Below are positions 1-64,000 of a DNA stretch of 64,000 nucleotides, piece by piece. The notes beneath the pieces are model-generated. The model saw only the letters and a list, made by a program, of their open reading frames with translations, had not been told where the DNA came from and made no database searches. How positions within the stretch are numbered: the first letter of the stretch is position 1; each line of letters starts with the position of its first letter. Made by a program: the position numbers and the translations under genes. Origin of the DNA: Natronorubrum thiooxidans (lineage in GTDB: Archaea > Halobacteriota > Halobacteria > Halobacteriales > Natrialbaceae); contig NZ_FTNR01000003.1 in NCBI RefSeq assembly GCF_900156475.1, positions 124,001 through 188,000 on the forward strand, given 5' to 3'.

Positions 1-1
1 T

Positions 2-1150
2 CCCGTCGAACGGAAGGCCTACGACCGCATGGGCCACAGGGATTACGTCGCCAAGCGAACCAGCGGTCTCCCCTCACCGGACGTCTGGCAGGATACCGAC
101 AAATCGAAATCGACGGAGACGACAGAATCGGACGACTCACCGTCGAACGAGACGAGTTCCGGAACGACGTTTACCTACTCCTCGACTGCGTCCAGTTCCT
201 CGAGTGCTGACGAATCGACGACGTCGAAGACATCGACGACGGCCTCCGCGGCAGGGGCGACGACGGGTGGATCGACATCGACGACTGCGGATGCCTCGAG
301 TACCACAACTGGAACGACGACCAGCAGCGGCACGTCCGGGTCCGGTACGGCAACCGGAACTGGTTCCACGACGACCGACACCCATACCACCAGTTCGACC
401 ACCAATACCGCGAATAGCCAAACGAGGGGGTCCACGGCCGAGTCCGACACGCAGACGGGGTCCAGCGGTATCGCCGACAACCCGGTCTCCCGGTGGTGGC
501 GACGACAGAACTTCTCGTTGCCGCTGATCTGGCTGTCGGTCTGTCTCTACGTCGTTGGACTCGCCCACTTCGCGCTCGAAAACGAGGCCGGACTCGAGGC
601 GCTCTCGACTGAGCTACAGGCGATCGGTGCCGATCCCGAGCGGATCTGGAAGACGCTCTCGAGCAGCCGTCATGGCATCGATTCGACCGTCGAGTTTTTG
701 CTAGCCGTCGAGTTCGTCACGCCGCCGCTCGAGCCGCTCCAGTGGTATGGTGCGTTGGCTGGTGCAGTCGGCGTGACGCTCGTCGTCCTGCTCGGTGCCC
801 GCCTCGTCCGCGACCAGGAGACGTGGGGTGCAGTGTCGATCGACGAAACGATCGTCGTCGCCCTCGCGGTGGCCGTGACGACTGTCCTCGTTGGCGGGCC
901 GTTACTGGCCGGTGCGGTCCTCATGCCCGTCCTGTTCGGCGTGATCGTTCGCCACACACGGCGCGGGCCGGGCTGGACGCCGTCGTATCTGTACGTGCTC
1001 CCCGTGTTGGCACCGGCCGTCGGCTTTGGGCTCGCGGCTGCCGGATACGCGACGCTTGCGATCGATCTCCTCGTGTTCGTGGTGCTCCCGATCATCGGCG
1101 CGCTGGGACTGCCGCTGCGGGCGACGATCAGAAAGCGGTTCGGGCGGTGA
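2..1150 (+). CDS. Ser/Thr-rich membrane protein, 5' end probably outside the window
   Basis: The reading frame is open from base 2; the first in-frame ATG is at 29, but the residues before it (VERKAYDR) read like protein, so the true start may lie upstream. Counting from base 29, residues 1-30 are charged and polar, residues 30-150 are almost pure Ser/Thr/Gly/Asp low complexity, and residues 160-365 hold about five hydrophobic segments. The C-terminus (RKRFGR) is basic, suggesting it faces the cytoplasm. The Thr-rich stretch could be a flexible or O-glycosylated linker. I do not recognise the family and assign no function. Confidence 0.7.
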   Translation, partial: PVERKAYDRMGHRDYVAKRTSGLPSPDVWQDTDKSKSTETTESDDSPSNETSSGTTFTYSSTASSSSSADESTTSKTSTTASAAGATTGGSTSTTADASSTTTGTTTSSGTSGSGTATGTGSTTTDTHTTSSTTNTANSQTRGSTAESDTQTGSSGIADNPVSRWWRRQNFSLPLIWLSVCLYVVGLAHFALENEAGLEALSTELQAIGADPERIWKTLSSSRHGIDSTVEFLLAVEFVTPPLEPLQWYGALAGAVGVTLVVLLGARLVRDQETWGAVSIDETIVVALAVAVTTVLVGGPLLAGAVLMPVLFGVIVRHTRRGPGWTPSYLYVLPVLAPAVGFGLAAAGYATLAIDLLVFVVLPIIGALGLPLRATIRKRFGR

Positions 1151-1233
1151 GACTCGGTCCCGCCGGTGACCGATTCCGAACGCGTCTCGAGGGCGGCGAA
1201 AACACCTTGTCGGCAGGACCATACTGATCGATA

Positions 1234-1887
1234 ATGAGCGTTATCGCCGAGTATACAGTCTCGAATCCGATACTGGCGGACACGCGACGGGCGGTTCCAG
1301 GGGTCACACTCGAGGTCGAAGACGAACAGCCGGTCCCCGGAACCAACTCGCGGCTGATCATCTGGGCGAGGGGGACAGAGACCGACCTCAAGCGGTTCTT
1401 TCGGGAACTTCCGGACGATCCCACGATTACGTCGTTCGAACTCCTCTCGACGCTTCCCGAGCGACGGCTCTTCCGTGTTACACTATCTCTCGAAGGCGAG
1501 CGAGGCCTGACGTACGTTGATGCGATCGAACACGGCATTACGTTTCTCGATATCGAAGCGAGCGGCGACGAGATGCGATACCGTGCGCAGATTCCGAACC
1601 GCCGTGCACTGGTTGACTACCGCGAACAGTGTCAAGAACGTGGCCTCTCGTTCGACCTGCGGCGACTCTACCGAAGCGACGCGGATCCGGCCGGGAGATA
1701 CGGCCTCACTGCCCGCCAACAAGACGCACTCTGTCGGGCCCTAGAAGCGGGCTATTTCGACGTGCCACGCGAGACCTCGACCGAAGAACTGGCCGACGAG
1801 TTCGATATCTCGAGTCAAGCCTTCTCCGCGCTCCTTCGGCGTGGCCACGACGCGCTGTTGCGAAACACGATCGCCGAGGGCGGATGA
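1234..1887 (+). CDS. Bat-type HTH transcriptional regulator
   Basis: A 217-residue protein of the haloarchaeal bacterio-opsin-activator type. Residues 1-150 form an alpha/beta sensor-like region of the kind that precedes the HTH in these proteins. Residues 157-212 are the HTH_10 domain, beginning GLTARQQDAL and continuing through an acidic helix (TSTEELADEF) and the recognition helix around SQAFSALLRRG. It has no PAS or GAF domain long enough to name, so it is one of the short members. It is followed 67 bases later on the same strand by a HalOD1 protein, another haloarchaeal signalling output family. Target genes cannot be read from the sequence. Confidence 0.85.
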   Translation: MSVIAEYTVSNPILADTRRAVPGVTLEVEDEQPVPGTNSRLIIWARGTETDLKRFFRELPDDPTITSFELLSTLPERRLFRVTLSLEGERGLTYVDAIEHGITFLDIEASGDEMRYRAQIPNRRALVDYREQCQERGLSFDLRRLYRSDADPAGRYGLTARQQDALCRALEAGYFDVPRETSTEELADEFDISSQAFSALLRRGHDALLRNTIAEGG

Positions 1888-1953
1888 ACTTAAAACGTTG
1901 GCCAGCAAACCCGGGCGAACTCCTGTCCATACTGCATTCGTCCTCATAGATCG

Positions 1954-2280
1954 ATGGCTACGAAACAAGACCATGCAGCGACGGCGGGGAAACAGGGGGA
2001 CGTAACCTACACTGCTGGTGACAACGAAACACTGAGCAACGCAGTACTCACCGCCTTGCGAACCGCAGCAGGCCGGTCGACCCCGTCGAATCAAGACGCC
2101 GAATCGCTGGACGTCGGCGTTTTAACGCCACTGTTCGAGACGATCGATCCCGACGCTCTCAACGCGCTTTTTAGTTCAACCCACAGCGGGGCGGCGAGAA
2201 ACGGGACGATCACGTTCACCCACGACGGCTACGAGGTGACCGCCACTAGCGAGGGGCACGTCGTCGTCTCGAGTGAGTAG
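1954..2280 (+). CDS. HalOD1 output domain protein
   Basis: A 108-residue single-domain protein. After a polar N-terminus, residues 35-108 match the HalOD1 pattern: a helix (AVLTALRTAAG), the sequence VGVLTPLFETIDPDALNALF, and a beta hairpin ending in GYEVTATSEGHVVV. HalOD1 is a haloarchaeal output domain found alone or fused to response regulators; its molecular activity is not established. It shares a strand with the Bat-type regulator just upstream and may be co-transcribed. A second HalOD1 protein lies at 43215-43505. Confidence 0.85.
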   Translation: MATKQDHAATAGKQGDVTYTAGDNETLSNAVLTALRTAAGRSTPSNQDAESLDVGVLTPLFETIDPDALNALFSSTHSGAARNGTITFTHDGYEVTATSEGHVVVSSE

Positions 2281-2349
2281 CGGTGGACTGGACCGGAATG
2301 TTCACGCGTATTCCTGCGATTTCGACGTCGACTGCCACCGACGACGCAG

Positions 2350-2751
2350 TCACTCGGCCGTCTCGTCTGCTCGCAACAGCGTGACCGACACCCGGCCAAC
2401 GGCATCGAAATCTTTCAGCCGGTAGACGAGGTCGCGAATTTCTGCGGCCGGCCCGTGACAGAAGACGGCCTCGAGACACCACTCGCCGTGATGGACGTGA
2501 CAGGTCGTGTCGATTTCGGCCTGGAATTCGTGTTGGATCTCGTGTAGGTCTTCGATGATCTCCTCGTGGACGTAGTCGAAGACGACCGTCGCCGCGACCG
2601 GCCCGCGAGCCTGCTCGAGGCGGTGGTGTGATTCGACGTACTCCTGAATCGCCTCCCGGAGCGCGCGTGAGCGAGAGTCGATCCCCTCCGCCTGCCAGGT
2701 GCGGTCGAACTCGGCCAGCATCTCCTCGGGAACGTTAAGACTGGTTCGCAT
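2350..2751 (-). CDS. nikR: NikR-like ribbon-helix-helix metal-responsive regulator
   Basis: A 133-residue protein with an N-terminal ribbon-helix-helix (MRTSLNVPEEML, residues 1-45) and a C-terminal ACT-like metal-sensing domain. The nickel ligands of E. coli NikR (His76, His87, His89, Cys95) have plausible counterparts in His74, His85, His87 and Cys92, in the segment TTCHVHHGEWCLEAVFCHG. I chose the ATG at 2751 because the RHH strand begins exactly there; the frame continues upstream but reads as non-coding. No nickel transporter gene is adjacent, so the regulated target lies elsewhere. Nickel specificity is inferred from the ligands only. Confidence 0.83.
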   Translation of the reverse strand: MRTSLNVPEEMLAEFDRTWQAEGIDSRSRALREAIQEYVESHHRLEQARGPVAATVVFDYVHEEIIEDLHEIQHEFQAEIDTTCHVHHGEWCLEAVFCHGPAAEIRDLVYRLKDFDAVGRVSVTLLRADETAE

Positions 2752-3092
2752 ATCGTACCGTTGGCCCGGAGACGAAAAAGGTACAGCGGTCACGGTGTTC
2801 GATCCAGCGCCGATCAGTGTCGGCGGCCCTCGGACGGGCTGCGGTCCGTCGGGTCCAGCGCGACCGCGAACCCGCGTGCGGTCCTCCGACCCATGGAAAT
2901 CCGTCCGTTCTGGCCGCTCTCGTCGCGACACGGTACACTCGAAGCGACGGCAGCGAACCGACTCGCAGACGACGTGCTGTTGAGCGTCGGCATCGGTGCG
3001 ATGCTGGCCGGCACAACCTGGTACAACGATCGTCGCTGTGCTCGGCTCGCCTATCACGAATCAGACAAAACGATCCCGCGAGACGGAACTGA
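2752..3092. other. Intergenic stretch without a convincing gene
   Basis: About 340 bases between the NikR-like gene and haem A synthase, both on the minus strand. It should carry the promoter of the NikR-like gene. A plus-strand frame from ATG 2893 has some protein-like residues, but it continues antisense into ctaA and has no recognisable domain, so I did not call it. Confidence 0.4.
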
Positions 3093-3974
3093 TTATTGCC
3101 GCGTGTCGCTCGAGCGATGTGGGGCGTGGCGGACCTGTCGGATGCCGATGACGAACGTCACGAACAACAGCGCAGCGACGGCAACGTAGAGGGAGTCGAG
3201 TGCCGGGTTAAACGTCATTATAGCCCGACGCCCGAGGAAGATTACGAACACTGCAAGCACCGTCGTTGCGCTCAACAGCCCAGTCAGCCGGTTAGATTCG
3301 AAACGGCGACGACCGACCATGGTTGCGACGATGACAGAACCCAGCAGTCCGAGCGTGACGCCGTACTGAGCCATCTGCATGGACGCGCTATAGTTGGTAA
3401 TGTCGCCGATGACGAGCGGACTGAGGGCGACGTGGAACGGCAACACGATGGTACCGAACGCGAGCGCGGTCGTGACGTGTGCCGAGGTTAGCTGCGGTGC
3501 CCAGACGAGAACGGTCGCCACGGTAAAGAGGACGAAGATGAGCACGGCTGTCCAGAAGTGCAGTGCCAGAATGTCCATCGTATACTGTGTGACGGTTTCA
3601 CGTCCGAGGGCGACCTGAACCGGGGTCAAGAGCATTCCGGCGACGACGAGGGCGGCCACGCGCCTGTCGACGTTCGGCAGTCGCACGGCAGCGACCGCGG
3701 AGCCAATAATGGCGAACCCGGCGAACATCGCGACGAAGCGGTGGAACCACTCGTAGAAACTCGGGAGGTTTGCCGGGAACAGGTTGAACGGGCCAGCATC
3801 ACATTGCGGCCAGTTTGCCTCACAGGCCAGCCCCGACCCGGTCGCCTTCGCGGCGATGCCGAGCAGGATGGTTGCCGCGACCACTACGAGCGTCATCGCG
3901 ATCAGGTGCGGAAAGCCGAACCGTTCGATCAGCGGACGGAGTACCGGACGGGAAGTGTGACTATCGGTCGACAC
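3093..3974 (-). CDS. ctaA: Haem A synthase (COX15/CtaA family)
   Basis: Integral membrane enzyme that oxidises the C8 methyl of haem O to give haem A for aa3-type terminal oxidases. The 293 residues contain eight hydrophobic helices, the size of full-length CtaA. The first half has the family motif ATGSGLACEANWPQC (two conserved cysteines, Cys51 and Cys58) followed by EWFHR with the haem-ligand candidate His78; further ligand candidates are in LALHFWTA and LPFHVALSP. The N-terminus (20 residues) is polar and cytoplasmic. No oxidase subunit or ctaB gene is in the window. Confidence 0.92.
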   Translation of the reverse strand: MSTDSHTSRPVLRPLIERFGFPHLIAMTLVVVAATILLGIAAKATGSGLACEANWPQCDAGPFNLFPANLPSFYEWFHRFVAMFAGFAIIGSAVAAVRLPNVDRRVAALVVAGMLLTPVQVALGRETVTQYTMDILALHFWTAVLIFVLFTVATVLVWAPQLTSAHVTTALAFGTIVLPFHVALSPLVIGDITNYSASMQMAQYGVTLGLLGSVIVATMVGRRRFESNRLTGLLSATTVLAVFVIFLGRRAIMTFNPALDSLYVAVAALLFVTFVIGIRQVRHAPHRSSDTRQ

Positions 3975-4140
3975 GGGCGTTCACGCGGGGGTTAGGACCA
4001 CCTGTACTTAGGTTGCCCGAGTCGTTCTTACGCCGTTGGAATCGGACCGCTGAGCGCCTGCCAACCGAGGGCGGTCCACCCGACGGCTCGAACAGGTGTC
4101 TCATCGTCGGATTCAAGGGTCAGCCACGCCAGCACCCGGC

Positions 4141-5271
4141 ATGGACAAACGTGAGCGACTCGAGGCGTTCCTCGAGTCCGAAGAGTTCGATTCGGTCTGG
4201 TTCGCCCGGCCGAACGCCTTCGCCTGGCTGACCGGGGGGAACACCGTCGTCGACCGCGAGACGGACGCCGGCGTCGCGGCCGTCGGCTACGACGGCACGG
4301 AGATCCGGATCGTCGCGAACAACATCGAAGCCGAGCGTATCGCTGCCGAAGAGCTCCCGGACCTCGAGCGCGAGGCAGTCTCGCTCGAGACGTTCCCGTG
4401 GCACGCCGACTCCCTCGGCGGGGCAATCGCGGCTCGTGTCGCAGACGACGAGCGAGCCGCCGCCGACATCGATATCCCCGGCCTCGAGCGCGTCGATCCG
4501 ACGCCGCTTCGCCAGCCGCTGACCGACCGCGACCGCGAGCGATACCGAACGCTGGGCCAGGAGACGGCTGCGGCCGTCGAGTCGGTCTGTCGAGAACTGC
4601 GCGCCGAGGACAGCGAACACGAGGTCGCGTCAGCGCTTCGGGTAGCGCTCTCGGCACGCGATATCGAAGCGCCCGTCGTCCTCGTTGGCGGGTCAGAACG
4701 TGCCCAGCAGTATCGCCACTACACGCCGACGGAGGCCGAACTCGGCGACTACGCACTCGTCTCCGTGACGACCCAGCGCGCGGGCCTGCACGCGAGTTGT
4801 ACCCGAACCGTCGCCTTCGATCCGCCCGCGTGGCTCGAGCAGCGCCACGAGGCTGCGGCCCGCGTCGAGACGACGGCGCTCGCAGCGACGCAAGCCGCGG
4901 CGAGCGACGGCGGGACGGCTGGAGACGTCTTCGGCGCGGTTCAGGACGCCTACGACGCGGTCGGCTGGGACGGCGAGTGGGAGCACCACCATCAGGGCGG
5001 TGCCGCCGGCTTTGCGGGCCGCGAGTGGATCGCGACGCCCGACCACGAGGCGACAGTTACCGCGCCGATGGCCTACGCGTGGAACCCGACCGTCGAGGGC
5101 GCGAAAAGTGAAGATACCGTGTTGGTCACGGCCGACGGCGACGGGGCGGCCACCGACGAGGCGTCGATCGAACCGCTCACGGTGACGGGTAACTGGCCGA
5201 CGACGAGCGTCAAGGCCGTCGACGGGGATCTCGAACTCGAGCGACCGGCAGTGCTCGGCCTCGAAGAGTAA
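4141..5271 (+). CDS. M24 (aminopeptidase P/creatinase fold) protein lacking metal ligands
   Basis: A 376-residue protein with the two-domain creatinase/prolidase layout: N-terminal domain (residues 1-125, starting MDKRERLEAFLESEEFDSVW) and a C-terminal pita-bread domain (about 135-376). In metallo-M24 peptidases the second domain supplies Asp, Asp, His, Glu, Glu. Here the strand that should carry the two Asp reads LVSVTTQRAGLHASCTRTV, without them, and the Glu strand near the end reads AYAWNPTVEGAKSEDTV. A His cluster (EHHHQGGAAGF) sits where the conserved His lies. It may be a metal-independent hydrolase like creatinase or a non-enzymatic relative. ATG 4141 is preferred over ATG 4096, which adds 15 residues unlike the family. 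Confidence 0.8.
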   Translation: MDKRERLEAFLESEEFDSVWFARPNAFAWLTGGNTVVDRETDAGVAAVGYDGTEIRIVANNIEAERIAAEELPDLEREAVSLETFPWHADSLGGAIAARVADDERAAADIDIPGLERVDPTPLRQPLTDRDRERYRTLGQETAAAVESVCRELRAEDSEHEVASALRVALSARDIEAPVVLVGGSERAQQYRHYTPTEAELGDYALVSVTTQRAGLHASCTRTVAFDPPAWLEQRHEAAARVETTALAATQAAASDGGTAGDVFGAVQDAYDAVGWDGEWEHHHQGGAAGFAGREWIATPDHEATVTAPMAYAWNPTVEGAKSEDTVLVTADGDGAATDEASIEPLTVTGNWPTTSVKAVDGDLELERPAVLGLEE

Positions 5272-5347
5272 GTACGACACCGACGGCAGGAGTCACTGAG
5301 ACGCAACTGAGAGCTGATCGGGGTGGACAGTACGCGTGCGGCCGTCG

Positions 5348-5935
5348 CTACCGACTGTCGTCCGTCTCCGGGTCGTCGTCATCACCAGCGTCGGGGTCGA
5401 TCGGAGACGTCTCATTAACTGTGATCGTGATGGGTTCGGTGCCGTCCTCGAGGTCCGGCGTGGATTCGGCGTGGCGATCGAGCGTAAAGATCGTGTTCAG
5501 TTCTCGCTGGACCTGATCGACGACACCGCCCACGAGTTCGCTCGGCTGGATCGCCGTATACTCGTAGGGGTTGTTCCCCGCGCCCTCGCTCGCGCGCTTT
5601 TCCCGTGTCACACGGTCTTCGTCGTGGAGTTCTGCGAGCGCTTCGCGGACCGTGCTCGGATAGAGGCCGGTCCCTTTCGCGACCTCTTCTGAGGTGCTGC
5701 CGGGATGGGCAAGCAAGTGGACGTAGATCTTCGCCCGCGTTTCCGTATCGAGGATCCACGAGAGCAGATCGACGATGCGCTGGTCGACCTCCTCGACGGC
5801 GGTCGTGCGAACGCCGTCGCTCTCCGCCTCGAAGAACTCGCTTTCCGTTCGCTCGAGCGCGTCGTCGGAGTCGTCTCGTGGTGGGTCCCCGTTCCCGTCG
5901 TCCACCTGATGCTCGTCAGTGTCGTCCGTAGCCAT
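5348..5935 (-). CDS. Winged-helix transcriptional regulator
   Basis: A 195-residue acidic protein. Residues 1-45 and 160-195 are disordered Asp/Glu-rich tails. The middle (about 50-130) is a winged helix: a first helix DQRIVDLLSWILDTETRAKI, then HPGSTSEEVAKGTGLYPSTV as helix-turn-helix and a wing ending NPYEYTAI. This resembles the haloarchaeal ArsR/TrmB-type HTH proteins. It is divergent from the glycosyltransferase-like gene starting at 6118, with about 180 bases between them, so it may control that operon; this is inference. No ligand-binding domain is visible. Confidence 0.75.
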   Translation of the reverse strand: MATDDTDEHQVDDGNGDPPRDDSDDALERTESEFFEAESDGVRTTAVEEVDQRIVDLLSWILDTETRAKIYVHLLAHPGSTSEEVAKGTGLYPSTVREALAELHDEDRVTREKRASEGAGNNPYEYTAIQPSELVGGVVDQVQRELNTIFTLDRHAESTPDLEDGTEPITITVNETSPIDPDAGDDDDPETDDSR

Positions 5936-6117
5936 AGTATCCTCTGGTGAAGGACAAGGGTTCGCACGGAAGTAAAGCTTTGTGCGGGTCGAGCGTCGCG
6001 TTTACGGGTCCACTCGGATGGCTTCAGTTCGCCATCTGCGCCGGCGTGATCGGGGGCAAAGGCGTCTGTCGAACCCGGACGTAACACTGATGTAGACGTA
6101 CAAACGTGTTGGCACAA

Positions 6118-6900
6118 ATGGACGCTGACCGGGTTGTTGCGGCGATGGCATACGGCGAACCGAACACGGACTGGGCCAGACAAGTGGCGACGACGCTCGA
6201 TGCCTCGTTCGTGCTCGTCCTCGACGAACCCGACCGACCATCGCTACCTGAGTACGCCGACAGAATGCTCGTTTCGAGATCACGGCTTGGGTTCGGGGGT
6301 GCACGTCGGGTCTCGATGCTGCTGGCCAGTGAGTTCGGCAGCGACTGCCTAGTCGTCGACGGGGATGGCCAGCATCCGCCGGCGGCACTCGAGCGCATCC
6401 TCGAGCGGCTGGCAGCGACCGACGCTGATGTCGTTATTCCACAGCGACAAAATCAAAGCCTGTGGCTCGACCGTGACGGCGAACGGCTCGATCGGTGGCC
6501 GTTCGAACGCCTCGAGACCCTTTGTGCCTTCGCAGCGGCCGATATCGACGCCGAGCCGGATTCGGAATTCGACGCCCAACCCGGCGCGTTCGGGTTTCGA
6601 AGTGCTGTCGGACCGTCGTTGGTCCCGTCCGACGACGGCTGGCTCGCCGACTGGGAGATCACGGTTCGAGCACTCGAACGGGGCTCGTACGAGACGATCG
6701 AGATCACGACCACGCCGTCGGTCCAGGAAGAGACGACGTTCTCCTGGGCCGATCAGCGTCGGAAGCTATTGGATATCGATGACCGCCTCCGTGAAACGGG
6801 TTCCAACGGCGTTCGAGCCGTCTTCGACCGTCACCGTGACGAATTCAGTCCCGACGCCCGCGAGACGATCACCGACGCGGTGATGAGTATCAATGAGTAA
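6118..6900 (+). CDS. Glycosyltransferase family 2-like protein
   Basis: A 260-residue soluble protein with a GT-A-like core. The diagnostic segment is CLVVDGDGQHPPAALERIL (Asp81/Asp83), which is the dolichol-phosphate-mannose-synthase style metal and nucleotide-sugar motif. Later segments PGAFGFRSAV and WLADWEITVRALERG resemble the acceptor-side region. The usual N-terminal GT2 nucleotide-binding signature is weak, and there are no membrane helices. An in-frame GTG at 6106 would add four residues; ATG 6118 looks better. The end overlaps the next gene by eight bases, so the two are translationally coupled. Donor and acceptor are unknown. Confidence 0.68.
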   Translation: MDADRVVAAMAYGEPNTDWARQVATTLDASFVLVLDEPDRPSLPEYADRMLVSRSRLGFGGARRVSMLLASEFGSDCLVVDGDGQHPPAALERILERLAATDADVVIPQRQNQSLWLDRDGERLDRWPFERLETLCAFAAADIDAEPDSEFDAQPGAFGFRSAVGPSLVPSDDGWLADWEITVRALERGSYETIEITTTPSVQEETTFSWADQRRKLLDIDDRLRETGSNGVRAVFDRHRDEFSPDARETITDAVMSINE

Positions 6901-7996
6901 ACACAGACCGCGAGCGCTGCGACGCGATCTCGAGTCACTCGTCGACGATCTCCTGCCAGCAGCGGAGGCCACGGTCTTTGCGTGGGTTGTAGTCGAGTAT
7001 CCGGGAATGCACCCGAACATGCTCCCCGAAACGATACGGAACGACGTCGAACTCGACGACACGCAAATTGAGCATGCACTCGACTCGCTGGTCGACCGGG
7101 GGCTGTTCGAATCGCTTGGTGACGTCCCGGACGACGGACGGTGGTTCGTCGAACCGGTGAAGGACGATTCGTTCGTCGACCGCACTCACACGTGGATCGA
7201 AGCGCACGGGACAACTGAACACGTCGACCGGTTCACGAGCCTCGAAGCACGACTCAAGAGCGCCCTCGACGAAATGCGACAGAACGACAGGGTAGAAATC
7301 GTCGATCAAACGGCATCGACGAACGGACACGGGTCGTTCGAGGAGGACCTCGACTGGGAAAATTACGCACGGGCGTCAGAAATCTGCGTGTCGTCGTTCT
7401 CACTGGAGACGATGCCGGACTTTTTCGAACCGCGTCTGATCAGCGCGCTGGAAAACGGCGTCGACGTGCGGATTCTTCTGCTTCACCCCAATCTGGGCGT
7501 CGAACTCGAACGGAAACGGGCAGACGAGACGATCCGTGACGGGATCGCGACTATCGAATCGCTGCAGGATCGCTGTGCGAACGCCAACGGAACGCTCTCG
7601 TATCGGCTCGTCTCCGACCGTGGACACGCGTACTTCTACGGCCTGCTCGTCCGATCGGAACTGCCAGAAGAGTGTACCTATCGCGTGTTCGTTCGCGATA
7701 TCGACCGTGAGCGCGGCGTGACGGCGAAACTCGTCCGCGGTGAAGAACAAACGACGATGTATCTCCTACTCCGCCAATACTTCGAAGCGGCGTGGGAGAA
7801 CGGTCACGAGCCCGGTCCCATCGGGTTCGCGAAACGAAACTGGCTCTACGGGTTGACGATCGTCCCCGTGTTCGGACTCTACCTCTGGCTTTCCGGTGCG
7901 ATCGACGATCTCTCGTTTGCGTTGATTCAGGCCGTTGCGATTCCGATCGCCGCAGAACTCGTCAAAGACGGACTCTTCGCGCTTGGAAATCGGTAG
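6893..7996 (+). CDS. Winged-helix plus PLD-like domain protein with C-terminal membrane helices
   Basis: A 367-residue protein that I do not assign to a named family. Residues 5-90 look like a winged helix (LPETIRNDVELDDTQIEHAL, then a wing). Residues 150-300 resemble a phospholipase-D-like fold: EICVSSFSLETMPDFF, then VDVRILLLHP, then RGHAYFYGLLV, and a final YFEAAWENG that often ends such domains. No HxK(x)4D catalytic motif is present, so the domain may sense or bind rather than cleave. Residues 310-365 contain two hydrophobic segments ending near ELVKDGLFALGNR. It overlaps the preceding glycosyltransferase-like gene by eight bases and converges on the PP2C gene. Confidence 0.6.
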   Translation: MSKHRPRALRRDLESLVDDLLPAAEATVFAWVVVEYPGMHPNMLPETIRNDVELDDTQIEHALDSLVDRGLFESLGDVPDDGRWFVEPVKDDSFVDRTHTWIEAHGTTEHVDRFTSLEARLKSALDEMRQNDRVEIVDQTASTNGHGSFEEDLDWENYARASEICVSSFSLETMPDFFEPRLISALENGVDVRILLLHPNLGVELERKRADETIRDGIATIESLQDRCANANGTLSYRLVSDRGHAYFYGLLVRSELPEECTYRVFVRDIDRERGVTAKLVRGEEQTTMYLLLRQYFEAAWENGHEPGPIGFAKRNWLYGLTIVPVFGLYLWLSGAIDDLSFALIQAVAIPIAAELVKDGLFALGNR

Positions 7997-8033
7997 CCGC
8001 AGTCATTCTGTCACGTCAAATGTCAGATCGACG

Positions 8034-8933
8034 TCACGGCTCGAGGTACGCGACACCGACGTCGTCGGACCGTTTGAGCCGTGGATAGCGCCGACAGTCG
8101 GGATCCGACGCTTCGAACGCACGAAGCACTCGTACTGCACGCTCGATCCCATTCGCGGCGACGTACTCGAGTACCCGCCCCCAGTCCGCAACCGCATCGT
8201 AGACCGTACACAGCGGTTCGAATCCGTCGGTGAACGCGATCGCGTCCACGAGCGACGCTCGGGGGATTGTCCCGGTCGACGCGTGAGATGTCGCGGCTGG
8301 ATCGAGGCCGAACGTCCAGTACCCACCGGGCGTGTTCTTCAGTTTCCGGTGCTCGATCAACATCGGCTCGACTCGCTTGAGAAGTTCTGCTTGTGAGATC
8401 TCGGCGTCGGACTGGCGGTCGTCGTACGTCCTCGAGTCGCCCGGTTCTTCGGCCTCGCGGATCGAGATCATCTCGTCGATGACCGCCCGATCGAGCGAAC
8501 GGGGACCCGCTCCGAGTACCGTTTCGACGCCCGCAGTCGTACGCGCCACGAAGCTACTGTCGCCGAGAACGAAGTAATCGATGTCTGCACCGCTCCATCG
8601 ACAGATCACGCCGCTGGCCGACGGTCGTTCGTGCTCCGGAACATCCTCGATCTCGTCACAGAGCGCGTCGTAGCGCTCGCGCACTGCCCCGATCGCGTCG
8701 GTCGCGATCGTTGATATCGGGCAATTCACCTCGAGACGGGCCGCGAGTTGCGTCGTCAACTCCTCAACGTACCACCGGCCGTCGGACGGGGCATCGCTGA
8801 ACCGCCGGTCAGTCAGTCCGGTCGCCCCGTCGAGGACAACAACGGCGTCGTCACCGCTCCACACCACGTCTTCATTTGGCGACGTGCCGCAGTCAACGTA
8901 CGTCTCGAGGTGTACCATGGATTCAACGGTCAC
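8034..8933 (-). CDS. PP2C-family protein phosphatase-like protein
   Basis: A 299-residue soluble protein with the PP2C metal-binding motifs in order: [10 protein letters not shown] (Asp35-Gly36), DYFVLGDSS (about 128), [10 protein letters not shown] (about 235) and the terminal SDDVGVAYL (Asp-Asp about 290). These Asp residues normally bind the two Mn/Mg ions that activate water for Ser/Thr dephosphorylation. The ATG overlaps the stop codon of the upstream gshA gene, so the two form an operon. A later ATG (residue 6, [10 protein letters not shown]) is a possible start. The substrate is unknown. Coupling with gshA is unusual and has no explanation that I know of. Confidence 0.8.
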
Positions 8934-10012
8934 TCAACCTGCAACAGCAGTGACTCACAGAGCGCGTCGGGACCGTCTTCCTCGAGCAGCCGACGCTGTC
9001 GGGTCGCCCCGCTGTCGCGCTCGTAGACGCGCTTGATGCCGTCGATCCCCAGCCGTTCGCACTCTCGGTCGACGAGTTCGCCGAGGTCGATCGTGCCCTC
9101 GAGATCACGGGCGATAAACGATGCGTCGTGGCCATGGCGGATTGCCCGCCACTTGTTTTCGTCGAGCAGTTCGCGCCGGTGGCGGGCGCTACTCGCGTTG
9201 TCTTCGTAGGCCTCGGCGAGCGCGTCGACCAGTGCGTGGGCGTACTCGACGAACGCGAGGACGACCTCAGGGTCAGCCTGCCCGTCCGGCGTCCGGAGTT
9301 CGACAGTGCCGTGTGCCGTATGCGGGCGGACGTCGTACCAGAGTTCGCCCCGGTCTTCGATCGAGTCCGTCTCCAACATCCGGCGTTCGAACCGATCGAA
9401 CGCCTCGTAGTCCTCGAAGTAGGTTGGCATCCCCGTGTTCGGTAGCGCCTCGAAGATCTTCGCACGAGCGGACTGAAGCCCGGTATCGAACCCGTTCCAG
9501 TACGGCGAGTTCGCCGAGAGGGCGAGCATGACCGGGACGTACCACCGCAGTTCGTTGGCGATCCAGACCGCCTTGTCGGCGTCGTCGACGCCGACGTGGA
9601 TGTGGACGCCCGCGGTCGTATTCCGATGTTGTGGATACTGGATGCGATCGAGTTGCGACCGATAGCGAGGTTTTTCGGCGTGCTCGAGTTCGCGCCATTT
9701 GGCAAGCGGATGCAGGCCGGCGGCGGCGATCTGATAGCCGTGGGCGGTGGCGTGATCGACCAGTGCGCGTCTGATCTCCAGCAGCGACTCCCGGGCGTCG
9801 GCCGGGTCCTCGATCAGCGGTGTCTGGGTCTCGATGACGAACTTGAACAGTTCGTGATCGAGTCGCCCCTCGAGGATCTCTGGTGGGTCGTGTTCGTAGA
9901 CGAGGTCGTCGGTGCCACTCGTCGGCCGGCCGTCGGCATCGACGACGAAACACTCCTCTTCGATCCCCAGCGTGCCCATGCGCGTAAACGATTCCCGGGA
10001 CCCGCGTTCCAT
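8930..10012 (-). CDS. gshA: Glutamate-cysteine ligase, haloarchaeal GCS2 type
   Basis: Makes gamma-glutamylcysteine, the main low-molecular-weight thiol of haloarchaea, from Glu, Cys and ATP. The 360-residue length and motifs match the GCS2/YbdK family: [13 protein letters not shown] at residues 13-25, [48 protein letters not shown], and the C-terminal [12 protein letters not shown]. The HIHVG segment contributes to the active site in this family. The stop codon overlaps the start of the PP2C-like gene. A start at the second Met (residue 12) is possible, because homologues begin close to the GxEEE segment. Confidence 0.93.
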
Positions 10013-10105
10013 CGTCTCCCGTTTTCGGCCGCGGTGATAAATACCGTTTGGACTCGGCAGGACGGAGTCATCAGCAAGGGAGCCGTGTTGCAGACGAACG
10101 CTGGG

Positions 10106-11200
10106 TTACTCGTCGTCGGACAGGTCGATCACGTTTTCGCGGCCGATCCGAAGCTTCTCGACCGTCCCGTCGTCGGCCATCGCCGAGAGCACTCTGGACG
10201 TCTTCGATTTCGACCAGCCGAGGTCCTCGACGACCGCCGACTGTTTCATGCGTCCACCCTGCTCGCGGAGCGTCCGCCGAACCCGGTCTTCATCGGTCAG
10301 AAGCTGGGATTGCTCGGTATCGGCGTTTGACGTCGTCGGCGCATCAGTTTCTTCTCCCGAGTCGGTCGCCTCCAAACTGTCGTCGCTGCCCCCGCCGATC
10401 GGCAGTGTGAGCCGTCCAGTACGGAAGGCGTACAGAACCGCAATGAGGAGTCCGAACGTGAATAGCCCGAAGACGGACAGGAGCCAAGCGTCGGTTCCGC
10501 CCCCGTCGACCTCCCCGTCCTGTTGCAGTGCGGTGGTACTTTCAGACGGTCCGGCGACGATACGCGGGTGGCCGTCGGCGAAGTCCTCTCGGCCGTGCCA
10601 CTCGAGGACGCTGCCAGAGACCTCATCGGGCGTCGGATCGGCGTCGGCGACGACGAACCCGTCCGGGGCGGCGACCGCCAACACGTCGTCCTCGCCGATG
10701 TAGAATCCGCCCTCGAAGACGTCGCCGGCGACGACGCGGTCGCCGTCGGTCGCCGCGAATCCGTCCCACGTGAACTGGAACGTGACAACCCCCCAGCGGC
10801 GGGGGACTTCCTGAATCGTCGTTCTCGTGGTGAATTCCGTCGCACGCATCTCGCGCGTGTGGCTCTCGTTTGCCCGGTCGACGACGCCGGTCATCCGCGT
10901 TTCGAACGGCTCGAGATATCGGCTGGTGTTCTCCCGAAACGACTCCTGAAACCGCTCGTACTCGGCGTGGTCGTCGTCGGTCGCGAGTCGGGTTCGGAAC
11001 GTGATCCCCCACGTGGCCGAGCCGTCCGCCGCGAGCTCGATTCTTGTAATGGTGTTGTCCGGGTCGGGCTGATCCTGAACCAGCGCGTGTTCGTCCGGCT
11101 GTGTCGACTCGAGGTCGCTGTTAGCGCTGCCCACGGCTACACCCGCCCCCAGGACGACCACCAGTGTGAGCAGCAGAATCACCACATGCCTCGGTCGCAT
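10106..11200 (-). CDS. Secreted-ectodomain membrane protein with cytoplasmic winged helix
   Basis: A 364-residue predicted one-component sensor. Residues 1-23 are a signal or anchor helix (HVVILLLTLVVVLGAGVAVG). Residues 30-235 form an extracellular beta-rich domain. A single transmembrane helix follows (SVFGLFTFGLLIAVLYAF, about 248-266), then an acidic linker and a winged helix at 300-355 (LREQGGRMKQSAVVEDLGWS, then TSRVLSAMADDGTVEKL). The ectodomain is clearly related to the one encoded at 13325-14047. I believe these correspond to the DUF7345 ectodomain and DUF7343 HTH, from memory. The start was set at the Met before RPRHVV; the open frame upstream is non-coding in appearance. Confidence 0.78.
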   Translation of the reverse strand: MRPRHVVILLLTLVVVLGAGVAVGSANSDLESTQPDEHALVQDQPDPDNTITRIELAADGSATWGITFRTRLATDDDHAEYERFQESFRENTSRYLEPFETRMTGVVDRANESHTREMRATEFTTRTTIQEVPRRWGVVTFQFTWDGFAATDGDRVVAGDVFEGGFYIGEDDVLAVAAPDGFVVADADPTPDEVSGSVLEWHGREDFADGHPRIVAGPSESTTALQQDGEVDGGGTDAWLLSVFGLFTFGLLIAVLYAFRTGRLTLPIGGGSDDSLEATDSGEETDAPTTSNADTEQSQLLTDEDRVRRTLREQGGRMKQSAVVEDLGWSKSKTSRVLSAMADDGTVEKLRIGRENVIDLSDDE

Positions 11201-11357
11201 TGGCAAGCGGTAGTGACTCGAACGGATTAAACGCATAGATCTAGACGCGTGAAATTCAGTGAAACAGAACACAACAGTCCCGAAACAGCTGCAATCGGCG
11301 ACAATGGGTCGCCACCGTCTCGCCGTTATATGGGCCATGCGTTCGTGGTCGTGACCG

Positions 11358-13328
11358 ATGAAACGGACACAGCTCCTGACCGTGCTCGTGGTGGTCGGGC
11401 TCCTTGTTGGCTCGATCCCCAGCGCAGCGCTCGCAGCCGGGGCGGCCGGGACCGGAGCGAACGCGGTCGCACAGGCGGATGAATCGAACTCGAACAGCTC
11501 GGAGGCAACGACGGGCCAGCAGCTCGCGACGGTGATCGAGGTCACCGACGACGAGGTGAGCGGTGATATCGAATCGGCATCACTGGAGTCGGTGCTGGCG
11601 CAGTCGAACGAATCCGAACGCGCTGCGGTCCTCGCCGATCGCGCGGCGTCGCTCCGTGAACGGGCAAACGAAACCGTCGCGACCCAGCAGGAGGCGACGA
11701 CGGCGTATGAGACCGGTGACCTCACCCGTACCGAGTACGCCCAGCGACTGGCAGTGCTCTCCTCGCGTGCGAACACGGTCGATCGCGGTTTCGACCGTCT
11801 CGATGAGCACGCTGCAGACGTCTCCGCGCTGGAACTGCGCGCTGCCGGCTACGACCGGAGCGCGAACGACGCAGCACGGGAACAGCTGCGGAAGCTGACC
11901 AGTACTGGTGCCAGCGCACTGCTCGCACAGTACACGGGCGAACAGCGCGGCGAGTTCTCGCTCGAGACCACCGACGGACTGTCGATCGAGACCGAGAACG
12001 AAGACGGCGAGCGGTCACGGGAACTCGAGCGCGAACAGCCGGGCAACGGGACGTTTCAGATACCCCAGAGCGAGGCGCTGACGGCGGCGACCGACCCACT
12101 CTCGACGGCCGATGAGGGCGAGTGGACGCTGCGCTCCGTCGACCGCGACGAGGACGACGGCTACTTCGAGTTCGAGTTCACGTTCTTCGGCCCCGATACG
12201 ACTGGCGAAGCCGAAGTGAGCGTCGACGGCGAAACCGGCGACGTGTTCGAGTTCGAAGAGGAGTTAGAGCCCCGTGACGCGGACGACAATGACGAAATAC
12301 CGTTGTCGATCTCGCTCGTCGAGGGCACCGCAGCGCCGAACACGAGCGTCACGTTCGCGGTGACCGCAGCCGGCGACCCAATCGAGGGCGCGACCGTCGA
12401 AATCGACGATCAGGCTGTCGGTGAGACGGACGCGACTGGACGGATCACGGTGACGCTCCCCGACGACGACGAGGCCGACGTCGAGGTCGAGGACGGCGAC
12501 CGGGAGGGCGAACTCGAGTTGACCCTCCGCTCGACAACGTCTGAAGAGGCTGCAGACGAGGAGATCAACGAGAAGCTGTCGGTCACCGGCTCCGTCGACA
12601 ACGGAACGGTGACGGTGGCTGTCGGATACGACGGTGAGGGCGTCTCCGGTGTCACGGTGCTCGCCGACGGCGACCGTGTCGGCACGACTGGTGAGGACGG
12701 CACGCTCTCGTTCGACGCAGAACCCGGCGACGACGAACTGGAAGTCACCGTGCTCAAAGGCGAGTTCGAGGCCGAACTGGAGTTCGAGATCAGCGCCGAC
12801 GGCGCGCTCGAACTGGACGATGTCGATATCGACGAACGCGACGAGGACCACGAGGACGACGAGGAACTCGGTGTGACCGTTGTCTCAGGTGAACCCGCCC
12901 CCGGTGCCACGGTAACGCTCGAGGTGACCGACGCCGATGGGCCGGTCGCGGACGCCGTCGTCGAAGTCGAAGACGAGAACGCGGGCACTACCGATTCCGA
13001 CGGGCGGATCACAGTGACGCTTCCCGACGATGACGAAGTCGAGATCGAAGTCGAGGACGGCGACCGGGAGGGCGAACTCGACCTCGAGTTCGACGGGGAC
13101 GACAGCGATGACGATGCGCGTAAAGAGGACGACGAAGACGACGAGAGAGAAGAAGAGGACGCTGACGACGAGGATGGTGAGGATGCCGACGACGACGAAG
13201 AGGACGCAGACGATGAAGATGGTGAGGATGCCGACGACGACGAAGAGGACGCTGACGATGAAGATGGAGAGGATGCCGACGACGACGAAGAGAACGCAGA
13301 CGAAGATGAAGCGGAGGACGACGAGTGA
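11358..13328 (+). CDS. Secreted protein with Ig-like repeats and acidic tandem-repeat tail
   Basis: A 656-residue exported protein. The signal peptide is residues 1-27 (QLLTVLVVVGLLVGSIPSAA). Residues 40-200 are a helical domain with Glu/Arg-rich coiled-coil character, and 215-300 a mixed domain. From about 310 there are three carboxypeptidase-regulatory or Big-like repeats, each containing a transthyretin-type strand such as TDATGRITVTLPDDDE (also near residue 550 as TDSDGRITVTLPDDDE). Residues 590-656 are a polyacidic tail of 15-residue repeats. No transmembrane anchor or archaeosortase motif is seen. Its stop overlaps the start of the next gene. Confidence 0.75.
   Translation: MKRTQLLTVLVVVGLLVGSIPSAALAAGAAGTGANAVAQADESNSNSSEATTGQQLATVIEVTDDEVSGDIESASLESVLAQSNESERAAVLADRAASLRERANETVATQQEATTAYETGDLTRTEYAQRLAVLSSRANTVDRGFDRLDEHAADVSALELRAAGYDRSANDAAREQLRKLTSTGASALLAQYTGEQRGEFSLETTDGLSIETENEDGERSRELEREQPGNGTFQIPQSEALTAATDPLSTADEGEWTLRSVDRDEDDGYFEFEFTFFGPDTTGEAEVSVDGETGDVFEFEEELEPRDADDNDEIPLSISLVEGTAAPNTSVTFAVTAAGDPIEGATVEIDDQAVGETDATGRITVTLPDDDEADVEVEDGDREGELELTLRSTTSEEAADEEINEKLSVTGSVDNGTVTVAVGYDGEGVSGVTVLADGDRVGTTGEDGTLSFDAEPGDDELEVTVLKGEFEAELEFEISADGALELDDVDIDERDEDHEDDEELGVTVVSGEPAPGATVTLEVTDADGPVADAVVEVEDENAGTTDSDGRITVTLPDDDEVEIEVEDGDREGELDLEFDGDDSDDDARKEDDEDDEREEEDADDEDGEDADDDEEDADDEDGEDADDDEEDADDEDGEDADDDEENADEDEAEDDE
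13152..13286 (+). repeat. Three tandem 45-bp units encoding an acidic 15-residue repeat
   Basis: Units at 13152-13196, 13197-13241 and 13242-13286 each encode EEDADDEDGEDADDD, followed by a degenerate fourth unit. The repeats are in frame inside the secreted protein, so copy number changes would not disrupt it. Confidence 0.85.
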
Positions 13329-14047
13329 TCCGGCGGCGGACGCACTCCCTCGTGCTCGTTACCGCGGTGTTGTTGCTCGCGGCGGGCGTCGTCCCGCCTG
13401 TGGCAGCTGCTGACGACGCCGTCGCGGACGACCGATCCGCGTTCGTCGTTGAACTCGAGTCGAACGGCGACGCCACGGTCTCGCTCGCGTTGACGTACGA
13501 CCTCGATGACGGGACGGACGAGGAAGCGTTCGAGCAGCTTCGTGCGAACTCCACTGACGTCGTCGACCGGTTCGACGAGCGCCTCTCGCGAATCGCCAAC
13601 CGAACGGCGAGCGAAACCGATCGCGAAATGACCGTTTCGGACGTTAATGCAGCGGTCACGACAACGGACGGCGTCGGTGTGATTCGGCTCTCGGCGTCGT
13701 GGTCGAACCTCGCAGCCGTTGACGGAGACCGGCTGGTCGTCAGCGAACCGTTCGCAAGCGAGTTCCAGACGGATCGGCCGTTCGTGCTTGCCACACCGGA
13801 CGGATACGTGGTATCCGAGACTGCTATCCCGACGGACGGCGACGGAACGTCAACCGCCGAATGGGACACTGGGACGGATTTGTCCGGATTTTCGGCGACC
13901 GTCTCACCGAGCGACGAGGCCGCTGACGTCGATACTGCCGAGACCGACGCGGACACAGCTAGCGAGGCGCTTCCGACACCGCTGGTGCCGACACTCACAG
14001 CCGTCCTCGTCAGTCTCTTCGGGTACGGCATCTGGCAGCGGCTGTAG
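13325..14047 (+). CDS. Secreted or anchored protein sharing the ectodomain of the 10106-11200 sensor
   Basis: A 240-residue protein starting at GTG 13325, overlapping the previous stop by two bases. Residues 1-29 are a signal peptide (SLVLVTAVLLLAAGVVPPVA). Residues 35-190 align by eye with the ectodomain at 10106-11200: AFVVELESNGDATVSLALTY corresponds to ITRIELAADGSATWGITF, DGDRLVVSEPF to DGDRVVAGDVF, and ATPDGYVVSE to AAPDGFVVAD. A C-terminal hydrophobic segment (LVPTLTAVLVSLFGYGIW) could anchor it to the membrane. It lacks the HTH of its relative. The function is unknown. Confidence 0.76.
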   Translation: MIRRRTHSLVLVTAVLLLAAGVVPPVAAADDAVADDRSAFVVELESNGDATVSLALTYDLDDGTDEEAFEQLRANSTDVVDRFDERLSRIANRTASETDREMTVSDVNAAVTTTDGVGVIRLSASWSNLAAVDGDRLVVSEPFASEFQTDRPFVLATPDGYVVSETAIPTDGDGTSTAEWDTGTDLSGFSATVSPSDEAADVDTAETDADTASEALPTPLVPTLTAVLVSLFGYGIWQRL

Positions 14048-14249
14048 TCACAAACCCGATAGCGATCCTATACTTTTGGCAGTTGCCTGCTCGAAATCGG
14101 TGGATCACGTGCGGTGATCCGAAGCCACAGATCGCGTTCGATTTTCGAGACACGGAATCATTCGCGGTCGCGTGACGATTCTAGTCCCCATGTGGGACGT
14201 CTCGAGTCACCAGCTCATCGGTTGCGGTGTCGAGGTCCGCAGGTTTCGA

Positions 14250-15839
14250 TCAGGACGTGACGGTCTCGGCCTCAGGGTCGATGGCCGCCTCGTCCTCGCG
14301 GAGCTTGAACTTCTGGATCTTGCCGCTCGGATTCTTGGGGAGGTCGTCGACGAAGTAGTACGCCCGCGGGCGCTTGAAGTCAGCGAGTTGGTCACTCTCG
14401 AGGACGAACGCGTCGAGTTCGTCGGCAGAAACGTCGTCACCGACGACGTACGTGACGACCCGCTCACCCCACTCCTCGTCGGGTTCGCCGACGACGGCCG
14501 CTTCTTCGACGCTCTCGTGGGCAAACAGGACGTCTTCGACCTCGGCCGGATAGACGTTCTCGCCGCCGGAGACGATCATGTCGTCTTTCCGGTCGACGAC
14601 GTAGAGGTAGCCGTCGTCGTCACGGTATCCGAGGTCGCCGGTGTAGTACCACGTCGTCCCGTCGGCCTCGCGCAGGGACCGCTCGGTCGCCTCCGGACGG
14701 TTCCAGTACTCGCGCATCACGCACGGACTCGAGATGAGAATCTCGCCGATTTCGCCGTCCGCGACCGCCTGATCCGGGTCCGCATCGGGATCGACGATGC
14801 GCAGTCGGTGGTTGAGTGCGGGGAGGCCGGCCGAACCCTGCTTTGGTACCTGGTCGTCCGGCGACTGGAAGACGCCGGCGGGACCGATCTCGGTCATGCC
14901 GTAGGCCTGTACGTAGTCCTCACAGAGCTGGTCCCGGCAGTTTTCGAGGACCTGCTCTGGCATCGGTGCCGCGCCGTAGAGCCCAACGCGGAGCGACGAG
15001 ACGTCGACGTCCATCTCCGCGGCGGTCATCGAGAGCGCGTTCCAGGCTGTCGGCGCGGCAAAGAGGACCGTCACGTCGTGGTCGTCGATCGCCTCGAGTG
15101 CAGCCGCCGGCTCGAACTCGTGATGGATGACGGACGCCGCGCCGCGGTGAACTCGCGGGAACAGGTTACAGTGGAGTTCTGCACAGTGATACAGCGGCAT
15201 CATCGACAGGCCGACGTCGTCGCGGGTGAGATTTAGTTCCGCGATACACAGGAGGTTGTGTTCGACCATACTCCGGTGTTCGTGGACGACTCCCTTCGGC
15301 CGGCCCGTCGTCCCTGAGGTGTAGATGAACGCGTAGACGTCGTCTTCGTCGACACGAACGTCGGGCCGGTCGGGCGATCCCGACTCGAGAAGGTCATAAA
15401 ACCCATGGGCTCCGTCCGGGACCTCGTCGCGGTCGTCGTCGATATAGACGTAGTCGTCGACTGCGAGGTTCGGACGCGCGCCCTCGACCGCCTCTCGCGT
15501 CGCGGATTCGAACAGGACCAGTTCGGCGTCGGCATCAGCGACGATGTACTCGATCTCACCCGACGGCAGCCGGAAGTTCAGCGGGGTGAAGATGGCCCCG
15601 ATCTTCGCGCAGGCATAGACGGTGAGCGCCATCTCCGAGCCGTTGTGCAAGACGGTGGCGACCCGGTCGCCTTTTTTGATGCCGAGGTCGAGAAACACGC
15701 TTGCCAGTTGGTTGACGCGCTCGTCGAACTCGGCGTAGGTCCAGCGCTGATCCTTGCGCGGATAGATGATCGCATCACGATCCGGATAGCGATCGACCGT
15801 TCCCTCGAGGGTGTCGCCAATTGTGGGGTGTGCTGACAT
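14250..15839 (-). CDS. AMP-forming acyl-CoA synthetase/ligase
   Basis: A 529-residue member of the ANL superfamily, which adenylates a carboxylic acid with ATP and transfers it to CoA. Motifs are in order: the P-loop YTSGTTGRPKGVVHEHRS (about 175), the A5 motif QAYGMTEIGPAG (about 300), the Asp-containing YYTGDLGYRDDDGYLYVVDR (about 395) and the catalytic lysine near the C-terminus in KNPSGKIQKFKLR. The arrangement is that of medium or long-chain fatty acid CoA ligases, but the substrate cannot be fixed from sequence. It stands alone between convergent and co-directional neighbours. Confidence 0.92.
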   Translation of the reverse strand: MSAHPTIGDTLEGTVDRYPDRDAIIYPRKDQRWTYAEFDERVNQLASVFLDLGIKKGDRVATVLHNGSEMALTVYACAKIGAIFTPLNFRLPSGEIEYIVADADAELVLFESATREAVEGARPNLAVDDYVYIDDDRDEVPDGAHGFYDLLESGSPDRPDVRVDEDDVYAFIYTSGTTGRPKGVVHEHRSMVEHNLLCIAELNLTRDDVGLSMMPLYHCAELHCNLFPRVHRGAASVIHHEFEPAAALEAIDDHDVTVLFAAPTAWNALSMTAAEMDVDVSSLRVGLYGAAPMPEQVLENCRDQLCEDYVQAYGMTEIGPAGVFQSPDDQVPKQGSAGLPALNHRLRIVDPDADPDQAVADGEIGEILISSPCVMREYWNRPEATERSLREADGTTWYYTGDLGYRDDDGYLYVVDRKDDMIVSGGENVYPAEVEDVLFAHESVEEAAVVGEPDEEWGERVVTYVVGDDVSADELDAFVLESDQLADFKRPRAYYFVDDLPKNPSGKIQKFKLREDEAAIDPEAETVTS

Positions 15840-15932
15840 ACCAACCAGTGGTACAACGAACCGCCATATAGTTGTTATCCGACACGAGACGCCAAACCGG
15901 CGAGTAACAGCGCCGTGAGGTGATCAGCCGGA

Positions 15933-16568
15933 TTATCGCGGTCGGGCGACGATGCCGAGGTGAGCCGTGTGATAGGCCTCGAGTCGCTGCGTTTCGAGGA
16001 TTTCATAGCCCGTCTCGAGGTCTGTCTGCACGTCTTCGAAGACGGCCGCCGGGTCGCGCGTGACGTCTTCACTTCTGGCCTTGACGGCCAACAGGAGTCG
16101 CCCGTCGGCGTCGAGGAATCGTGCGTTCTCGAGGGCGACACGGGCCTGTCCCCGCGTGGCCACGTCTTGGACAATCACGTCCAGGTCCGATTCGACGACG
16201 TGGGCGTACGTCTCTGGTTTCCGAGCGTCTTTGAGCAGCGGGAACAGCCGCGGGCGCGACTCGGCGGCTTCGAGGAGATCCCGAGCTGGCCGCGGGGCAA
16301 ACTCGACGGCATAGGTCGGGCCGGCGAAGTCGGCGACGTGGCTTACCGTCGTGCCGCTGGCCGCGCCGAGATAGAGCACCGTCTCGCCGCCCTCGAGGCC
16401 GGTGTCCATCTCGAGGTCGAGCATCGCGCCCAGTTTCGAACGGTTCGGATCCCAGGCGCGCCACTCTTCTGCGGTCGGCTCGCCGTAGACCGGTTCGCCG
16501 CGGGTCGCGAGTCGGTCGGTGCCGTCGAACTGGCGGCGTTCGACGCCGTCGGGCAGGTCGTTACTCAT
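15933..16568 (-). CDS. flpA: Fibrillarin-like rRNA/tRNA 2'-O-methyltransferase
   Basis: Catalytic subunit of the archaeal C/D box RNP, which transfers methyl from SAM to ribose 2'-hydroxyls of rRNA and tRNA. Fibrillarin features: N-terminal LPDGVERRQFDG, then EEWRAWDPNRSKLGAML, the SAM-binding loop TVLYLGAASGTTVSHVADF and YAVEFAPRPAR, and DVIVQDVATRGQAR. The length (211 residues) matches archaeal FlpA. Two in-frame Met codons lie at 16574 and 16568; I chose MSNDLPDG, which matches family starts. It overlaps the 3' end of nop5, its partner in the RNP. Confidence 0.95.
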   Translation of the reverse strand: MSNDLPDGVERRQFDGTDRLATRGEPVYGEPTAEEWRAWDPNRSKLGAMLDLEMDTGLEGGETVLYLGAASGTTVSHVADFAGPTYAVEFAPRPARDLLEAAESRPRLFPLLKDARKPETYAHVVESDLDVIVQDVATRGQARVALENARFLDADGRLLLAVKARSEDVTRDPAAVFEDVQTDLETGYEILETQRLEAYHTAHLGIVARPR

Positions 16569-17445
16569 CGTCATCACCGCCGTCTCCCCCTGCGCTCTCA
16601 TCGTCGGTTCGGGCCTGAATCGTCTCGATTCGGTCCGCGAGTTCAGCGTCGAGTTCGGTTTTCCGATCTCCCGAGTAGTGATCGACGCGTGCGGCGATGG
16701 CGAGTTTGCCGGCCACTGCTCGTGCGGCCGACCCCCGTTCGTCGGGATGGGTGCCCCGAACCGCGTCGTGAGTGAAGATGATCCCGTGTTTGGGCGAGGG
16801 TGCGTGACCGCGCAGATGGGCGAACAGGGCGTCCTCGGCCCCGAGGACCTGGACCGTTCCGCTGGGTTTCTTCGCTAGCGACTCGAGGCCGCCGGCAAGC
16901 GAGATCAGCCGCGCCGCGAGGACGGGCTCGGCAAGCGCCGCGAGGTTCGGTGCGACGGTCGGCGTCTGTCGGTCGACGTACTCCCGCAGATCCTCGGCTT
17001 CGTCTGCAAGCGCCACCACGCGCTCGGCGAGCGAGACGAGCGGCTCCTGACCGGGCTCGATTTCGTCTCGAGTCGCCAGCTCGCGGGCGTAGTCGACACC
17101 CGTTCCGGCAGCAGGATCGACGGTACCGGCCCACTCGGCGAGGCGTTCGGCGAGTTCGTTCGCCGTCCGCGTACAGTCGTCCATCGCCCGCACCGCGTGG
17201 ACGAGCTGGCGGTCGTCGGCCGCCTCGCGTTCGGTCACGTCCCTGCGGGTTGCTGCCGTCGTCGCCGCTCGAAGCGCGTCGTAGTACTCGTCTTTGTCGG
17301 CAGCGAACCCCGCCTCGAGTGCGAGCGCTGGCCAGTCGCGTGGCCCCTCAGCTGATCCGTCACGGACGGCCATCGCGGCCGACTCGAGGTCGTCGGCGTC
17401 GACACCCGCGAACCAGCCGTCGTCCGCGGCGGTGTTGTCTGTCAT
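16561..17445 (-). CDS. nop5: Nop5/Nop56/Nop58-type C/D box RNP core protein
   Basis: Scaffold of the C/D box sRNP that bridges fibrillarin, L7Ae and the guide RNA. The 294 residues show the Nop family order: an N-terminal fibrillarin-binding region, a central coiled coil (about 85-175), and the Nop domain with LISLAGGLESLAKKPSGTVQ and VLGAEDALFAHLRGHAPSPK (about 210-250). KHGIIFTHDAVRGTHPDERG is the RNA/L7Ae-binding signature. The tail is acidic rather than the Lys-rich tail of many homologues, as expected in a halophile. The gene sits directly upstream of flpA, the usual archaeal pair. Confidence 0.95.
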   Translation of the reverse strand: MTDNTAADDGWFAGVDADDLESAAMAVRDGSAEGPRDWPALALEAGFAADKDEYYDALRAATTAATRRDVTEREAADDRQLVHAVRAMDDCTRTANELAERLAEWAGTVDPAAGTGVDYARELATRDEIEPGQEPLVSLAERVVALADEAEDLREYVDRQTPTVAPNLAALAEPVLAARLISLAGGLESLAKKPSGTVQVLGAEDALFAHLRGHAPSPKHGIIFTHDAVRGTHPDERGSAARAVAGKLAIAARVDHYSGDRKTELDAELADRIETIQARTDDESAGGDGGDDDE

Positions 17446-17589
17446 ACGTACTCCTTGGTGGCCGGGTTCGTATATGCGTTCTCGAAACCGGTGACGGACT
17501 GTCGCGTGGGGTGACCGCTCGTCGTAACGCCTTTTGCCTTGCCACTAAAACCCTCATAAAAGAATGTCCCTGCGGAGGACGGAGTCACA

Positions 17590-18924
17590 ATGTACGTACT
17601 AATCGTCGGTGCGGGGGAGGTCGGACGATCGATCGCTGCGAACCTCGAGGGATCACACGACGTCGCTGTCGTCGAGCGCGATCCAGAACTCGCCGAGGAG
17701 ATCACCTACTCGTTCGACGTGCTCTCGGTACAGGGCGACGGGACCGAGTTGGAGACGCTTCGCGAGGCAGGCCTCGAGAAGGCAGATCTGGTCGTTGCAT
17801 CGACCGATAGCGACGAGACGAACATCGTCATCTGTGGCACGGCGAAAACCGCGAGCGACGCGTTCACGATCGCGCGCGTCCGTCGGCGCACGCTGTTGAA
17901 CACGTGGGAGGGCTCCGAGGACGCCTTCGGCGTGGATTTTATGGTCTGTACCGATCTGCTGGTCGCCCAGACGGTGTTCCGGATTTCCGGCTTCCCGCGC
18001 GCTCAGGACGTCGAGATGTTCGCCGGTGGCCTCGTCAGGATGGCCGAATTCGATATCGGGCCGGAGAGTCCGCTGGTCGACCAGCGCGTCATGGACGCCG
18101 ACGAGTACGATTCGATGACGTTCGCCGGCGTCTTCCGGGGCGACGAGATGATCGTCGCCAAAGGCGAGACCACCTTTCAGGCCGGCGATCGGATCGTCGT
18201 CATCGGCAGCCCAAACTCGGTCAAGGAGTTCGCGATGGCGACCGTCAGCGACACGACCTCGAGTACGGATGACGTGGTCATCATCGGCGGCAGCGAAATC
18301 GGCTTTCAGGCCGCACGCGAGTTCGAAGCCCACGGCTTCCAGCCACGATTGGTCGAACGCGACCACGAGCGCGCCCGCGAGATCGCCGAGGCACTCCCCA
18401 ACACGTTCGTCATGGAAAGCGACGCAACCGACACGGAGTTTCTCTTGCGCGAACACATCGACGAGGCCGACATCGTCGTCGCCGCCCTCGACAACGACGA
18501 AAAAAACCTGCTCGTCTCCCTGCTCGCCGGTCGAGCCGGCGTCGACCGGACGGTCGCGATCATCGAGAACACGGAGTATACGGACCTCTTCGAGACGGTC
18601 GGGATCGACGTCGCGATCAACCCGCGCGAGGAGACGGCTGAGGAGATCGTCCGCTTTACCCGGACGGATCAGACCGAGAAAATCGCGATGTTAGAACACG
18701 ACCGCGCCGAGGTCATCGAGGTCGAGCTGGGTCACGAGAGCGCGCTAACGGGTCGACAGATCGCGGATTCGATGACAGACCTTCCGGACTGTGTTGTCAT
18801 CGGTGCCATCTCCCGACAGGGCGAACTCATCACGCCCCGCGGGACGACAGTGCCCGAACCCGGCGACCACGTCGTGTTGTTCGTCGATGCAACCGTCCTC
18901 GACCAGGTCTCGGCGATGCTGTAA
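17590..18924 (+). CDS. trkA: Trk potassium uptake NAD-binding protein TrkA
   Basis: Cytoplasmic regulatory subunit that binds NAD(H) or nucleotides and gates TrkH. The 444 residues form two RCK units: the first Rossmann starts MYVLIVGAGEVGRSIAANL, the second around residue 222 (VVIIGGSEIGFQAAREF). Each is followed by an RCK_C domain, for example LVDQRVMDADEYDSMTFAGV and ALTGRQIADSMTDLP. The second glycine motif (GGSEIG) departs slightly from GxGxxG. The gene is divergent from nop5; trkH lies about 3.2 kb downstream on the same strand, separated by a permease on the other strand. Confidence 0.95.
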   Translation: MYVLIVGAGEVGRSIAANLEGSHDVAVVERDPELAEEITYSFDVLSVQGDGTELETLREAGLEKADLVVASTDSDETNIVICGTAKTASDAFTIARVRRRTLLNTWEGSEDAFGVDFMVCTDLLVAQTVFRISGFPRAQDVEMFAGGLVRMAEFDIGPESPLVDQRVMDADEYDSMTFAGVFRGDEMIVAKGETTFQAGDRIVVIGSPNSVKEFAMATVSDTTSSTDDVVIIGGSEIGFQAAREFEAHGFQPRLVERDHERAREIAEALPNTFVMESDATDTEFLLREHIDEADIVVAALDNDEKNLLVSLLAGRAGVDRTVAIIENTEYTDLFETVGIDVAINPREETAEEIVRFTRTDQTEKIAMLEHDRAEVIEVELGHESALTGRQIADSMTDLPDCVVIGAISRQGELITPRGTTVPEPGDHVVLFVDATVLDQVSAML

Positions 18925-19037
18925 CAGGAGCGCATCCGTCCTTCTTGTCGACACGAGTCAATCCGTGCTCGTTTCGACTGCGTTCCGGGCTGGACTCAGG
19001 AATCGGTTATTCCGATTGATTTTCAGTGGTGGCTCTC

Positions 19038-21368
19038 TCATTTGGCGTCTCCTGAAGCGTTCTCTGGCTGTTCTGCACCGTCGGCCCGGTCCGGCGTCGC
19101 CGGCTCCGGTGTGACTCCGACCGCTCCCGGTGACTCGTCGTCACTGGTACCGAAGATCCGTTCACGAAGCGTGCGCTTGTGGCGTTTCTCGGCGAGGAGA
19201 ACCGAACAGTCGACAGTATCGAGGACATCGAGGATCAGCGAGCCACGGGCGAGTCGTGAAAGGACACCCTTCTCCGTCGCCCCGATGATCAGCAACGTCG
19301 CGTCGGACGCAGCCTCGGCGATGCGTGTCTGGACGTCGCCCGTTTCGATCCGACACGTCGCGTCTTCGAGGCCACGCTCGGCGGCCCACCCCTCGAGGAA
19401 CTGGCGTCCCTGTTGGCGGTCGTCAGCGACGTGTAACAGCGTTACACTCGCGCCGAGTTGATCCTGAAGCGCACGCGCGACGGCGGCTGCGAGATCCGAG
19501 TCGGGGCCGCCGGCAGTTGGCAACAGGATCCGTGACGGATCGAAGCCGCGATCACGGAGGACGAGGAAATCACACGGAAGCGAGCGTGCGAGTTCGTCGA
19601 ACGTGGTCTCGACACGCCCTGGCGACCCGTGGGAATCCGGCCCCCACCCCATTACACAGTTGTCGACGCCGTATCGTTTCGCGGCGTCGAACACCTCCTC
19701 GACACCCCGGTGTGAGAGCACCACGTGCGTTTCTACGTCGACGCCGTACGTCTCCGCGTCGGCCTGTGCCTGCTCGAGGAGGTGGGCAGCCGCTTCGTGT
19801 TCGTTCTGCTCTCGAGCGGCTCGCAAGGACGTCTGGTCGGGAACCTGTTCGATGTTGACGGCGACGACCGTCCCGCCGTGTTGATTGGCGATGGCTGAGC
19901 CGAGTGTGATCAGGTGTTTTTCGTGAGCCGGGTTCGCGAGCGGCACCATCACCCGGTAGTCACCACCCTCGGGCTGGACGGACGTCGTCGCCGACACCGC
20001 TGCGTCGGGCAACGTTTCGGAGCGCTCGAGGACGTAGTCGGCGAGCACTCCTGGCGACTCGATCTCCGAGCGGGCGTAGCCGAGATACCAGAGGACACCG
20101 AAGACGACGAACGCAACCGAGAGCAGGATGACGGTCGGCTCGATGAACGCGATCAGCGCGAACGAGAAGACAGCTCCCAAAATCGGCGTGATGGGGTAAA
20201 GTGGCACTTCGAAGTCGGGGTCGTAACTCTCGGGGTTGACCTCACGGAAGACGATCAGCGCGAGATTCAGGAGGCCGTAGACGATGAGGTGGAGGACGCT
20301 GCCGGCGCTTGCCAGCAACTCGAGGTTGCCAAAGGCGATGAACAAGAGAATAAACGCGCCCGTGATCGCGATCGCACGGTACGGTGTCGCAAAGCGCGGA
20401 TGAATCTCGTTGATCTTCGGCGAAATCAGTTTGTCCCGCCCCATCGCGAAGTTGATCCGGGAGGAGGCGAGGATCGACGCGTTCGCCGACGACGCGGTTG
20501 CGAGCAGCCCACCGAGCAACAGCGCCACAGCACCGAGAGGACCGATTAGCATTCGAGCGACGTCGACGACGGCGGTCTCGTTGTTGGCGACCACGTCGGT
20601 TTCGACGGCCGCGAGTACCGCAAGGAGAATCAGTGCGTACATCACGGTGACGATCACGACGCTGCCGATCACCGCCCGCGGGAGGTTCTTTCCGGGCTCT
20701 TGGATCTCTTCGGCGACGGAGGTGATCTGGACGAAGCCGAGATAGGAGACGAACACCAGCCCCGTCACCGGCAACAGGGGTGCCCAGCCGAACGGATCGA
20801 TCGGCTGAAGCGTCTCCAGATCGGCGTTGAGCAGCCCGAACAGGGTAAAGACCGCCAAAATCCCCATGAGAACGATGACGATTATGTTCTGCAATCGGCC
20901 GGTCTCCTTCGCACCGACGTAGTTGACTCCGATGAAGAACGCGCCACCGGCCAGTCCGATCAACTGCGCCGGCTCGAGGCCGACGGGGCCGAGCGTCAGT
21001 GCCGAGATGCTCACGAACTGGTTGACGTACTCGCCGAATCCATACATGTAAAACGCCGAGGCGAAGGCGAGCCCCATCCAGTTACCCCAGCCAGCGATCG
21101 AGCCGAACAGCGGCCCGAGCCCCTGATTGACGTAGTAGTACGCCCCGCCGGAGACGGGCATCGCCGTCCCGAGTTCGGACGCCGAAAGTGCCGTCAGTAA
21201 CGCGAGACCGCCACCGATGACGAACGCCAGTGCCGCCAGCGGTCCCAGTTGTGCCACTGCCGGGCCAGGGAGGACGAAGATCCCTGCGCCGATCATCGTT
21301 CCTACGCCGATCGTTAGCGCGGCGAGCGGACCGAGGTCCTTGGCGAGTTCCTCGTCGCTTCCGCTCAT
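19038..21368 (-). CDS. APC-family amino acid permease with two C-terminal USP domains
   Basis: A 776-residue fusion. Residues 1-440 are an APC transporter with about twelve helices; the first contains the substrate-binding signature TIGVGTMIGAGIFVLPG. Residues about 470-610 and 615-735 are two universal stress protein domains; the second has a nucleotide-loop-like ILLPTAGGPDSDLAAAVA and a later LIIGATEKG. This architecture is common in haloarchaea, where the USP domains are thought to link transport to nucleotide state. The tail (735-776) is disordered. It sits between trkA and trkH, but co-regulation with them is not shown. Confidence 0.92.
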   Translation of the reverse strand: MSGSDEELAKDLGPLAALTIGVGTMIGAGIFVLPGPAVAQLGPLAALAFVIGGGLALLTALSASELGTAMPVSGGAYYYVNQGLGPLFGSIAGWGNWMGLAFASAFYMYGFGEYVNQFVSISALTLGPVGLEPAQLIGLAGGAFFIGVNYVGAKETGRLQNIIVIVLMGILAVFTLFGLLNADLETLQPIDPFGWAPLLPVTGLVFVSYLGFVQITSVAEEIQEPGKNLPRAVIGSVVIVTVMYALILLAVLAAVETDVVANNETAVVDVARMLIGPLGAVALLLGGLLATASSANASILASSRINFAMGRDKLISPKINEIHPRFATPYRAIAITGAFILLFIAFGNLELLASAGSVLHLIVYGLLNLALIVFREVNPESYDPDFEVPLYPITPILGAVFSFALIAFIEPTVILLSVAFVVFGVLWYLGYARSEIESPGVLADYVLERSETLPDAAVSATTSVQPEGGDYRVMVPLANPAHEKHLITLGSAIANQHGGTVVAVNIEQVPDQTSLRAAREQNEHEAAAHLLEQAQADAETYGVDVETHVVLSHRGVEEVFDAAKRYGVDNCVMGWGPDSHGSPGRVETTFDELARSLPCDFLVLRDRGFDPSRILLPTAGGPDSDLAAAVARALQDQLGASVTLLHVADDRQQGRQFLEGWAAERGLEDATCRIETGDVQTRIAEAASDATLLIIGATEKGVLSRLARGSLILDVLDTVDCSVLLAEKRHKRTLRERIFGTSDDESPGAVGVTPEPATPDRADGAEQPENASGDAK

Positions 21369-21728
21369 CGTCTCCCTCTCGTTGCTCGTCCGGCCGAAAA
21401 CGGCAATGAATTACGTATCATCGAAGACACCTCTTCAATACTGAATCGTCCGACGGTTACCCCTCGTCGAGACTGTATCGAGATGCAACCAGAACGTGCT
21501 TTCGAATCGGCAGTCGCATCTGGGCGAGGATATTCCCGTGTACACACTGTGGCGATGTGGGACTCTCCCCTTAACTGGTTCGTTTGTCGCCTGAACGCGT
21601 CCGCTGAGCAACGGTCGCAGCCAGATCCACCAGAAGACGCTGTCGTCGCCACCGACAGCCACTGCACACCCTATCGCACGATGGCCTTGCGATGGGTGTG
21701 TCACTCGGTTCAATTGGGACGATCGGCA
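21369..21728. other. Intergenic stretch without a supported gene
   Basis: About 360 bases between the permease start and the 3' end of a small membrane-protein gene. Frames here are short and lack haloarchaeal codon preference or recognisable motifs. The region should contain the permease promoter on the minus strand. Confidence 0.4.
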
Positions 21729-21965
21729 CTACCTCGAGTTGCGTTTCTGTGCGCGTTTCGACTGCTCGACGGACTCCTGAAGAATGCGATCGACGGCCCA
21801 GACGACCCAGCCGAAGACGATTACGGCGAAGACACCCATCTCGAGGCGAATGAACGATCCACGCCAGATAGTGAGGACGAGCGCGACGACCGTGATCGAG
21901 ACGGCAGTGATGGTAAAGACGTCGAAAAACGAGCGCGGTCGGCGAACGCTGGGTACTCGAGCCAT
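21729..21965 (-). CDS. Small two-helix membrane protein
   Basis: A 78-residue protein starting MARVPSVRRPRSF. The N-terminus is basic, followed by two hydrophobic helices (FTITAVSITVVALVLTIW and MGVFAVIVFGWVVWAVDRIL) joined by a short loop, and a charged tail. The basic N-terminus suggests it is cytoplasmic. It lies on the strand opposite trkH, about 170 bases before it. I do not recognise the family, but codon use and the clear topology support a real gene. A Met two codons earlier (21971) is an alternative start. Confidence 0.6.
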   Translation of the reverse strand: MARVPSVRRPRSFFDVFTITAVSITVVALVLTIWRGSFIRLEMGVFAVIVFGWVVWAVDRILQESVEQSKRAQKRNSR

Positions 21966-22132
21966 ACACACACGTTGTTGTTACGACAGCAGGGCATATA
22001 GGACACAGGGACACGAGGGCCAGCGGTGCAACCTGGCCAGCGGTGTGATTCGAGCCGTTTCAGAGGAATTATGTACTGACGAAAAATGAGATTGATTGTG
22101 TTTCTGGCCCAGCCGGAGCCGGACGTGACAGC

Positions 22133-23671
22133 ATGACTCTACGCGTTGATTGGCGGGCAAGTGTCGCACTTACTGGAACCGTTATCAAGTATCTCGCACT
22201 CACCCTGCTCGTCCCGTTGGTCGTCGCCATCATCTATCAAGATGATATTCTCGTCTTTGTAGTGACGATCGCGCTCACGGTCGCAATCGGCCACATCCTC
22301 GAGCAGTTCGATCCCGAACCGGACCTCAGACCGCGGGAAGCGATGTTGCTGGTCGCACTCTCGTGGTTTATCGTCGCGCTCATCGGGGCGATACCGTACG
22401 TTCTCGAGGGCTACGGTACGTCCTCGACGCTCGCACATCCGGTAAATGCCCTCTTCGAGTCGATGTCCGGATTCACGACGACTGGCGCGACCGTGATGGG
22501 CGACATTTCGGTCGAACAACACTCACACGCGCTCATGATGTGGCGCCAGCTCACCCAGTGGCTCGGCGGCATGGGGATCATCGTCCTGATGATCGCGATT
22601 TTGCCGGAGCTCGCGGTCAATGGCTCGCAGTTGATCCGGGCCGAGGCACCGGGGCCGGAACTGCAGAAGCTCACACCGAAGATCGCCGAGACGGCACGGA
22701 TTCTCTGGCTCGTTTACTTTGGGTTCACGGTCGTTCTCATCGGACTGCTGTACGGCCTCCATCTCGTGGGGCTGGCACCGAACATGACCGTCTACAACGC
22801 GGTCGCCCACGGCTTTACGACGCTGCCGACCGGTGGGTTCTCGCCCGAAGCGAACAGCGTCGCCGCCTTTTCCGCCGCCGTCCAGTGGCTGATTATCCCG
22901 TTCATGGTCGTTGCGGGGACCAACTTCGCGCTCTTCTGGTACGTGCTCCGGGGGGAGCCACGACGGTTCATCCAGAACTCCGAGTTCCGGGCTTATGCCG
23001 GCGCGATCGCCGTTTTAGCCGGGGTTCTCGGCGCACTGCTCTACAGTGGGGCCGCACCGGCACTCGGTGACGTGGGCGGCGTGACTGAGGGATCCGGAGA
23101 GAGCGCCGTGCGCCACGCGACCTTCCAGATCGTCACCCTGCTCAATTCGACGGGCTACGCGACGAGTGACTTCGCACAGTGGGATGGGACCGCACAGGTC
23201 ATCCTCCTGACGGCGATGTTTATCGGCGGTAGCGCCGGATCGACCGGCGGCGGGATTAAAATCATTCGCTGGCTGGTCGTGTTCAAGGTCGCTCGCCGAG
23301 AGCTGTTTACGGCCGCCCACCCCTCGGCTGTCCAGCCGATCCGCCTCGGCGACTACGTCGTCGACGAGGACGTGATCCGCGCCGTACTCAGCTTCACGCT
23401 GTTGTACATCCTCATCTTCGCCGCCGCGACGGTGTTCATTGTGATTGACTCCGCCCGGATCGGCTACTCGTTGACACCGCTCGAGGCGGTCAGCGCGAGC
23501 ATCGCGACAATCGGGAACATCGGCCCGGGCTTCGGGTCGATCGGCCCGTTCGGCAGCTACCTCGAGTTTTCGACGACCTCGAAACTCGTGATGATCGTTC
23601 TCATGTGGGTCGGCCGCCTCGAGATCATTCCGGCGCTCGTCCTGTTTACCGGCGCGTTCTGGAAGCGGTGA
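22133..23671 (+). CDS. trkH: TrkH-family potassium uptake channel
   Basis: Membrane subunit of the Trk potassium system, expected to pair with TrkA encoded at 17590-18924. The 512 residues contain the four-fold MPM repeat: pore-loop segments with the selectivity glycine are visible as SGFTTTGATVM, FTTLPTGGFSPEANS, LLNSTGYATSDFAQW and ASIATIGNIGPGFG. Cytoplasmic loops carry Arg/Lys (VFKVARRELF). The start at 22133 (ATG ACT CTA) precedes the first hydrophobic helix by about 13 residues. Potassium uptake is central to the salt-in strategy of halophilic archaea. Confidence 0.95.
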   Translation: MTLRVDWRASVALTGTVIKYLALTLLVPLVVAIIYQDDILVFVVTIALTVAIGHILEQFDPEPDLRPREAMLLVALSWFIVALIGAIPYVLEGYGTSSTLAHPVNALFESMSGFTTTGATVMGDISVEQHSHALMMWRQLTQWLGGMGIIVLMIAILPELAVNGSQLIRAEAPGPELQKLTPKIAETARILWLVYFGFTVVLIGLLYGLHLVGLAPNMTVYNAVAHGFTTLPTGGFSPEANSVAAFSAAVQWLIIPFMVVAGTNFALFWYVLRGEPRRFIQNSEFRAYAGAIAVLAGVLGALLYSGAAPALGDVGGVTEGSGESAVRHATFQIVTLLNSTGYATSDFAQWDGTAQVILLTAMFIGGSAGSTGGGIKIIRWLVVFKVARRELFTAAHPSAVQPIRLGDYVVDEDVIRAVLSFTLLYILIFAAATVFIVIDSARIGYSLTPLEAVSASIATIGNIGPGFGSIGPFGSYLEFSTTSKLVMIVLMWVGRLEIIPALVLFTGAFWKR

Positions 23672-23884
23672 CGGTCACCACGACGGTGCCAGCGTTGCAG
23701 GCTGCCGAACCGCACCATCGACTGCCTTCGCTCGGACGCTGCGTGTGTGAGACGACGGCCACCGTCGCGTACTCGCACAGTCACTGATTGCTGGTGGACG
23801 CCACGACGCCGCCGACTCGAGCAGATGCGAAGTGGCGTTGCTCGAGTGACAGTGCCGTCGGCAGAATAGTGCGCGTCGCAGCCG

Positions 23885-25006
23885 TCAGATCCCGAACGTC
23901 GCTCGGAGCATGTCACGGGTTCCGGGCCCGAGCCCGACGGCGACGACAGTGATCATCATCAAGATTGCAAACCGAGGGTTCTCCTCGAAGATTTCTTCGT
24001 TGAAGATCCAGATGATGAAGACGGGGGCGGCGAGCTTCAGGAGTGCAAAGGGCCAGGCGGCACCGATAACGTCGGTGACGCTGGCGGGGAGGACCGAGCC
24101 GGTGACGCTGACGATCGCGTCGTTGACCGGGTGTTTGGGACTGTAGCTGAGATTCCACACGTGCGACCAGTCGAGCATGAGCTGATTCGCGAAGCCGTCG
24201 ATTGCATGGGCCCAGATGACGATGATGCCCATATAGCCGGTGCCGCGATTCAGGTCGGGTGCGAACCGCTGGATGGCCGTCCAGACGATCGCCGTCGAAA
24301 CGGTCGCCGCTCCGAGGACGATCGTCGGAATCAGCGGATAAAACTCGAGATACGACGTCGTCGCCGCGAGATAGCCGAGCCAGCCGAGCGTCATCGCGAG
24401 TGCGAGCGCACCGATCGTGACGAGCGGGTACTCATACCCCGACACGGAGTCGTTTCGCTCGAGCCACACCGAGACGAACACCGCCACTGCCGCGACGAGA
24501 AAGACCGTGAAGTAGATCAGCGGACTGATTAGGAACCCGGACCACGGCAACTGGATCGCGAGTTCGGCCGTTTCGCGGTAGGCAGCGACGTTCGCGTCCT
24601 CGACTGTCCGGAGCGCACCGCCAAACAGCATGAACGGGAACAGCGCGAAAAAGCCCGCTCGATAGCGTTCGATCTCAAGGCGACGAATGTAAAACCAGAT
24701 CCCGATGACGAGCAGGATCAGCGTTGGGATGTAGCCCGCATAGGAGACGACGGTGTACCCCGGTGCGGCGGTCGGACCGGGGTCTCCGGGTGCGTCGTTA
24801 CAGTGTACCTGTTCACCGCCCGCCCACGTGATACAGCTCCAGCCGTGAGCGTCGGCGACCACTGGCCCCCAAAAGTACTGCCAGATGATGTCGACGTACA
24901 CGCGCTGGGGGAACAGCAGGGCAGCGAGCGTGACACCGCCGGCGAGGAGGACAACGGTCGCGGCCCAGAGCCGTTCGGGCCCATACCGCTCGATAAGCTC
25001 GTCCAT
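23885..25006 (-). CDS. DUF63 family membrane protein
   Basis: A 373-residue polytopic membrane protein, with about nine hydrophobic helices. It matches the archaeal DUF63 family: [18 protein letters not shown] at the start, [20 protein letters not shown], the Arg-Glu motif in [12 protein letters not shown], and [14 protein letters not shown] near residue 280. A loop of about 30 residues ([20 protein letters not shown]) inserted after the second helix has two Cys that could pair outside. The function is unknown. The Met at 25006 was chosen because 40 upstream residues are not membrane-like or conserved in character. Confidence 0.85.
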
Positions 25007-25079
25007 GACCGATATCCGTTGGGGTGGGCGCTTACCGTTTCCGGTTTCCGACAGTTCGTGACAAGCGAGACAACGGTGA

Positions 25080-25889
25080 TTACGTCGGTCGATCGATCTC
25101 CCGTGTCGCAGCAGACAGGTCATCATGAACGGCTCCGTTTGAGGCGATCAGTCCCGTGCTGTCGTGTCGCCAGGGGTTCCCCTCGAGGTCGGTCACGGTT
25201 CCACCGGCTTCCCGAACCAACTGAACGCCGGCGACGGTATCCCACGGATTCGTCCGCAGGTTCGTCATCGTCCCCTCGAGCGCGCCGGCGGCGACCATCG
25301 CCAACTCGAGTTGGGCACAGCCGAACCGTCGCATGTCGCCAAAGCGCTCGACGATGGCTCGCGTCGCCGCGGCGTACTCCTCCCGGTGGTCGAAATCCCA
25401 CCAGAACGTCGGGCAGACGGTCGCGGCCTCGGAATCACTGCAGTCGCTCACCGAAAGCGGCTCGTCGTTACGAAACGCGCCGTCGGGACCGACGCGGTAC
25501 GTATCCCCCAGTGCAGGACAGACTGTCGCCGCAGCGACCGGTTCGCCGTCGTAAACTGCCGCGACGGCTGTCCCGAACGCGCGACTGCCGTTGACATAGT
25601 TGTTCGTCCCGTCAATCGGATCGACGATCCAGGCCGACCCCGTTTCTGGAACCCGTTTCAACGCGTCCGCTTCCTCGCCGACGATCGGCTCTGACGGATA
25701 CGCCTCATTTATGACCTCGATCACCCGCGTCTGGGCGTTTCGATCGACCTGCGTGACGACGTCCGTCTTCGCGTCCTTTCGTTCGACCTCGAGATCGGTT
25801 CGAAACGACGCCGCCGCGACGTCCGCCCCCGTGGTCGCCGCGCGGAGCGCGACGCTTGCCCGCCGAGACTCGTCTTCGCGTTCGCTCAT
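25080..25889 (-). CDS. Inositol monophosphatase family protein
   Basis: A Mg-dependent sugar or inositol phosphatase of 269 residues. Family motifs: the first metal site [10 protein letters not shown] (about 65), the signature [15 protein letters not shown] (Asp-Pro-Ile-Asp-Gly-Thr, about 85) and the C-terminal [15 protein letters not shown] motif (about 225). Archaeal members may also act as fructose-1,6-bisphosphatases or NADP phosphatases, so the substrate is open. The start at [10 protein letters not shown] was chosen; nine upstream residues are not family-like. It is upstream of the DUF63 gene on the same strand with a 73-base gap. Confidence 0.9.
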
Positions 25890-25983
25890 TGTCTCCCGTC
25901 GGCGGGCCTGTCCCAAAAGGGGTTGGACTTCGTCTCGGGCTCGCTGTGCGCTCGATTAGTCCACGGCTTCCGCCGCATCTTGC

Positions 25984-26298
25984 TTACTCGGAGGACCCGA
26001 TTTCAAAATCCTCGTCCTGGACACGCCACTCGAGTTCGAACTCGAGTTCGCGTTCGTCACCGTGTTCCTCGTACTCCACCTCGAACTGCATGTGTGGCGG
26101 GGCGTCGAACTCGAGGGTCTCGTCGCCGAAGGACATCGTGACGGTGTCGCCGTCGTCGAACCCGTCGAGGAACGACTCGAAGTGGTCGATCACCTCTTCA
26201 CGGGCGAGATAGTGCTCGAACTCGAGTTCGCGTCCCGATTCCTCCTCGTCGGGTTCTGCTTCTTCGACGTCTTCGTCGCTCTCTGATTCGGGGGACAT
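25984..26298 (-). CDS. Amphi-Trp domain protein
   Basis: A 104-residue very acidic protein. Residues 20-98 fit the amphi-Trp domain: YLAREEVIDHFESFLDGFDD, GDTVTMSFGDETLEF, then PPHMQFEVEYEEH and ELEFELEWRVQ with the terminal Trp. The domain forms amphipathic strands each with aromatic residues; its role is not established, though it occurs widely in haloarchaea. It lies upstream of the IMPase gene in the same direction, with a gap of 94 bases. Confidence 0.85.
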   Translation of the reverse strand: MSPESESDEDVEEAEPDEEESGRELEFEHYLAREEVIDHFESFLDGFDDGDTVTMSFGDETLEFDAPPHMQFEVEYEEHGDERELEFELEWRVQDEDFEIGSSE

Positions 26299-26454
26299 GC
26301 GGGTACCCCTCCCACGGCCCAGTGGATAACTGTTTGATACGCAATTGCAACTGATGGTCGCGACAGCGGACCGACGAACCTATTGCTTTCCAGTGTGGGT
26401 CGTCACAGAAGTTTGCGAGGGCAAGATATTGCTCTTGCCGCACTGTTGGTCAGT

Positions 26455-26536
26455 GCGAGGGGAGGGAATCGAACCCACGAACGTCTACACGAGCGGATCT
26501 TGAGTCCGCCGCCGTTGGCCGCTTGGCTACCCTCGC
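26455..26536 (-). tRNA. tRNA-Leu (CAA anticodon)
   Basis: Read on the minus strand, the gene begins GCGAGGGTAGCCAAGCGG and ends GGGTTCGAATCCCTCCCCTCGC without CCA. The anticodon loop is CTCAAGA, giving anticodon CAA for UUG codons. It has the long variable arm expected of a class II leucine tRNA, the 7-bp acceptor stem pairs fully, and no intron is visible. D-loop and T-loop sequences (AGCCAAGCGG, TTCGAAT) are standard. Confidence 0.96.
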
Positions 26537-26710
26537 ACGCAACCGATCATTGCTCCCTCGTGAGGTTAAATCGTCCGATTTTCGATTCACCTCGTTGGCG
26601 GCTCGAGATCGGGTCCGAATCGCTCGAATGCACCGGAATCGGGCGTTTTGAGGCGGCAGCCCATTGCGGTGACCGGAAGCCCTTAGGAATACCGAGCCAA
26701 CGACTCGAGT

Positions 26711-26938
26711 ATGGGCGAGAATCGCGTCGTGCAGGGCCGAATGGTCACGGGCAAGAAACTCGCGGAGCTGATCGAAGACGGGTCGGTGATGGAAGCTGAG
26801 TCGATCACAGATGCCAACAAGGACTGTCCCGACTGTGGCGAAAGCGTCCTCGAGGTCGGTTACATGCCCTCTGTGACCGAGTTCGTCACGGGCTGGAAGT
26901 GCCAGGACTGCGACTGGAGCGACACCGACCGAGACTGA
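26711..26938 (+). CDS. Small zinc-ribbon protein (DUF5795 type)
   Basis: A 75-residue protein with two CxxC knuckles: CPDCGESVLEVGYMPSVTEF and later GWKCQDCDWSD. The four cysteines should bind one zinc. The N-terminus GRMVTGKKLAELIEDGSVME is a helix-turn segment. I recognise the pattern as a conserved haloarchaeal family that I believe is DUF5795; the function is unknown. It is transcribed away from tRNA-Leu. Confidence 0.82.
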   Translation: MGENRVVQGRMVTGKKLAELIEDGSVMEAESITDANKDCPDCGESVLEVGYMPSVTEFVTGWKCQDCDWSDTDRD

Positions 26939-26983
26939 TCTCCAGTCGTTCGGCTATCAGTCTGATCCCAGCTATCTGCGACG

Positions 26984-28105
26984 TTACAGGGGGATCGATC
27001 CTTCGTAGAGCGGGAAGCCGTCGCTTCGGATTCCCAGATGGCCGTACCGAGCGTCGATGTTACTTGGTGACGCTGGCGTGTCGTTTATCGCGACCGACAG
27101 ACTCTCACCGTCGACTGCGACGACGATTCGATCGCCGACCGTGAGTTCTTCCGGTAGCCGCAGGGAATCGTATCCGGCCTCGACGCTAATATTGACGTCC
27201 GCACCCGCGGGGATCGGAACGCCGTTGACTAGTTCGAGTTCGAGATAGCCGTCGTCGGTTTCGCTTGGCGTAAACTGTCGTCCCTTCGAACGGGCGGTTT
27301 CCGCCCACTCCGGTTCGGCCACCATTGTTTCTCCGACAGCTGAATACGTTATTTCAGTCGTCTCACTCATCGATTCGTGGCGTCCCTTAGCTTCGATGTC
27401 GTAACTAAACCGCTTGAGAACGCCGTCTTCGGTGATGAAGATCGATCCCGTAGCGTCCTCGACAGAATCTGCATGAACCAATCGTTCGAGCTCGGTCGAA
27501 TCAGCGACTGATTCCGCGTCATACCGGGCGGTGAGCGTACCGTCGATGTCGACTACCGCCGTCGCTTCGCCGAAAGAAAATCCAGAGGTGAACCGTTCGA
27601 GAGTGCGTTCTTCGAGGACGTTGTTCGTGCTCGGTGCGTCCGATGTGATCTGATACTCCTCGCGGAAGCCGCCCTCACGGCGGAGCAACCCGCTGGACTC
27701 GCCGTGGAGTGTCCAGACCTGTTCTTTGTAGCGATCTCTGTCTCGAGTCGCATGGATGCCGTCCATGGATACTCGTGACTCGGTTTGCTCTTCGTCCGAA
27801 TGGCGTCCGAACTCGCGCTCACGGCTGCTCGAGACAGTGGCCGAGCCAGTGTCGTAGATCGTCTCGATGTGGGCGTCGGCGAAGGCGACCGCGTCGATCT
27901 CGGTTCGACTCGCGTGCTCTGGGAACTCGAAGTCGTCCAGCGACGGCTCACTGTCCGCTTCGGTGGTGTCATCTGTGCTGTCGTCGTCGCTTTCGCCGTC
28001 AGTATCGTCACCCTCGACTTCGTCGGTATCGGTGCTACTCGTACAGCCTGCGAGAGCGATCGTTGGAACGGTTCCGAGTGTTGCCAGCAATCGTCGTCTA
28101 TTCAT
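26984..28105 (-). CDS. Twin-arginine lipoprotein of unknown function
   Basis: A 373-residue lipoprotein: MNRRRLLATLGTVPTIALAGC gives an RR motif and a lipobox with Cys21 as the lipidation site. A Thr/Asp/Ser-rich linker follows (22-65), then a beta-rich domain of about 300 residues. The fold recalls LolA/LppX-type lipoproteins: tests such as LERFTSGFSFGEATAVVDID and GSIFITEDGVLKRFSYDIEA are typical of haloarchaeal relatives, but this is only a resemblance. A TATA-like element lies 23 bases before the ATG at 28105, supporting this start and a leaderless transcript. Confidence 0.78.
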   Translation of the reverse strand: MNRRRLLATLGTVPTIALAGCTSSTDTDEVEGDDTDGESDDDSTDDTTEADSEPSLDDFEFPEHASRTEIDAVAFADAHIETIYDTGSATVSSSREREFGRHSDEEQTESRVSMDGIHATRDRDRYKEQVWTLHGESSGLLRREGGFREEYQITSDAPSTNNVLEERTLERFTSGFSFGEATAVVDIDGTLTARYDAESVADSTELERLVHADSVEDATGSIFITEDGVLKRFSYDIEAKGRHESMSETTEITYSAVGETMVAEPEWAETARSKGRQFTPSETDDGYLELELVNGVPIPAGADVNISVEAGYDSLRLPEELTVGDRIVVAVDGESLSVAINDTPASPSNIDARYGHLGIRSDGFPLYEGSIPL

Positions 28106-28127
28106 GACAGAAACAGGTAAGTGTGGT

Positions 28128-28136
28128 TTTATATAA
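28128..28136 (-). promoter_or_regulatory. TATA element of the lipoprotein gene
   Basis: On the minus strand the sequence is TTATATAAA, 23 bases before the chosen start codon at 28105. The spacing fits initiation at or next to the A of the ATG. Confidence 0.6.
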
Positions 28137-28296
28137 CTTATCAAATTTTCATATCTTACAGATTGTAGTATATTTTACTATCCGGAAAGCTATTTCATTC
28201 GATCAGTCGTCTTGCCTCCAATTCCATAATACGATGTATCTGATAGTTTCCGCGATGCGAGCACCGCAAGACGGTGCACTCGTCGCCTGCGTCATC

Positions 28297-29169
28297 TCAC
28301 CAGACGAGCCACTCGAGTGCGACGACGACGGCAGCGAGAAACACGTGTTCGCCGTCGACGACGAAGCCGTAGTATAGCGGCCCGCGATCCGGCGTCGCGA
28401 AGGGGATGTAACACGCGACGTAGGCGTTCATCGCGAGCACGGAGAGAAACGAACTCGAGAGCGAAGTTACGACGACGAGCCAGACCACAGCCACGGCGAC
28501 GGCGACGTTGGCGAGCTGTGAGTAGCGTCGCGTCGCCACCGGGCCGAGCCGGTTTGGCACGGTCGCGATCCCCTCCGCGCGGTCGCCTTCGATGTCCTTG
28601 ATATCGAAGATCACTGCTGCGATGGTGATCATCGCGGTCACGTAGGCCGTGATTACGAGGATCTCGAGCGACCACGGCTGGTTGTAGTAGTAGCCGGCCC
28701 CGAGCGGGATCGCCCCCCAGGCGAAGCCCACGACGAGGTTTTTGACAAGAAAGAGCTGTTTGACGCCGCCGACGGAGTACAGCAGGGCGACGACGAGCGG
28801 CAACAACAGATAGATCGCGCCCTCAAGCCCCAGGACGATCGCGCCCGCGATGGCGGCGACGTAGAGTCCGACGCCGAGCGCTAACAGGAGCCAGCCGTAC
28901 CGTTTCGTAAACGCTGCCCGCTCGGGGACGTTAGCTTCGTCCTCCTCGAGGTCGGTAAATCGGTTGACGGTGTAGACGAACAGCGTCGCCGCGAAGACAA
29001 TAAACACCGGCAGCGCCTCGAGTGGCAACTCGGCGAGGATGACCGTCGTAACCAAAACACTGACCGTTGCCAGCGAAATAAAGAGGTTGCTGTGGACCAG
29101 CAAGCGGAGTCCCCGCTTCAGTGACGAGGTCCACGCCCAGTTGCTGTGGGTCGCGGTGGGGGTGGTCAC
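28297..29169 (-). CDS. UbiA-family prenyltransferase
   Basis: A 290-residue integral membrane enzyme that transfers an isoprenoid group to an aromatic or polar acceptor. It has about eight helices and both Asp-rich Mg-diphosphate motifs: VNRFTDLEEDEAN (NxxxDxxxD type) and IFDIKDIEGDRAEGI (DxxxD type). Candidate acceptors include glycerol-phosphate ethers, menaquinone precursors or haem; none is indicated by context. The start is GTG 29169, giving VTTPTATHSNW; the upstream frame to 29262 is not protein-like. Confidence 0.9.
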   Translation of the reverse strand: MTTPTATHSNWAWTSSLKRGLRLLVHSNLFISLATVSVLVTTVILAELPLEALPVFIVFAATLFVYTVNRFTDLEEDEANVPERAAFTKRYGWLLLALGVGLYVAAIAGAIVLGLEGAIYLLLPLVVALLYSVGGVKQLFLVKNLVVGFAWGAIPLGAGYYYNQPWSLEILVITAYVTAMITIAAVIFDIKDIEGDRAEGIATVPNRLGPVATRRYSQLANVAVAVAVVWLVVVTSLSSSFLSVLAMNAYVACYIPFATPDRGPLYYGFVVDGEHVFLAAVVVALEWLVW

Positions 29170-29542
29170 GTCAGGTCGGCCTCCGGCCGATGACGACGGT
29201 GACGAGCATGTGTGTGGGGTGGGCCACTTCCGATGGCCGTTCGCTCGGTGTTCGATTATCACTGGCAGGAGTCAACTGTTGCGGTCGCACGCAGTTTAGC
29301 GGGTTCTTCAGTCTGGTGGCGCATCATCGAATCACGTGAGTCCTTGCCATAGCCAAGTCCGCAGTGGACACTTGAAAGCCCGCAGAACGGTCACGGGTTG
29401 CTCGCGTCCAAACAGTCGATAAATTCATTTAGAAACGAGTTATCTCCTGTCACCAGAGGCGCGTCAAAACGACCGCAATTGCCGGGTGCGGTGGCAAGAT
29501 CACGAATCGAGAGACCGATCACCGCGAGTGAAACTAACAGGA
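29170..29542. other. Intergenic stretch upstream of sucC
   Basis: About 370 bases between the divergent UbiA gene and sucC. No tRNA, small RNA fold or protein-coding frame stands out to me. The right end holds the sucC TATA element; the left end holds the UbiA promoter. Confidence 0.4.
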
Positions 29543-29548
29543 TTTAAG
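29543..29548 (+). promoter_or_regulatory. TATA element of sucCD
   Basis: TTTAAG in the context CAGGATTTAAGCAAG, 28 bases before ATG 29571 and 34 before ATG 29577. Expected initiation falls at about 29571-29573, so ATG 29577 would have a very short leader and 29571 would be leaderless. Confidence 0.5.
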
Positions 29549-29576
29549 CAAGGGCGCAACGGCCGTTCGAATGGTT

Positions 29577-30728
29577 ATGAAACTCCACGAATATCAGGCG
29601 AAGCAGGTCTTCGCCGACGCTGGCATTCCGACGCCAGCCTCTCAACTCGCCTCTGACGTCGACGGCGTCGTCGCCGCGGCCGACGAGGTTGGGTATCCAG
29701 TTGCAATCAAGGCACAGGTACAGGTCGGTGGGCGTGGCAAGGCCGGCGGGATCAAACTCGTCGACGACGAGGACGAAGCGCGCGAGGCAGCCGACGAGAT
29801 TCTGGGGATGGACCTCAAAGGCTACCACGTCGGCAGCGTACTCGTCGAGGAAGCCGTCGACTTCGTCAACGAACTCTACGTCGGGATCACGATGGACCGT
29901 GGCGAGGGCAAGCCCGTCGCGATGGTCTCGACAAAAGGTGGCGTCAACATCGAGGAGGTCGCCGAGGAAGACCCCGACGCCATCGCGCGAGAGCACATCG
30001 ACCCCTCTTTCGGCATGCATCCCTACCAGGCTCGCAAGGCCGTCTACGACGCGGGTGTCGATCAGGCCGTCGCGCGTGACGTCTCGAGCGTCCTCATGAC
30101 GCTGTACGAACTCTGGGACGACCGAGACGGCTCCGACGCCGAGATCAACCCGCTGATGGTCACGGCAGACGACGAGGTCATCGCGGCCGACGCCGTGATG
30201 AACATCGACGAAGACGCGTTGTTCCGCCAGCCCGAACTCGCCGAGATGGAAGCCGAAGCAGCGAGCACCGGCGACGACCTCGAGCAGAAGGCAGACGAGT
30301 ACGGCTTCGACTACGTTCGCCTCGAGGGGAACACGGGGATCATCGGCAACGGTGCCGGCCTCGTGATGACGACACTGGACCTCGTCGACTACTACGGCGG
30401 CGAACCAGCCAACTTCCTCGACGTCGGTGGCGGTGCGAAAGCCGACCGAATCGCGAACGCGCTCGATATGGTGTTCTCGGACGACAACGTCGACAGCGTC
30501 GTCTTCAACATCTTCGGCGGCATCACCCGCGGTGACGAGGTCGCCAAGGGGATCAACGAAGCACTCGAGCAGTTCGACGAGATCCCCAAGCCGGTCGTCG
30601 TCCGTCTGGCCGGTACCAACTGGGAGGAAGGCATGGAGATTCTGAACGAAGACCTCGTGACGGTCGAACAGACCCTCGAGGACGCAGTACAGCGTGCCGT
30701 CGAGTACGCTGGGGAGGTGAACGAATAA
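29577..30728 (+). CDS. sucC: Succinyl-CoA ligase (ADP-forming) beta subunit
   Basis: Beta subunit of the citrate-cycle enzyme that converts succinyl-CoA to succinate with nucleotide triphosphate formation. The 383 residues start [12 protein letters not shown], the classic SucC opening; an ATG two codons earlier is possible. The ATP-grasp fold is seen in [20 protein letters not shown] (residues 37-58), [20 protein letters not shown] (about 195) and the C-terminal flavodoxin-like CoA ligase region with [10 protein letters not shown] and [15 protein letters not shown]. Its stop overlaps the sucD start (TAATG). Confidence 0.97.
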
Positions 30729-31600
30729 TGAGCGTTCTAGTCGACGACGACACGCGCGTCGTGGTACAGGGCATCACCGGCGGGGAAGGCAAGTTCCACG
30801 CCGAACAGATGATGGAGTACGGCACCAACGTCGTGGCCGGTGCGGTTCCCGGCAAGGGCGGTCAGGAAGTCAACGGTGTGCCGGTGTACGATACGGTCCA
30901 CCAGGCCGTCGAGGAAGAAAACGCCGACACGTCCGTAATCTTTGTCCCGCCGGCCTTTGCCGGTGACGCCGTCTTCGAGTCGCTCGACTCGGATCTCGAC
31001 CTCGCGGTCGCGATCACGGAAGGCATTCCGACTCAGGACATGGCGCGTGTCAACAAGCGCCTCTCCGAGACCGATACCCGTCTCATCGGTCCGAACTGTC
31101 CCGGCCTCATCACGCCCGGCGAGGCCAAACTCGGTATTCTCCCCGGCAACATCTTTGCCGAGGGTAACGTCGGCCTCGTCTCCCGCTCGGGAACGCTGAC
31201 CTACCAGGTCGTCGACAACCTGACCAACCGTGGCATCGGCCAGACCACCGCCATCGGTATCGGTGGCGACCCGATCATCGGCACCGACTTCGTCGACGCC
31301 CTCGAACTGTTCGAGAACGACCCCGACACCGACGCGATCGTCATGTGCGGTGAGATCGGTGGCGAAGACGAAGAGGAAGCCGCCGCGTTCATCGACGACC
31401 ACGTCGACACGCCGGTGGCTGGCTTCATCGCCGGCCGAACTGCGCCGCCGGGCAAACGGATGGGCCACGCCGGTGCGATCGTCTCCGGCTCCGGAACCGG
31501 AACCGCAGAGAGCAAGATCAACGCCCTGAACGATGCGGGCGTCCCCGTCGGCGACACGCCCGAAGAGGTCGCCGACCACATCGAAGAGTTCCTCGCCTAA
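30728..31600 (+). CDS. sucD: Succinyl-CoA ligase (ADP-forming) alpha subunit
   Basis: Alpha subunit that binds CoA and carries the phosphohistidine. The 290 residues show [20 protein letters not shown] in the Rossmann CoA-binding domain, [20 protein letters not shown], and the phospho-His motif [15 protein letters not shown] near residue 240. It is translationally coupled to sucC. The gene after it on the same strand is the regulator tbsP, 282 bases downstream, with its own promoter region. Confidence 0.97.
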
Positions 31601-31882
31601 CCGTCGAACCACGCGCTGTGGATCGACGAGAGTCGAACCGGGAGACAACGAGCATTCCACTTTTTGGAGGCCGTTTCGGAGACTCGCTGGCACGATCACT
31701 GTTTGATACAGGTATCGAAGACACTACTATTGTCTCCGAAATCAAAAATGATTCTATAACGATATGAAAGAATCGATGGAGGACTCGACAAAAACTACCG
31801 GTGTCATCACCAGAGTTCAAGTTGTGACGCCAAAACGGCCAACAAAATTAAGTGCTTCGCAATCGTTTACTTCTGTATAGAG

Positions 31883-32701
31883 ATGACCTCGAATTTACTC
31901 AACCACAAGATTGACGATATCCTCGAATCTGTCCTCGAGGAGGCGTCCGGGGACGTCTACATGGTCAATCCGTCGGCGGATGCCATCGAACAGTTCGTCT
32001 CCGTTGCGACCGCGTTCGACGGCGAGTTGCCGTCGGTGCAGATGCTCGCCGACGAGCGGACGCTCAAAGACGTCATGGACGACTTCATCGTCGCCTCGAA
32101 CGCCGCCGATCTCATCAGCGAGGAGGCCCTCGGACTGCGAACGCTCGAGGAAGCCCCCGAGAACTCGCTGCTGATCACCGACGACCGCGTCATCGCGATC
32201 GTCCACGCCGGCAGCCGCGTCGGCGGGCTGATCACCGACGACGAGAGCTTCGTCGAGGACACCTACGACACCTACGCGGACCGCTGGGCAGATGCCTCCG
32301 CGTTCAATCTCCGAACCCCTCCGATTACGGCCGTCCGCGAGACGCTTGCCGAGGAGATCAGCGCCGACGCCGAAGCCGATTTTACCGCGATTCTCAACTC
32401 GCTCGAGACCGCCCGCGGCGACGGCGACGGACTCGACGAAGTCACCATCTCACTGCTGGTCGCCGCGAAAAACGAAGCCCTGCTCTACGATATCAGCAAG
32501 TGGGGGGAAGACGTCGGAATCGCCTCGAAGGCGACCTTCAGCCGGACGAAGACCAAACTCGAGGACATGGGTCTGATCGACACCGAAAAGGTTCCGATCG
32601 ACGTTGGCCGACCACGCCTGCGGCTGAAGATCGGCGACGACCGACTCCGTGAGGCCGACAACGGTCAGCTCGCGACGGTCGCCCAGTCGATTCTCAACTG
32701 A
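31883..32701 (+). CDS. tbsP: Transcriptional regulator TbsP
   Basis: A 272-residue haloarchaeal regulator. I recognise it as the DUF5821/TbsP family, known in Haloferax as a regulator acting with TrmB on glycolytic and gluconeogenic genes. Residues 1-160 form an alpha/beta sensor region (LLNHKIDDILESVLEEASGD, then ENSLLITDDRVIAIVHAG), and residues 190-270 a winged helix: DEVTISLLVAAKNEALLYDI, SKATFSRTKTKLEDMGLID and VGRPRLRLKI as the wing. It stands next to sucCD, which fits a role in central carbon metabolism, though its targets here are unknown. Confidence 0.85.
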   Translation: MTSNLLNHKIDDILESVLEEASGDVYMVNPSADAIEQFVSVATAFDGELPSVQMLADERTLKDVMDDFIVASNAADLISEEALGLRTLEEAPENSLLITDDRVIAIVHAGSRVGGLITDDESFVEDTYDTYADRWADASAFNLRTPPITAVRETLAEEISADAEADFTAILNSLETARGDGDGLDEVTISLLVAAKNEALLYDISKWGEDVGIASKATFSRTKTKLEDMGLIDTEKVPIDVGRPRLRLKIGDDRLREADNGQLATVAQSILN

Positions 32702-32846
32702 CGGTCTCTCGCTCTATTCGCTTCGTTTCGGTGGGGAGCAATGCGTCTCGGTTCGCTCACGCGTCCGGCTGATTCTAGATTCTAGATAGGCGTCCTCGCG
32801 GCCGCATGGCGCAAACCCCAAGTCGCCGCCGTGAGACGACTCGAGT

Positions 32847-33551
32847 ATGTACGAGGCCGTCCACGCCCACCCCGATGGACAGAGCACGGTCGCCAGATTC
32901 GCCAAAACGGCGGCCGACTACGGCTTCGAGGGCGTGGTCGTCCGCAACCACGCCGACTCGCGTGCCGAATACGACGCCGACCGGATCAGCGAAGCCTACG
33001 GGATTGACGTCGTCTCTGGCCTGGAGATTCGCGCCACCAATCCACAGGAAGCCGGCGGCTCGGTGGGTAACTATCGCTCCTCGAAGACGATTCTGGCGCT
33101 TCACGGCGGCACGAACGCCCTGAACCGGTTTGCCGTCGAAAACGAGAAGCTCGACGTCCTCACCCATCCGATGGCCGACCGCGGCGACGTCAACCACGTG
33201 CTCGTCAAAGCCGCCGTCGAGAACGGCGTCCGACTCGAGTTCAACCTCTCGGGGGTGCTTCGCAAGAGCGGGGGCCAGCGGGTCAGAGTCATCCAGTCGC
33301 TTCGCAAACTCAAAGAGATCGTCGACTACTACGACGCGCCGTACGTCGTCAGCGCGGATCCGACCTCCCATCTCGAGTTGCGCGGGCCACGAGAGCTACA
33401 GGCAGTCGGTGAACAACTCGGTTTCTCGAGTGAGTTTATTACCGAGGGATTGACCGAGTGGCAACGGCTCGCCGAGCGGAATCGACGGATTCAGTCCGAG
33501 TCGTTCATTGAGCCCGGTGTCGAACGAGGGCGATATGAAGAACAGCGTTGA
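32847..33551 (+). CDS. rnp3: RNase P protein component 3 (Rpp30)
   Basis: A 234-residue TIM-barrel protein subunit of archaeal RNase P, which removes 5' leaders from pre-tRNA. Family segments: MYEAVHAHPDGQSTVARFAK, GFEGVVVRNHADS, DVVSGLEIRATNPQEAGG, EKLDVLTHPMADRGDVNHVL and NGVRLEFNLSGVLR. Partner Rpp30-Pop5 genes are adjacent (next gene starts 31 bases later), matching the known Pop5-Rpp30 subcomplex. The group continues with psmA and SBDS in the same direction, a classic archaeal translation and RNA-processing cluster. Confidence 0.95.
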   Translation: MYEAVHAHPDGQSTVARFAKTAADYGFEGVVVRNHADSRAEYDADRISEAYGIDVVSGLEIRATNPQEAGGSVGNYRSSKTILALHGGTNALNRFAVENEKLDVLTHPMADRGDVNHVLVKAAVENGVRLEFNLSGVLRKSGGQRVRVIQSLRKLKEIVDYYDAPYVVSADPTSHLELRGPRELQAVGEQLGFSSEFITEGLTEWQRLAERNRRIQSESFIEPGVERGRYEEQR

Positions 33552-33581
33552 GGAACACGCGCTCTGGAGTGTCTGGAAACG

Positions 33582-34067
33582 ATGAAACACCTCCCGAAAC
33601 ATCTCCAGCCGCGCTGGCGGTATCTCGCCGTCGAACTTGAGAGTTGGCCCGGAGAATCCATCGGGCGGCGAGCCTTCCAGCGTGAGTGTTGGTATGCGGC
33701 CCAGAACCTGCTTGGCGATCCGGGGAGCGCTCGAGCCGATATGACAGTCATCAAGTTCGAGTGTACCGGCAAAACCGGCGAGGCGATCGTTCGCGTCCGT
33801 CGTGGCGAGACGGACCCTGCTCGTGCGGCGCTGTCCTGTATTGACGAGATAGACGGTGCACCCGTCGGAATTTCTGTCTGCGGTATCAGTGGCACGATCC
33901 GTGCCGCTGAAGAAAAGTATTTAGGACGCCGTGAGCAAGATTCTAAAGAGAGAAACGTCGTGTTCGGGAACGAAGAGCGAGTCGCCGTCGTGCAGGAATG
34001 CGTTGCAGATGTGCGACTCGATGAGGCGTTCGTGGGTGCGACAGACCTCGATTGCGATTTAGTGTGA
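33582..34067 (+). CDS. rnp2: RNase P protein component 2 (Pop5/Rpp14)
   Basis: A 161-residue RNase P subunit that pairs with Rpp30 to support cleavage by the RNA. The N-terminus MKHLPKHLQPRWRYLAVELE is the Pop5 opening with conserved RWRYL; the RRM-like core includes AFQRECWYAAQNLLGD, ARADMTVIKFECTGKTGEAI and RAALSCIDEIDGAPVGISV. The C-terminal 40 residues (after KYLGRR) are an extension that looks specific to haloarchaea. It ends five bases before psmA. Confidence 0.93.
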   Translation: MKHLPKHLQPRWRYLAVELESWPGESIGRRAFQRECWYAAQNLLGDPGSARADMTVIKFECTGKTGEAIVRVRRGETDPARAALSCIDEIDGAPVGISVCGISGTIRAAEEKYLGRREQDSKERNVVFGNEERVAVVQECVADVRLDEAFVGATDLDCDLV

Positions 34068-34071
34068 GACT

Positions 34072-34839
34072 ATGCAGGGACAACAACAACAGCAGGCATA
34101 CGACCGAGGTATCACGATCTTCTCGCCGGACGGCCGACTCTACCAGGTCGAGTACGCCCGCGAGGCGGTCAAACGAGGAACAGCGAGTATCGGCGTCCGA
34201 ACGAAAGATGGCGTCGTTCTCGCCGTCGACAAGCGAGTCCCCTCCCCGCTGCTCGAGGACTCGAGCGTCGAGAAGATTCACAAGGCCGACAACCACGTCG
34301 GCATCGCAAGCGCCGGCCACGTGGCTGACGCGCGCCAGCTGATCGACTTCGCTCGACGCCAGACGCAGGTCAACCAGCTGCGCTACGGCGAACCGATCGG
34401 CGTCGAGACGCTGACCAAGGAAGTCACCGACCACATCCAGCAGTACACGCAAGTCGGCGGTGCCCGCCCGTTCGGCGTCGCGTTGATCGTCGGCGGTATC
34501 GACAACGGCGAACCGCGGCTGTTCGAGACCGACCCGTCGGGGACCCCATACGAGTGGAAGGCCCTTGCCGTCGGCTCCGACCGCGGCGAACTGCAGGAGT
34601 ATCTCGAGGAGAACTACGACGAGGAAGCCGACCTCGACGGCGGCATCGCGCTCGCACTCGACGCCCTCGCGTCGGTCAACGAGGGTTCGCTGCTCCCCAA
34701 CGAAGTCGGTCTCGCGACGATCGACGTCGAGAGCGAATCCTTCGAGCAGTTCGATCACGACACGATCGAGTCCCACCTCGAGGAGAACGACCTCCTCGAT
34801 GAGGGTGAAGAGGGCGACGCTGACGAAGCCGACGAGTAA
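34072..34839 (+). CDS. psmA: Proteasome alpha subunit
   Basis: Alpha subunit of the 20S proteasome, forming the outer rings and gate. Typical features: the Gln-rich N-terminus, AYDRGITIFSPDGRLYQVEY, then AREAVKRGTASIGVRTKDGV, and VGIASAGHVADARQLIDFAR. The N-terminal gate Tyr-Asp-Arg is conserved. The catalytic Thr lies in the beta subunit, not present in this window. The C-terminus (acidic LDEGEEGDADEADE) is a typical haloarchaeal tail. It is linked to RNase P and SBDS genes. Confidence 0.97.
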   Translation: MQGQQQQQAYDRGITIFSPDGRLYQVEYAREAVKRGTASIGVRTKDGVVLAVDKRVPSPLLEDSSVEKIHKADNHVGIASAGHVADARQLIDFARRQTQVNQLRYGEPIGVETLTKEVTDHIQQYTQVGGARPFGVALIVGGIDNGEPRLFETDPSGTPYEWKALAVGSDRGELQEYLEENYDEEADLDGGIALALDALASVNEGSLLPNEVGLATIDVESESFEQFDHDTIESHLEENDLLDEGEEGDADEADE

Positions 34840-34912
34840 TCGACCACCGATTCCGTTTTCCGTTTTGACGACCACACACGTCCCATGCGAGAGCGACCGG
34901 CAGGAAAAGCTC

Positions 34913-34918
34913 TTTTAA
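34913..34918 (+). promoter_or_regulatory. TATA element of the SBDS gene
   Basis: TTTTAA in the context AGCTCTTTTAACGGG, 23-28 bases before the SBDS start codon at 34941. This suggests SBDS has its own leaderless transcript in addition to any read-through from psmA. Confidence 0.5.
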
Positions 34919-34940
34919 CGGGCCGGGGGTATGCTTCGGT

Positions 34941-35666
34941 ATGATATCACTCGACGAGGCAGTGACGGCACGACTCGAGTCACACGGGGCGCGCTTCGAA
35001 GTGTTGGTCGATCCGGAAGCGGCACTGGCGATCAAACGCGATGAGTTCGACGGTGACCTCGAGGAAGTCATCGCCGCGGAGGACGTCTTCGAGGACGCCT
35101 CGCGTGGCGACCGGCCAGCCGAAAACGACCTCGAGAACGTCTTTGACACGACGGAGCCACTCGAAATCATCCCCCAAGTCATCAAACAGGGAGAGATCCA
35201 GATCACGGCCGACCAGCGCCGTGAGATGCAAGAGCAAAAGCGCAAACAGCTGATCGACACCATCGCGCGCAACGCCGTCAATCCCCAGATGGACAACGCG
35301 CCGCATCCGCCCGAGCGCATCGAGAACGCGCTTGAGGAGGCCGGCTTTACCGTCGATCCGATGGAGCCGGTCGAGACGCAGGTCGACGAGGCGCTCGATG
35401 ACCTTCGGCCGGTGATCCCAATCCGGTTCGAAGAGGTGACGATCGCGGTACAGATCCCCGCCGACTACGCCGGCAGTGCACAGGCACAGGTCCGCCAGTT
35501 TGGCGACCTCGAACGCGAAGAGTGGCAGCCCGACGGCTCCTGGATCGGCGTGATAACATTCCCAGCAGGGATGCAAAACGACTTCTACGACGTCGTTAAC
35601 GAACACACGAGTGGGAAAGCGGAGACGGAGATCGTCAAGGACAAAGACGATCTCAAGACTCGATAA
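34941..35666 (+). CDS. sbds: Ribosome maturation protein SBDS
   Basis: A 241-residue archaeal SBDS/Sdo1, which helps release eIF6 and activate large ribosomal subunits. The three domains are visible: the FYSH domain (about 1-90: ISLDEAVTARLESHGARFEV and EEVIAAEDVFEDAS), the helical middle domain (95-165: TADQRREMQEQKRKQLIDTI and PQMDNAPHPPERIENALEEA) and the C-terminal ferredoxin-like domain (165-235: VIPIRFEEVTIAVQIPADYA). The insertion element begins shortly after its stop codon. Confidence 0.95.
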   Translation: MISLDEAVTARLESHGARFEVLVDPEAALAIKRDEFDGDLEEVIAAEDVFEDASRGDRPAENDLENVFDTTEPLEIIPQVIKQGEIQITADQRREMQEQKRKQLIDTIARNAVNPQMDNAPHPPERIENALEEAGFTVDPMEPVETQVDEALDDLRPVIPIRFEEVTIAVQIPADYAGSAQAQVRQFGDLEREEWQPDGSWIGVITFPAGMQNDFYDVVNEHTSGKAETEIVKDKDDLKTR

Positions 35667-35728
35667 GACACGCGGGCAGGAGTCGGTTGCGGCCGATCCA
35701 CTGTGCTATCTTTAAACAGCGAGAGAAT

Positions 35729-35746
35729 CCCGCCGTTTACGGCGGG
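35729..35746 (+). repeat. Left-end hairpin of the IS element
   Basis: A perfect 6-bp stem: CCCGCC, loop GTTTAC, GGCGGG. TnpA of this family recognises subterminal hairpins as single-stranded DNA. The loop matches that of the right-end hairpin. Confidence 0.85.
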
Positions 35747-35851
35747 CGTGAATCGCGTCGGTTGATTACGCAAACCACGAGCTACAGCCAACCGAATACC
35801 TCACGTCACAAGGTTTAACATAATTGGCCGAGTAGAATATAGTGAGGCCAA

Positions 35852-36244
35852 ATGAAGTACAACCTTCAAACCGGGTCGCACACGGTCTATGCACTCCAAT
35901 ATCACTTTGTGACCGTCACGAAGTGCCGTGCGACCATTCTCACCGAAGAAATCGCAGAACGTATCGGCGAGATTGCGAACGAACTCTCGGAAGACTTCGG
36001 GGTCGAGATTCAGAACGTGAATGGTGGGGCCGATCACATCCACATCTTGTTCACCGCGAAACCGACCACTGACATGACGAAGTTCATCAACTCGCTGAAG
36101 GGCGTCACGTCACGGAAGGTTCGGAGTGAGTACCCCGAAGTGAAACAGACGCTCGAGGATTCGTTCTGGCAACCGGGATATTTCCTCGCCAGTACTGGCC
36201 AAGTGGGTATCGACGTTCTCATGGACTACGTGGAGGATCAGTAA
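35852..36244 (+). CDS. tnpA: IS200-type HUH transposase TnpA
   Basis: A 130-residue Y1 single-strand DNA transposase. The HUH metal motif is GGADHIHILFTAKP (His-Ile-His, about residues 66-72), and the nucleophilic tyrosine is in the C-terminal helix VLMDYVEDQ, next to the glutamine that usually completes the metal site. FWQPGYFLASTG is the conserved segment before that helix. The enzyme acts as a dimer, cutting and rejoining the hairpin-marked ends. The stop overlaps the start of tnpB (TAATG). Confidence 0.95.
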   Translation: MKYNLQTGSHTVYALQYHFVTVTKCRATILTEEIAERIGEIANELSEDFGVEIQNVNGGADHIHILFTAKPTTDMTKFINSLKGVTSRKVRSEYPEVKQTLEDSFWQPGYFLASTGQVGIDVLMDYVEDQ

Positions 36245-37473
36245 TGTCGGCTACGGCGACTAAGACACTCCAAGCGACGCTTGCTCCGCCTACGGCTCAC
36301 AAAGAGGAGAAGCTACAGGATACACTCGGGACGTACCGTGAAGCGTTAGACGACGCCTTCGAGAGTGGCGAGGACACGATGAACGGCGTCAGTGACGTGG
36401 TGACGCCATACGACCTTCCGTATCAGGCGAAAGCTGCTCTGTGCAACTACGTCCCGAAGCTTCGGAAGACGTACAACGCCCGTGAGATCGACGACGAACA
36501 TCCACTCCGACTCACGAACCAAGCTGCGAAGTTCGACCACTCGAGCGAACGTGAACACGAGTTCACGTGGTGGGCACCACGGCCAGGCCGTGGTACGAAC
36601 TTCTGGATTCCGCTTCGAATCAACCCGGATCAAGAAGACCTCTGGCACGATCTCCTCAGCGAGGATGCCAAGGCCGGTCAGATCCGGCTTCAACGCCACC
36701 GGAAGAATTGGGTACTTCACGTCACCGTCGAGTATCCGATTGAAGAACCGACTGCGGACGGTGACACCACACCAGTCGGGCTTGATATTGGTGAGACTGC
36801 GCTAATTACGGCCTGTGGCCTTAAGCACGGTACACCGACAAGACCCGTTCTCTGGAGTGGCAAGCGTGCGAAACACCTCCGAAAGGAAATGTCGACCACG
36901 CTTCAGCGACTACAGGAACGCGATGCTGAATGGCGGATTGACGAACGGTTCGACTACTACCAGAACGCGCTCACGGATATCCTCGAGAAGGCCAGCTGCG
37001 AGGTCGTCGGATACGCTGGCACCTTCGAGAACCCGGTGATCGTAATGGAGGACTTGACGTACATCCGTGAGAACTTGGACTACGGCAAGTACATGAACCG
37101 GCGACTCCACGCATGGGCCTTTGCACGGCTTCAGGATCGTGTTGAGGACAAAGCGACGGAGGCCGGCATCCCGGTCGAATACGTGAATCCAGCCTACACG
37201 TCCCAAACGTGCCATGAGTGCGGACACATCGGGAAGCGAAGTACGCAAGCAGAACTCCGATGCACGAACGACGAGTGCCACGTTTCGACATTTCAGGCGG
37301 ATATCAGTGCTGCTGCAAGCATCGCTCAACGGGTCGACCCGTGGGGAGAGAGTTGCACTTGGAAAACGTGTGACGATGACTCGCCACAGGATGGGAGCGG
37401 TTGTGACACCGCCGTAAGACCACCCAAGCCGAGCGCACCTACGCAAATGACGCTTGGAGCGTATGAGTCTTAA
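36244..37473 (+). CDS. tnpB: TnpB RNA-guided nuclease (IS200/IS605 OrfB)
   Basis: A 409-residue TnpB, the ancestor-type of Cas12, which in studied elements uses an RNA from the element's right end to cleave DNA next to a short motif. The RuvC residues are intact: Asp181 (VGLDIGETAL), Glu269 (IVMEDLTYI) and Asp353 (FQADISAAASI). The zinc ribbon is Cys323, Cys326, Cys340 and Cys345 (TCHECGHIG, then RCTNDEC). It is full length for the family. It is translationally coupled to tnpA. Confidence 0.95.
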   Translation: MSATATKTLQATLAPPTAHKEEKLQDTLGTYREALDDAFESGEDTMNGVSDVVTPYDLPYQAKAALCNYVPKLRKTYNAREIDDEHPLRLTNQAAKFDHSSEREHEFTWWAPRPGRGTNFWIPLRINPDQEDLWHDLLSEDAKAGQIRLQRHRKNWVLHVTVEYPIEEPTADGDTTPVGLDIGETALITACGLKHGTPTRPVLWSGKRAKHLRKEMSTTLQRLQERDAEWRIDERFDYYQNALTDILEKASCEVVGYAGTFENPVIVMEDLTYIRENLDYGKYMNRRLHAWAFARLQDRVEDKATEAGIPVEYVNPAYTSQTCHECGHIGKRSTQAELRCTNDECHVSTFQADISAAASIAQRVDPWGESCTWKTCDDDSPQDGSGCDTAVRPPKPSAPTQMTLGAYES

Positions 37474-37478
37474 AACCT

Positions 37479-37533
37479 TACCGGCAAGCCCGGTATTCCC
37501 CATGCGTGGGAAGCCTCGCTGTTTACGGCGAGG
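37479..37533 (+). ncRNA. Candidate omega-RNA/right-end structured region
   Basis: Three consecutive stem-loops follow the tnpB stop: TACCGG-CAAGC-CCGGTA (37479-37495), CCCA-TGCG-TGGG (37499-37510) and CCTCGC-TGTTTACG-GCGAGG (37514-37533). The last is the right-end transposition hairpin and shares its TTTAC loop with the left end. By analogy with other TnpB systems, this DNA should also encode the guide-RNA scaffold, with the guide starting in flanking DNA just after it. The RNA role is inference. Confidence 0.55.
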
Positions 37534-37539
37534 AGGATG

Positions 37540-37851
37540 TCACCCCCTGTGAAATCCGATCAGGAAGCCACTGGTAAATCCAGCGCCGACTGATAACATC
37601 GAGAGCACCGATTCGAACCAGTGGTTGGCCTGTGTCTGTGCCTGCCGTTCGATGAGTCCGACCGAAAGGCGGTTCCAGTCGACGATGACGATTTCCTGTG
37701 ACTCGAGATATCGGAAGGCCATCAGCTGGACGCCGATGATGATCGCAACGAGCTTTGCGACCTGTTTCGTCGCGAACCCCAACACCCCACCGAGGACCGC
37801 GCTGCCACCGAACTCGAGGGCGAGCGTGGCCGGATCGACGTCTAGCATCAC
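37540..37851 (-). CDS. FUN14-family membrane protein
   Basis: A 103-residue membrane protein of the FUN14 family. It contains GGSAVLGGVLGFATKQVAKL, then a hydrophobic helix (VAIIIGVQLMAFRYLESQE), and ends AGFTSGFLIGFHRG, the usual glycine-rich final helix. Eukaryotic FUNDC1 is a mitophagy receptor, but the archaeal role is unknown. The IS element inserted next to its stop codon without removing it. The start may be either of the first two Met codons. Confidence 0.87.
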   Translation of the reverse strand: MMLDVDPATLALEFGGSAVLGGVLGFATKQVAKLVAIIIGVQLMAFRYLESQEIVIVDWNRLSVGLIERQAQTQANHWFESVLSMLSVGAGFTSGFLIGFHRG

Positions 37852-38128
37852 GGCTTCGTATTCGAGTCGGCAACAATGACTGTTGTGATCTCACGAATTG
37901 GCGATCCGCTCGAGCACGGGATTCAAGACCGTCGGGCGCGTACTGGAATGTATGATTACTCCGTCCAACGGAGGTGTGTGGCCGGCATTCCTAGCGTGAT
38001 CGGGCACTCGCCGCGCCGACGACAGTGCCGGCGTGACCGGCGCACGCAACGGCTGGCTCACCGGATCGACGAGCGGTCCGTCTCGAGTCGCCACGACTGC
38101 CCGAGTGACACCCACAGTTTGTAACCAT

Positions 38129-39430
38129 ATGAGAGCACTTATCGCCAAACGCGTCGATTCCGGAACACCAGATACGAGCGAAATCCGTGAGCTCGCCGAA
38201 GCGGCGGGGTACACCGTCGTCGGCGAGGTTACCCAGTCACGGCGGGCCGATGCCGCCCTCCAGCTTGGAGAGGGGAAAGCCGAGACACTCGCCGAGGAAG
38301 CCGTCGCGACCGACGCGACGACCGTTATTTTCGACAACCGGCTCGGTCCCTACCAGACGTACAACCTCGGCCAGTTGCTACCCGACGGCGTCGAAGTCAT
38401 CGATCGGTTTACCCTGATCCTCGAGATTTTCGGCCAGCGCGCCCAGACGCGGAAGGCACAGCTTCAGGTCGAGTTGGCCGAACTCCGATACGAACTGCCC
38501 CGTGCCGAGGCCAAGACCAGCCTGGCCAAACGCGAGGAACATCCCGGTTTCATGGGCCTGGGTGAGTACGACGAGAGTCGCGAACAGGACATCAAAAACC
38601 AGATCAGCCGGATCAGGGACGAACTCGAGCAGATCGAACAGACCGAAGAGCAGCGCCGAGAGCGCAGACGCGACTCCGGGTTCGATCTGGTCGCGCTTGC
38701 GGGCTACACGAACGCCGGGAAATCGACCCTGCTGCGCCAACTCGCCGACGATTTAGCGGTCGAGGAGAACGACGGCCTCCATCCGGATCTCGATCCCACC
38801 GCCGAATCCCAGGATAAGCTGTTCACGACGTTGGGAACGACGACCAGACGCGCGGCGATCGAGCCACGAGACGTGCTGGTGACCGACACCGTCGGCTTCA
38901 TCAGCGATCTGCCCCACTGGCTGGTCGAGTCGTTCAAATCGACGCTCGATTCGGTCTACCGGGCCGATCTGGTCTTGCTCGTCGTCGACGTCAGCGAGGA
39001 CATCGACGAGATCCACGAGAAACTCGTCACCTGTCACGACACCCTCTATGAGCGCAACGAAGCGCCGATCGTGACCGTGTTGAACAAGATCGACGCGGTC
39101 GACGAGGACGACCTCGAGGAGAAACGCGCAGCGCTTTCAGCGCTCGCACCGAACCCGGTGACGGTCAGTGCGAAAACGGGAACGAACATCGACGCGCTGC
39201 TCGAGCGGATCGACGCGGAGCTGCCGGAGTGGCAAGAGGAGCGACTCCTCATGCCGATGACCGACGAGACGATGAGCGTCGTGTCGTGGATCCACGACAA
39301 TGCGAACGTCGACGACGTCACCTACGGCGACGAAGACGTCATCGTCGAGTTCGAAGCCCGTCCTGCAGTGATTTCACAGGCGCGTTCGCGCGCGACCGAG
39401 TTGCGAACGGCCGCGGCGGAGTCTGCGTAG
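38129..39430 (+). CDS. hflX: GTPase HflX
   Basis: A 433-residue ribosome-associated GTPase. The N-terminal HflX domain starts MRALIAKRVDSGTPDTSEIR and includes NRLGPYQTYNLGQLLPDGVE and RAQTRKAQLQVELAELRYEL, followed by a coiled coil. The G domain has G1 GYTNAGKSTL, G3 DTVGFISDLPHWLVESFKST and G4 LNKIDAV. HflX splits stalled ribosomes in bacteria; the archaeal role is inferred. The start was chosen at 38129; the frame extends upstream but is not family-like. Confidence 0.95.
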   Translation: MRALIAKRVDSGTPDTSEIRELAEAAGYTVVGEVTQSRRADAALQLGEGKAETLAEEAVATDATTVIFDNRLGPYQTYNLGQLLPDGVEVIDRFTLILEIFGQRAQTRKAQLQVELAELRYELPRAEAKTSLAKREEHPGFMGLGEYDESREQDIKNQISRIRDELEQIEQTEEQRRERRRDSGFDLVALAGYTNAGKSTLLRQLADDLAVEENDGLHPDLDPTAESQDKLFTTLGTTTRRAAIEPRDVLVTDTVGFISDLPHWLVESFKSTLDSVYRADLVLLVVDVSEDIDEIHEKLVTCHDTLYERNEAPIVTVLNKIDAVDEDDLEEKRAALSALAPNPVTVSAKTGTNIDALLERIDAELPEWQEERLLMPMTDETMSVVSWIHDNANVDDVTYGDEDVIVEFEARPAVISQARSRATELRTAAAESA

Positions 39431-39497
39431 GGACCGTCGAACCGGTTTCCGAACTCGAGGCCGTGACTCGTGACAGCCGAGCGTACGCTTACCCTTA

Positions 39498-39504
39498 CAT
39501 ATAA
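39498..39504 (+). promoter_or_regulatory. TATA element of the thiolase/DUF35 operon
   Basis: CATATAA in the context CCCTTACATATAAATTG, about 27-32 bases before the thiolase ATG at 39530. The spacing supports a leaderless transcript. Confidence 0.6.
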
Positions 39505-39529
39505 ATTGTTGACTATAATTTGGTAAGCT

Positions 39530-40687
39530 ATGGAACGTGTTGCAGTAATCGGAGCCTCAATGACCCAGTTCGGGCAACGCGAGAGCTGGATTCTTGACCT
39601 CCTCGCAGAGGCGGGAATCGAGTGTCTCGAGGATGCAGGTGTCGACGCCGAAGATGTCGAGCATCTGTACGTCTCAAATATGGCCAGCGGCGAGTTCGAA
39701 GGCCAGACAGGTGTGCCGAACGCGTTGGCACACGACCTCGATGCGATGCCAGCGTACACCCAGCGTGTCGACCAGACGAGTTCCAGCGGCGGCGCAGGGA
39801 TCTACGCGGCCTGGCAGTCGATCGCCAGCGGCGCAAGCGAGATGACACTGCTCGTCGGCGGTGAGAAGATGACTCATCGGACGACCGGCGAAGCGACCGA
39901 CGTCATCGCGTCGCTGACCCATCCTGCCGAGTACAAAACCGGCGTGACGCTGCCGTCGTTTGCCGGCCTCACGGCGCGCCACTATCTGGAACGGTTCGAC
40001 GCACCCCGGGAGAGTCTCGGGAAAGTCGCCGTCAAGAACCATAAAAACGGCGTCGACAACCCCCATGCCCAGTTCCAGAAGGAAGTCGACTTAGAGACGA
40101 TCCTCGAGTCGCCGATCGTCGCCGACCCGCTGCGGCTGTACGACTTCTGTCCGATCACGGACGGCTCGGCCGCACTCATGCTCTGTCCCGAGTCGGTCGC
40201 GAAAGAGTACACGGACGAGTACGTCGTCATCGCCGGTATCGACGGGGCGACCGACACCCACGTTGTCCACGAACGGGAGGATCCGACGATCATGGGCGGG
40301 GTCGTCGAGAGCGGCAAGGGAGCCTACAAGATGAGCGGCTACGGCCCCGACGACATCGACGTCGCCGAACTCCACGACATGTTCACCATCCTCGAGTTCC
40401 TCCAGATGGAGGGGCTCGGCTTCGCCGACCAGGGCGAGGCCTGGAAACTCGTCGAGGAGGGCTACACCGAGCGTGACACCGGCGAGTTGCCGATCAACAC
40501 CTCCGGTGGGCTCAAATCGAAAGGCCACCCACTGGGAGCAAGCGGCGTCGCACAGGGTGTCGAGATCTACGAACAGCTCATGGGTGAAGCCGGCCCACGA
40601 CAGGTCGACGTCGACATCGGCCTGGCCTGTAACGTCGGCGGCTTTGGCAACTGCGTGATTACCACGATTATGGAGGCAGCACAATGA
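39530..40687 (+). CDS. Thiolase domain protein, nucleophile position Ser
   Basis: A 385-residue SCP2-type thiolase relative. The fold motifs are VAVIGASMTQFGQRESWILD at the start, ITDGSAALMLCPESVA, DIDVAELHDMFTILEFLQ (catalytic-type HD), GGLKSKGHPLGASG (catalytic His) and ACNVGGFGNC. In active thiolases the first half carries a nucleophilic Cys in a segment like ACASGG; here the aligned segment is QTSSSGGAGIYAA, with Ser. In archaea, such proteins form complexes with HMG-CoA synthase and a DUF35 protein. A DUF35 gene overlaps its 3' end, so it is probably part of such a complex, but the activity may be altered. Confidence 0.85.
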   Translation: MERVAVIGASMTQFGQRESWILDLLAEAGIECLEDAGVDAEDVEHLYVSNMASGEFEGQTGVPNALAHDLDAMPAYTQRVDQTSSSGGAGIYAAWQSIASGASEMTLLVGGEKMTHRTTGEATDVIASLTHPAEYKTGVTLPSFAGLTARHYLERFDAPRESLGKVAVKNHKNGVDNPHAQFQKEVDLETILESPIVADPLRLYDFCPITDGSAALMLCPESVAKEYTDEYVVIAGIDGATDTHVVHEREDPTIMGGVVESGKGAYKMSGYGPDDIDVAELHDMFTILEFLQMEGLGFADQGEAWKLVEEGYTERDTGELPINTSGGLKSKGHPLGASGVAQGVEIYEQLMGEAGPRQVDVDIGLACNVGGFGNCVITTIMEAAQ

Positions 40688-41043
40688 CGATGGAAGCGTA
40701 CGAGTACGAGGACGGCTCGATCAGCTACCCCGGGCACCCACGCGGCCCCGGCGGCACGGAACCAGTGGACACGATCGACCTCAGCGAGTATACCGCCGAA
40801 GTAGTGACATGGACAAAAAGTACGGCCACCCCACCCGGTGTCCGCGAGCCCAACACGCTCGCGATCGTTGAGTTCGATGTGGAGGGCGAGTCGGTGCGTG
40901 CGATCGTCCAACTCACGACCGACGACGTCAAGACCGGCGACGAAGTCGAGCCGGTCTACACCGAAGAACTCCGCGAACCCGGGGCCGGCATCCGGGAACC
41001 CGACAGTCAGGACTGGGACGGCTACCGGTTCGACCCAGTCTAG
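40684..41043 (+). CDS. DUF35-type OB-fold protein without zinc ribbon
   Basis: A 119-residue partner of the thiolase, overlapping it by four bases. Residues 30-115 form the OB fold (AEVVTWTKSTATPPGVREPN, AIVEFDVEGESVRAIVQLTT, TGDEVEPVYTEEL). The N-terminal rubredoxin-like zinc ribbon normally has four cysteines; this protein contains no cysteines. Known DUF35 proteins bridge thiolase and HMG-CoA synthase and channel acyl-CoA. This one presumably binds its thiolase in a similar way, but metal-free. Confidence 0.83.
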   Translation: MTMEAYEYEDGSISYPGHPRGPGGTEPVDTIDLSEYTAEVVTWTKSTATPPGVREPNTLAIVEFDVEGESVRAIVQLTTDDVKTGDEVEPVYTEELREPGAGIREPDSQDWDGYRFDPV

Positions 41044-41807
41044 CGTCCGGAATCGGTCCCGTCGGGATCAGCGTCGTCGTCGTTCTCGGGCACAGTCGTC
41101 TCGTCGTTCTCACTAGCGGCCCCGTTTTCATCGTTTGCGCTCCCGGACTCTCCGTTGTCAGTATCGCTCGAGTCCTCGCTCTCGTCCCCGTACTGGTCTT
41201 TCAGCGTCTCGAGTTCGGCATCGACGTCGACGCGAGAGGCGGGGTCATCACTGTCTTCTGGCTCGTTGGGATGGCCCTCCTGAATATCGATTCGAATCGA
41301 ATCCGTCGCGTCTGCCTGTCGCTGTTCGACGTCGGTTCCGACGTCCCGCAGTCGGCTATCAACGTCGTCACGTAACTCGCGTGCTTCGGTGAGTAACTCG
41401 CGTGCGCCTTCGTCAGCAGGCAACGTTCCGTCGGTTGCGGCCTGCTGTAGGCGAGCCAGCACGCCGTCGAGCTGTGAGAGCGTCGTCTGCCGGAGCTCAC
41501 TTGCTCGCTTGCTCGTGGCGCTCGTCGCCTCGGTCGTTCGGTCGCGAACGTCCCGTTCGGTCCGTGCGAGTGCAAGCGCCCGCTGGAACCCCTCGAGCGC
41601 GCGCACGCTGGCCTCGAGGATGGCGATCGTCGCGGGCAAGGCGACCTCGTCGGTAAAGGCAAGGAGTTCTCGAGGCGTCGGTGGCCGCAGTGTTGGCGGC
41701 CGACGTCGTGAGCGGCGCTGTGTGGACTCGAGTTCCTGCTGGAGGTCGTCGATCGTCCGCGTGAGGTCACGGACGGCCGCGAGGAGTTCATCGTCGTGGT
41801 CGACCAT
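41040..41807 (-). CDS. Haloarchaeal coiled-coil protein of unknown function
   Basis: A 255-residue protein starting MVDHDDELLAAVRDLTRTID. Residues 1-40 and 80-180 are helical with coiled-coil heptads (ELLAAVRDLTRTIDDLQQEL, then RELRQTTLSQLDGVLARLQQ). A short motif RPPTPRELLAFTDEVALPAT lies between. The C-terminal 80 residues are Asp/Glu/Asn-rich and probably disordered. No enzymatic motif is visible. I believe it is conserved in haloarchaea, but do not recognise a named domain. It converges with the DUF35 gene. Confidence 0.7.
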   Translation of the reverse strand: MVDHDDELLAAVRDLTRTIDDLQQELESTQRRSRRRPPTLRPPTPRELLAFTDEVALPATIAILEASVRALEGFQRALALARTERDVRDRTTEATSATSKRASELRQTTLSQLDGVLARLQQAATDGTLPADEGARELLTEARELRDDVDSRLRDVGTDVEQRQADATDSIRIDIQEGHPNEPEDSDDPASRVDVDAELETLKDQYGDESEDSSDTDNGESGSANDENGAASENDETTVPENDDDADPDGTDSGR

Positions 41808-41895
41808 ACACGGTCTACGGGAGCCGGTCCCAAAAGCCGGCCGGTCACCGTCGCGATCCAATCGCTTTTAGTCCACTCGCGACCCTGAAGCTGGT

Positions 41896-42648
41896 GTGCG
41901 AATCGAGAACAGCTTCATTCCCGTCCGCGGCGTCGGGGAAACCACCGAACGACGCCTCTGGCAGCAGGGAATCACCCACTGGGACGAGTTCGACGGCAGC
42001 GTCGTCGGCGAGACGTTGGCCGACCGTATCGAGACGTTCATCGACGAGGGCCGGACCCATCTCGAGCGCGGTGACGTCGCCCCGTTCATCGAGGCACTGC
42101 CGGCCGCCAGCCGATGGCGGTGTTATGAGAACGTCAGCGAGCAGACCTGCTTTCTGGATATCGAGACGACCGGGCTCGACGCGACGATCAACGACGTGAC
42201 GACCGTCAGCGTCCATCGGGGCGGCGAGACGAAAACGTTCGTCAAAAATCGAGATCTGACAGCCCGACGGCTCGAGACCGAACTCGAGGCGTCGTCGCTG
42301 CTTATCACCTTCAACGGCCAGCGTTTCGACGTTCCCTTCCTCGAGACGTGTTACGACCTCGAGGTGACGACACCGCACGTCGATCTCATGTACCCCTGTA
42401 AGAAGATCGGACTCGACGGTGGCCTGAAAACGATCGAACGCGAGCTCGGAATCGACCGTGACCGACCCGACCTCAGCGGCCGAGATGCCGTCCGCCTCTG
42501 GCACGAGTACGAACGCGGCGACGAGGGCGCACTCGAGACGCTCGTCGAGTACAATCGCGCGGACACGCGAAACATGGAGCCGTTGATGGAAATCGTCGCA
42601 GATCGGCTCCACGAGACCGTCTTTGAAGCTGCCTGTGTCGACGAATAA
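41896..42648 (+). CDS. RNase H-like exonuclease (YprB family)
   Basis: A 250-residue protein with a DEDD-type nuclease fold. An N-terminal helix-hairpin-helix region (VRGVGETTERRLWQQGITHW) is followed by the first acidic motif CFLDIETTGLDATIND (Asp/Glu), then LLITFNGQRFDVPFLE (second Asp) and LVEYNRADTRNMEPLM (final Asp). These match YprB/RNase H-like exonucleases. A GTG start at 41896 is used; the HhH begins ten residues later. The substrate (DNA or RNA) is unknown. Confidence 0.87.
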   Translation: MRIENSFIPVRGVGETTERRLWQQGITHWDEFDGSVVGETLADRIETFIDEGRTHLERGDVAPFIEALPAASRWRCYENVSEQTCFLDIETTGLDATINDVTTVSVHRGGETKTFVKNRDLTARRLETELEASSLLITFNGQRFDVPFLETCYDLEVTTPHVDLMYPCKKIGLDGGLKTIERELGIDRDRPDLSGRDAVRLWHEYERGDEGALETLVEYNRADTRNMEPLMEIVADRLHETVFEAACVDE

Positions 42649-42707
42649 CGGGCCAGCTGTGCGTCGATAGGTACCTATACGGCGATTGATACCGTCGACA
42701 GTCGACA

Positions 42708-43145
42708 ATGGGCGACGATATCGGCAACAGCGACGACAGCGACGATTATGTGGTGGCGATCGACGTCCGGCTCCGAGATATCGACTTCATGGGCCACGTC
42801 AACAACGCGACGTACGCGACGTATCTCGAGGAAGCCCGCCAAATGTACTTCAGAGACGTCGTCGGCGTCTCGCTGGTCGACGTCGGAACCGTTCTCGCAA
42901 ATCTCGAAATCGATTACGTCCGACCGATCGAGGCCGACGCGGACGTTACGGTTGCCCTCCGTGTACCAGACCTCGGCACCTCGAGTCTCCCGATGGAGTA
43001 CGAGATTCGGGCAGATGGGAATCGAGCGGCGACGGCGCGAACCGTGCAGGTGCTCGTCGATCAGGAGACGGGCCACTCGAAGCCGATTCCGGACGACTGG
43101 CGAGCGCGGATCGCCGCGGCCGGGAGTGACGATCGGAACGACTAA
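42708..43145 (+). CDS. Hotdog-fold acyl-CoA thioesterase
   Basis: A 145-residue 4HBT protein. After a short acidic N-terminus it has the YbgC/FadM-type motif VRLRDIDFMGHVNNATYATY, with the catalytic Asp in RDIDFMGHVNN, followed by LEEARQMYFRDVVG and LEIDYVRPIEADADVTVALR. It probably hydrolyses acyl-CoA esters, but the chain length is unknown. The start follows a weak TATA-like ACCTATAC. Confidence 0.87.
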   Translation: MGDDIGNSDDSDDYVVAIDVRLRDIDFMGHVNNATYATYLEEARQMYFRDVVGVSLVDVGTVLANLEIDYVRPIEADADVTVALRVPDLGTSSLPMEYEIRADGNRAATARTVQVLVDQETGHSKPIPDDWRARIAAAGSDDRND

Positions 43146-43214
43146 CTCGATCTCCACACCGATACACGATAACTGTGCGATGGGGTGTGTATCGACGGTC
43201 AGCAACTCCGAGAG

Positions 43215-43505
43215 TTACCGGGTGCCGTCTTGCTCGACGGCCTCGACCTTGCCACTGCTGTCGACGATGATCTGATAGCCACAGAAGGGGAATTCAACGG
43301 ACCCATTGGCTCGCTTCGAACCGTCTTCTCGGGGCGCAAAGAGCATATCGAGCGCTTCCGGATTGATCACATCGTACAGCGCATCGTACTCCGGCGGTTC
43401 GATCTCCATCGGGTCGACGCCCTCTTGTTCGGCAACGGCTGCGATAACATCGAAACTTACTGAATGCAGATCGGCAGTGTCCGTGCGATCGACTGAGAGT
43501 AGCAT
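43215..43505 (-). CDS. HalOD1 output domain protein
   Basis: A 96-residue HalOD1 protein: SVSFDVIAAVAEQEGVDPME, YDALYDVINPEALDMLFAPR and a final hairpin PFCGYQIIVDSSGKVEAV. An upstream Met at 43526 is possible, but a TATA element lies 26 bases before Met 43505, so I chose MLLSVDRTDT. It is convergent with the thioesterase and alone, without a receiver domain. Confidence 0.85.
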   Translation of the reverse strand: MLLSVDRTDTADLHSVSFDVIAAVAEQEGVDPMEIEPPEYDALYDVINPEALDMLFAPREDGSKRANGSVEFPFCGYQIIVDSSGKVEAVEQDGTR

Positions 43506-43530
43506 TGGGCGGACTCTTACTGTCATCGAC

Positions 43531-43536
43531 TATAAA
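43531..43536 (-). promoter_or_regulatory. TATA element of the HalOD1 gene
   Basis: TTTATA on the minus strand (context GGATTTATAGTC). It lies 26 bases before Met 43505 but only a few bases before Met 43526, which decides the start in favour of 43505. Confidence 0.6.
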
Positions 43537-43810
43537 TCCTCTGACGTCAATCTGAACTTGATGTATAGATCGCCACTCTAATGTACAAACTCGATCCTTA
43601 GTGTATATATTACGAGCTTATACTAGTATGATATTAGCACGGTGATTATATTTGTATTTCTTCACGTAGTAATATTCAATCTACAGGCACCCATTGTAGC
43701 CACATACGCGATGTCTCACCGGGTGCGACCGCTTTCGAAACGTTCGTGAACGGCGTGTTACCGAACATATTCGGAAGTGGAGTTTCACCGAGTGAACCCA
43801 TCCATCCGAT
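43537..43810. other. AT-rich intergenic island
   Basis: About 270 bases between two divergent genes. The part from 43560 to 43680 is much richer in A and T than the rest of the window, with several TATA-like stretches (TGTATATATTACG, GATTATATTTG). No coding frame is apparent. Confidence 0.5.
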
Positions 43811-44218
43811 ATGGCAACCGAAACAGCTCAGAAAGCGCGAGAAGAGCAGGGCCAGCCACAAACGACCGTCACCGTCCGCTGTACTGGTCACATCCGCGAC
43901 GCCGTCGGAACCCACGAACTCGAGTTCACGTTCGCGGGCGACCGACTTCGGGAGTTCCTCGAGGCGTTCTTTGCGGTCTATGACGTCGAAGACCTGCTTA
44001 TCGCCGAAACCGAAGCCGATGCGACCGCCCACGGCTGGGCACCGGTCCCCGACGACCTCCCTGGGACCTGGCGCAAGAACCCCGAGGGCGATCAGACCCG
44101 GACCTACGCCCGCGTCTGTATCAACGGTCGGTTCAACGAACACTTCGAGGGGTTCGAGACGACACTCGCGGACGGCGATCGGGTCGCGCTGATCTACCCG
44201 TTTATGTTCTGTTGTTGA
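43811..44218 (+). CDS. MoaD/ThiS-like protein ending in Cys-Cys
   Basis: A 135-residue beta-grasp protein. Residues 17-75 and 97-135 follow the ubiquitin-like fold: TVTVRCTGHIRDAVGTHELE, RLREFLEAFFAVYDVEDLLI, then ARVCINGRFNEHFEGFETTL and DGDRVALIYPFMFCC. In MoaD, ThiS and SAMP proteins the last two residues are Gly-Gly, which are adenylated to carry sulfur or form isopeptides. Here the end is Phe-Met-Phe-Cys-Cys. It is also longer than typical MoaD (about 80). A link to tungsten or molybdenum pterin enzymes is possible but none is adjacent. Confidence 0.75.
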   Translation: MATETAQKAREEQGQPQTTVTVRCTGHIRDAVGTHELEFTFAGDRLREFLEAFFAVYDVEDLLIAETEADATAHGWAPVPDDLPGTWRKNPEGDQTRTYARVCINGRFNEHFEGFETTLADGDRVALIYPFMFCC

Positions 44219-44257
44219 GCGTGGCCAGTTCGGCCAAGGCGTGAGGATCCGAGTCGC

Positions 44258-45889
44258 CTAGAACTGGTGAATCGCGTTCTGGCGGTTGGCTGCTCGGTCG
44301 CGGCCGCGGTTACGGGGCTGTGTTGCAGGCTCGGGTCGTCCCTGCCCGTCTGCGATTGCTAACACGTCGCCGTAGTCAACGATGCCATCGCCCGTCGTGT
44401 CGAGCGCGCGCTGGACAGCCGTTTCGACGGGGCCGACGTACCCGACACAGGCGATGTAGGCGTCGCGCGGACCGCGTGGGCCATTGCGTTTTATCCGTTG
44501 TTCCCAGCGCTCTAAGTCCCGTCCCTCGGGCATCTCGAGGGAGTCGCCAAACAGCATGAGCGCCGTGATGGTCGCTGAGAGGTCGGTGTTGTCGAACCAG
44601 CCAGTAAAGCGACCGTCCCCGAGACCGGCAGCGACCACTAACTGAGCAGGGCCGGTGTGGCGTGTCGACGCCCAGCCAACGCCGAGGTAGTCGGCGGTGA
44701 TCTCGGCGACAGCATCCGAGAGCGCCCAGCCGTCGCTCCCACGTTCGTTTTCGATTCGGGTCGCCTCCTCGGCCGTGATGGTCACATCGAGCGTCTCCTC
44801 GATGACCGCACGAGCCGATTCGCCGTTTTCGATACGCTCGGCGATCGCACCACAGGATGCCGAGGCGTTCTTGATGCACTTGCGGGCGATAGGGGCACCG
44901 TAGTCCGTCCCGGTCGCCATCCCGCCGGTCTCGTGGTCGGACGTGACAACGACGAGCGTGTCGTCCCGATCAGCGGCGTACTCGAGCGTCCACTCGACGA
45001 CCTCGTCGAACTCTTTGGTCTCGTCGACGGTCGTCTGTACGTCGTTGCCGTGTTCGGCGTGGTCGATTCGGCCACCCTCGACCATGAGGAAGTAGCCTTC
45101 CTCGCTTTCGAGTCGGTCGACGGCTGCTGCGGTCATCTCGGGCAGCGACGGGATCGTGTCGGGGCGATCGAGCCGGTAGGTGATGTGGCTGTGATCGAAA
45201 AGCCCCAGCAGCTTGCCGTCGTCGGCTGTCTGAAGGTCCGAGCGGTCGTACAGGACGTCGTATCCGATCGTCTCGGCGCGCTCGAGTTGATCGTCATCCC
45301 ACTCACGCCGGCCGCCGCCGAGCAGGACGTCAATCTCGTTCTCGAGGTACTGATCGGCGATATCGCCTTCCTGTCCGCGGTTGGCGACGTGGGTCGCATA
45401 CGTCGCAGGGGTTGCGTGAGTCAGTCGCGTGGTCGTGACGAGACCAGTCTGTTTGCCGACGGCCTTCGCGATCTCGGCCTGTCCCATGACGGTCGTCAGT
45501 TCGTCGCTATCGGCCCCATCTGGACCGTACACGCCGACCTGGCCGTTGAACGCCTTGAGGCCGGTCGCCAGTGCAGTGCCGGCAGCGGCGGAGTCGGTGA
45601 CCGCTCCGGACCGCGAACTCGTTCGGTTGAATCCGGAATCGACGAACTCCTGCATCGAAAGCTCGTTCTGAACTGCCTTCGACATCGTCAGGTCGTCGTA
45701 AACGGTGCTCGTCGTCTCGATGGGATCGAACCCCATCCCATCACCGATGAGGACGATGACGTTGTTGACCCCAGGATGCCCCCGTAGCCCGTTCCCTTGG
45801 TTGCCGTTCTCGGCCGTTACCTGTGTGGTTCCCGTCGAACCGAGCAGTCCTGCCGCAGCCAGCGTGCCCATGAAGTGTCGTCGTCGCAT
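44258..45889 (-). CDS. phoA: Secreted alkaline phosphatase
   Basis: A 543-residue exported phosphomonoesterase. MRRRHFMGTLAAAGLLGSTG is a twin-arginine leader. The metal and catalytic sites are VIVLIGDGMG (Asp50), AVTDSAAAGTALATG (nucleophile Ser100), GGRIDHAEHGNDVQ (metal His/Asp) and VTSDHETGG. Near the C-terminus, LDTTGDGIVDYGDVLAIADG resembles one half of a dockerin Ca-binding loop. It releases phosphate from organic esters outside the cell; phosphate regulation is likely but no operator can be read. It converges with the MoaD-like gene. Confidence 0.93.
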   Translation of the reverse strand: MRRRHFMGTLAAAGLLGSTGTTQVTAENGNQGNGLRGHPGVNNVIVLIGDGMGFDPIETTSTVYDDLTMSKAVQNELSMQEFVDSGFNRTSSRSGAVTDSAAAGTALATGLKAFNGQVGVYGPDGADSDELTTVMGQAEIAKAVGKQTGLVTTTRLTHATPATYATHVANRGQEGDIADQYLENEIDVLLGGGRREWDDDQLERAETIGYDVLYDRSDLQTADDGKLLGLFDHSHITYRLDRPDTIPSLPEMTAAAVDRLESEEGYFLMVEGGRIDHAEHGNDVQTTVDETKEFDEVVEWTLEYAADRDDTLVVVTSDHETGGMATGTDYGAPIARKCIKNASASCGAIAERIENGESARAVIEETLDVTITAEEATRIENERGSDGWALSDAVAEITADYLGVGWASTRHTGPAQLVVAAGLGDGRFTGWFDNTDLSATITALMLFGDSLEMPEGRDLERWEQRIKRNGPRGPRDAYIACVGYVGPVETAVQRALDTTGDGIVDYGDVLAIADGQGRPEPATQPRNRGRDRAANRQNAIHQF

Positions 45890-46125
45890 GATGCAGGTGA
45901 TCGATCGGAGAGCAGCGCATAATACGTTTATAATAGAGATAAAATAATCTCCTAATGTGCGTGGAGAAGATTAAAGAAAAACAGTGAGTAACGATATCAT
46001 ACATCTCTGTTCGTGACGATCGGAGACCCACTCACGCTCACCGTCTGAGAACAGCTACGAACTGTCGGTTCCAGCTGTCGAATCGCCGCTCGAGAACGCG
46101 CACCGACGGTTCAGCGACCGGTCAA

Positions 46126-46281
46126 CTAATCTGCAGCACCACCGGTCGCCGCGAGCGCCTGCAGTCGCGAACCGCCGCGGCGCTTGCGGCGGCGACGCTT
46201 TCGAGGTGTTTCCAACGGCCCGTCTTCGGTTTCACGGACGAATAGCTCCCACTGTTGCTCCAGGTCGGCCCGTCCGGCCAT
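46126..46281 (-). CDS. Small basic protein next to pccA
   Basis: A 51-residue protein: MAGRADLEQQWELFVRETED, then PLETPRKRRRRKRRGGSRLQ and a short tail ending GGAAD. The first 20 residues could be an amphipathic helix; the middle has ten Arg/Lys within twelve residues, striking in an acidic halophile proteome. It starts 86 bases after the pccA stop on the same strand. Codon use, the start and the stop are consistent with a real gene. I do not recognise it; an RNA or nucleotide-binding role is possible. Confidence 0.6.
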   Translation of the reverse strand: MAGRADLEQQWELFVRETEDGPLETPRKRRRRKRRGGSRLQALAATGGAAD

Positions 46282-46367
46282 CTCCACCCGCTCGAGTGGC
46301 CGAACCTGTTCGTGGCGCCCGGTCGAAAAAATCGACTGCTGGTTGCGGCTGTTCGATTGCCGCGGCG

Positions 46368-48200
<1,833 letters not shown>

Positions 48201-48491
48201 TCCTGTGAGAACCAACGCGAAGCCCCTACCTTACTTTTTCGCAACGGGTCGCTCGAGGATGGATATCACAGTCGCTCCAGGAGGCGGAAACTGTGTGCCT
48301 AGCTAATAGGACGACGATGAAGACGAAGATGAGGAGTGGGCGCGGAGTCGCTCGTTCCCGGGAAACGAGCGTGCGACGGGCCGGAGCGACGCGCAGTGCC
48401 GGTCGTGACGTGAAAAGCGCCGTCAACCGGCATCCGTACTACCGAGGCGTAGAATAAAAAGACAGCGGTCGATCTTCTGGACTCTGGACGG
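48201..48491. other. Intergenic stretch between pccA and the nitrilase gene
   Basis: About 290 bases. A minus-strand frame (48226-48426) has one hydrophobic run (LLIFVFIVVLLA), but it lies immediately upstream of pccA, where the promoter should be, and its codon use is atypical, so I did not call it. Confidence 0.4.
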
Positions 48492-49316
48492 CTATAGTCG
48501 CCGGTCGCGAAGCGCCGGAAACTCCTCGCGGACCCGCTCGAGCGCCCCGAGATCGAGCTCGGCCATCACCAGCGCCGGCTCGTCGCCGCTCGAGGCGAGC
48601 GTGGTTCCCCACGGGTCATAGACGGTCGATCGGCCGAGCAGCGTCGCGTCCGCGCGCTCGAAGTGGCCGGAGCCGTTAATCGTCGCGACGAACGCCTGGT
48701 TTTCGATCGCGCGCGCTCGCGAGAGCGTCTGCCAGTGTTCGACGCGGGGGTAGGGCCATGCACTCGGAACGAGCACCAACTCCGCGCCGGCGTCGATCAG
48801 TTGCCGGTAGAGTTCCGGAAATCGCAGGTCATAGCAGGTCGTTGCGCCGACGGTGACGCCACCGATCGTCGCCGTCTCGATGCGCTCGCCGGGGACGAGC
48901 AGCTCCGATTCCGCCGACTGGTAGCCAAAGAGGTGGTGTTTTCGGTAGACGAGCTGTCGGTCGCCGGTCGCATCGAACAGCGCAGTGGTGTTTGCGAGCC
49001 CCTCGTCGGCCGGTGTCTCGACGGTTGCAGTCGCCGCTAGATCCTCGACAATACTTCCCGCGAGGACGGCAATCTCGTGGTCGGCAGCGGCCTCCCGCAG
49101 CCGTGTGAACGTCTCGCCCTCGAAGGGTTCAGCGTGGCGCTCGTAGCTGTCGAACGCGAAATAGCCCACGTTGAACAGTTCGGGGAGCGCAACGAGGTCA
49201 GCACCACGCGAGGCAGCATGTGAGACCGCTTCGAGTGCGCGTTCGACGTTCGCCTCGATCTCGGTCGCCTCGACGTGGATCTGGGCGAGTGCAACGCGAA
49301 GTGTGTCGTTGGTCAT
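48492..49316 (-). CDS. Carbon-nitrogen hydrolase (nitrilase superfamily)
   Basis: A 274-residue amidase with the Glu-Lys-Cys triad: Glu46 in LVALPELFNVG, Lys126 in VYRKHHLFGYQ and Cys161 in GATTCYDLRFPELYR. It resembles omega-amidase and N-carbamoyl-putrescine-type hydrolases; the substrate is unknown. The start overlaps the stop of the SRPBCC gene (TGATG). A Met one codon earlier is also possible. It is part of the run of eight genes from 52458 down to 46126. Confidence 0.92.
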   Translation of the reverse strand: MTNDTLRVALAQIHVEATEIEANVERALEAVSHAASRGADLVALPELFNVGYFAFDSYERHAEPFEGETFTRLREAAADHEIAVLAGSIVEDLAATATVETPADEGLANTTALFDATGDRQLVYRKHHLFGYQSAESELLVPGERIETATIGGVTVGATTCYDLRFPELYRQLIDAGAELVLVPSAWPYPRVEHWQTLSRARAIENQAFVATINGSGHFERADATLLGRSTVYDPWGTTLASSGDEPALVMAELDLGALERVREEFPALRDRRL

Positions 49317-49762
49317 CATCGGTCCTCGGATTGGGTCGTCTGCAGGTCGCGCTCGAGCGTGCGTCGGAGGTTCTCGAGTTCGCCATCCAGGTTGCGTTTG
49401 AAGAATTTCTCGACGCCGGGCAGTTTGCCGTCGACGACGAAGTGGTTCTCGAGTCGCGTACCGGTGTCGGTCTCGACGATCTCGTGTTCGCCGGTGACGG
49501 TCATCACCTTCGATTTGCCGACGAACTTGACGTACGTCGGCGGCTCGCGCGTGACGTCTTCGGTTTCGACGCGAACCGTTTTGCGCACGAGCGGGATCGG
49601 TAACTCGACGTGCCACGTCACCCGTCGACCGTCCGGATCGTCGACGGAGTACTCTTGGACAACGCTGATTGCCCGCGCACGGTTTTTTGGATCGGCAATA
49701 AACGCCCAGACGTCCTCGGGGGCTGCCGACAGCTCGAACGAACGGTCGACCCGTACAGTCAT
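49316..49762 (-). CDS. SRPBCC-fold (CoxG-like) protein
   Basis: A 148-residue START/Bet v1-like protein: MTVRVDRSFELSAAPEDVWA opens the fold, followed by FIADPKNRARAISVVQEYSV, TRLENHFVVDGKLPGVEKFF and a long C-terminal helix NLDGELENLRRTLERDLQ. Such proteins bind hydrophobic ligands and include CoxG, polyketide cyclases and lipid carriers; which applies is unclear. Met 49762 starts at the first strand. It is translationally coupled to the downstream nitrilase gene. Confidence 0.87.
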   Translation of the reverse strand: MTVRVDRSFELSAAPEDVWAFIADPKNRARAISVVQEYSVDDPDGRRVTWHVELPIPLVRKTVRVETEDVTREPPTYVKFVGKSKVMTVTGEHEIVETDTGTRLENHFVVDGKLPGVEKFFKRNLDGELENLRRTLERDLQTTQSEDR

Positions 49763-49841
49763 GCCACTAACTGAGACCGTCTGTGATAAAAAGACCGCGG
49801 CCCAGGCTCGAACATCGAACGCGGCGTCGCAAGCGAAGCGA

Positions 49842-50066
49842 TCAACTGAGCGTAACTTTCCACGTGGTCGAGCGAGCCCGACCCCACTTCTCGATATCGA
49901 CGTCGTCCGATTTCTCCGCGAGGTGGGGGAGCCGAACGCCGACCTGTTTCGACGAGAGTCCGATTGCGTCGGCAATGTTTTTCGCCCGGAAGTACTGTTC
50001 ACCTCGGGCGGCACTCTCTCTGAGATACGAGAGAATTCGCTGCTCTTCGTCGGAGTAGTCGGTCAT
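49842..50066 (-). CDS. Small winged-helix protein (DUF7123 type)
   Basis: A 74-residue protein built of one winged helix: DEEQRILSYLRESAARGEQY, FRAKNIADAIGLSSKQVGVR (helix-turn-helix), then RSTTWKVTLS as the wing. I recognise a conserved haloarchaeal pattern, believed to be DUF7123. DNA binding is likely. It is 79 bases upstream of the SRPBCC gene on the same strand. Confidence 0.8.
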   Translation of the reverse strand: MTDYSDEEQRILSYLRESAARGEQYFRAKNIADAIGLSSKQVGVRLPHLAEKSDDVDIEKWGRARSTTWKVTLS

Positions 50067-50159
50067 CGTCCGTAGCCGCCTATACGGTGTCGTTGCTCTT
50101 AACTGTTGGCGGACATTCGGCGACCAACCGCCGGACAGGACCGGGATCGAGGCGCAGTT

Positions 50160-50342
50160 CTAGTAGAGGTGGATCCCGACGACTGCGAGCGAACTAAAGA
50201 TCATTGCCGCTGCAAAGCCCCATGCTGCCGTGGTATCCGGTGCGCCGGTAAACATCAGCAGTGCGCCGATGGTTGCAGCCGTGCCAAGCGCAAGCGCTAG
50301 TCCAACATTCATGTCCGTCGTTGACTCGGTTTCAGTGGCCAT
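50160..50342 (-). CDS. Small two-helix membrane protein
   Basis: A 60-residue protein: MATETESTTDMNVGLALALG, followed by a helix (ATIGALLMFTG) and a second helix (AWGFAAAMIFSSLAVVGIHL). The start at 50342 fits the topology; 58 residues upstream are not membrane-like. The family seems conserved in haloarchaea, but I know no function. It lies between pccX and the winged-helix gene, all on the minus strand. Confidence 0.68.
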   Translation of the reverse strand: MATETESTTDMNVGLALALGTAATIGALLMFTGAPDTTAAWGFAAAMIFSSLAVVGIHLY

Positions 50343-50546
50343 ACTCGGGGGTTGTGGGTGATGCATATTAAAGAGTTTGACAGCAGAATGCTCGAGCCAC
50401 CGGGGCCGGAACCGATACGGGTTGCTGTACCGATGTCCCGGCGCGACCGCAGGACTGCTCGTGGTTGCGCCGGAACTGACGTACAGTAGACCGTATGAAG
50501 GTGGTAGCCCTCCCAACCGCGATCTTACTGAGAGACGGCAGCCGGC

Positions 50547-52458
<1,912 letters not shown>

Positions 52459-52570
52459 GCTCGAAACACCCCTATCGGATTCATACGGGTTTCTGCGAGG
52501 ACCAACAGGAAAAGGATTCCGTAACTCTTTCACGATTAATAACCGGACGAGGGGGAACTGATAGCAGGGG

Positions 52571-52579
52571 TATAAAAAG
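52571..52579 (+). promoter_or_regulatory. TATA element of the NSS transporter
   Basis: TATAAAAAG about 33-41 bases before ATG 52612, implying a leader of roughly 10-15 bases. A short G-run (GGGGG at 52605-52609) lies just before the start and may act as a weak ribosome-binding site. Confidence 0.5.
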
Positions 52580-52611
52580 TTATATCTGACCGCTCTTTTA
52601 ATCAGGGGGAT

Positions 52612-54009
52612 ATGGTGCAACGCGAGACATGGGCAACAAGAACAGGCTTTATTCTGGCTGCGGTCGGGAGTGCAGTCGGGTTGGGGAACATCTGGCGATT
52701 CCCGTTCGTTACGGGTGAAGGTGGTGGATCGGCGTTTCTGTTGGTCTATCTCCTTTTCGTGGCACTGATCGGGTTTCCGGCGATTCTGGCGGAGTTCGTC
52801 GTCGGCCGCAAAACCGAACGGAACCCGGTCGGCGCGTTGATGGAACTGGGCGGTAACACGTGGAAATACGTCGGTGGTGTCTTCATCGTCACCGGGTTCG
52901 TTATTCTCTCGTACTACAGTGTCGTCGCAGGGTGGTTCATTCGGTACTTCCTCGAGGGCTTCCGCGGCAGCTACGGGACCCTCCTCGCGGGACACGAAAG
53001 TGCCGCAGCCGAAGCCGGAGTACCAGCGGCCGCGGTCCTGTTTGGCGAACTGTCGACCGGGCTCGACGCCTTCGTCTTCCACACGCTGTTTATGGCAGTG
53101 ACGATTGGCGTCGTCGCACTCGGCATCCGACGCGGGATCGAACTCGCAGTGAAGGTGATGGTGCCGGCGATCCTCATCTTGCTCGTTGGGATGGCTCTCT
53201 GGGCGTTTACGCTTCCCGACGCTGGTGCCGGCTACGAATACTACCTCTCGCCGGAGTTCGGCGTGATCGCCGACAACTGGGCGACGTTGCTGCCAGCCGC
53301 CGCCGGACAGGCGTTCTTTACCCTCTCGCTTGGGATGGGTGTGATGATCACCTACGCGTCCTATCTCGGTGAAGACCGTAACCTGACCAAAGACGGACTC
53401 ACCATCATCGGCTTCGACACCGGAATCGCGTTCTTGACCGGGTTAGTCGTCTTCCCCGTCTTCTTTGCGGCAGGGATCACTGAGCCGGGTGAGGGTGGTG
53501 CCGGTGCGATCTTCGTCTCGATGACCGAGGCGTTTGCGACCATCGGTGGCGGCCACATCCTTGGCTTGCTCTTTTTCGGCACTGTCGCGATCGCAGCACT
53601 CTCGAGTGCCATCTCGCTGCTCGAGGTCGTGACGGCGTACGTCATCGACGAGAAAGGCGTCGAGCGATGGAAAGCAGCACTCGGTATGGGCGGAATTATC
53701 TACCTGCTGGGAGTGCCAGTCACCTACGATCTGATCTTCCTCGACCTGCTCGATGGTTTCGCCGACGGCATCCTGCTGGTGTTCGGTGCGCTCATGCTAG
53801 TGATCCTCGTCGGCTGGATCACACCGAAAATCGCCATCGAAGAACTCGAGAAAGGAATCGGTAACCTCGGCGGACTCGGGACGGCCTGGATCTGGGCGAT
53901 TCGTGTGCCGATCCTCATCGTCCTCGTCGTCACGCTGTATCTGGGTGTCGAGGGCTACGTCGAATTCCTCAGCAGCGACTTCGCTGACTGGATCGGCGCG
54001 AACCTGTAA
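52612..54009 (+). CDS. Sodium-dependent transporter (NSS/SNF family)
   Basis: A 465-residue secondary transporter with the LeuT fold. The first helix has the NSS signature [20 protein letters not shown], where Gly and Asn bind sodium and substrate, followed by [13 protein letters not shown]. About twelve helices are visible. LeuT-like members import amino acids using the sodium gradient; the substrate cannot be named. It is the last intact gene before the rearranged ABC transporter region. Confidence 0.93.
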
Positions 54010-54034
54010 CGGACGACGACTCTTTTCGCGATTG

Positions 54035-54235
54035 TCACGTCTCGGCGTAGACGGGCACCGCAGCACCGCTTGTCACTGCTGTGCCGTCGCTACAGAGGAC
54101 GGCAAGCATATCCGCGATCTCGGCCGGCTCAACCCACGAGTTGTGATCCGCGTTGGCATCATGGAATACGGTGGCTCCCTCTCGGAGGACTGCATCCCAT
54201 GGTTGAGCGACAGATAAAACGGTCATAGAGCACAC
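54035..54235 (-). pseudogene. SDR 3'-end remnant, a partial copy of the gene at 60117-60839
   Basis: The last 36 or so residues (NSWVEPAEIADMLAVLCSDG, then AVTSGAAVPVY) match the C-terminus of the SDR encoded at 60117-60839. In bases, 54047-54162 aligns with 60129-60245; I count nine differences in 107 positions compared, and a one-base deletion in the remnant (ATGCCAACG against ATGCCCGACG) that shifts frame. Upstream of this the similarity stops, so the catalytic and cofactor domains are absent. It is a non-functional duplicate, and lies on the same strand as the parent. Confidence 0.85.
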
Positions 54236-54399
54236 GACGTTACGGCTGTTTCTTTCCGCCTGGTCTCATCGAAACGGTGTGGCTCTACGGTAGCGATTGC
54301 ACGATTTCTCCACATGTGGTCGTATCGTGCCATGGCGATACGAAGTCGAGACGGTATCCTGTCCGATACCGTATCAATATAGATACTGTTCGGGAAAGG

Positions 54400-54407
54400 T
54401 ATATATA
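54400..54407 (+). promoter_or_regulatory. TATA element of the solute-binding protein gene
   Basis: TATATATA preceded by a purine-rich BRE-like GGGAAAGG. It lies 23-30 bases before ATG 54430, supporting that start and a leaderless transcript. Confidence 0.7.
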
Positions 54408-54429
54408 GAAGACATTGCCACAATTACCC

Positions 54430-55707
54430 ATGGTGCAGAGACTCAATCGAAGACGTGTTCTCGGCGGTATCGGTGCGACAGGTGTTGTTGGCCTCGCCGG
54501 CTGTATCGGGGATGAGGGCGACGTTGAGTCCGGGGGACCGGACGTCCTGAACATCATTGGCTACCCGGAGAGCGGAATTCAGATCTTCCGTGATTTCTAC
54601 TCCGACTTCGACAACGGAACCGAGATCATCGTACCTGACGGGATGCAAGATGGGGACCTTCCGAACGAAGTCGGCAACGAAATGGCAAACGTTACCGGGA
54701 CGGGACCGTCCTCGGACGGCCCGAACGAAGACGCGTACACCGACCTCTACGAGGACGAGTACGACGAAGCCCCAGGAGTTTTCACCGCGCACACGTTCGA
54801 CGCCGTTGCCGTGTGCATCCTGGCGAACATCGCGGCCGGCGAGAACGACGGCGAAGCGATCCGCGGCCAGATGCGACGGATCGCAAACCCCGAGGGCGAC
54901 GAGTATGGACCGGGCGAACTCGAGGACGCAGCCGCAGCGGCTGCCGACGGCGAAAACATCAACTATCAGGGGGCCTCGAGCACGGTCGACTTCGACGACG
55001 TTGGCGATCCAGCGGAGGCAGCCTACGACGTCTGGGAGTTCGACGACGGTATCGAAACGGTCGATACGGTCACGTTCGAAGGATCGGAGCCCGGCGGCGA
55101 GATGGACGACGACGCCCCCGGCGGAACGGACCGCGACGACGTGATGGTCTCGATGTTGCTCCCGGAGACGGGTGACCTGGGACAACTCGGAACACCGATG
55201 GCCCAAGCGGGCGAACTCGCAGCAGACCAGTTCGCCGGGACCGATTTCGACATCGATCTGCAGGCCGAGGACACCGAGACGGACGAGGACACCACCATCA
55301 GTAACGGCGGTGCCCTCATCGACGCCGGCTACCCGACGATCGTCGGCGCAGGTTCGTCCGGTAACACCGTCTCCTTCGTCGGGAACAGCAGCAGTGCAAA
55401 CGTCGTTCAATGTTCGCCATCCAGTACGGCGCTCAGCCTCTCGAATATCGACGACGACGGCTACTTCTTCCGGACTGCTCCCAGCGACCTGTTGCAGGGG
55501 CAGGTCATGGCCGAAGTCGCAGCGAGCCGCCTCGAGGCGGACACGGTCGCGACGCTGTACGTCAACAACGACTACGGCCAGCAACTGTCTGAGCAGTTCG
55601 TCGACGCATTCGAAGAGGAGCAAGGTGGCGAAGGACTCAACCAGGTCTCCTTCGAATCCGAACAGGGGTCATACAGCGGCGAGCTCGAGTCCGCGCTGTC
55701 GGACTGA
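54430..55707 (+). CDS. ABC solute-binding lipoprotein with circularly permuted halves
   Basis: A 425-residue binding lipoprotein of the branched-chain amino acid (Peripla_BP_6) type. MVQRLNRRRVLGGIGATGVV and GLAGC give a twin-arginine leader and lipid Cys25. Residues 37-215 (PDVLNIIGYPESGIQIFRDF through YDVWEFDDGIETVDTVTF) are the half that normally comes last. A linker, 216-236, leads to residues 237-425 (DVMVSMLLPETGDLGQLGTP through GSYSGELESALSD), which normally come first, directly after the lipobox. The order is therefore swapped while the leader stays in front. Both halves seem complete and without stops, so it may fold as a permuted protein. Its ABC partners are on the opposite strand. 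Confidence 0.83.
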   Translation: MVQRLNRRRVLGGIGATGVVGLAGCIGDEGDVESGGPDVLNIIGYPESGIQIFRDFYSDFDNGTEIIVPDGMQDGDLPNEVGNEMANVTGTGPSSDGPNEDAYTDLYEDEYDEAPGVFTAHTFDAVAVCILANIAAGENDGEAIRGQMRRIANPEGDEYGPGELEDAAAAAADGENINYQGASSTVDFDDVGDPAEAAYDVWEFDDGIETVDTVTFEGSEPGGEMDDDAPGGTDRDDVMVSMLLPETGDLGQLGTPMAQAGELAADQFAGTDFDIDLQAEDTETDEDTTISNGGALIDAGYPTIVGAGSSGNTVSFVGNSSSANVVQCSPSSTALSLSNIDDDGYFFRTAPSDLLQGQVMAEVAASRLEADTVATLYVNNDYGQQLSEQFVDAFEEEQGGEGLNQVSFESEQGSYSGELESALSD

Positions 55708-55945
55708 GCGGCGATCGAACCCCGATCCGATTTTTGACTGGTATCGTCTCTCTCGAGTCATAGTCACCGCCGTTCGTCTGATTCCGAGACGATCGGAGTG
55801 ATAGACCACAGGGCGGCGGCGCGCGCACGAACCCATGGTGGGGAAAGCGAGTTCCGAGTTAAACCGTTCGCGCGAGCGCTCAGTGAGCGAGCGCGCGCTA
55901 CGCGGCGCGAAAAAACGAATCAGGTTCTGCCGGATCGAGGACGTG

Positions 55946-56650
55946 CTAGCCGCCGAGGAACTGCTGGCGGACCTCCTCGTCGTTCAATAGAGCGTCGCCG
56001 GAGTCGACGTACCGGTTCTGGCCCTGGACGAGTACGTATCCCCGGTCACACCGACGAAGGGCTTCCTTCGCGTTCTGTTCGACGACGAGCAACGCGGTCC
56101 CGTTGTCGTTGATCGCGTCGACGTGATCGAACATCTCGTCCACCAGATCCGGCGCGAGGCCGGCGCTCGGTTCGTCGAGCAACAGAAGGTCCGGATCGAG
56201 CATCAGCGCTCGCCCCATCGCGACCATCTGCTGTTGGCCGCCGCTCATCGAGCCAGCTTTCTGGTCCTTGCGCTCACGCAGGATAGGAAACTGATCGTAG
56301 ACGCTCTCGAGGGCCGCCTCGGGTACCTCGTCCAAGATGTACGCCCCCATCTCGAGGTTCTCCTCGACCGTCAACGAGGGAAAGACGTTGTCGTTCTGGG
56401 GGACGTAACCGATTCCCTGGTGGATGATTTCGTCGGGCGTCCGACCGGTTATCTCCTCGTCCCGGAACTCGATCAAGCCGCCCATGTACGTTGTCAGCCC
56501 GAAGACGGACTTCATCGCCGTCGACTTCCCCGCTCCGTTGGGGCCGACGATGACGACGTACTCTTCTTTGGCCACCTCGAGGTCGACGTCGCTCAGGATC
56601 TGCAGGTCGCCGTACCCCGCGTCGAGGCCGCTGACGTCGAGCATCGACAT
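55946..56650 (-). CDS. livF: Branched-chain amino acid-type ABC transporter ATP-binding protein LivF
   Basis: One of two ATPases of the transporter. The 234 residues have Walker A GPNGAGKST, the signature MSGGQQQM (Met where LivF usually has Leu), Walker B LLLLDEP, and the switch His replaced by Gln (LLVVEQNAKEAL), normal for LivF. The C-terminal YVDSGDALLNDEEVRQQFLG is typical. Its start overlaps the stop of livG by one base. It is last in the livHMGF operon, converging on the solute-binding protein gene. Confidence 0.95.
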   Translation of the reverse strand: MSMLDVSGLDAGYGDLQILSDVDLEVAKEEYVVIVGPNGAGKSTAMKSVFGLTTYMGGLIEFRDEEITGRTPDEIIHQGIGYVPQNDNVFPSLTVEENLEMGAYILDEVPEAALESVYDQFPILRERKDQKAGSMSGGQQQMVAMGRALMLDPDLLLLDEPSAGLAPDLVDEMFDHVDAINDNGTALLVVEQNAKEALRRCDRGYVLVQGQNRYVDSGDALLNDEEVRQQFLGG

Positions 56651-57477
56651 CAGACGTCACCTCCGAGGTACGCCTCGATGACTTGCTCGTTCGAGGTGAT
56701 CGTTTCGGGGTTCCCTTCTGCCAGCACCGATCCCTGATGCATCACGATGACGCGTTCGCAGTTTTCCATGATAAGGTCCATGTCGTGTTCGACGATGAGG
56801 AACGTGTACCCCTCCTCGCGGAGTTCGTGGATGTGGTCGAGGAGTTTGTGCTCGAGCGTTGGATTGACGCCAGCGAACGGTTCGTCGAGCAACAGCATCT
56901 CCGGTTCGATCATCAGCGCCCGCGCCATCTCGAGCAGTTTCCGCTGGCCGCCCGAGAGGTTGCCCGCCTTCTCTTCGGCGATATGTTCGATCTCGAAGAA
57001 CTCGAGGATGTCCCACACCCGTTCGAGCAGTTCACGCTCCTCCTCGATGACGTCCCGCCGGGCAAACGGCATCACCGACCGCCACAGTTGTTCGCCTGAC
57101 TGCTGTTTCGCCGGCAGCATCAGATTCTCGAGGACGGTCATGTTGGCCATCTCGCGGGCGATCTGGAAGGTTCGGACGAGCCCGTAGTCGGCACACTGAT
57201 AGGGCCTGATACCGGTAATATCGTTTCCCTGGAACCGGACCGAGCCGCCATCCGGCCGGTGGATACCGGTGATGCAGTGGAACGTCGTCGATTTCCCGGC
57301 ACCGTTCGGACCGATCAGTCCGGTCATCGACCCCGATTCGACCTCGAAGCTCGCGCTGTCGACGGCCGTAATCCCGCCAAAGCGCTTGACGAGTCCGTCG
57401 ACTTTCAGTTCGACGTCGTTCTGTTGTCCCTCCGGTTGGACGGTATCGCTTTGGGATCCGATTTCGGTGTCGCTCAC
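56650..57477 (-). CDS. livG: Branched-chain amino acid-type ABC transporter ATP-binding protein LivG
   Basis: The second ATPase, 275 residues, with Walker A GPNGAGKST, signature NLSGGQRKLLEMARALM, Walker B MLLLDEPFAGVNP and switch His in FLIVEHDMDLIM. An N-terminal extension (about 20 residues) is polar and disordered. The loop CADYGLVRTFQIAREMANMT is the LivG Q-loop region. Its start overlaps the end of livM by four bases. It pairs with LivF beneath the LivHM channel. Confidence 0.95.
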   Translation of the reverse strand: MSDTEIGSQSDTVQPEGQQNDVELKVDGLVKRFGGITAVDSASFEVESGSMTGLIGPNGAGKSTTFHCITGIHRPDGGSVRFQGNDITGIRPYQCADYGLVRTFQIAREMANMTVLENLMLPAKQQSGEQLWRSVMPFARRDVIEEERELLERVWDILEFFEIEHIAEEKAGNLSGGQRKLLEMARALMIEPEMLLLDEPFAGVNPTLEHKLLDHIHELREEGYTFLIVEHDMDLIMENCERVIVMHQGSVLAEGNPETITSNEQVIEAYLGGDV

Positions 57478-58784
57478 GACGAATCACCACCGCGACCGGC
57501 CGTGCTATCGTCGTTCGACCGTCTTATCAACGGAATCGCCGCAGCCGTCTCTTCACGATGGCCGAGTAACCCCTCAGGTCGGCGATGCATGAGGAAGACA
57601 AGCGCGACACCCATCAGGACGAACTGGAGCGTCTGGAACTCTTCGAAGGTGTAGCGCACGAACGGGGCAGTGTTCCCCGAGAGGATCGGTGCGACGGACC
57701 CGGCGAACGTATTCGGCGCGTCGCCGAACGTGATGACCTGTTCGACGAGTCGGCGGAAATACTGTGGTCCCTCGAAGAGGATGGCGACGAACAGCCCTGA
57801 GCCGAGCACGCTGCCGGTGTTCGAGCCTGCGCCACCGATGATCAGCGCGATCCAGATGTAGAAGGTCACGTGCGGCCGGAACGCCTCTGGCGTGACACCC
57901 GTTCGGCGGAATCGCCAGAGAATACCGGCCAGTCCCATCAGCGCACAGCCGAGCACGAACACTTTGATCTTGAAGTGGTTCGTGTTCTTCCCGAGCGATT
58001 GGGCCGCCTCCTCGTCCTCGCGAATCGCCTTCAGCACGCGGCCGAACGGCGACCGACTGGTTCGCTGAATAAGCCAGTATATTCCGGTCAGCACGATCAC
58101 CAGCACCATCGAGTAGGCCAGTGCTCTCGCCTGTCTCGGACCAAACCCGAACAGGCTGTTCGTCAGATCGACGAACGAACTGAACACCTCGAGTTCGAAG
58201 ATCACGTTCATCGGATCACCGTAGTTTCCGATGAGCCCTCGGCCGCCCCCGGTTCCGAGTTCGATGCCGAACAGACTGAACTCCTGTAACGCACCGGAAG
58301 TGATTCCGAGGCGAACGATCTCGGCGAACGCGATAGTCGTGATCGCGAAGTAGTCAGCCCGCAATCGGAGTGCCGGTATCGCCACAATCAGTCCGGCGAG
58401 ACCCGCGGCGACGACGCCGCCGACGATCGCGACCGGCATCGGAAGGCCGAGACCAGCGTACTGTGCCGCACCTGCCGGATCCGTCGGCTTCGCCAGCATC
58501 ATCGTCACGTACAGACCGACTGCCATGAAGCCGGCAATACCGATATTGAAGATGCCGGTGTACCCCCAGTGTAAATTCAACGCCAGCGTTACCATCCCGT
58601 AGACGGCGATCAGGTACGTCATCCGCCGCAGCGTGTTGACGATCCCGTCGAGCGAGTAGCCCAATGCGAGTCCGATCAGGGCGTACGTGAGGTAGATCAC
58701 GCCGAAGATGGCGAGGATTTTGACGGCGTCGTGTTCCCACAGCGTCTCCAGTCGGACTCGAGTGTCCGTGGCGTTCGTACTCAT
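57474..58784 (-). CDS. livM: Branched-chain amino acid-type ABC transporter permease LivM
   Basis: A 436-residue permease with about ten helices. Family segments: LALNLHWGYTGIFNIGIAGF, AIPALRLRADYFAITTIAFA, and the coupling-helix region PFGRVLKAIREDEEAAQSLG, which docks on the ATPases. The C-terminus extends into a cytoplasmic Ser/Asp-rich tail. It overlaps livH at its start and livG at its end by four bases each, giving strict operon structure. Confidence 0.95.
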   Translation of the reverse strand: MSTNATDTRVRLETLWEHDAVKILAIFGVIYLTYALIGLALGYSLDGIVNTLRRMTYLIAVYGMVTLALNLHWGYTGIFNIGIAGFMAVGLYVTMMLAKPTDPAGAAQYAGLGLPMPVAIVGGVVAAGLAGLIVAIPALRLRADYFAITTIAFAEIVRLGITSGALQEFSLFGIELGTGGGRGLIGNYGDPMNVIFELEVFSSFVDLTNSLFGFGPRQARALAYSMVLVIVLTGIYWLIQRTSRSPFGRVLKAIREDEEAAQSLGKNTNHFKIKVFVLGCALMGLAGILWRFRRTGVTPEAFRPHVTFYIWIALIIGGAGSNTGSVLGSGLFVAILFEGPQYFRRLVEQVITFGDAPNTFAGSVAPILSGNTAPFVRYTFEEFQTLQFVLMGVALVFLMHRRPEGLLGHREETAAAIPLIRRSNDDSTAGRGGDSS

Positions 58785-59896
58785 GCTGTCGTCTTCCCTC
58801 CGAAGAGTCCGGCGGGTTTGATCATCAAGACGAGAATCATGATCAGGAACGCCGTAATGGTTGTAAAGTCACCGCCGGGGAGCCACACCATCGAGAGGTG
58901 CATGCTGATCCCGATGGTCAGGCCGCCGAAGATGGCGCCGTAGATCGAGCCAATGCCACCGAGGATCACCGCGGCGAAGATCAACAAGAGGAGCAACCAG
59001 CCGAACTGCCAGTCGATCGTTCCCGTCCACAGCACCATGAGGTAGCCGGCACTGCCAGCCAGCCCACCGCCGATCATCCAGGTCCAGCGGATGATCTGTT
59101 CCGTCGGAATCCCCGTCACGAGCGCCAAGTCCCTGTTGTCCGACATCGCCCGCATCGCTTTCCCGAGTTTCGTCCGCTGGAGCATCAGGTGTACGCCGAG
59201 CATCAGTGCAATGGCCGCGATGATCAACGTGGCGTCGTGAGCATCGACTGAAACCCAGCCGTCAACCAACAGTAAATCCAGCGACGGGAGGTCACCGCTG
59301 GTCGTTCCGCGGGTTCGGTTCGAGTACACGAAGACGATGAGATAACGGAGCGCGAAGGCGACCCCGATGCTGGTGATCAACAGCGGAATCCCCCCCGACC
59401 CGCGCATCGGCTTGTAGGCGATCCGGTCGATTAGATACACGAACAGTGCAGTACCGACACCGGCGACGAGTAATCCTGCCATTATCGCGACCGGTGTCGA
59501 AGTGATCGTGATCTCGAGTTGTGAACCCCCGACACCGCGCTGTGGGCCGACGAGTACCAAGTGACCGAAATTGGCGGTCCCCCAGCCGGCGACAAGATAG
59601 GTAACACCCCACCCGAAAAACGCACCCGACGTCACGTAATCCCCGTGTGCGAAGTTCGCGAAATTGAGGATGCTGTACGTCATCGAGAGCCCGATCCCTG
59701 CGAGCCCGATAATGAGCCCGTAGAGCGTCCCTTCCACCGCGTATCGAGCGACACGCGAGATACTGTACGTTCCATTCAGGATCCCGATAAACAGATCCCC
59801 TAGCAACAGGAACGCGCCGAGTCCGACAACGAGCGTAAGCAACTGCTCAGTGGTCATCCCTCGGCCACGATCGATCACTGTATCAACGGTAGACAT
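58781..59896 (-). CDS. livH: Branched-chain amino acid-type ABC transporter permease LivH
   Basis: A 371-residue permease, first gene of livHMGF. Motifs: LAGIGLSMTYSILNFANFAH (the LivH NFAHGD segment), GSGGIPLLITSIGVAFALRY and the coupling helix KLGKAMRAMSDNRDLALVTG. About eight helices are visible. In haloarchaea these clusters import branched-chain amino acids or related amides and urea-like substrates. The usual upstream solute-binding gene is missing here; it lies at the far end in the opposite orientation. Confidence 0.95.
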   Translation of the reverse strand: MSTVDTVIDRGRGMTTEQLLTLVVGLGAFLLLGDLFIGILNGTYSISRVARYAVEGTLYGLIIGLAGIGLSMTYSILNFANFAHGDYVTSGAFFGWGVTYLVAGWGTANFGHLVLVGPQRGVGGSQLEITITSTPVAIMAGLLVAGVGTALFVYLIDRIAYKPMRGSGGIPLLITSIGVAFALRYLIVFVYSNRTRGTTSGDLPSLDLLLVDGWVSVDAHDATLIIAAIALMLGVHLMLQRTKLGKAMRAMSDNRDLALVTGIPTEQIIRWTWMIGGGLAGSAGYLMVLWTGTIDWQFGWLLLLLIFAAVILGGIGSIYGAIFGGLTIGISMHLSMVWLPGGDFTTITAFLIMILVLMIKPAGLFGGKTTA

Positions 59897-60116
59897 TCAC
59901 AAACCTCCGTGCTGGTCGCTAGATTCTGCGTATGTGTGTTATATGTTGTGGTAGGTAACGGCTATTGTTAACATCAAAAACACGATTTGTGAGGCCGAGA
60001 GCGAGTTGGGAGTCGTCATATTGCATCGCTTCGCTCGCTCGGGTGAGAGAGTACAGTGACAATCGAGAGGATAGCTATTGTATGGTACAACGGGAACGTC
60101 CTCACCCGCGTGGTTT

Positions 60117-60839
60117 TCAGGCTTCGCCGTAGACGGGCACCGCAGCACCGCTTGTCACCGCTGCCCCGTCGCTACAGAGGAAGGCAAACATGTCCGCGAT
60201 CTCGGCCGGCTCGACCCACGAGTCGTGATTCGCGTCGGGCATCATCTCCCGATTCATCGGCGTGTCGATCACGCTCGGCATCACGCAGTTTGCCCGAACC
60301 GTCCCGCGGTTTTCCTCTGCGAGCGTCTCCGTGAGCAGGCGAATCCCGGCTTTCGTGATTCGGTAGGGGCCGTCGCCCTCGCCGCCCTCGAGCGATGAGC
60401 GTGCGCTCACACTGACGATCGCCCCCGCCGTCTCCTGAAGGTGTGGAAGAGCGTGTTTCGAGGCCAGAAACGCCGTTTTCAGATTGATGTTCATCAGCAT
60501 TTCGAACGCCTCGAGGTCGGTATCCTCGATGTGCTCACCACCGCGCCACGTGCCCGCGATGTTACAGAGGTGGTCGATCCGGCCGTGGTCGTTGACGATG
60601 CTCGAAACGAGGCGAGCGACGTCGTCCTCATCGGTCAGATCGGCCTCGTAGAACTGGACGCCCGAATCGGGCTCGAGCAGGCTGTCCTCGTCGTCGGGGG
60701 CGACGATGTCGACGGCACAGACGGTTGCGCCAGCGGCTCGGAATCGATCGACGACGGCACTTCCGAGCGCGCCGCTTGCACCCGTCACGACGGTAACAGT
60801 GTCGTCGAAATCGACATCGAATTCGGCTGTTGGTGACAT
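60117..60839 (-). CDS. Short-chain dehydrogenase/reductase
   Basis: A 240-residue classical SDR. The cofactor site is VTVVTGASGALGSAVVDRFR, followed by AVDIVAPDDE, the LCNIAGTW (NxAG-type) strand, a catalytic Ser in ASAR-type SVSARSSLEGG and the YRITKAG motif (Tyr-xxx-Lys). The C-terminus has MPSVIDTPMN and the segment duplicated at 54035-54235. The start is at MSPTAEFDVD. The substrate is unknown. It is upstream of livH on the same strand, with a 220-base gap. Confidence 0.92.
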   Translation of the reverse strand: MSPTAEFDVDFDDTVTVVTGASGALGSAVVDRFRAAGATVCAVDIVAPDDEDSLLEPDSGVQFYEADLTDEDDVARLVSSIVNDHGRIDHLCNIAGTWRGGEHIEDTDLEAFEMLMNINLKTAFLASKHALPHLQETAGAIVSVSARSSLEGGEGDGPYRITKAGIRLLTETLAEENRGTVRANCVMPSVIDTPMNREMMPDANHDSWVEPAEIADMFAFLCSDGAAVTSGAAVPVYGEA

Positions 60840-61032
60840 ACCACATGTACTTCGGCGGCCTCGCAGATTAATCACGGGGTGACCACTCACGAAAGCGACA
60901 AATCATAGGGGTTCTCGTCGCCAGCCGGGTATCGCTGCCCAGCTGTGCAGGTTCCGTGGCTCGGTTTCCGTGCCGTAACCCGCTGAACGGCTCCGAGAAC
61001 CCCTATCAGTCGACCGATGGCACCAACGCCGA

Positions 61033-61482
61033 TCAGGAAGTGATCGGCGGTAAGGCAGCGTGCCTAAACCAAAACGCCGCGATGGCGTCGACCATGGCAG
61101 CGTACTCGTCGGGGTCCGTCGGCTTGATGAGATAGGCGTTTGCCGCGAGTTCGTAACTCTCGAGGATATCCTCGGTGGCGGTCGAACTTGTGACGACGAG
61201 AACGGGTAGCGAGGCAAAGCTCGAATCGTCTCGAATCGCCTCGAGAAACTCGAGCCCACCCATTCGGGGCAGATTCAGATCGAGAAGGATGAGGTCCGGG
61301 ACGGACTCCGTCTCGTGGTCGTGTCGCGTCGAGAGGAACTCGAGGGCGTCGGTCCCGTCGGTTGCGACGTGAATCGTCGTTTCCATCGATAGCTGCTCGA
61401 ACGCGTCCTGTGTAAGCCGGGCGTCGCCGGGATTGTCCTCTACCAACAGCAGTTCGATCGGGTTCTCGAGCCCCCCGCTCAT
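61033..61482 (-). CDS. Single-domain response regulator
   Basis: A 149-residue receiver domain. Acidic pocket Glu15-Asp16 (LLLVEDNPGDARL), phospho-acceptor Asp68 (DLILLDLNLPRMGG), switch Thr/Ser in VLVVTSSTATED and Lys in YLIKPTDPDEY. There is no output domain, as in many haloarchaeal Rcp1-like regulators that work with separate kinases. The Met at 61482 starts two to ten residues before the first strand; an upstream Met at 61506 is possible. Confidence 0.92.
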   Translation of the reverse strand: MSGGLENPIELLLVEDNPGDARLTQDAFEQLSMETTIHVATDGTDALEFLSTRHDHETESVPDLILLDLNLPRMGGLEFLEAIRDDSSFASLPVLVVTSSTATEDILESYELAANAYLIKPTDPDEYAAMVDAIAAFWFRHAALPPITS

Positions 61483-61746
61483 GCGTCGATCACCACCCGA
61501 TACCACAGCATCGGAGACGTCTCGAAGCCATCAGGAACGATACTCGTTCACCCGTAGCGTCGACACCCGGTTAAGCATACGTACTAAATGCTTTGGAACT
61601 CGCACCCGCTTTCGGCCGAAAACCGAGCGACAGCAACGGGATCACTAGCGTCGGATTCGGAACCGAACTGCTGTGACGGTGACTGCAACGCCTCAGTCGC
61701 TGACACAACGAGTCACTAAAGCCGTTTGCCACCAACGTGGCAGTGA

Positions 61747-62409
61747 ATGCGCCTGATCGCCCACCGCGGATTCGCCGCGACGGCACCCGAGAACACGATC
61801 GCAGCGGTCCAGTCCGCAGCCGAGTACGCAGACGCCGTCGAGTTCGACGTTCGTCGCTGTGGCTCGGGCGAACTCGTCGTCATCCACGACGAGACGATCG
61901 ATCGCGTGACTGGCGGCACCGGCGCGGTCGCCGACACCTCACTCGAGGCGCTCCAAACCTACACCGTCCTCGACTCCGAGCAACGGGTGCCGACGCTCGA
62001 GGCGGTACTCGAGGCGCTCCCACCAACGGTCGAAGTCAATCTTGAGCTGAAGGCCTCCGAGATCGCTGCGGACGTCCTCAAGGCCATCGCCGACGTCGAG
62101 AACCGCGTCGTCACGACCTCGTTTCTCCTGTCCGAGCTACGGACGATCCGCGAGCTCGATCCGGGCCAGCCGTCGGGCCTGCTCGTTAATCGCCACCTCG
62201 AGACGCCCGTCACGACGGCCATCGAACTCGACTGTGACGTCATCGGCGCGAACTACTGGCGGTGTCTGTCGACGTGGCTCGTCTCCCGTGCGAAGGCCGT
62301 TGATCTCGAGATCCATGCGTGGTCGCTCGAGCGACGGCTGACGGCGAAGCTCCTCGAGTGGCGAGGCGTCGACTGTGTGTCGGCGGATCGACCGCTCCGG
62401 GTCACATAA
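61747..62409 (+). CDS. Glycerophosphodiester phosphodiesterase
   Basis: A 220-residue TIM-barrel enzyme that hydrolyses glycerophosphodiesters to glycerol phosphate and an alcohol. Active-site motifs: IAHRGFAATAPENTIAA (His6-Arg7, Glu15), AVEFDVRRCGSGELVVIHDE (Glu, Asp and His) and VEVNLELKASE (Glu/Lys). It ends with IHAWSLERRLTAKLLEWRGV. No signal peptide is present, so it acts in the cytoplasm. Confidence 0.93.
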   Translation: MRLIAHRGFAATAPENTIAAVQSAAEYADAVEFDVRRCGSGELVVIHDETIDRVTGGTGAVADTSLEALQTYTVLDSEQRVPTLEAVLEALPPTVEVNLELKASEIAADVLKAIADVENRVVTTSFLLSELRTIRELDPGQPSGLLVNRHLETPVTTAIELDCDVIGANYWRCLSTWLVSRAKAVDLEIHAWSLERRLTAKLLEWRGVDCVSADRPLRVT

Positions 62410-62416
62410 GGCCTGG

Positions 62417-62815
62417 CTACTCGCCAACGGTGGTCACCACGACCGTCCGCGTGCGCGGCCCATCGCACTCGACCAACAGCACGGATTGCCACGTGCCGAG
62501 TGCCAACTCGCCGTCTTCGACCGGAATCGTCACGTCCGGCCCAATAAGTGCTGCCCGGAGGTGAGAGTCCGCATTTCCATCGAGCTGATCATGAGCGTGA
62601 CCCTCGTCGGGAACGAGTTCTCGAAAGAACGACTCGAGGTCGTCGCGCAGTCGTGGTTCGTTCTCCTGGACGAGGAGGCCAGCCGTGGTATGCTGGACGA
62701 AGGCGGTTACGGTGCCCGACTCGAGGTCGTCGGGGACGGCGTCGGCGATGCGATCGGTTACGTCGACGGTCGTCAGCCAGGCGTCGGTTTCGACGGAAAA
62801 CGTCGACTGGGGCAT
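62417..62815 (-). CDS. YjbQ/UPF0047 family protein
   Basis: A 132-residue protein with the YjbQ signature: TAFVQHTTAGLLVQENEPRL near residue 40, GHAHDQLDGNADSHLRAALI near 75 and LALGTWQSVLLVECDGPRTR at the end. His residues in QHTT and HAH are the putative active site. Bacterial homologues have weak thiamine phosphate synthase activity, the source of some annotations, but the physiological role is uncertain. It converges with the GDPD gene. Confidence 0.92.
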   Translation of the reverse strand: MPQSTFSVETDAWLTTVDVTDRIADAVPDDLESGTVTAFVQHTTAGLLVQENEPRLRDDLESFFRELVPDEGHAHDQLDGNADSHLRAALIGPDVTIPVEDGELALGTWQSVLLVECDGPRTRTVVVTTVGE

Positions 62816-62857
62816 ACGAGTACCGACGCAGGCCAGCCTCGATTAGTTTGGGGGCAA

Positions 62858-63877
62858 TTAGGAAAGTCGATCCAGCGCCCAGTCGGCCCGTTCCCGGACG
62901 GTCGATGCGGGATCTTCGCTGGCGAGCGTCGCGAGTCGGTCCGTCGCCCCCTCGACGTTACCGTGGCCGAGGGCGACACACGTGTTCGCTCGCACGCGTT
63001 CGTGATCATCCTCGAGCAGCGCGAGGAGTTGCTCCCGTGCGGGATCGATTGCCGCCGGCATCGCGATCGCGATGCGAGCGAGCGCCACCGCGGCGTTAGC
63101 ACGCGTCTCCGGGTCGTTACACTCGAGGGCAGCCGTCAGCTCCGGACGGGCCGATTCGACCGCACCGGGCTCGATGTGGGCCACATCGGCGAGACAGCCA
63201 ATCGCGTTGTTGCGCAGCGTGTCCTCGTCGTGATCGATGAGTGCCACTGCGTGGTCGACGAACTCGAGCGTCGGCAACGACGCCTCGGCGTTGGCCAGCC
63301 GACCCAGCGCCGAGAGTGCGGGTCCACCGTTTGCGTCTGGGTTCGTCGCGAGCGCGTCGGTAAGGACGGGGACGGCCGGTTCGATCGCGGCCGGCCGTTT
63401 CATCGACAGCTGCCTGAAAACACGAACGCCCCAGCGGTCGTCGGCCGGTCGACGGTCGACCACGTTGGCGATCGTCTCCACGTGATCGACGATGACGGCC
63501 GGTTGCTCGGCTGCGATGGTCGCGAGACAGCGAAGCAACTCGCGCGTCGCCGGCTGTTCCGGGTTCTCGGCCGCAAACGAGACGATTCCATCGACCGATG
63601 GTGCGACGTCTGTCGGTGACTCATCCGCAAGCTCCGCCAGACAGTAGGCGACCTCCTCGTGACACTCGAGTGCAGGTTGTGCGAGCAAGCCCCGAAGTTT
63701 CGGAACTGTCGGAATACACGCAGCCGGCTGGTCCCCCAGGGCGTCGCGGATCGTCTCGACGGCCGCCCGTTGCTCGGCTGGATCGTCCGTATCGAGTCGT
63801 GCAAGAACTGATGGCAACTCGAACGCAGACACCTCGGTTCGCCGTTGTTGGATCGCGTCGCCCCCTTCCCCATCCAT
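62858..63877 (-). CDS. HEAT-repeat protein
   Basis: A 339-residue all-helical protein made of about eight HEAT/armadillo-like repeats, each about 38-40 residues. The repeats have recurring segments such as EVAYCLAELADESPTDVAPS, LRNNAIGCLADVAHIEPGAV and TRANAAVALARIAIAMPAAI. No catalytic motif is present; a scaffold role is likely. The start was placed at MDGEGGDAIQ; the frame continues upstream but is not repeat-like. Confidence 0.83.
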   Translation of the reverse strand: MDGEGGDAIQQRRTEVSAFELPSVLARLDTDDPAEQRAAVETIRDALGDQPAACIPTVPKLRGLLAQPALECHEEVAYCLAELADESPTDVAPSVDGIVSFAAENPEQPATRELLRCLATIAAEQPAVIVDHVETIANVVDRRPADDRWGVRVFRQLSMKRPAAIEPAVPVLTDALATNPDANGGPALSALGRLANAEASLPTLEFVDHAVALIDHDEDTLRNNAIGCLADVAHIEPGAVESARPELTAALECNDPETRANAAVALARIAIAMPAAIDPAREQLLALLEDDHERVRANTCVALGHGNVEGATDRLATLASEDPASTVRERADWALDRLS

Positions 63878-63951
63878 AGTATCCCCAGCATGTGTGATCG
63901 ACGGCAAAAGCTTTCGGGATTTGATGCGAACAGTAACGGACAAAAAACCTA

Positions 63952-63999
63952 TCAGGCAAGCCACTCGTCCGGCTTCGTATCGTAATCGACGTCGTCGGC
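63952..63999 (-). CDS. C-terminal end of a gene that starts beyond the window
   Basis: The last 15 codons and stop of a minus-strand gene: ADDVDYDTKPDEWLA. The acidic residues and codon use look like a haloarchaeal protein end, but too little is present for assignment. It would be upstream of the HEAT-repeat gene in the same direction. Confidence 0.45.
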   Translation of the reverse strand, partial: ADDVDYDTKPDEWLA

Positions 64000-64000
64000 C

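Follow-up and report, generated by a model that had tools for sequence, protein, structure and literature searches.

A circularly permuted solute-binding protein beside livFGMH-type transporter genes in haloarchaea

Described systems and the haloarchaeal protein

Tp0684 (MglB-2) of Treponema pallidum is a natural permuted, lipid-anchored Type I (Cluster B) solute-binding protein (SBP) that binds D-glucose and shifts conformation on binding (PMC4990184). Its type is conserved in a clade together with its permease, and its authors, who proposed the designation 'Type Ic / Cluster Bc', also offered a rationale based on anchoring (PMC4990184). It belongs to the sugar-binding MglB family, found in spirochaetes and Gram-positives, and is cut in the N-lobe, whose first three strands now lie at the C-terminus, giving the order 5-4-6-1-2-3 (PMC4990184). 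Engineered biosensor binding proteins (e.g. PMC6335823) are also bilobed and permuted or opened by insertion, but are laboratory-made. The literature searched contains only the engineered cases and Tp0684, such that natural SBP permutations are very rare there; a permuted binding protein of the Peripla_BP_6 family or from archaea is not reported in it, with most subscription papers outside its coverage and an earlier report possible.

The window analysed here, a stretch of 64,000 nucleotides of Natronorubrum thiooxidans (contig NZ_FTNR01000003.1, positions 124,001 to 188,000), encodes a protein that resembles Tp0684 in being a permuted Type I binding protein with a lipid at the new N-terminus, although here lipidation is predicted. 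It differs in belonging to the HAAT/Peripla_BP_6 family and in its cut, which is located in the C-lobe between the second and third strands; the N-lobe cut of the Tp0684 type is not found. The haloarchaeal permutation is independent of the Tp0684 event, and within the literature searched it is a second, independent natural case, in another family, lobe and domain of life than Treponema MglB-2. LivK of Thermotoga maritima (3td9) and LivJ of S. pneumoniae (4gnr) share its family and fold and align with both halves, but unlike the haloarchaeal protein they have the normal order. The normal haloarchaeal siblings (L006, L087, L111 and others) are of the same family with ~50% identity and lie in the same place, convergent to livFGMH, but have the normal order and no internal linker.

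Order of the two halves

The open reading frame (54430–55707) encodes a 425-residue protein with an RR motif, Cys25 and a stop after ELESALSD (residue 425). Its translation agrees exactly with the residues described in an earlier note on this DNA. The leader with lipobox Cys25 is followed by the C-terminal half (37–216), a 19-residue linker and the N-terminal half (236–425; Table 1). The sequence PDVLNIIGYPESG starts at residue 37, VDTVTF closes the C-terminal half at residue 216, and DVMVSMLLPETGDLG starts at residue 237, after the linker. The N-terminus has the features of a Tat lipoprotein, with the RR motif and lipobox Cys in NRRRVLGGIGATGVVGLAGC, and export and lipidation are predicted.

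Table 1. Features of the permuted SBP gene and its convergent transporter genes (window coordinates).
Feature	Coordinates	Strand	Basis or correspondence
Twin-arginine leader with lipobox, aa 1–25 (LAGC, Cys25)	54430..54504	+	Direct reading; RR conserved in relatives
Tether after lipid Cys, aa 26–36, hypervariable in length and sequence	54505..54537	+	
Former C-terminal half, now first, aa 37–216	54538..55077	+	L006 244–425; 3td9 204–329+
Linker between old C- and N-termini, aa 217–235	55078..55134	+	Motif EGxxPxGxxxADxxPGGxxR
Former N-terminal half, now last, aa 236–425	55135..55704	+	L006 52–242; 3td9 16–202
livF-type ABC ATPase, convergent partner	55946..56650	-	ORF; adjoins permuted and normal SBPs
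livG-type ABC ATPase	56650..57477	-	ORF; synteny
livM-type permease	57474..58784	-	ORF; synteny
livH-type permease	58781..59896	-	ORF; synteny

Database comparison recovers the two halves in reversed order. A phmmer search of the PDB aligns residues 237–424 with 3td9 16–202 and residues 36–158 with 3td9 204–329; the first of these 3td9 segments ends where the second begins, and the two matches thus abut in the ordinary protein. A reversed double match is also found to 4gnr, while the normal-order siblings match 3td9 as a single collinear stretch. The claim that the halves are swapped with the export and lipid signal retained is borne out by this double match and by the collinear siblings. Pfam reports two Peripla_BP_6 stretches (the best, 240–420, corresponding to profile positions 4–184; total E 1.8e-20) with a profile score of 74.3 bits (cut-off 31.7), which places both lobes in the family, and NCBIfam gives only a weak LivJ-type match covering one half. 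Family-profile annotation overlooks such a rearrangement. The protein does not have the collinear order of the Peripla_BP_6/HAAT family, in which the N-half precedes the C-half, and its sequence classes it as a permuted variant of this family (LivJ/LivK-type) rather than an ordinary member.

The cut is sharply defined by the ordinary haloarchaeal siblings, in which the halves are joined directly (e.g. L006 ...SVLEEALSN followed by DPDTLMIVGFPESG), and coincides exactly with their ...ALSN/DPD... junction. L006, a sibling with the normal order that belongs to the same genus, has 53% identity (195/371) when aligned in swapped order, as the earlier note had expected of haloarchaeal Peripla_BP_6 lipoproteins; a collinear alignment with ordinary members, which had been set beforehand as the outcome speaking against a permutation, did not hold. 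Seventy columns are conserved at 90% or more in both the permuted and the normal sets, and 69 of the 70 have the same residue in both. The swapped match to L006 is, at the level of sequence, far beyond chance.

Distribution, operon context and origin

The same order is present in two more genomes of the genus at 92% identity (G008, G009). A GTDB genome scan returned 80 loci, and sorting of their open reading frames by the order of the halves gives 67 that are permuted and 36 with the normal order. Some genes recur among the loci, and later analyses used 65 distinct permuted sequences. All permuted frames share the breakpoint, with an ALSD-type end and a GPDVLNxIGYPE-type start, as well as the linker pattern EGxxPxGxxxADxxPGGxxR. 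By a hand count from the match listing, 125 of 292 Halobacteria genomes have a collinear match to the permuted form, and these span 29 genera and seven families. Permuted copies are present in several species of Haloferax (L054, L061, L062). There is no permuted form outside the Halobacteria in a 393-genome phylum sample, where non-haloarchaeal matches are two-piece and those with both pieces listed have the normal order, nor among the plasmid matches listed, which are two-piece with at most 48.5% identity.

The window comes from a draft genome of 62 contigs, which would leave room for a misassembly, or for a recent rearrangement confined to that genome, with a true gene of normal order. However, order, breakpoint and linker are the same in dozens of independent assemblies, including the complete chromosome CP040678.1, and across the 125 genomes, and the probability of such an artefact or single-genome oddity is negligible; it was rejected on these grounds. 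Related genomes, which the earlier note proposed to check for the same order, do have it. The note also held that a permuted binding protein with its export signal would be very unusual; the form is, however, an old variant that is widely retained in the Halobacteria and not a one-genome rarity, and Treponema provides a precedent (PMC4990184).

Several loci depart from the single intact gene. Two permuted copies are in tandem at L041:4815–7619 and two are side by side in G130. The permuted gene is truncated in G074 (C2:2081075–2082154) and has an in-frame TAG in G077 (C1:2821300–2822610), and both are possibly decaying.

The permuted and close normal SBP genes occupy the same place, on the opposite strand and converging on livF-livG-livM-livH (window 55946–59896), and the family trait of being encoded with LivF, LivG, LivM and LivH is present. 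A tree of concatenated LivF/G/M/H proteins contains the same two groups, of 60 permuted (support 0.977) and 26 normal (0.928) operons, and since it splits like the receptor, receptor and transporter have been inherited together. Between the groups, LivF and LivG have no fixed difference, LivM has one as well as a short insert, and LivH has two. Compensation on the transporter side was considered and is almost absent, amounting to the short LivM insert and the three fixed changes.

The close normal version is present in ~78 genomes (a hand count of matches at E up to ~1e-108), and only two genomes (G268, G269) have both forms, versus 33 expected; the hypergeometric P of ~2e-20 for this deficit is overstated because the genomes are related. 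The permuted and close normal versions behave as alternative forms of one uptake system.

The alternation extends to a single genus. Two other genomes of the window's genus (G004, G005) have the normal form beside a pccB-like gene and Natronorubrum texcoconense (L031) has the permuted form there; in the window the pccB-like carboxylase gene is one gene further from the permuted gene than in L031. The operon at the pccB-SBP-livFGMH locus is either normal (L006 and L007, from G005 and G004 respectively) or permuted (L031; window 50908–59896), which looks like an exchange of entire operons at one site within the genus. The pccB-like carboxylase (50908–53082) would fit branched-chain amino-acid breakdown, which is a hint only. 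An SNF-type sodium-coupled transporter gene (window 52612–54009) is directly upstream of the permuted gene on the same strand, a position that is kept in Natrialba and Halopiger relatives and not in others.

A protein tree of the 65 permuted proteins and normal-order sequences, all un-permuted before tree building, needs a single change of order. It groups the permuted proteins as one clade at an SH-aLRT of 95, the outgroup branches being long. This clade adjoins one of normal-order haloarchaeal siblings, with Halanaerobium and others, also of normal order, outside. These relationships suggest that the permutation most likely arose once, and identify the normal order as ancestral and the permuted order as derived. 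Trees built half by half each group the permuted sequences in one clade that no normal sequence enters, weakly supported in the N-half tree (0.52) and moderately in the C-half tree (0.88), from which both halves are taken to come from the same family. Given this modest support, the halves could stem from two distinct paralogues and not from copies of a single gene, but the two half-trees independently group the permuted clade with one and the same clade of normal haloarchaeal sequences, and a two-paralogue origin is unlikely.

Copies of one gene are the starting point of the route proposed in the earlier note, a tandem duplication followed by deletions. In detail, the copies would have fused in frame, after which the first N-half, but not the leader, and the second C-half would have been lost. 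This route is plausible and likely, and is consistent with the origin of both halves in one family and with the tandem copies in L041 and G130. It is a step that we infer, because no duplication intermediate or leftover half-copy was found beside the 65 permuted genes, except for the intact second permuted copy in L041.

Predicted fold and proposed working

Comparison with five relatives gives dN of 0.03–0.26 versus dS of 0.37–1.2 in both halves, indicating purifying selection on each. Motifs of the ligand site are kept in the sequence (S310, S329-x-x-S332-T333, Y382 and D70-G71), and these we take to correspond to the backbone-binding positions Ser79, Ala100/Thr102, Tyr150 and Glu226 of E. 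coli LIVBP. The ligand is probably an amino acid or a related carboxylate. The few damaged members, the truncated G074 gene and the G077 gene with its TAG, would fit a non-functional or degrading fusion remnant, but the selection on both halves, the conserved ligand-site motifs, the conserved operon and the near mutual exclusion with the normal version make this very improbable.

An AlphaFold2 (AF2) model of the permuted protein has a pTM of 0.82 and mean pLDDT of 79, compared to 0.83 and 86.7 for normal sibling L006, and all 25 of its predicted elements map one-to-one on those of L006. Residues 1–34 are disordered in the model and part of the N-lobe (~319–343) is of low confidence. The L006 model superposes on 3td9 with Z 41.5 and rmsd 2.0 over 341 residues, and residues 237–425 of the permuted model superpose on 3td9 4–207 with Z 11.7 and rmsd 2.1 over 181 residues. 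For the permuted model, the matches of the sequential aligners Foldseek and VIA-align are largely confined to the N-half and never take in the whole at once, as expected because the chain is permuted; identity of the whole fold is thus derived from the element-by-element mapping and not from superposition. By prediction, the protein has the bilobed Type I fold (pTM, the 25 elements and the superposed N-half). The cut falls between helix 416–423 and strand 39–43, which are neighbours in L006, and this is presumably after the second strand of the C-lobe, judging from LIVBP-type lobes.

The linker has a pLDDT of ~75–81 in the model and 8 of its 19 positions are at least 90% conserved among permuted relatives, whereas none of the 11 tether positions (26–36) is conserved at 90% in 22 permuted relatives. 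Since it is so much better conserved than the tether, the linker is probably packed on the protein body rather than forming a loose joint. Its length of 19 residues and its conservation could also mean an interface in a domain-swapped dimer, in which two chains exchange halves and a single chain does not close. This is improbable, as AF2, although run on monomers, closes the monomer at the pTM and linker pLDDT given above.

The protein is very probably a functional, membrane-anchored, circularly permuted receptor of a LivFGMH-type (HAAT family) ABC importer. This reading is computational. The conservation, the operon context, the selection on both halves and the predicted fold lend strong support to the suggestion that the permuted protein might be functional. 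The protein would be exported by Tat and lipidated at Cys25, with the tether entering the C-lobe between its second and third strands and not the N-lobe. As in LivJ/LivK, the two lobes would close on the ligand before its delivery to LivHM; the docking faces of LivHM could stay as they are, since the folded surface would be the same. Physically, the only expected change is in the lipid tether, which would now pull on the C-lobe.

It is possible, if rather doubtful, that the permutation is adaptive and that the shift of the anchor to the C-lobe and the fixing of the old termini by a conserved, packed linker alter presentation to LivHM or opening and closing. If so, it would explain displacement of the normal operon by the permuted one in much of the haloarchaea and, together with Treponema MglB-2, would suggest that anchoring repeatedly selects re-wired binding proteins. 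Normal siblings that occupy this locus, some of them within the window's own genus, provide matched natural pairs for a direct test of the effect of permutation on binding, anchoring and transport.

Some permuted proteins have a leader without a lipobox Cys. The second tandem copy in L041 (6330–7619) has a Tat-like leader with GLMGTLQQ in place of the lipobox and may be a non-lipidated secreted receptor. The permuted proteins at L037:4716–6293 (GLTGWVERD) and L038:4974–6326 (GFSGWVKRG) likewise have no lipobox Cys, which suggests that the lipid anchor has been lost in the sub-branch holding them, and these two constitute a natural test of the anchoring idea.
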